DNA of 20,398 nucleotides from DATDCY01 sp031406795 [NCBI: Candidatus Rokuibacteriota bacterium] (lineage in GTDB: Bacteria > JAUVQV01). The notes beneath the pieces are model-generated. The model did no database searches. It worked only from the letters and a program-made list of their open reading frames with translations, and was not told where the DNA came from. How positions within the stretch are numbered: the stretch's first letter is position 1; each line of letters begins with the position of its first letter. Shown one piece after another: positions 1-20,398 of the stretch. The stretch covers positions 1-20,398 of the forward strand of contig JANOHV010000169.1 in assembly GCA_031406795.1 (NCBI GenBank), given 5' to 3'. A program made the translations under genes and the position numbers.

Positions 1-56
1 TGCCACCATTGCTCGCCGAGCCGCCTCGGGAGACCGACGGACTTTGACGTAGCCGT

Positions 57-72
57 GGGGGCAGGAGCCCCC
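57..72. other. G/C hairpin upstream of argS
   Basis: A perfect 6-bp stem (GGGGGC at 57-62, GCCCCC at 67-72) with an AGGA loop, preceded by CGTAG at 48-52 and followed by a C-rich then T-containing run. It could be the terminator of a gene lying left of the window, or a degenerate copy of the palindromic repeat at 5987-6052, which also carries CGTAG beside a G-run/C-run stem. Nothing else recognisable lies in bases 1-75; no coding frame is convincing there. Confidence 0.35.
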
Positions 73-75
73 CCC

Positions 76-105
76 TTTCCATCGGGTGACGGCCCGGTAT
101 ATACT
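76..105 (+). promoter_or_regulatory. candidate sigma-70 promoter for the argS operon
   Basis: TTTCCA at 76-81 and TATACT at 100-105 are separated by 18 bp. The -10 box matches the consensus at five of six positions and the -35 box at about four. Transcription would start near 112, giving a leader of about 30 nt before the GTG start at 143. It stands out as the only A/T-rich patch in the region, but no experiment supports it. Confidence 0.4.
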
Positions 106-142
106 GAGCAGGATTGTAACCGTCCACCAAGGGGGTTGTCCC

Positions 143-1810
143 GTGAAGGAAGAACTCGCGTCGCTCGTCGGCGCAGCTGTCGAACGCGTCGCCAGGGAGC
201 GGGGTCTCGACTGGGCTCCCGCCGCGCCGGCGCTGATCGAGAGCTGCCGCGACGAACGTTTCGGCGATTTTACCAGCAACGCCGCGATGGAACTGGCCTC
301 GCGCGCCGGCGGGAAAAAAGTGCCGCCGCGCGAACTTGGCCAGGCGATCCTCGCCGCCCTCCCCCCCGCCGCCGACCTCATCGAGAAGGCCGAAATCGCC
401 GGTCCCGGCTTCATCAACTTCACGGTCCGGCGGGAACGCTGGCTGCAGGCGTTGGCCGGCATTCTCGCCGGCGGCGACGCCTACGGCCGTTCGAACCTCG
501 GCAAGGGCGAGCGCCTGCAGGTCGAGTTCGTCAGCGCGAACCCGACCGGCCCGCTGCATCTCGGCCACGGACGCGGCGCGGCCGTCGGCGACATACTCTG
601 CCGCATTCTCGAGGCCACCGGGCACGCCGTTCAGCGGGAGTTCTACGTCAACGACGCGGGCCGGCAGGTCGAGACCCTCGCGCGCTCCGTGCTCGCCCGC
701 TGCCGCGAGCAACTCGGCGCGCCGGCCGCATTCCCGGAGGACGGTTACAAGGGCGACTACGTGCGCGAACTGGCGCGGGAGGCCGTCGCCCGCCACGGGG
801 CGGGCCTCGCCGCCCTGCCGGAAAGCGCGGCCCCGGCCACGCTCGGCGACGCCGCGATGGCGACCGTCCTCGGCTGGATTCGCCGGGATCTCGAGGCCTT
901 CGGCGTGCGCTTCGACGTCTGGTTCTCCGAGCGCTCGCTCTACCAGCCCGGCGTCTGGGAGGCCGTTGAGGAGCAGTTGCGCGGACGCGACCTCCTCTTC
1001 GAGCAGGAAGGGGCCCTCTGGTTTCGCTCCACGCGGTTCGGCGACGACAAGGACCGGGTGGTGGTCAAGAACGACGGCAGCCGCACCTACCTCGCCTCGG
1101 ACATCCTCTACCACGCCGACAAGTTCCGGCGCGGTTTCGAGCGCGTGATCGACATCTGGGGCGCCGACCACCACGGGTACATCCCGCGGATGCAGGCGGT
1201 CGCCCAGGCGCTCGGCCGTCCCGCCGACGCGCTCGCCGTGCGCCTGATCCAGCTGGTGAGCCTCACGCGCGGCGGCAAAGCCGTGGCGATGGGCAAGCGC
1301 GAAGGGGAGTTCGTCACGCTGGCCGAGGTCGTCGGCGAGGTCGGGGCGGACGCGGCGCGGTTCTTCTTCGTCATGCGCCGATGCGAGAGCCACCTCGAGT
1401 TCGACCTCGAACTCGCCAAGTCCAAGACTGCGGACAACCCGGTCTTCTACGTTCAGTACGCCCACGCCCGCATCGCCAGCATCTTCCGCACCCGCGAGGA
1501 GCGCGGCTCGACGCAAGCCGGCGGCGCGGACCTCGGCCGCCTCGAACTTCCCGAGGAATTCAGCCTGATCAAACGACTGGCCGGGTACCCTGAAGTCCTG
1601 GCAGTGTGCAGCCGGACGTTGGAGCCGCACCCGCTCGCGAATTACCTGGTCGGCCTGGCCGCCGCGTTCCACGGCTACTACAACCGCGTCCGGGTCGTCA
1701 CCGAAGACGAGAGTTCGAGCCGGGCGCGCCTCGAACTCGTCCGGGCCGTCGGCATCGTGCTGCGCAACGGACTCGGCCTGATGGGCGTTGCCGCCCCGGA
1801 TCAGATGTGA
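143..1810 (+). CDS. argS: arginyl-tRNA synthetase
   Basis: Class I aminoacyl-tRNA synthetase that charges tRNA-Arg in the cytoplasm. The 555-residue product has the usual length. The N-terminal Add1-type domain is followed by the HIGH-type signature HLGHGRG (about residues 139-145), preceded by ANPTGP. The KMSKS loop is the degenerate form MGKR (383-386) followed by EGEFVTL, a known kind of variation in bacterial ArgRS. The C-terminal DALR anticodon-binding region includes NPVFYVQYAHAR. GTG at 143 is chosen over the upstream ATG at 86 because AAGGGGG lies about 7 nt before it and the family begins here (KEELASLVGAAV); the extra 19 residues do not look coding. It leads a plus-strand operon, its stop overlapping the next GTG. 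Confidence 0.95.
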   Translation: MKEELASLVGAAVERVARERGLDWAPAAPALIESCRDERFGDFTSNAAMELASRAGGKKVPPRELGQAILAALPPAADLIEKAEIAGPGFINFTVRRERWLQALAGILAGGDAYGRSNLGKGERLQVEFVSANPTGPLHLGHGRGAAVGDILCRILEATGHAVQREFYVNDAGRQVETLARSVLARCREQLGAPAAFPEDGYKGDYVRELAREAVARHGAGLAALPESAAPATLGDAAMATVLGWIRRDLEAFGVRFDVWFSERSLYQPGVWEAVEEQLRGRDLLFEQEGALWFRSTRFGDDKDRVVVKNDGSRTYLASDILYHADKFRRGFERVIDIWGADHHGYIPRMQAVAQALGRPADALAVRLIQLVSLTRGGKAVAMGKREGEFVTLAEVVGEVGADAARFFFVMRRCESHLEFDLELAKSKTADNPVFYVQYAHARIASIFRTREERGSTQAGGADLGRLELPEEFSLIKRLAGYPEVLAVCSRTLEPHPLANYLVGLAAAFHGYYNRVRVVTEDESSSRARLELVRAVGIVLRNGLGLMGVAAPDQM

Positions 1811-2526
1811 GCGACGGTTCGGCCGGCGCGCAGAGCAAGCCCGGGGCCTCGGCGATGAAGGTCGGCCTGGCGCTTGGCGCGATCGTGCTCGGGGCGGTCG
1901 TCATCTTCAGCCTGGGCGTCATGGAAGGCTCGCGCGTTGCCGGGCTCGCCCCGGTGGTCGCCGCCCCGCCGGGCACGCCGCCCGCGGAGAGCCTGCTCCC
2001 CTCGCCGCCGGCGCCAGTCGTCCGCGCGGCAGCCACGTCCCCGGACAAACTGACGTTCTACGACCGTCTCAGCGGGGTCGCGCCCGCGGCTCCGCTCGCG
2101 CCGCCCGAGAGTCAAGCTGCCGTGCCGCTGCCCGCGCCGCGGGCGCAAGCGCAGACCCCGCCGGCGCCGCCTTTGGCGGCCGGCGCCCGCCCGCAGCAGA
2201 AGTCCGCGGCGCCCGCGCCGACGGAGATCGCGGCCAGAATTGCGGTGCCGACGAAATCGGACCCGGCGGCGAAGATCAGGAAGCTCACCGGCAAGGGGCG
2301 GTTCAGCGTGCAGGTCGCCGCGGTCGGCGAGCGCGCCGCGGCCGCCGAGGCGGCTGCCCAGGTCAAGCGCAACGGGTTTGAGGCCGTCACCGTCATGGCG
2401 TCGATCAAGGGGAAGATCTGGTATCGGATCCGGGTCGGGAGCTTTCCGAACAAGCAGGCCGCGACCCAGGCGGCCGGGCTTTTCCATTCGGCCTACGGTT
2501 TTGATGCCATCCCGGTGGAGAACTAA
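1807..2526 (+). CDS. SPOR-domain membrane protein
   Basis: A 239-residue bitopic inner-membrane protein. A short cytoplasmic N-terminus is followed by one transmembrane helix (about residues 18-38, LALGAIVLGAVVIF). A Pro/Ala-rich periplasmic linker (about 45-150) contains the motif LTFYDRL, common in SPOR proteins of this type. A C-terminal SPOR domain (about 164-238, from RFSVQVAAV to the RVGSFPNK strand and last helix) binds denuded peptidoglycan glycans at division sites in known family members. The GTG start at 1807 overlaps the argS TGA by 4 bp, so the two are probably translationally coupled. The role is like FtsN or DedD, but the exact orthologue cannot be assigned. An argS-SPOR pairing is familiar from deltaproteobacterial genomes. 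Confidence 0.85.
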   Translation: MSDGSAGAQSKPGASAMKVGLALGAIVLGAVVIFSLGVMEGSRVAGLAPVVAAPPGTPPAESLLPSPPAPVVRAAATSPDKLTFYDRLSGVAPAAPLAPPESQAAVPLPAPRAQAQTPPAPPLAAGARPQQKSAAPAPTEIAARIAVPTKSDPAAKIRKLTGKGRFSVQVAAVGERAAAAEAAAQVKRNGFEAVTVMASIKGKIWYRIRVGSFPNKQAATQAAGLFHSAYGFDAIPVEN

Positions 2527-2545
2527 GTGCCTGAGGCGCCGGCCG

Positions 2546-2761
2546 TTGAAGCGTGACCGACCCACCCCGGAAGAAGCGGCGGAGATCGTCCCCGTCGGGC
2601 CGCTCGAGTGTGCGTTGGTTGCCGAGGCGCGCTCCGGGCGCATCACCTGCGCGAGCGTCTTCCGCGTCGCCGAGGCGCAGGGCGCCACGGTCGCGGCGGC
2701 CGGGCAAGCCGTGCAGCGGCTGCGGATCAAGCTGACCGGCTGTCAGATGGGGTGTTTCTGA
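2546..2761 (+). CDS. small conserved protein ending in a Cys pair (CQMGCF)
   Basis: A 71-residue cytoplasmic protein with no enzyme motif that I can name. The proposed start is TTG at 2546, with a TGAGG-like ribosome site about 9 nt upstream; no ATG or GTG in frame gives a sensible protein. It begins KRDRPTPEEAAEIV and has a helical, helix-turn-helix-like middle (ITCASVFRVAEAQGATVAAAGQAVQRLRIKLT). It ends in CQMGCF, giving two cysteines four apart plus one at ITC. Its TGA shares a base with the dgt ATG (TGATG), and it lies 19 bp after the SPOR gene, which supports real translation. From memory, similar small proteins ending in CQxGCF occur in deltaproteobacteria. A metal-binding or DNA-binding role is possible but unproven. 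Confidence 0.6.
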   Translation: MKRDRPTPEEAAEIVPVGPLECALVAEARSGRITCASVFRVAEAQGATVAAAGQAVQRLRIKLTGCQMGCF

Positions 2762-3921
2762 TGGCCATCCTCAACACGCGCGAGCGCCTCGAGGAGCGCG
2801 AGGAGATCCTGCTGGCGCCCTGGGCCTCCCTCAGCGGCGCGAGCCGCGGCCGGCGGCACCCGGAGCCCGAGCCGGCCCACCGCACCGCGTTCCAGCGCGA
2901 CCGCGACCGCATCATCCACGCCACCTCATTCAGACGTCTCGAGTACAAGACCCAGGTCTTCGTCTACCACGAGGGTGACCACTACCGGAATCGCCTGACC
3001 CACTCGCTCGAGACGGCGCAGGTCGGGCGCAGCCTCGCGCGGATGCTGAGCCTGAACGAAGACCTGGTCGAGGCAATCGCGCTCGCGCACGATCTTGGCC
3101 ACCCACCGTTCGGGCATGCGGGCGAGCGGGTTCTGGACGGCATGATGCGCGAGTGGGGCGGGTTCGAGCACAACCGCCAGAGCCTGCGCGTCGTCGAGAT
3201 CATCGAGCACCGCTACCCGGGGTTCCGCGGTCTCAACCTGACCTGGGAGACCCGCGAGGGCCTCGCCAAGCACCACACCGACTTCGACAACCCGGACACC
3301 GGCGACTACCCCCCCGGCGCCCTGCCGTCCCTCGAGGCGCAGGTGGCGAATCTCGCGGACGAGATCGCCTACACCGCCCACGATCTCGACGACGGCGTCG
3401 CCTCGGAGCTGATCTCCTTCCGCGCGCTCCTGGAAGCCCCGCTGTGGCGAGAGTGTTACCGGCAGGCCGAGGAAGCGGCCCCCGGCGAGCCCGCTCGACT
3501 GCTCTGCGCCGGGGCAATCCGCGGCCTGATCGGGCTGCTCGTCTCCGACTGCGCCGGTGCGACGCTCGCCGCCCTGGAGGAAATGGGCCTGCGCTGCCCC
3601 GACGACGCCCGGGCGGCACCCCGGCCGGCGGCCTGTTTCAGCCCGGGGATGGCGGAGCAGTTCCCGTTGCTCAAGGATTTCCTGAACCAGACGCTGTATC
3701 GCCACTACCGGGTGCGCCGCATGGAGGTCAAGGCGGAGCGGGTTCTCAGCGAACTGTTTTACGCGTATGTCGACGATCCGGAACTGCTCCCCCCGGGATT
3801 CCGTGCGCACGTCAACGGCGCCGCGCCGGAGCGGATCGTCTGCGACTACCTCGCCGGGATGACCGACCGCTACTCGATCCGCGAATACCAGAAGCTGTTC
3901 GATCTCACGGAAAAATTCTAG
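2761..3921 (+). CDS. dgt: deoxyguanosinetriphosphate triphosphohydrolase-like HD protein
   Basis: An HD-domain dNTP triphosphohydrolase (386 residues) that removes triphosphate from deoxynucleotides and so limits dNTP pools. Metal ligands of the HD fold are visible: H81 in RLTHSLE, the H110-D111 pair in ALAHDLGHPPFGH, and a downstream Asp in ANLADEIAYTAHDLDD. The N-terminal part RTAFQRDRDRIIHATSFRRL and the C-terminal MTDRYSIREY are family hallmarks. The length is that of the shorter bacterial type-2 Dgt subfamily rather than the roughly 500-residue E. coli enzyme, so the preferred dNTP cannot be stated. The ATG at 2761 overlaps the stop of the small upstream gene. Confidence 0.92.
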   Translation: MAILNTRERLEEREEILLAPWASLSGASRGRRHPEPEPAHRTAFQRDRDRIIHATSFRRLEYKTQVFVYHEGDHYRNRLTHSLETAQVGRSLARMLSLNEDLVEAIALAHDLGHPPFGHAGERVLDGMMREWGGFEHNRQSLRVVEIIEHRYPGFRGLNLTWETREGLAKHHTDFDNPDTGDYPPGALPSLEAQVANLADEIAYTAHDLDDGVASELISFRALLEAPLWRECYRQAEEAAPGEPARLLCAGAIRGLIGLLVSDCAGATLAALEEMGLRCPDDARAAPRPAACFSPGMAEQFPLLKDFLNQTLYRHYRVRRMEVKAERVLSELFYAYVDDPELLPPGFRAHVNGAAPERIVCDYLAGMTDRYSIREYQKLFDLTEKF

Positions 3922-3947
3922 CCCCCACCCGAAAGGACGCCCGACCG

Positions 3948-5978
3948 ATGATCAAGAAACTGCTGAAGAAGCTCTTCGGAGCGAAGGAACCGGCAGCCGG
4001 AGCCCGCAAGAGTCCCGCCCAGCCCGGCGACGCGAAACCCACAGTCGAGCACGTGGAGCACCGGCGCCACGCCGCCAAGGCCGGGGGCGCCTCTGCCGGA
4101 CAGCAGCGCCGCGAGCGGGCAGCGACAGCCGGAGGGGAGGCCGCAGCGCCGGGCACAGGGCCGCAGGATGCCGCCAAGCCGGCGCGACGGCGCCGCGGGG
4201 GCCGGGGCCGCGGCAAGGGCGGCGCGACGGCGCCGGCGGCGGAGAACGCAGCCGCGGCGGCGAGTCCGAACCAGGCGGAGCGGACGACTCGCCGCCGCGA
4301 GACTCCCCTCGTGCGTGACGCCGCCGCGGGCGGCGCCGAACCGAAGTCCGACCCGGTGGCGCCCAAACGCGCACGACGGCGGCGACGCAGCGGCGGCCGC
4401 CCCAAGGAGGGAACGGCGCCGACTCCCGGAGCCGACGCCGCGCCGCCGTCCACGGCAGCCGCTGATCCCGGCGGCGAACAGGCACCGGCAGCCGCGGCCG
4501 GCGCTGAACCGGAGCCGCCCGCATCCCCCGCCTCTCCCGCGCCCGAACCCGTCAGCCAGGAGCGCCAGGGCCGCGTGCGCGAGCGCCGCCCCCGGGAGGA
4601 GGGCCCCCGCGAGCAGGTCGCCCTGCCGAACCTGCCGCCGATCCCGCCGTGGACCCCCCCCGAGGACCCGACCCGTTTCTCCGCGTACGACCTGCCGCCC
4701 GAAGTGCAGGCCGGCATCACCGATGCCGGGTACACCGAGTGCACGCCGGTCCAGGCCAAAGTGCTGCCGCTCTCGCTCCAGGGCCGGGACGTGGCCGCGC
4801 AGTCCCAGACCGGGACGGGCAAGACGGCCGCGTTCCTGATCACCGTCTTCTCGCGGCTGCTGCGCCGCGGCCCCGTCGACGGGCCCAAGCCGCGCGCGCT
4901 GATCATCGCGCCGACCCGCGAACTGGCCGTCCAGATCGAGAGCGAGGCCAGGAGCATGGGCGCCCACACCGGCCTCTCGGCCGTCGCCATCTTCGGCGGC
5001 GTCGACTACGAAAAACAGCGCCAGGCCCTGCGGCTCGGGGCGGACCTGGTCGTCGGGACGCCGGGCAGACTCATCGACTTTCTCAAACAGGGGGCCTGGC
5101 ACACCGAGGGCGTCGAAATGCTGGTCATCGACGAGGCCGACCGGATGTTCGACATGGGTTTCGTCCAGGACCTGCGCTACATCCTGGGACGGCTGCCGCA
5201 CCGCGATCGCCGCCAGACGATGCTGTTCTCGGCGACGCTGAACTATTCCGTCACCGAAGTGACCTACGAGTACATGAATCTGCCGGTCGAGGTGCAGGCG
5301 ACGCCCGAGCGGATGACCGCCGCGCTCGCGGAGGAGGTCCTGCACCACGTCTCGCGCGACGAAAAGCCGGGGCTGCTGCTCGGGATCATGGAGCGCGAGA
5401 AGCCCGAGCGCACGATGATCTTCACGAACACCAAAGCCGAGGCCGAGAAGGTGGCCAAGCTGCTCGAACACCACGGCGTGCGGGCGCGCGGCATCACGGG
5501 CAACCTCGAGCAGGCGCGGCGCCTCAAGCTGATGGAGGAGTTCAAGAACGGCGAGCTGCCGGTCATGGTCGCCACCGATGTCGCCTCGCGCGGGCTCCAC
5601 ATCGACGCCGTCTCCCTCGTGGTCAACTGGGACCTGCCCCAGGACCCGGAGGACTACGTGCACCGCATCGGGCGCACGGCGCGCGCCGGGGCCGCGGGCA
5701 AGGCGATCTCTCTCGCCGACGAGAGCGGCGCCCTGAACCTCGAGGCGATCGAGAATCTGATTGGCTACAAGATCCCGGTGATCTGGCACGACCAGGAGCA
5801 CCTCGCCGAGGTCCGACCGGGCTGGCGCGAGGCCGCCGCACGGGAGCGGCGCGAGCGTGAAAAGGAATTGGAGGCCCGCGGCATCCGTCCGCGAAGCGGT
5901 CCCCGCAGCGGCCCGGCCCCCGGCCGGCAGGGCGGCCGCGGGTCGTCGCGCCCGGGCGGTTCGCGCCGGCGCACCTGA
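3948..5978 (+). CDS. rhlB: RhlB-type DEAD-box ATP-dependent RNA helicase
   Basis: A 676-residue RNA helicase. The first 235 or so residues are low-complexity Ala/Pro/Arg/Glu sequence after a basic start (MIKKLLKKLFGAKE), absent from ordinary RhlB. The helicase core follows: Q motif around residue 241 on, Walker A SQTGTGKT (286-293), PTRELAVQ, TPGRLIDF, DEAD (395-398), SATL, and motif VI HRIGRTARAG (from 572). FSAYDLPPEVQ, DMGFVQDLRYIL and the LIGYKIPV block match RhlB better than RhlE or DeaD. The C-terminus is Arg/Gly-rich, a likely RNA-binding tail. RhlB unwinds RNA, in some bacteria within the RNA degradosome. The start ATG at 3948 has GAAAGGA 9 nt upstream; it lies 26 bp after dgt. Confidence 0.88.
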   Translation: MIKKLLKKLFGAKEPAAGARKSPAQPGDAKPTVEHVEHRRHAAKAGGASAGQQRRERAATAGGEAAAPGTGPQDAAKPARRRRGGRGRGKGGATAPAAENAAAAASPNQAERTTRRRETPLVRDAAAGGAEPKSDPVAPKRARRRRRSGGRPKEGTAPTPGADAAPPSTAAADPGGEQAPAAAAGAEPEPPASPASPAPEPVSQERQGRVRERRPREEGPREQVALPNLPPIPPWTPPEDPTRFSAYDLPPEVQAGITDAGYTECTPVQAKVLPLSLQGRDVAAQSQTGTGKTAAFLITVFSRLLRRGPVDGPKPRALIIAPTRELAVQIESEARSMGAHTGLSAVAIFGGVDYEKQRQALRLGADLVVGTPGRLIDFLKQGAWHTEGVEMLVIDEADRMFDMGFVQDLRYILGRLPHRDRRQTMLFSATLNYSVTEVTYEYMNLPVEVQATPERMTAALAEEVLHHVSRDEKPGLLLGIMEREKPERTMIFTNTKAEAEKVAKLLEHHGVRARGITGNLEQARRLKLMEEFKNGELPVMVATDVASRGLHIDAVSLVVNWDLPQDPEDYVHRIGRTARAGAAGKAISLADESGALNLEAIENLIGYKIPVIWHDQEHLAEVRPGWREAAARERREREKELEARGIRPRSGPRSGPAPGRQGGRGSSRPGGSRRRT

Positions 5979-5986
5979 ACTAGGAC

Positions 5987-6052
5987 GGGCGGGGGTCAAC
6001 CCCGCCCCTACGACAACACCGCGATGCGTAGGGGAGGGGTTCAGCCCCTCCC
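5987..6052. repeat. inverted pair of REP-like palindromes (possible bidirectional terminator)
   Basis: Two head-to-head copies of a roughly 26-bp unit lie between convergent rhlB and cheB. Each forms an 8-bp stem: GGGCGGGG (5987-5994) with CCCCGCCC (6000-6007), and GGGAGGGG (6032-6039) with CCCCTCCC (6045-6052). The units carry CCCCTACG (6005-6012) and CGTAGGGG (6027-6034), which are also exact complements, so the whole can fold as one cruciform or as two hairpins. Aligned in the same orientation, the two units agree at 22 of 26 positions. This is the architecture of a bipartite REP/BIME element. There is no T-run, so an intrinsic-terminator role is only possible. Confidence 0.7.
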
Positions 6053-6071
6053 GCGCCGCGGAGGAGTCATT

Positions 6072-7127
6072 TCAGCGACCGGCGACAGCGGCGGCCAGAC
6101 GGGCGGCCAACTTCCCGAGCGGCAGGACTTCGGACGCCGCCCCCAACTCGACGGCTGCCCGCGGCATCCCGTAGACGACGCAGCTCTCCTCGCTCTCCGC
6201 AACAGTCCAGCCGCCGCGGGCGCGGATGGCCCACATCCCCCAGGCGCCGTCGGTGCCCATACCGGTCAACAGCACCCCGGCGCTGCGGCGCCCCCGCAGT
6301 TCCGCCGCCGACCGCATCGTGATATCCACGCTCGGACGGTGCAGGGTGTCCGACGGCTCGAAATCCAGCATCACCGCCAGTTCGGAGCCGCGGGTGGCGA
6401 AGGTCAGGTGACGCCCCCCGGGCGCGATGAGCACCTCGCCGGGCCGGGGCCGGTCGCCCTGCTCGGCCTCGCGGACCGACAGGACGCTGGCGGCGTCCAG
6501 TCGTCCCGCCAGCGCGCGGGTAAAACCGGCGGGCATGTGCTGCACGACGACGACCGCGGCGGCGAAGTCCGCGGGGAGGGCCGGGATCAGCGCCTGCAGC
6601 GCCGGGGGACCGCCCGTGGAAGCCCCGACGACCACCACGTCGGCACCGCCCGGTTGCAGCAACGAGCCGGCTGCCGCGGTCCCGTCGACAACCGCCGCGC
6701 GCCGGCCGAGCCGGGCGGGATCCACGGCCGCGGCGGTCCGGATCTTGGTCAGCAACTCCCGACCGGCGATCGCGGGATCGCCGCGGAGGAGCAGCGCCGT
6801 CTTGTCGATGAAGTCGACGGCGCCGAGTTCCAGCGCCTGCAGGGTTTCGTCCGCACCCTCCTGGGTCAGCGAGGAGAGCATCACCACGCGCGCGGGGCGC
6901 TCGTGCATGACGCAGGCCAGCACCTTGAGCCCGTCCAGACGCGGCATCAGCACGTCGAGCGTGACCACGTCCGGCCGCAGGTCCCGGATCTTCGCCAGCG
7001 CATCCAGGCCGTCGGCGGCGGTTCCGACAACCGTCACCCCGGGGTCCGCGTCGAGCAATTTCTCGATCGCGCGACGCACCAGCGGGGAGTCGTCGACGAC
7101 GAGAACGCGGATCGGCTTCGCGGACAT
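6072..7127 (-). CDS. cheB: CheB-type protein-glutamate methylesterase/response regulator
   Basis: A 351-residue two-domain protein. The N-terminal receiver (about 1-120) has the acidic pair in VLVVDDSP, phospho-acceptor D58 in TLDVLMPRLDG and K109 in FIDKTA. The C-terminal methylesterase has the catalytic triad S170 (VGASTGGP), H197 (VVQHMP) and D293 (LTGMGTDGA). Spacing matches E. coli CheB (D56, S164, H190, D286). It should demethylate glutamyl methyl esters, and deamidate glutamines, on chemoreceptors when phosphorylated. GTG at 7130 directly precedes the ATG at 7127; a GGAG lies 10 nt before the GTG, so either could be used. No cheA, cheW, cheR or receptor is in the window. The gene lies 49 bp behind a carboxykinase homologue on the same strand. 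Confidence 0.9.
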   Translation of the reverse strand: MSAKPIRVLVVDDSPLVRRAIEKLLDADPGVTVVGTAADGLDALAKIRDLRPDVVTLDVLMPRLDGLKVLACVMHERPARVVMLSSLTQEGADETLQALELGAVDFIDKTALLLRGDPAIAGRELLTKIRTAAAVDPARLGRRAAVVDGTAAAGSLLQPGGADVVVVGASTGGPPALQALIPALPADFAAAVVVVQHMPAGFTRALAGRLDAASVLSVREAEQGDRPRPGEVLIAPGGRHLTFATRGSELAVMLDFEPSDTLHRPSVDITMRSAAELRGRRSAGVLLTGMGTDGAWGMWAIRARGGWTVAESEESCVVYGMPRAAVELGAASEVLPLGKLAARLAAAVAGR

Positions 7128-7176
7128 CACGACGCCGGCACTCCGAGCTGCAGATCGGCCTGCTTCAGCGGTCCGC

Positions 7177-8895
7177 CTAGAGCCGGTGCGTGTCCAGGAC
7201 GGCTTGCCGGATGCGCGCGTCGAGCTGCGGGAAGCGCTCGAGATACTCGACGCGCTCGCGGTTGAGCCTCTTCACGAGGTCTTCCCGCTCGGCGGCGCCG
7301 TAGAGCCGGTGCGGATCAAAGCGCTTCATGTCGTAGATCTTCCCGTGCTCGTCGGTCACGCCCGAGATCAGCACCCGTGTCCCGTAGTCGGGGTCTTCGC
7401 TCCACTCCCCGCTGTCGCGAAAGAGCGCGCGCGTGACATACCCGATGCCGTTCTTCCACGGCCGGTTCGCGGCGCGCCGCGGGGCGAGCGGGTTGTCCGG
7501 GTTCGGCATCTCGCCGACCCCCCCGGTGTTGAGCAGGAACGAGCGGACTTTGCCCTCGTACCGCTTGAGATACTCATAGAAGATGTTCCCCTCCGCGGCG
7601 GTGTCGCCGACGATGAAGGGGTTGGTCCCCACCTCGCGCACGCTCTGGCCGGCCTTCGCGGGATCCCCGGCCGCGGTCTCGATCGACTCGCCGAGCATGA
7701 AATACGCCGCGCTCTGCTCCGGAGTCAGCTCCTGGAGAATCGGGCACACCGTGTTGCGCCGCGTGTTGAAAATGATTATCATCGTGTCCAGTTCATCCAG
7801 CGGCGGCAGGTCGATCGAACTGTGCCGGCGATCACGCGGCAGGGCTTTGATCGGCAGAATGCCGCGGCCGTTGGCGCAGAGGTCTTCGTCGAGATAGAGG
7901 ATCTCGCCGAGGTGGTCGATGTAGAGATTCTGCGAGACGAACGCGGGGGATTCGACGGCGGGACGCAGCAGCACGTCGTCGGCGTCGAGGTCGGTCTTGA
8001 GAAAGAGCCCCTGCTCCGTGCCGAGCACGCGCCCGTCGGCGAGACGCAGCCCGACGAAATCGTCCTGCACCACCAGCGACTGCTCGCCCGGCAGATCGAG
8101 GAAATGCGTGTGCCCGACGTTCGTCGTCTTGCCGGTCCCGGAGTTGCCGAGAATCGCCACACCGTAACGGGTGAACTCCCCCGTGCGCGCGTTCTGGGCC
8201 CGCACGATCTTGGTGCCGGCGTGGATCCCGAGGTAGCCGCGCTGCTTGGCCTGGTACATCGCCATGCGCAGCATCCCCTTCTTCGCCTCGCCCATGTAGT
8301 CGCAGCCGATGCCGACCGTGACGTTGCTCTCGGGGAAGCCGTAGAAGCGGCCGAAGTTGCCGGTGTGGATGTCGGGCACCATCAGGATGTAGAGATCCTC
8401 GGCCCCCGGAACCAGGTCGCGCTCGTGGTACATCTTGCCCCACATGTAGGGGACGTGGTGGTTCGAGCGGTTCTTCGTCGAGACGAGCAGGTGGCAATTG
8501 AAAGTGAACTTCGGGTCGTCGCCGGAGCCCATGACGCGGTAGACGTAGTCGACCGGCAGCTGATTGACGTGGCCCGGGAAGGTCTTCCCGCCGTGCTCGC
8601 CGCCGAAGACCCGCGTGAACTCCCGCTCCATGCCGTTGAGCGTCTCGCGCTGTTCGGGACCCATCTGCTTCGGCTGCACCGCCTCGGAGCCTGCGATGAC
8701 GGTGTACTTCGCGGAACGGTTGCGCACGCGGGTGTCCCAGTTGTAGCCGCCGTAGATGTTGCGCTGGCCGGAACCCTCGGCGAGGCGCCCGAGTTCAGGA
8801 CCGGTGTACAGGGTGACGTTCGTGCCAACGTGACGGGAGCGGTCCACCAGCTGACGGACCTGCTCCAGAACCTTTTCGCCGGTGTAGCCTGCCAT
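7177..8895 (-). CDS. divergent ATP-dependent phosphoenolpyruvate carboxykinase homologue
   Basis: 572 residues, slightly longer than PckA (about 530). Landmarks of the ATP-PEPCK fold are in order: NRSAKYTV (about 59-66, corresponding to the TGRSPKDKY oxaloacetate-binding loop), DYMGEAKKGM (199-208, the YGGEMKKGM metal-ligand lysine region), H225 in GIHAGT, P-loop GNSGTGKTT (250-258), kinase-2 motif VVQDDF (D278/D279), LTPEQ (390-394) and LLNTGG (454-459). Canonical PckA interconverts oxaloacetate plus ATP with PEP, CO2 and ADP. Here the arginine just before the LT of that block (R333 in E. coli) is Glu389, and general similarity is low, so substrate or nucleotide use may differ. The ATG at 8895 has AAGGAGA 7 nt upstream. 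Family membership is fairly sure; the reaction is inference. Confidence 0.75.
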   Translation of the reverse strand: MAGYTGEKVLEQVRQLVDRSRHVGTNVTLYTGPELGRLAEGSGQRNIYGGYNWDTRVRNRSAKYTVIAGSEAVQPKQMGPEQRETLNGMEREFTRVFGGEHGGKTFPGHVNQLPVDYVYRVMGSGDDPKFTFNCHLLVSTKNRSNHHVPYMWGKMYHERDLVPGAEDLYILMVPDIHTGNFGRFYGFPESNVTVGIGCDYMGEAKKGMLRMAMYQAKQRGYLGIHAGTKIVRAQNARTGEFTRYGVAILGNSGTGKTTNVGHTHFLDLPGEQSLVVQDDFVGLRLADGRVLGTEQGLFLKTDLDADDVLLRPAVESPAFVSQNLYIDHLGEILYLDEDLCANGRGILPIKALPRDRRHSSIDLPPLDELDTMIIIFNTRRNTVCPILQELTPEQSAAYFMLGESIETAAGDPAKAGQSVREVGTNPFIVGDTAAEGNIFYEYLKRYEGKVRSFLLNTGGVGEMPNPDNPLAPRRAANRPWKNGIGYVTRALFRDSGEWSEDPDYGTRVLISGVTDEHGKIYDMKRFDPHRLYGAAEREDLVKRLNRERVEYLERFPQLDARIRQAVLDTHRL

Positions 8896-8970
8896 GGTCG
8901 ATCTCTCCTTGCGTGGTGAGCGGCGTTACCGCCCTGCGTCCCCCCGGGCACTCTCGGCCCGAGCGTGTCA

Positions 8971-9000
8971 CTTTTACCGCGACCGGGGCGGTCAAGTCAA
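8971..9000 (-). promoter_or_regulatory. candidate promoter for the carboxykinase-cheB pair
   Basis: Reading the minus strand, TTGACT (9000-8995) and TAAAAG (8976-8971) are separated by 18 bp; the -35 box matches five and the -10 box four of six consensus positions. It overlaps the stop codon of the histidine kinase gene and would give a leader of roughly 70 nt. It suggests the carboxykinase can be expressed apart from the kinase. Confidence 0.4.
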
Positions 9001-10977
9001 CGAATCACGGGCCCGCAGATCGGGGGGAGTGTGCAAGCGCGGCGGGTGCGGCGCGGAGAGGCTGTGTTCCTCGCGGGCCGGACGGCGGCCGCACGGAGCC
9101 TTCGCCCCCCCGGGGAGCCGCACGGTCACCGTCGTCCCCTGCCCCGCCCCCGCCGAGGTGATGGCGATGCCGCCGCCGAGGTCCTGCGCGATCATCCTGC
9201 AGATCGTCAGGCCGACGCCGCTGCCCTCGGCCGACGCGGAAGCCTGCCAGAAGCGCTCGAAGGCGCGCTCGAGCTGCCCGGCGGCGAAGCCGATCCCGTT
9301 GTCGGCCACGCGCACGACCGCCTGTCCCTCCTCCTCGGCAAGGGCGATGCCGATCTCCGGCGCCCGGCCCGGCGAGCGGTACTTGATCGCGTTGTCCACC
9401 AGGTTCGAGAACAGACAGTGGAGAATCTCGCGGTCCGAGCTGAGCGAGAGCGGCTGCATCGCGCAACGCACGATCACCCCGTGGGCCTCGATCGCGAAAG
9501 CGCGATCCTCCAGCACCTCGCCGAGCACCTCGTCGAGCCGCACCGGCGCGAGCGTGTACCGGCGCCCCCCGGCCTCCAGGCGCGCCAGGTCGAGAATATT
9601 GTTGATCATCTTCTGCTGCCGCGTGATCGAGGAGGCCATCACCCCAAGCACGCGTTCGGTTTCGCGCTCCAGCCCGTGCCTGCGCACGATGTCGCGCAGG
9701 ATCTCCAGTTGCATGGCGTGTTTGGCGACGGGCGTCTTGAATTCGTGCGTTACGTCGCGGATCAGCCCGTCCTTCATCGTGTCGAGCGTGCGCAATTCCC
9801 GGTTCTGCCGCTCCAGCTCCTCCTTCGCCTGCTGCAATTCCCGGGCGGCCGCGACCCGCGCGGTGATCTCGCGGGAGACTTCGATGCCGGCCACGATCCG
9901 GCCCATGGCGTCGCGGATGCAGGAGGCGGTGATTTCCATGACTGCGCCGTCGTCCGCCCGCGGACGCTCCATCCGGTGCACGCCCCCGTCGGCGAACGCG
10001 AGGTCGACGGGGCACCCCGGGCAGGGCGAAGGGGCATTGGCGTAAGCCTGGTAGCAGAGATCACCGACGTGTCGGCCCAGCAGCGCGCGGTGCACCCGGT
10101 TCTGGTAGAGGATCCGGAAGCCCGCGTCCTGGACGCTGACCGCGTCGCCGATGGCGTCGAGGATCGCCTCGGTGCGCCTGCGCTCGTCTTCCGTCAGGTT
10201 GATGACGGTCTGCAGGTCCGAGAGGGCCTCGTCGCGCTCGCCCGCAAGCTGGCGCAGGTAGATGACGGCGAGCAGGGCGATTCCGGCCAGGTGCAGCACG
10301 TGCCGCACCGGCGCGAGGACATCGCGCTGCGGCTCGGCGGAGGCCAGGTTCAGCAGCGTCAAGACCTCGTCGAGAAAGAAGCACCCGATCGCCGCCAGCA
10401 GCAGCAGGCGCAGCCAGCCGCGCAGCCGGGTCCCGAGCGCCAGGCCCCAGCCGAGCATGGCGGCCGTCGCGAGACTGAAGACCCAGTCCTGCCAGGTTTC
10501 ACCGAACTCGACGCTCGGGAAGACCAACGCGGTGCGGGCCCAGGGCAGCGCGGTCACCAGGAAGATGGCCATCGCCCCGCCGACGCCCAGCATCAGAAAG
10601 CGGCGGCCGCCGCCGCGCGAGCCGAGGGTGCCGCGCAGCAGCCCGGCAGCCACGGTGCAGACGGCCGCCATCTGCAGCGCGTGCTCGAGCGGAGGAAAGA
10701 ACGGGTGCAGCGCGGCAAGCGGCAGCAGGCCGGAGACGGCGAGCGAGTACACGACGAACATCACGGCCTCGCGCACCAGTCCGACACCGAAGCCCCAGGC
10801 GAGGAGCGTCTCGTGCGGTATCTGTTCCTCGCGGCGGCGCTTGAGGGCGTAGGCGAGCAGGAAGCCCCAGAGGATGGCGCCGAGCCCGAAACGCACCAGC
10901 TCGTTTTCCGGGCCGCCGCGCCCGCCCCCGACCTGCGCGAAAAGCGTCAGCCAATACTCCTGGAAGCGATCCGCCAC
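8992..10977 (-). CDS. membrane PAS-domain sensor histidine kinase
   Basis: 661 residues from a GTG start at 10977, chosen because GGGAGG lies just upstream; the frame extends further but without protein-like sequence. About seven hydrophobic helices fill residues 29-245. A PAS domain follows (about 265-375) with CPGCP (319-323) and C308, a cysteine cluster often seen in deltaproteobacterial PAS domains. Then come a coiled linker (375-400), the HisKA dimerisation helix with phospho-acceptor H411 (THEFKTP) and the HATPase domain: N box NLVDNAIKY, G1 VADNGIGF, F box FERFWQ, G2 GSGVGLTI. The last 40 residues are disordered. It autophosphorylates on His and passes phosphate to a response regulator. 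No classical DNA-binding regulator is adjacent; the nearest receiver is CheB, two genes downstream. The signal is unknown. Confidence 0.9.
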   Translation of the reverse strand: MADRFQEYWLTLFAQVGGGRGGPENELVRFGLGAILWGFLLAYALKRRREEQIPHETLLAWGFGVGLVREAVMFVVYSLAVSGLLPLAALHPFFPPLEHALQMAAVCTVAAGLLRGTLGSRGGGRRFLMLGVGGAMAIFLVTALPWARTALVFPSVEFGETWQDWVFSLATAAMLGWGLALGTRLRGWLRLLLLAAIGCFFLDEVLTLLNLASAEPQRDVLAPVRHVLHLAGIALLAVIYLRQLAGERDEALSDLQTVINLTEDERRRTEAILDAIGDAVSVQDAGFRILYQNRVHRALLGRHVGDLCYQAYANAPSPCPGCPVDLAFADGGVHRMERPRADDGAVMEITASCIRDAMGRIVAGIEVSREITARVAAARELQQAKEELERQNRELRTLDTMKDGLIRDVTHEFKTPVAKHAMQLEILRDIVRRHGLERETERVLGVMASSITRQQKMINNILDLARLEAGGRRYTLAPVRLDEVLGEVLEDRAFAIEAHGVIVRCAMQPLSLSSDREILHCLFSNLVDNAIKYRSPGRAPEIGIALAEEEGQAVVRVADNGIGFAAGQLERAFERFWQASASAEGSGVGLTICRMIAQDLGGGIAITSAGAGQGTTVTVRLPGGAKAPCGRRPAREEHSLSAPHPPRLHTPPDLRARDSLT

Positions 10978-11046
10978 CCGCCCTCCCGCAATGCTCTCTG
11001 CGCCGGGGAGCCATCCTACACGAGGAACGGCCAAGTGTCGCCGGTG

Positions 11047-11076
11047 TGGACAACGGCTCCGCCGTGGTGCTATACA
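11047..11076 (+). promoter_or_regulatory. strong candidate sigma-70 promoter for grx-FTR
   Basis: TGGACA (11047-11052) and TATACA (11071-11076), spacer 18 bp, each with five of six consensus bases. Predicted transcription start is near 11083, leaving about 30 nt before the ATG at 11114, with an AGGAAGGGGA ribosome site in it. It sits in the intergenic space divergent from the histidine kinase. Confidence 0.6.
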
Positions 11077-11113
11077 CACCTGAAGCACACCATCCAGGAA
11101 GGGGAACGCGCTC

Positions 11114-11368
11114 ATGGCATCGCCGCACGTGAAGATGTACACGCTGAGTACCTGTCACCACTGCAAGGCCGCCAAGAAATTCCTGGCCAATTGCGGCGTT
11201 GAGTTCGAATTCACCGACGTGGACCAGTTCACCGGGGCCGAACGCGAGGCGATCATCGCCGAGGTCCGCCGCCTCAACCCCGAGTGTTCATTCCCGACGA
11301 TCATCATCGGGGACCAGATCATCATCGGCAACAATGAGGAGAACATCCGCAAGGCGCTCGGGCTGTGA
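11114..11368 (+). CDS. glutaredoxin-like dithiol redox protein
   Basis: A compact 84-residue thioredoxin-fold protein. The active site is C14-H-H-C17 after a short first strand (KMYTLST). The cis-proline strand is FPTII, and the GDQIIIGNNEENIRKAL tail matches the glutathione-site region of NrdH/glutaredoxin-like proteins. Such proteins reduce disulfides using a dithiol. Its last codon overlaps the start of a ferredoxin:thioredoxin reductase catalytic subunit, so the reductant is probably that enzyme rather than glutathione. The ATG at 11114 has AGGAAGGGGA 8 nt upstream and the candidate promoter at 11047-11076 before it. Annotators may call it glutaredoxin or thioredoxin; the CHHC site does not settle it. 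Confidence 0.87.
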   Translation: MASPHVKMYTLSTCHHCKAAKKFLANCGVEFEFTDVDQFTGAEREAIIAEVRRLNPECSFPTIIIGDQIIIGNNEENIRKALGL

Positions 11369-11697
11369 GCGACATCGAGCGCTTCCGCGAGATGATCCGC
11401 CAGGGGCAGGAGCCCCAGGGTTACTTCTTCAACCCGGACGACGAACTCGTCGACGAACTGATCGGCGCCCTGCTTGTGAACCGGGCGCGGTACGGGTACA
11501 TGGCCTGCCCCTGCCGCCTCGCCTCCGGCGTGCGCGAGAAGGACCGCGACATCATGTGCCCCTGCGTGTACCGTCCTCCGGATGTCATGGAGTATGGCAG
11601 CTGCTATTGCGGGCTGTACGTTTCCGCGGCCTTCAAAGCGGGAGAAGTGCCGAAGCGGCGGGTCCCCGAGCGCCGGCCGCCGGAGAAGGTGCTCTAG
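11365..11697 (+). CDS. ferredoxin:thioredoxin reductase catalytic (beta) subunit
   Basis: A 110-residue protein carrying the full cysteine signature: CPC (48-50), CPC (65-67) and CYC (80-82) followed by GLYV. In known FTR these cysteines hold a 4Fe-4S cluster next to a redox-active disulfide, taking electrons one at a time from ferredoxin to reduce a partner disulfide. The spacing between motifs (14 and 12 residues) differs from plant FTR (16 and 8) but suits bacterial and archaeal relatives. The GTG start overlaps the glutaredoxin TGA by 4 bp, so the two proteins are probably made together. No variable (alpha) subunit is adjacent. Its stop at 11697 directly abuts the stop of the convergent glycosyltransferase. 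Confidence 0.92.
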   Translation: MSDIERFREMIRQGQEPQGYFFNPDDELVDELIGALLVNRARYGYMACPCRLASGVREKDRDIMCPCVYRPPDVMEYGSCYCGLYVSAAFKAGEVPKRRVPERRPPEKVL

Positions 11698-12792
11698 TTA
11701 GAAACCGAACCGCTCGACGATCAGGCGTGCGGCCTCGCGCGCGCCGTCGGCGAAGCGCTCGGGAGGCCGGCCGAGATCGAGCAACTCCGGGAGTCGCCGC
11801 ACCCACTCGCCCGAGGCGAACTCCTCCGCGGCCAGGCGCACACCCCGGCCCCGGTCGCACAGCCAGCGGGCGAGAACGCTCGACTCCCGGAACCCCGGCC
11901 GGGGCACGAACCCGTACGGCACGCGCGAGCGACAGGTCTCCGCGAGAGTGCTGTAGCCGATCTTCCCGACCACCGCGTCCGCGGCCGCGACGAGGTCCGG
12001 GTGGTAGCAGCCGGAGTGGTGTGGCAGCAGCAGCACGTTGCCGACCCTGCGCAACCGGCGTGATGATCCCGCCAGGATGAACTCCACTTTCGGGAGAGCG
12101 AGCAGCGGCTGCAGCGAGAAACCGCCGTGCGGGATCCCCCCCATGGTGACCAGCACCGCGGGGCGGCGCGGTGCGATGCCCAGCGCCGCTCGCGTTTCGG
12201 CGCGGGCGGCGCGCGGGCGGCGGCTGATCGGCCCGACCGTCGCCGTCCCGGCCGCCGGCAGGCAGACCGGCCGGGCTTGCACCCGCAGATCGGCACGAGA
12301 GACGAGGCCGTCGAGAAGTTCGGCGAAGGGGAGCAGCCCCGGCTCGCGCGCGGCGCAGCCCCGATAGATCCACCCCCAGGTGAAATTCTCCACCAGGACA
12401 CTGGGGAGCCCGGCAGCCTGCGCCACCGCGATGCCGAGCGGCGCGATGTCGCAGATGACGACGCGGCATCCAAGGCGCGACAACCGGCCGGCCAGCCGCG
12501 CAACCAGGGCGCTCCTGGGCGGGTAAACCTCGCGCAGGCGCGCGACGGTCGCCGGGAGGTCCTCACCAAGCGGCCCGCGCTGGACCAGCCCGACGTCGGA
12601 CGCGAGGGGGTGGAGCGAAAAGCTTCGCTCCAGCGATTCGCTGAAGAACCAGCGCGACACGTTGGTGAACAAGTGCGGCTGGAGGCCCGGGCGGAGTTCG
12701 CCGAGGGCCCCGATGACCGCAGCGGCGCGGGCCGCGTGCCCGAAACCGTGCGGCGTGATGAAGCAGGCGACCCCCGAACGACCCGCGGACAC
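11698..12792 (-). CDS. GT28/MurG-like glycosyltransferase of unknown substrate
   Basis: 364 residues, with the two Rossmann-like halves of a GT-B enzyme. The N-terminus carries ITPHGFGHAAR (13-22), a glycine-rich acceptor-side loop of the GxGHxxR type. The C-terminal half has VLVTMGG (about 213-219) and KIGYSTLAE (277-285), corresponding to the donor-nucleotide region of MurG-like enzymes. From memory the N-terminal half also resembles the non-kinase domain of plant L-arabinokinase (HGFGHATR, SDVVP, NFSWDFIY; here CDIAP and NFTWGWIY). The GTG at 12792 is preceded by a strong GGGAGGGGGG site, so the longer upstream frame is not used. It stands alone on the minus strand, divergent from the HD gene. 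No sugar or acceptor can be assigned. Confidence 0.72.
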   Translation of the reverse strand: MSAGRSGVACFITPHGFGHAARAAAVIGALGELRPGLQPHLFTNVSRWFFSESLERSFSLHPLASDVGLVQRGPLGEDLPATVARLREVYPPRSALVARLAGRLSRLGCRVVICDIAPLGIAVAQAAGLPSVLVENFTWGWIYRGCAAREPGLLPFAELLDGLVSRADLRVQARPVCLPAAGTATVGPISRRPRAARAETRAALGIAPRRPAVLVTMGGIPHGGFSLQPLLALPKVEFILAGSSRRLRRVGNVLLLPHHSGCYHPDLVAAADAVVGKIGYSTLAETCRSRVPYGFVPRPGFRESSVLARWLCDRGRGVRLAAEEFASGEWVRRLPELLDLGRPPERFADGAREAARLIVERFGF

Positions 12793-12883
12793 GGTATCCC
12801 CCCCTCCCGACGGACCATCGTGCCTCGCGCACTCGCCCGAGTCAAAGGCGGCGAATGCCGGGCGCCGCCGCCGGACAGCCCGG

Positions 12884-12912
12884 TTGACATACCCGCGGCG
12901 CCGGGCGAAGAT
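12884..12912 (+). promoter_or_regulatory. possible promoter of the HD-nadD-rsfS-bsh run
   Basis: A perfect -35 hexamer TTGACA (12884-12889) in the divergent gap, followed after 17 bp by a poor -10 (GAAGAT, 12907-12912). If used, transcription would start about at the HD ATG at 12919, meaning a leaderless message or a start codon further downstream. Apart from this the gap 12793-12918 shows only the two start regions. Confidence 0.3.
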
Positions 12913-12918
12913 CCTCTC

Positions 12919-13536
12919 ATGGCGGCACAGAATAACCAAGCGCGGGCGGGGCGTTGCGGCCCGGGCAAGCCCCTGCGGATACGCGGCACCAGCCCCTCGA
13001 GCGCGACCTGCCGGCGGCTGCTCGCGGCGCACGGCGTCCCGACGCACATCCGTCGCCACTCCGCCCAGGTCGCCCGGGTCGCCCGCGCCATCGCCGAGGC
13101 TTTGCACGAGCAGGGCGAGGCGGTGGACGTCGGGCTCATCGAGGCCGCCGCGCTGCTGCACGACATCGCCAAGGCACCCTGCCTCCAGAGTCATCTCGAC
13201 CACGCCGCCGAAGGCGGCCGGGTGCTGCGCGAGCTGGGGCTCGAGGCGGTGGCGGCGATCGTCGAGCGGCACGTGCACCTGGGCAACTGGAACCCCCGCG
13301 GAACGGTGACGGGCGCCGAGGTGGTGAACTACGCCGACAAGCGCGTGCTCTACGTCCGGGTCGTCAGCCTGCCCGAGCGCTTCCGCGACCTGATCGTGCG
13401 CTACGGCAAGGGCCGCACCGACATCGAAGAGCGCATCCGGCGCAACTGGGCGACCATGGAGCTCGTCGAGGCGAAGATCTTCGGCCGGCTGCCGATCGAT
13501 CCCGCCGATGTCGGCGGGCGAAGGAAGGCGCGGTGA
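12919..13536 (+). CDS. HD-domain phosphohydrolase (YqeK-like position)
   Basis: 205 residues. HD-fold metal ligands: H47 (RRHSAQVARVA), H81-D82 (ALLHDIAK), H92/H95 (SHLDHA), H118/H120 (ERHVH) and D140 (NYADKRV). This is the HDIG class of small metal-dependent phosphohydrolases. Its place directly before nadD and rsfS recalls YqeK, the Ap4A hydrolase of Gram-positives found in the same neighbourhood, but the sequence is not close enough for me to assign that activity. The ATG at 12919 lacks a clear ribosome site, and the first 30 or so residues are polar and non-conserved in appearance; a later start is possible. Its stop overlaps the nadD GTG by 4 bp. Confidence 0.75.
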   Translation: MAAQNNQARAGRCGPGKPLRIRGTSPSSATCRRLLAAHGVPTHIRRHSAQVARVARAIAEALHEQGEAVDVGLIEAAALLHDIAKAPCLQSHLDHAAEGGRVLRELGLEAVAAIVERHVHLGNWNPRGTVTGAEVVNYADKRVLYVRVVSLPERFRDLIVRYGKGRTDIEERIRRNWATMELVEAKIFGRLPIDPADVGGRRKAR

Positions 13537-14246
13537 CGGCCGGCACGCGCCGCATCGGCATCTACGGGGGGACTTTCAACCCCATCCATCTCGCGCATTT
13601 GGCCCTCGCCGAGGAGATCCGCGAGCGTCTCGAGTTGGAGCGCGTGCTGTTCGTACCCGCGAATCTCCCGCCGCACAAGGGGGAGCGCCTCCCCTCCGGG
13701 GCCGAGCGCCTCGCCATGGTGCGCCTGGCAATCCGCGGCAATCCCGGTTTCGGCGCGGTCGACCTCGAGGTACGCCGGGGCGGCCGCTCCTTCACCGTCG
13801 AGACCCTGCGCGAACTGTCGCGCCGCCTGCCGGCGGGGACGCGGCTGGTGTTTCTCATCGGTATGGACGCTTTCGAGGAGATCGGCTCCTGGCACGAGGC
13901 CGACGCGCTGGCCGCCGGGGCGGACTTCGCGCTTTTCCCGCGGGTCGGCCACCCGCTCGCCGACCCGCGCCGCCACGCCCCGAAGGCCTGGGGACTCACG
14001 GCGCCGCGGCGGGTGCCGGGAGGCGGTCAGTCCTGGCGGACGGCCGCCGGCACGCGCGTCTTCCTGCTGCCGACCGAGCAGTACTCGCTCTCAGCGTCCA
14101 CGATTCGAGCCCGCGTCGCCCGCGGCGCGTCGATCCGCTATCTCGTCCCATCGGCCGTCGAGCGCGCGATCGCCCGCGGCGGCCTCTATCGTCGCACCAC
14201 CAGGACATCCCGCGGGACACTCCCGCGGCACACGAAAGGAGCCTGA
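13533..14246 (+). CDS. nadD: nicotinate-nucleotide adenylyltransferase
   Basis: Transfers AMP from ATP to nicotinate mononucleotide, giving deamido-NAD, the penultimate step of NAD synthesis. The 237-residue product shows the nucleotidyltransferase signature GGTFNPIHLAH (12-22), PPHKG (46-50), LIGMDAFEEIGSW (108-120) and the C-terminal SASTIR (187-192, the family SSTxIR loop). The last 20 or so residues (RRTTRTSRGTLPRH) are an unusual basic tail. The GTG at 13533 has AAGGAAGG upstream and overlaps the HD gene stop (GTGA). It ends directly against the rsfS ATG. The nadD-rsfS order is widely conserved in bacteria. Confidence 0.95.
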   Translation: MTAGTRRIGIYGGTFNPIHLAHLALAEEIRERLELERVLFVPANLPPHKGERLPSGAERLAMVRLAIRGNPGFGAVDLEVRRGGRSFTVETLRELSRRLPAGTRLVFLIGMDAFEEIGSWHEADALAAGADFALFPRVGHPLADPRRHAPKAWGLTAPRRVPGGGQSWRTAAGTRVFLLPTEQYSLSASTIRARVARGASIRYLVPSAVERAIARGGLYRRTTRTSRGTLPRHTKGA

Positions 14247-14897
14247 ATGGCAACAGTCCGGGAACTGGTTCGCCTCGCAGTCCGCGCTGCGGAAGAGAAA
14301 AAGGCCAAGGACGTGAAGGCCATCGACATTCGTGGCCTCTCGGCGGTGACCGATTACATGATCATCGCCACGGGAAGCTCGGACACCAACGTCCGCGCCA
14401 TCGCCGAAGGTGTTCGCGAAAAACTCCTCGAAAAGGGCGAGCGACCATTCTCCCAGGAAGGAGTCCAGGAGGGCTCCTGGGTGCTGCTGGACTACGTGGA
14501 TTTCGTGGTCCACGTCTTCCACTACGAGAAGCGGCTCTACTTCGGCCTGGAGGAGCTCTGGGCGGACGCCAAGGCGGTGCCCGTCGCCGACATTGCCGCG
14601 CGCAAGTCCGCGGACCGCTCCGGCACGAGCCCCGCCGCGAGACCCGCCGCACGGATCGCCGCGAAGGACGCGCTGCCGCCGGTGCGGCGCACGGCGCTCA
14701 AACCCACGGGCAAGAAGAGCGCGGTGCCGAAGAAGGCCGCGCCGGGCAAGGCCGCTGCGCAGAAGCGCCCCGCCGCGGGGAAGAAAGCCGGCGCCTCGAA
14801 GAGCGCGCTCGCACCGAAGAAGGCAGGCGCGGCTGGCCGGTCGTCCGTGCCGAAACCGAAAAAGACCCCCGTGCCGAAACGCAAGACGAAGGACTGA
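14247..14897 (+). CDS. rsfS: ribosomal silencing factor RsfS with Lys/Ala-rich C-terminal extension
   Basis: RsfS binds ribosomal protein uL14 and blocks joining of the 30S and 50S subunits, lowering translation under starvation. Residues 1-112 or so are the whole normal domain: DVKAIDIRGLSAVTDYMIIATG, SSDTNVRAIAEGV, WVLLDYVDFVVHVFH and FGLEELWADA. Typical RsfS proteins are about 105-130 residues. This one has roughly 100 further residues rich in Lys, Ala, Pro and Arg (for example KKSAVPKKAAPGKAAAQKR), resembling histone H1 tails. The tail frame is continuous and ends 17 bp before bshC. AAAGGAG lies 5 nt before the ATG. The core function is well supported; the tail, probably disordered and nucleic-acid binding, is inferred. 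Confidence 0.92.
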   Translation: MATVRELVRLAVRAAEEKKAKDVKAIDIRGLSAVTDYMIIATGSSDTNVRAIAEGVREKLLEKGERPFSQEGVQEGSWVLLDYVDFVVHVFHYEKRLYFGLEELWADAKAVPVADIAARKSADRSGTSPAARPAARIAAKDALPPVRRTALKPTGKKSAVPKKAAPGKAAAQKRPAAGKKAGASKSALAPKKAGAAGRSSVPKPKKTPVPKRKTKD

Positions 14898-14914
14898 CGC
14901 GGCGGTTCGCGGCC

Positions 14915-16531
14915 ATGACCCTTCTCTGGAAGCGCAGCCGGGCGTACGCGGATTTCCTGCCGCGCCACCATCCGGCGGCGGGACTGCTCGCGGGCGTCGC
15001 GGAACTGCGCGCCGCCGGCAATTTCGCGTTCTCCCTCGCCCCCGACACGCTGCCCGAGCTGCGCCGGATCGCCCCCGACGTGCTCGCCGCGCTGCAGGAG
15101 CGGCACCGCGCGCTCGGTTCGCCGCCCGAGGTCTTCGCGAATCTGAGCCTGCTCGCCGACGGCGCCCCCGCGGTCGTCACCGGCCAGCAGGCGGGACTGC
15201 TCGGCGGTCCGCTCTTCACGCTGCTGAAAACCCTCACGGCGATCCGCACCGCCCGCGAGCTGACGGCGCGGCACGGGCGCCCCTTCGTGCCGGTCTTCTG
15301 GTCCGAGACCGAGGACCACGACCTCGACGAGGTGAATCAGGCCTGGACGCTCGGCGCGCAGGGTCCCGCGCGCTTCTCCCTCCCCGTCGCCGAGGAGCAC
15401 CGCGGCTCTCCCGTGGGGACCATCCCCCTCGGCCCCGGCGCGGCCGCCTTCCTCGAGGAGTTCTTCGCTGCCTCCCCGGCCACGGAGTTCACCCCCCCGC
15501 TGCTGGCGGGACTGACCGAGGACCTCCGCCGAAGCGCCGACTGGGGCACCTGGTTCTCGCGGCACCTGGACCGGCTTTTCGGCCGCCATGGCCTGGTCGT
15601 CGCCGACTCGATGGACCCGAAACTCGCCGCCTGCGCGCGGCTGCTCTGGGCCCGCGTGCTCGAAGAGCCGCTGTCGCTGACCGACATCTGCCAGGAGCGG
15701 GGCCGCTGGCTCGCCGGACAGGGGTACAAGCCGATCCTGCAGAAGACGGAGCAGCGCACGCCGTTCTTCCTGCTCGAGGCGGGAAAGCGACTGCCGGTGA
15801 ACTTCGAGCGCGGGGTGTTTCGCACCCCGCACGCCGACTACACCCTGATCGATCTGCTGCGCCGCCTCGACGACGCACCCGGCGATTTCTCGGCGGCGGT
15901 TCATCTGCGCCCGCAGCTGCAGGACTTCCTGCTGCCGACCGCGGCCTACATCGCCGGGCCGACCGAGCTGGCCTACTTCCTGCAGTTGCTCCCCGGGTAT
16001 CGGGCGCTGGGCATCCCGGCCCCGACGATCGTGCTGCGCGCCAGCCTCACGCTCGTCGAGCCGGCCGTCGAGAAGATCCTCGAGCGCTTCGACATCGACC
16101 CCGGCGACCTGAGCGAGGGGACCGATCGCGCCCTCACCGCGCTCGTGCGCCGCGAGCAGCGCTTCGCCGCGCCGGCGCTCTGGGAGCAAACGCGCGAGGC
16201 GGCGCTCAAGCCGGTCGCCGATCTTGCCGCGGACCTCGCCGCGGAGCACCCCGACCTGGCGCAACGCGCCGAGCAGACGCGCGGCAAAGTCGATTTCCTC
16301 CTCAAGGAACTCGAGTCGCGTTCGCTCGCGGAACTGCGGAAGAAATCCGAACTGGCGCGCGACCAGCTCGAGCGCGCCCGGGCCCGGCTCTATCCGAACG
16401 GCGTGCTCCAGGAGCGCACGCTTTCCGCGTATTATTTCCTCGGCAAGTACGGCCCGGGGCTGGTTGAGCAGCTCCTCGAGGGGCTGCCGCGGGACACGGC
16501 GCAGCATCATTTCGCGACGATCGCGCCCTGA
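14915..16531 (+). CDS. bshC: putative cysteine-adding enzyme of bacillithiol synthesis
   Basis: 538 residues, the normal length for BshC, which is thought to join cysteine to glucosaminyl-malate in the last step of bacillithiol formation. Clear family blocks are VVTGQQAGLLGGPLFTLLKT (87 on), the catalytic-core-like WSETEDHDLDEVN (129-141), and the later KPILQKTEQRTPFF and AAYIAGPTELAYF. The C-terminal third contains a long helical, charged segment (about residues 440-495) typical of the family's coiled coil. The ATG at 14915 is 17 bp after rsfS. The bshB and bshA genes follow directly, which confirms the pathway. Confidence 0.94.
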   Translation: MTLLWKRSRAYADFLPRHHPAAGLLAGVAELRAAGNFAFSLAPDTLPELRRIAPDVLAALQERHRALGSPPEVFANLSLLADGAPAVVTGQQAGLLGGPLFTLLKTLTAIRTARELTARHGRPFVPVFWSETEDHDLDEVNQAWTLGAQGPARFSLPVAEEHRGSPVGTIPLGPGAAAFLEEFFAASPATEFTPPLLAGLTEDLRRSADWGTWFSRHLDRLFGRHGLVVADSMDPKLAACARLLWARVLEEPLSLTDICQERGRWLAGQGYKPILQKTEQRTPFFLLEAGKRLPVNFERGVFRTPHADYTLIDLLRRLDDAPGDFSAAVHLRPQLQDFLLPTAAYIAGPTELAYFLQLLPGYRALGIPAPTIVLRASLTLVEPAVEKILERFDIDPGDLSEGTDRALTALVRREQRFAAPALWEQTREAALKPVADLAADLAAEHPDLAQRAEQTRGKVDFLLKELESRSLAELRKKSELARDQLERARARLYPNGVLQERTLSAYYFLGKYGPGLVEQLLEGLPRDTAQHHFATIAP

Positions 16532-16555
16532 GGATTTCGTAGCCAGCTGGAGACG

Positions 16556-17338
16556 ATGATGGCACCACCAAAGGCCCCGACGACCCCCTTCTCCACCTGC
16601 AACTTTCCGGCGAAGCGCAGCATCGGCGCAACCTCCGGGTGCGACCTGCTCGCGTTCGGTCCGCACCCCGACGACGTCGAACTGGTCATCGGCGGCACGG
16701 TCGCCGCCTGCGCCAAGGCCGGCTTGCGCGTAGTCGCGATCGAGATGACGCGCGGCGAAAGCGGCACGCGCGGGGACGCGGTGACCCGCGAGCGCGAGGC
16801 CTGCCGCGCCGCGAAGATCCTCGGGCTCGCCGGGCGCGAGAATCTCGGCCTCCCCGACGCCCACCTGGAATTCACGCTCGAATACCGCCACGCGGTCGCC
16901 GACGCGATCCGGCGGCACCGCCCCGAGGTCGTGCTCGCCCCCTGGTACGAAGACGCCCACCCCGACCACGCCATCGCCGGACGGCTCGTGCAGGCGGCGT
17001 TCTTCGAGGCGCGGCTAAAGAAACTCGCCGGGCCGGAGGGGCCGTGGTTCGCGCGGCTGCTCTACTACTATCCCTGCCGCAACTACCGCCAGCCCGACCT
17101 GGTCGTCGATGTCACGGAGGTCTGGAAGCTCAAGAAGAAGGCGATGTACGCCCACCGCTCGCAGGTCGGCAGCCGCTCGGTGCGCGCCGCGGGCTCGAGC
17201 GACGTCTTCGCGAACGTCGAGTTCCGCGACCGCCACTATGGCGCGCTGATCGGCCGCCCCTTCGGCGAGGGCCTGATCGCCAGCGCGCCGCTGCCGGTGA
17301 CCGACCCGCGCCAGATGCTCTTCGGAGAACGCCGGTGA
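16556..17338 (+). CDS. bshB1: bacillithiol biosynthesis N-acetylglucosaminyl-malate deacetylase
   Basis: PIG-L/LmbE-type zinc deacetylase, 260 residues, removing acetate from GlcNAc-malate. Zinc-site motifs are H37-P-D-D40 with E42 (FGPHPDDVELVIGG) and H135-P-D-H138 (EDAHPDHA). MTRGESGTRG (64-73), KKKAMYAHRSQ and FANVEFRDRHYGALIGRPFGE are characteristic of BshB1 rather than of other LmbE proteins. Two ATGs are in tandem (16556 and 16559); GGAGA at 16549-16553 favours the second by spacing. The first 28 residues look unstructured. The end overlaps the bshA GTG by 4 bp. Confidence 0.93.
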   Translation: MMAPPKAPTTPFSTCNFPAKRSIGATSGCDLLAFGPHPDDVELVIGGTVAACAKAGLRVVAIEMTRGESGTRGDAVTREREACRAAKILGLAGRENLGLPDAHLEFTLEYRHAVADAIRRHRPEVVLAPWYEDAHPDHAIAGRLVQAAFFEARLKKLAGPEGPWFARLLYYYPCRNYRQPDLVVDVTEVWKLKKKAMYAHRSQVGSRSVRAAGSSDVFANVEFRDRHYGALIGRPFGEGLIASAPLPVTDPRQMLFGERR

Positions 17339-18486
17339 GCGCCCGCGCCGCCCGCCGCCGCACGAAGCTGCGACTCGCCGTCGTCTGCTACCCGACCTTC
17401 GGGGGCTCGGGTGTCGTCGCCACCGAACTGGGCGTCGCGCTCGCCGGGCGCGGCCACCAGGTGCACGTGATCAGCACCGAATTTCCGGCGCGGCTGCGCA
17501 TCGTCGACGGGCTCACCTTCCACCGCGTACCCGTAGTCACCTACCCGCTCTTCCAGTACCCGCCCTACACGCTGGCGCTGGCGACCAAGGTCGCGCAGGT
17601 GATCCGTCAGGAGCGCCTCGATCTGGTGCACGCGCACTACGCCATCCCGCACTCGGTGGCGGTCTTTCTCGGCCAGCAGATGGGCGGCTGCGAGGTCAGG
17701 ACCGTGACGACGCTGCACGGCACCGACGTGCAGCTCGTCGGCCTCGACCCCTCGTACTGGGAGATCACCCGCTTCGGCATGCTGCGCTCCTCGGGCCTGA
17801 CCGCGGTGTCGCAGGCGCTCGCCGACACCACCCTGCGCGAATTCCACCTGGATCGCGAGGTGCGGGTCATCCCGAATTTCGTCGACACGAAGCGCTTCGC
17901 CCGCCCCCGGGACGCGAAGAAGCGCCGCGAGATCGCGCGCCCCGGCGAGCGGGTGCTGCTGCACGTCTCGAACTTCCGGCCCGTCAAACGCGTTTGGGAA
18001 GTCGTCGAGGTGTTTTCCCGCATCGCCGCCAGGATTCCGTCTCAGCTGTACATGATCGGCGACGGCCCCGATCGACCGCGCGCGGAGGCTGCGGCGCGCG
18101 AACTGGGCGTCGAGAGCCGCGTGCACTGCCTCAAGACCATCAGCGACGTCGAGGAGTGGTACGGCGCCGCCGACCTGCTGCTGCACCCCTCCGAAATGGA
18201 ATCCTTCGGCCTCGCGCCGCTGGAGGCGATGGCCTGCGGCGTCCCGGTGCTGGCCTACCGCGTGGGCGGTCTGCCCGAAGTCGTCGAGGACGGCAAGAGC
18301 GGGTATCTCCTGGACGTCGGCGATGTCGCGGGCCTGGCCGCTCGCGGCATCGAACTGCTCTCCGACCCCAGCCGCTGGGCGTCGTTCTCGCGGCGAGCCC
18401 GCCAGATCGCCGTGCAGCGTTTCGGCCAGGAAAAGATTGTCGACCGCTACGAAGAGTACTTTTTCGAGGTGCTGGGGCGGACGTAG
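17335..18486 (+). CDS. bshA: bacillithiol biosynthesis L-malate GlcNAc-transferase
   Basis: GT4 glycosyltransferase (383 residues) that couples UDP-GlcNAc to L-malate, the first step of bacillithiol synthesis. Family blocks: VVCYPTFGGSGVVATELG (16-33), HVISTEFPARL, FHRVPVVTYPLFQYPPYTLALATK, VHAHYAIPHSV (98-108) and TLHGTDVQLVG (126-136). In the second half are HVSNFRPVKR and the GT4 donor-site EX7E pair E289 and E297 (PSEMESFGLAPLEAM). GTG at 17335 starts inside the bshB stop. It is the last plus-strand gene before the integron, 26 bp from the convergent integrase stop, with no terminator-like hairpin plus T-run in between. Confidence 0.95.
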   Translation: MSARAARRRTKLRLAVVCYPTFGGSGVVATELGVALAGRGHQVHVISTEFPARLRIVDGLTFHRVPVVTYPLFQYPPYTLALATKVAQVIRQERLDLVHAHYAIPHSVAVFLGQQMGGCEVRTVTTLHGTDVQLVGLDPSYWEITRFGMLRSSGLTAVSQALADTTLREFHLDREVRVIPNFVDTKRFARPRDAKKRREIARPGERVLLHVSNFRPVKRVWEVVEVFSRIAARIPSQLYMIGDGPDRPRAEAAARELGVESRVHCLKTISDVEEWYGAADLLLHPSEMESFGLAPLEAMACGVPVLAYRVGGLPEVVEDGKSGYLLDVGDVAGLAARGIELLSDPSRWASFSRRARQIAVQRFGQEKIVDRYEEYFFEVLGRT

Positions 18487-18512
18487 ACCCCGCCCGGCAA
18501 GCGCGAAAACGG

Positions 18513-19874
18513 TCAGTCCGCCGCGGGCGACTGCGCCAGCGCATCCGACGGGCTCCGAACCACCGACCCCGGCCGGTTCAGCACGTGCGTGTAGATCATC
18601 GTCGTCGAGACGTCCGCGTGGCCAAGCAATTCCTGCACCGTGCGGATGTCGTGCCCGGATTCGAGCAGGTGCGTCGCGAAGCAGTGGCGCAGCGTGTGGC
18701 ATCCGACAGTCCGCGGTATTCCGGCACGGCGCCCGGCACCCCGCACGGACTTCTGGAGCACCGTCTCGCACAGGTGCGGCCGTAGGACCCGGCCGTCACC
18801 GTCGCCGACCGCGAGCTTTGGTGCGGGGAAGACGAACTGCCAGGGCCATTCCCGCGCAGCGTTCGGCGACCGTGCCGCGACGCCCTCGGGAAGCGGGGCA
18901 GCGCCGAAACCGCGGGCCGCATCCCGCTCGTGCATCGCCCGGACCCGCTCCAGGTGCGCCAACAGGGCAGTCCGCACCCGCTGCGGGAGCACGGTGACGC
19001 GATCTTTGCGCCCCTTCCCCTCGTGGACCGTAATCCGGTTGCTCTCGAAATCCAGGTCGCGGACGCGCAGGCTCGCGCACTCCGCCAGCCGCAGGCCGGC
19101 GCCGTAGAGGAGTTCGGCCATGAGCGCGCAGATGCCCGTCATGGCGTCCAGAAGGCGGCGCACCTCGCCGGAACTCAAGACCACCGGGAGACGCTGCGGC
19201 CGCTTCGCCCGCGGGAATACGCCGATCTCGCCGACGGGGGTGCCGACCGCCCGCTCCAGAAAGAAGACCAGGGCGTTCAGTGCCTGGTTCTGCGTGCTCG
19301 CCGCGACAGCGTGGACCGTGGCCAGCCGTTCCAGAAATTCGCGCACCAGCTCGGCTGACGGGATTTTCGGGTCACGGCCGCGCCGGAATTCCATAAAACG
19401 CAGCGCCCAGCCCGCGTAGGCCCTCTCGGTTTTTGGAGAATAGCGCCGGACGCGAATCTCGGCGCGCAACCGCAGGAGCAACGGTTCCTCCTCCGGTGTC
19501 GCAACGAGCGGCGGCGATTTCTTCGCGGCTGCGTTGCACACCGGGCTCGCCTGCCAAGCCCATGGCCGAGCCCAGGGCGCAGCGAACACCTGCTGATAGA
19601 GGATGCGGAGTGCCTCCGAAGCCGTGTCGATCTTCCAGGGTGCGAGAGAGGGATTTCCCTGCAGTGCCGAGAGAAAATGCTCCACATCGGCCGGATTCCT
19701 GTCGCCCAGGGGAACAGCCGGGGAGGTATCCCTGAAACGTTTAACCCAGATCACGTACCAATAGGCCTGCGGATCGACAATGCCGTTTTGCCGCAAAGCC
19801 TTGTTGAAGTCACTCCAGCCCATTGAATTTACAGGAATATCACGCTTGACTCCTTGGTCGCCGCCCTCTACCAT
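18513..19874 (-). CDS. intI: integron integrase (tyrosine recombinase) with extra N-terminal domain
   Basis: A site-specific recombinase that inserts and excises gene cassettes between attI and attC sites. The 453-residue product has the whole tyrosine recombinase catalytic set: R262 (GAGLRLAE), K287 region (HEGKGRKDR), H393 and R396 (CHTLRH), H419 (LLGH) and Y428 (MIYTHVLNR). The insertion unique to integron integrases is present at about 311-352 (MHERDAARGFG, SPNAAREWPWQFVFP). The usual core-binding domain lies at about 130-215. Ahead of it is a further segment (about 18-105, WYVIWVKRF, ADVEHFLSAL, ASEALRILYQQV) resembling a second core-binding domain; ordinary IntI is 320-340 residues. The ATG at 19874 has AGGGAGGAA 9 nt upstream. 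Confidence 0.93.
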   Translation of the reverse strand: MVEGGDQGVKRDIPVNSMGWSDFNKALRQNGIVDPQAYWYVIWVKRFRDTSPAVPLGDRNPADVEHFLSALQGNPSLAPWKIDTASEALRILYQQVFAAPWARPWAWQASPVCNAAAKKSPPLVATPEEEPLLLRLRAEIRVRRYSPKTERAYAGWALRFMEFRRGRDPKIPSAELVREFLERLATVHAVAASTQNQALNALVFFLERAVGTPVGEIGVFPRAKRPQRLPVVLSSGEVRRLLDAMTGICALMAELLYGAGLRLAECASLRVRDLDFESNRITVHEGKGRKDRVTVLPQRVRTALLAHLERVRAMHERDAARGFGAAPLPEGVAARSPNAAREWPWQFVFPAPKLAVGDGDGRVLRPHLCETVLQKSVRGAGRRAGIPRTVGCHTLRHCFATHLLESGHDIRTVQELLGHADVSTTMIYTHVLNRPGSVVRSPSDALAQSPAAD

Positions 19875-20137
19875 GCCGGTGTTCCTCCCTGGCGTTGTTG
19901 ATTGCCGGTAATGGGAGTGCAAAGACCATGCTATACGCCGCCCAAGACGAGTGGACCAGACCGCTGCCTTGTCCCCAGGACTATCCCCCAACCCTCCCAT
20001 GCAGAAATAGGCAGCTGATATGGAGACCATACTATTCCGCTGTAGCCGAGAACCGACTACCGGGCGACCATGGAGATTGGGCGTCGCGCCCAGCCTGTTA
20101 AGAGTCTGTTAGCGACAAAAAGGATTACGAAAAGGAC
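19875..20137. other. candidate integron attI/leader region
   Basis: A 263-bp non-coding stretch between the start of the integrase gene and an outward-facing low-GC frame, the standard place for attI and the cassette promoter. It contains a 6-bp perfect palindrome (TGGGCG/CGCCCA, 20078-20092) and two direct CTGTTA copies 11 bp apart (20095-20100 and 20106-20111), giving GTTAAGA and GTTAGCG. Both resemble the GTTRRRY crossover core only partly (one and two mismatches). GC content falls sharply after about 20100. I cannot fix the crossover point or see a convincing cassette promoter. The short open frames on either strand in this stretch show no protein-like features. Confidence 0.5.
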
Positions 20138-20398
20138 ATGAAAGACCTACCCGAAAGCGATTGGAAGCTCCTCATGCTCATGAAGGACACACTACTTCGA
20201 AGAGCATCAAGAACTGCATTGGAACAAGTCAAACAGATCGTCATCGGTCCAGATGATGACCCGCACAAGGTATACCTCTAGCTTTGGGACACGCTGAAAA
20301 CTGAAGATGGCAAAATTGGACGAATGTTCGACAACATGAAGAGATCCACAGCAATACTCAAACTCGCAGAAATGATTCGGAACGAACTTATTAGGGAA
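20138..20398 (+). pseudogene. candidate first cassette gene, interrupted by an amber codon, cut by the window edge
   Basis: An ATG at 20138 opens a frame of 47 codons (MKDLPESDWKLLMLMKDTLL to DDDPHKVYL) ending in TAG at 20279-20281. The same frame then runs open for 39 codons to the last base (LWDTLKTEDGKIGRMFDNMK, then RSTAILKLAEMIRNELIRE). Both halves look like one soluble, helical, charged protein, so the TAG is probably a nonsense mutation; a single base change from AAG, CAG, GAG or TAC would restore it. From memory, the LPExDWK start and a later YLKLW-RRS-KL pattern recall a common family of roughly 120-residue uncharacterised bacterial proteins. GC is about 44%, against about 70% elsewhere. 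AAAGG motifs precede the ATG but spacing is poor. Function unknown. Confidence 0.6.

What the first reader, a model, noticed from the sequence alone, without database searches (positions are those of the whole stretch)
18513..20398. Integron platform at the edge of a housekeeping region
The integrase carries the IntI-specific insertion (SPNAAREW region) as well as the R, K, H, R, H and Y residues. It points away from a low-GC stretch that starts about 230 bp beyond its start codon. That geometry (intI reading away, attI, then cassettes) is how integrons are built. More cassettes would be expected past base 20398, and these usually carry undescribed genes.
Basis: partly seen in the sequence, partly recalled or inferred. 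Interest (0 to 1): 0.65.

Follow-up and report, generated by a model that had tools for sequence, protein, structure and literature searches.

The report
Integron integrase with duplicated DNA-binding domain
At the end of this stretch of an unidentified environmental bacterium sits a gene-capturing system (an integron) whose enzyme carries a second copy of its DNA-gripping domain, a build shared by many bacteria and often paired with a patterned docking site, although that pattern was not found in this copy.

Summary
The minus-strand gene at 18513-19874 encodes an intact integron integrase (TIGR02249, 388.8 bits, cut-off 265) that groups with integron integrases apart from XerC/XerD (support 100). 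GC falls from about 68% in most of the gene to 46% near 20200, where a cassette-like gene begins. That gene has full-length relatives elsewhere, but here a TAG interrupts it. No attC lies in the window and the contig could not be extended, so the array is inferred.

28 of 80 close relatives share this tandem layout, in several phyla; 12 of those 28 have attC hits on the expected side, some weak. Many tandem relatives have an attI with 9-bp sites at fixed places (-25, -33, -58 from the core-proximal copy) that vary together; 0 of 52 single-domain relatives reached the motif score. The window has no recognisable array.

Most likely this is a working kind of chromosomal integron whose extra domain helps grip attI. 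Which domain reads the repeats is not settled. New variant of a known kind.

The parts
18513..19874 (-). intI, integron integrase, 453 aa, tandem core-binding layout
   Evidence: TIGR02249 388.8 bits, cut-off 265; tree
19551..19829 (-). extra N-terminal core-binding (SAM-like) domain, residues 16-108
   Evidence: PF13495 32.6 bits, cut-off 27, residues 23-102; AF2 pLDDT 94.9, pTM 0.87; best match the core-binding domain of 2a3v, VIA-align Z 11.7, rmsd 2.8 over 91 residues
19230..19481 (-). canonical core-binding domain, residues 132-215
   Evidence: PF13495 best stretch 132-215
18579..19178 (-). catalytic tyrosine-recombinase domain, residues 233-432
   Evidence: PF00589 116.4 bits
18846..18869 (-). 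SPNAAREW, residues 336-343, in the IntI-specific insertion (name recalled)
   Evidence: aligned to 2a3v
19882..19890 (-). Shine-Dalgarno-like AGGGAGGAA before the intI start
   Evidence: read from the sequence
19875..20114 (+). presumed attI region; no array of the kind seen in relatives detected
   Evidence: negative; own short repeats only
20108..20114 (+). candidate attI core GTTAGCG (tentative; alternative GTTAAGA at 20097-20103)
   Evidence: TGTTAGCG also at the candidate attI core of relatives L009 and L163; ends 23 bp before the cassette ORF
20138..20398 (+). first cassette-like ORF, cut by the window's end; TAG at 20279-20281 after 47 codons
   Evidence: translation; relatives L183 (E 2.1e-15, query 1-87) and L184 (E 3.5e-12, query 3-85); alignments pass through the stop

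Best explanation
This is the platform end of a chromosomal integron beside a housekeeping region. The integrase is a tyrosine recombinase with two core-binding domains in tandem before the catalytic domain. It should exchange cassettes between folded single-stranded attC sites and the double-stranded attI just upstream of its gene, like other IntIs. The extra domain most likely adds a second DNA grip that helps hold attI, through accessory 9-bp sites where relatives have them. Shown here: integrase identity, the tandem architecture, its spread, attC sites beside relatives, and the structured attI of many relatives. Inferred: activity, attI in this genome, and what the extra domain binds.
For: IntI identity. 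Extra core-binding domain. The tandem layout occurs in 28 of 80 genome-contig loci and in 15 of the 30 best loci from 395 further genomes at over 45 bits, 18 if three weaker ones with two stretches are counted. attC hits on the cassette-sense strand upstream of tandem intI: 12 of 28 loci at E of 0.05 or less, and 5 of 19 further tandem loci. attI array: 38 extra 9-mer copies against 3.7 expected in 27 tandem regions plus the window (window 0), against 5 and 5.9 in 52 single-domain regions. In 26 loci a scan of all offsets from -9 to -62 on both strands ranks -25(+), -58(-), -33(-) first, and copies covary within a locus, 0 of 5000 permutations as high.
Against: The window shows no attC and no attI array. 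Its first cassette gene carries a stop codon, which may mean decay or a sequencing error. The motif trained on the first loci passed 11 bits in only 5 of 15 further tandem loci. The scan for protein residues that covary with the 9-mer put the ordinary core-binding domain first (residues 200 and 186), then residue 68 of the extra domain, with residue 83 lower. So ordinary binding by extra IntI subunits is not excluded.
Confidence: 0.6

Rival explanations
1. Ordinary integron integrase; the extra domain is structural (dimer contact, stability, or grip on attC) and the attI repeats, where present, are bound by extra IntI subunits through the normal domain, like DR1 and DR2 of attI1.
For: attI1 has two such direct repeats (PMC8946536, passages), although IntI1 has one core-binding domain (recalled). 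The two strongest residue-base links lie in the normal core-binding domain. The window keeps the extra domain but shows no array.
Against: Single-domain relatives in the sample show no such array (5 copies, 5.9 expected; 4 of 46 against 19 of 43 in the motif-free test). The two properties are confounded by descent.
Confidence: 0.3
2. A decayed or empty integron: the integrase is left over, its attI has drifted, and the gene to the right is a dead cassette or unrelated DNA.
For: In-frame TAG in the first cassette gene; no attI array; no attC.
Against: The integrase frame is intact, with the expected invariant residues; the GC drop and the position of the ORF fit a cassette. A single stop could be a sequencing error.
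Confidence: 0.2
3. Not an integron integrase but a Xer-like or phage recombinase that resembles IntI.
For: XerC and XerD models match, but under their cut-offs.
Against: TIGR02249 is over its cut-off; the IntI insertion is present; the IntI and Xer sides of the tree are separated with support 100.
Confidence: 0.02

Closest known systems
Integron integrases of class 1, 3 and Vibrio type (IntI1, IntI3, IntI4; PDB 2a3v)
   Same: Catalytic domain, IntI insertion, one core-binding domain of the same fold; aligned to 2a3v, with IntI3 on the same side of the tree. IntI1 is recalled.
   Different: The window protein has a second core-binding domain of about 90 aa in front; 2a3v and IntI3 align only from about residue 132-140 of it.
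attI1 of class 1 integrons with direct repeats DR1 and DR2
   Same: Extra recombinase-binding sites beside the crossover core (PMC8946536, passages).
   Different: Many tandem-type relatives have a dyad-symmetric set at -58(-), -33(-), -25(+) and 0(+), with the 9-mer changing together within a locus. Not seen in the window.
Complex tyrosine recombinases with an arm-binding domain (lambda Int)
   Same: An added N-terminal domain plus accessory sites near the core (PMC8138268, passages).
   Different: Here the added domain looks like a duplicated core-binding domain.

Membership tests
Integron | Integrase of the IntI clade with the IntI insertion | tested here: met
Integron | attI next to intI, with a crossover core | tested here: inconclusive
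   Candidate core GTTAGCG at 20108-20114 only; the relatives' motif was not found
Integron | attC sites downstream of attI | tested here: inconclusive
   None in the 524 bp available; hits in 12 of 28 tandem relatives
Integron | Cassette integration and excision activity | not testable with these tools
   needs an experiment
Simple tyrosine recombinases (core-binding plus catalytic domain), where PMC8138268 files integron integrases | A single core-binding domain | tested here: not met
   Two PF13495 stretches, fold models
Complex tyrosine recombinases with arm-binding domain | N-terminal domain of the arm-binding fold | tested here: inconclusive
   Pfam at E up to 10 lists only PF13495; the structure rows are headed by core-binding domains, but a family not listed there is not excluded

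The most novel reading that the evidence does not exclude
Tandem-core-binding integron integrases are a widespread second architecture in which the extra domain works as a home-made arm-binding module: it reads a symmetric, co-evolving array of 9-bp sites in attI and so steers cassette insertion. The classical single-domain integrases may descend from such a form by losing the domain.
Probability: 0.3. Interest if true: 0.75.

Novelty: new variant of a known kind. Interest (0 to 1): 0.52.

Why it matters
Integron integrases are filed as simple recombinases with one core-binding domain (PMC8138268, passages seen). A broad subgroup with two, often next to attC sites and a patterned attI, gives a natural system for asking how attI is recognised and why insertion at attI depends on the host in some integrons, a point raised in PMC8946536 (passages seen).

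Tried and rejected
Rfam gave nothing useful at the locus: one match, 16.4 bits under a gathering score of 64.5. A hand-made attC finder was weak: 8 hits upstream of 28 tandem genes against 3 in shuffles, so covariance models were built instead. Host: in the capped lists shown, arginyl-tRNA synthetase is 46-53% identical to homologues from 297 genomes of one phylum and 47-52% in 7 of 8 of another, so the host was not placed. The window's contig could not be extended. Whether the tandem form is ancestral stays open: with three remnant rows (L031, L052, L064) counted as tandem, the single-domain rows form one side of a branch (97), but holding all 33 tandem rows together is not rejected (AU p 0.8); with those three counted as single, the tandem label needs 4 changes.

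A first impression that one residue of the extra domain tracks base 4 of the 9-mer (note) was tested over all columns and did not single out that domain. The 23-mer motif, trained on 17 of the first loci, passed 11 bits in 5 of 15 further tandem loci (one of them, L159, the same genome as L018) and in 1 of 15 other loci, three of which probably also have the extra domain. Several of the rest have a different 9-mer in the same geometry. For L160, L165, L171 and L178 the core was picked by the array, and for L153 by eye, which biases; one search leaves these five out. In the motif-free test the best place was at the core in 13 of the 19 tandem loci that passed and elsewhere in 6 (L023, L034, L037, L153, L157, L163). 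Dropped before that count: L056 (run of N) and L177 (short) among tandem loci; L031, L052, L064 (remnant or diverged N-terminus) and L038, L043, L070 (short) among the others. L011 dropped out because its seed copy was not in the region scanned.

Literature: searches pairing 'integron integrase' with N-terminal extension, SAM-like, core-binding domain, additional N-terminal, duplicated, and arm-binding, and one with Thiocapsa, listed no paper whose title, abstract start or the passages I opened describe a second core-binding domain. Opened as passages only: PMC3414803, PMC8138268, PMC8946536; the rest were seen as listings. Subscription journals are not held.

Full report
The observation. The gene at 18513-19874 on the minus strand encodes an integron integrase. 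TIGR02249 scores 388.8 bits against a cut-off of 265, while XerC and XerD models stay well under theirs. The best solved relative is the integron integrase 2a3v (E 9.5e-74), aligned through the region of SPNAAREW. In a tree of 128 rows with 13 Xer rows, the 115 IntI rows including the window are separated from Xer with support 100. The GC drop is real, though GC begins to fall inside the gene. The gene's stop lies 26 bp from the convergent end of bshA. Ten ORFs of the rest of the window were scanned against NCBIfam: argS, dGTPase, cheB, rsfS, bshC, bshB1 and bshA pass a cut-off; PEP carboxykinase, nadD and an FtrB-like protein match below theirs.

The right end. An ORF starts at 20138, 23 bp after a candidate core GTTAGCG (20108-20114), and reaches the window's end except for one TAG at 20279-20281. 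Full-length relatives exist: L183 (E 2.1e-15, query 1-87) and L184 (E 3.5e-12, query 3-85), 2 of 299 genomes at E under 1e-10, and the alignments run through the TAG. None at E of 0.001 or less turned up in 297 genomes of another phylum, none at E of 1 or less in phages, and only one weak partial match in plasmids (E 0.6). Pfam and NCBIfam gave no match for it or for its relative in L183. So this is a real protein family, broken here by a stop or by a sequencing error. No attC was found.

The extra domain. The first 131 residues are not a ragged extension. PF13495, the core-binding SAM-like family, matches residues 23-102 with 32.6 bits against a cut-off of 27, besides the normal copy at 132-215. 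AlphaFold gives four helices at 20-96 that mirror the four at 130-210. Predicted alone, the domain has pLDDT 94.9 and pTM 0.87. Its best structural match is the core-binding domain of 2a3v: VIA-align Z 11.7, rmsd 2.8 over 91 residues, followed by Xer, then lambda Int and Cre core-binding domains among others. Foldseek gives TM 0.75 but only E 0.12 for the same chain, which is weak; and the tool warns that a Z under about 13 for helical bundles may mean only a common arrangement. The sequence match carries the claim.

Spread. An HMM of this domain, seeded with the window and 16 loci, finds it at over 50 bits in 28 of 80 genome-contig loci (12 outside the seed) and also matches the normal core-binding domain of all 80 at 11-35 bits, which supports duplication. 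Carriers include Pseudomonadota, Thermodesulfobacteriota, Nitrospirota and Nitrospinota records, a Thiodictyon plasmid (L152), and 15 to 18 of the 30 best loci from 395 further genomes, of which 134 had an IntI match at E of 1e-60 or less. These lists were ranked by likeness to the window, so they overstate the share. L023 and L031 have a stop inside this domain, and L052 keeps only its second part. Single-domain rows form one side of a branch (97), but the direction of change is not resolved.

These are integrons. A covariance model made from 11 attC sites of six loci finds attC on the cassette-sense strand upstream of the gene in 12 of 28 tandem loci at E of 0.05 or less. By construction it matches the six source loci. 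It also finds sites beside L064, L052 and the plasmid L152. 15 of the 28 contigs end within 1 kb upstream of the gene, as the window does, which limits the count; but L003 and L056 have nearly 10 kb upstream without a hit at that threshold. Among 19 further tandem loci L154, L157, L164, L171 and L178 have upstream hits.

attI of relatives. A 23-mer, TTCTGTCTA plus six bases plus the crossover TGTTRRRY, scores 11 bits or more in 23 of 28 tandem loci (17 of them seeds, scored leave-one-out) and in 0 of 52 single-domain loci. The 9-mer recurs at fixed places: 38 extra copies against 3.7 expected in 27 tandem regions plus the window, 5 against 5.9 in 52 single-domain regions. In 26 loci whose core was fixed by sequence, the three best of the offsets and strands scanned are -25(+), -58(-) and -33(-), mean match 4.54, 4.23 and 4.15 of 9 against a median of 2.5 (sd 0.49). 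Copies resemble their own core-proximal copy more than others' (17.23 against 15.86, sd 0.31, 0 of 5000 permutations). A test that assumes geometry but no motif gives 19 of 43 tandem loci and 4 of 46 single-domain loci at 5 or fewer of 100 shuffles (Fisher p 1.9e-4); in 13 of the 19 the place is the core. Variant 9-mers such as TTCGGCCTA (L160, L165), TTCAGTATA (L156) and GTCCGCATA (L178) appear with similar spacing. Held-out support for the exact motif is partial: 5 of 15 further tandem loci. The array sits at a fixed distance from the crossover and not from the start codon, which points to the recombinase rather than to a promoter regulator (inference).

What the window shows of this. Nothing firm: no 23-mer (53 of 60 shuffles score as high), no extra copies, no geometry signal (43 of 100 shuffles). 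It has only short repeats of its own and one 10-mer shared with the attI region of L154. Either its attI uses a different sequence and spacing, or it has decayed.

Mechanism and its limits. Standard integron recombination is inferred from family membership. A role of the extra domain at attI is suggested by the company it keeps, but descent confounds this. The residue scan put two residues of the ordinary core-binding domain first and one of the extra domain third, so it does not decide. DR1 and DR2 of attI1 (PMC8946536, passages) show that an integrase with one core-binding domain (recalled for IntI1) can use such repeats. PMC8138268 (passages) places integron integrases among simple recombinases with one core-binding and one catalytic domain; in the searches listed I found no description of the tandem form.

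Noticed in passing
L038, L027, L050, L024, L078: attC hits lie on the + strand downstream of intI (one hit each in L024 and L078), so the integrase reads towards its cassettes instead of away from them.
   Followed up: no
L004:3000-3490, L007:1-207, L037:1-257: The attI core reads TGATA instead of TGTTR and runs into an inverted repeat, as if something had inserted at attI.
   Followed up: no
L023:1-700, L031:800-1560: In-frame stop inside the extra core-binding domain, with the rest of the integrase open: possible ongoing loss of the domain.
   Followed up: partly
L152 (Thiodictyon plasmid pTs485): A tandem-type integron with several attC hits on a 485-kb plasmid.
   Followed up: partly
L030 and L148, same genome G010: One genome carries both a single-domain and a tandem-domain integron integrase.
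   Followed up: no
window 11365-11697: Small protein matching NF041072 FtrB double-selenoprotein family below its cut-off (49.5 of 160 bits).
   Followed up: no
window 14972-18483: bshC, bshB1 and bshA (bacillithiol synthesis) in a row just before the integron.
   Followed up: no
L183:1441-2878: The relative of the cassette protein lies downstream of a Fic-family gene on the same strand.
   Followed up: no
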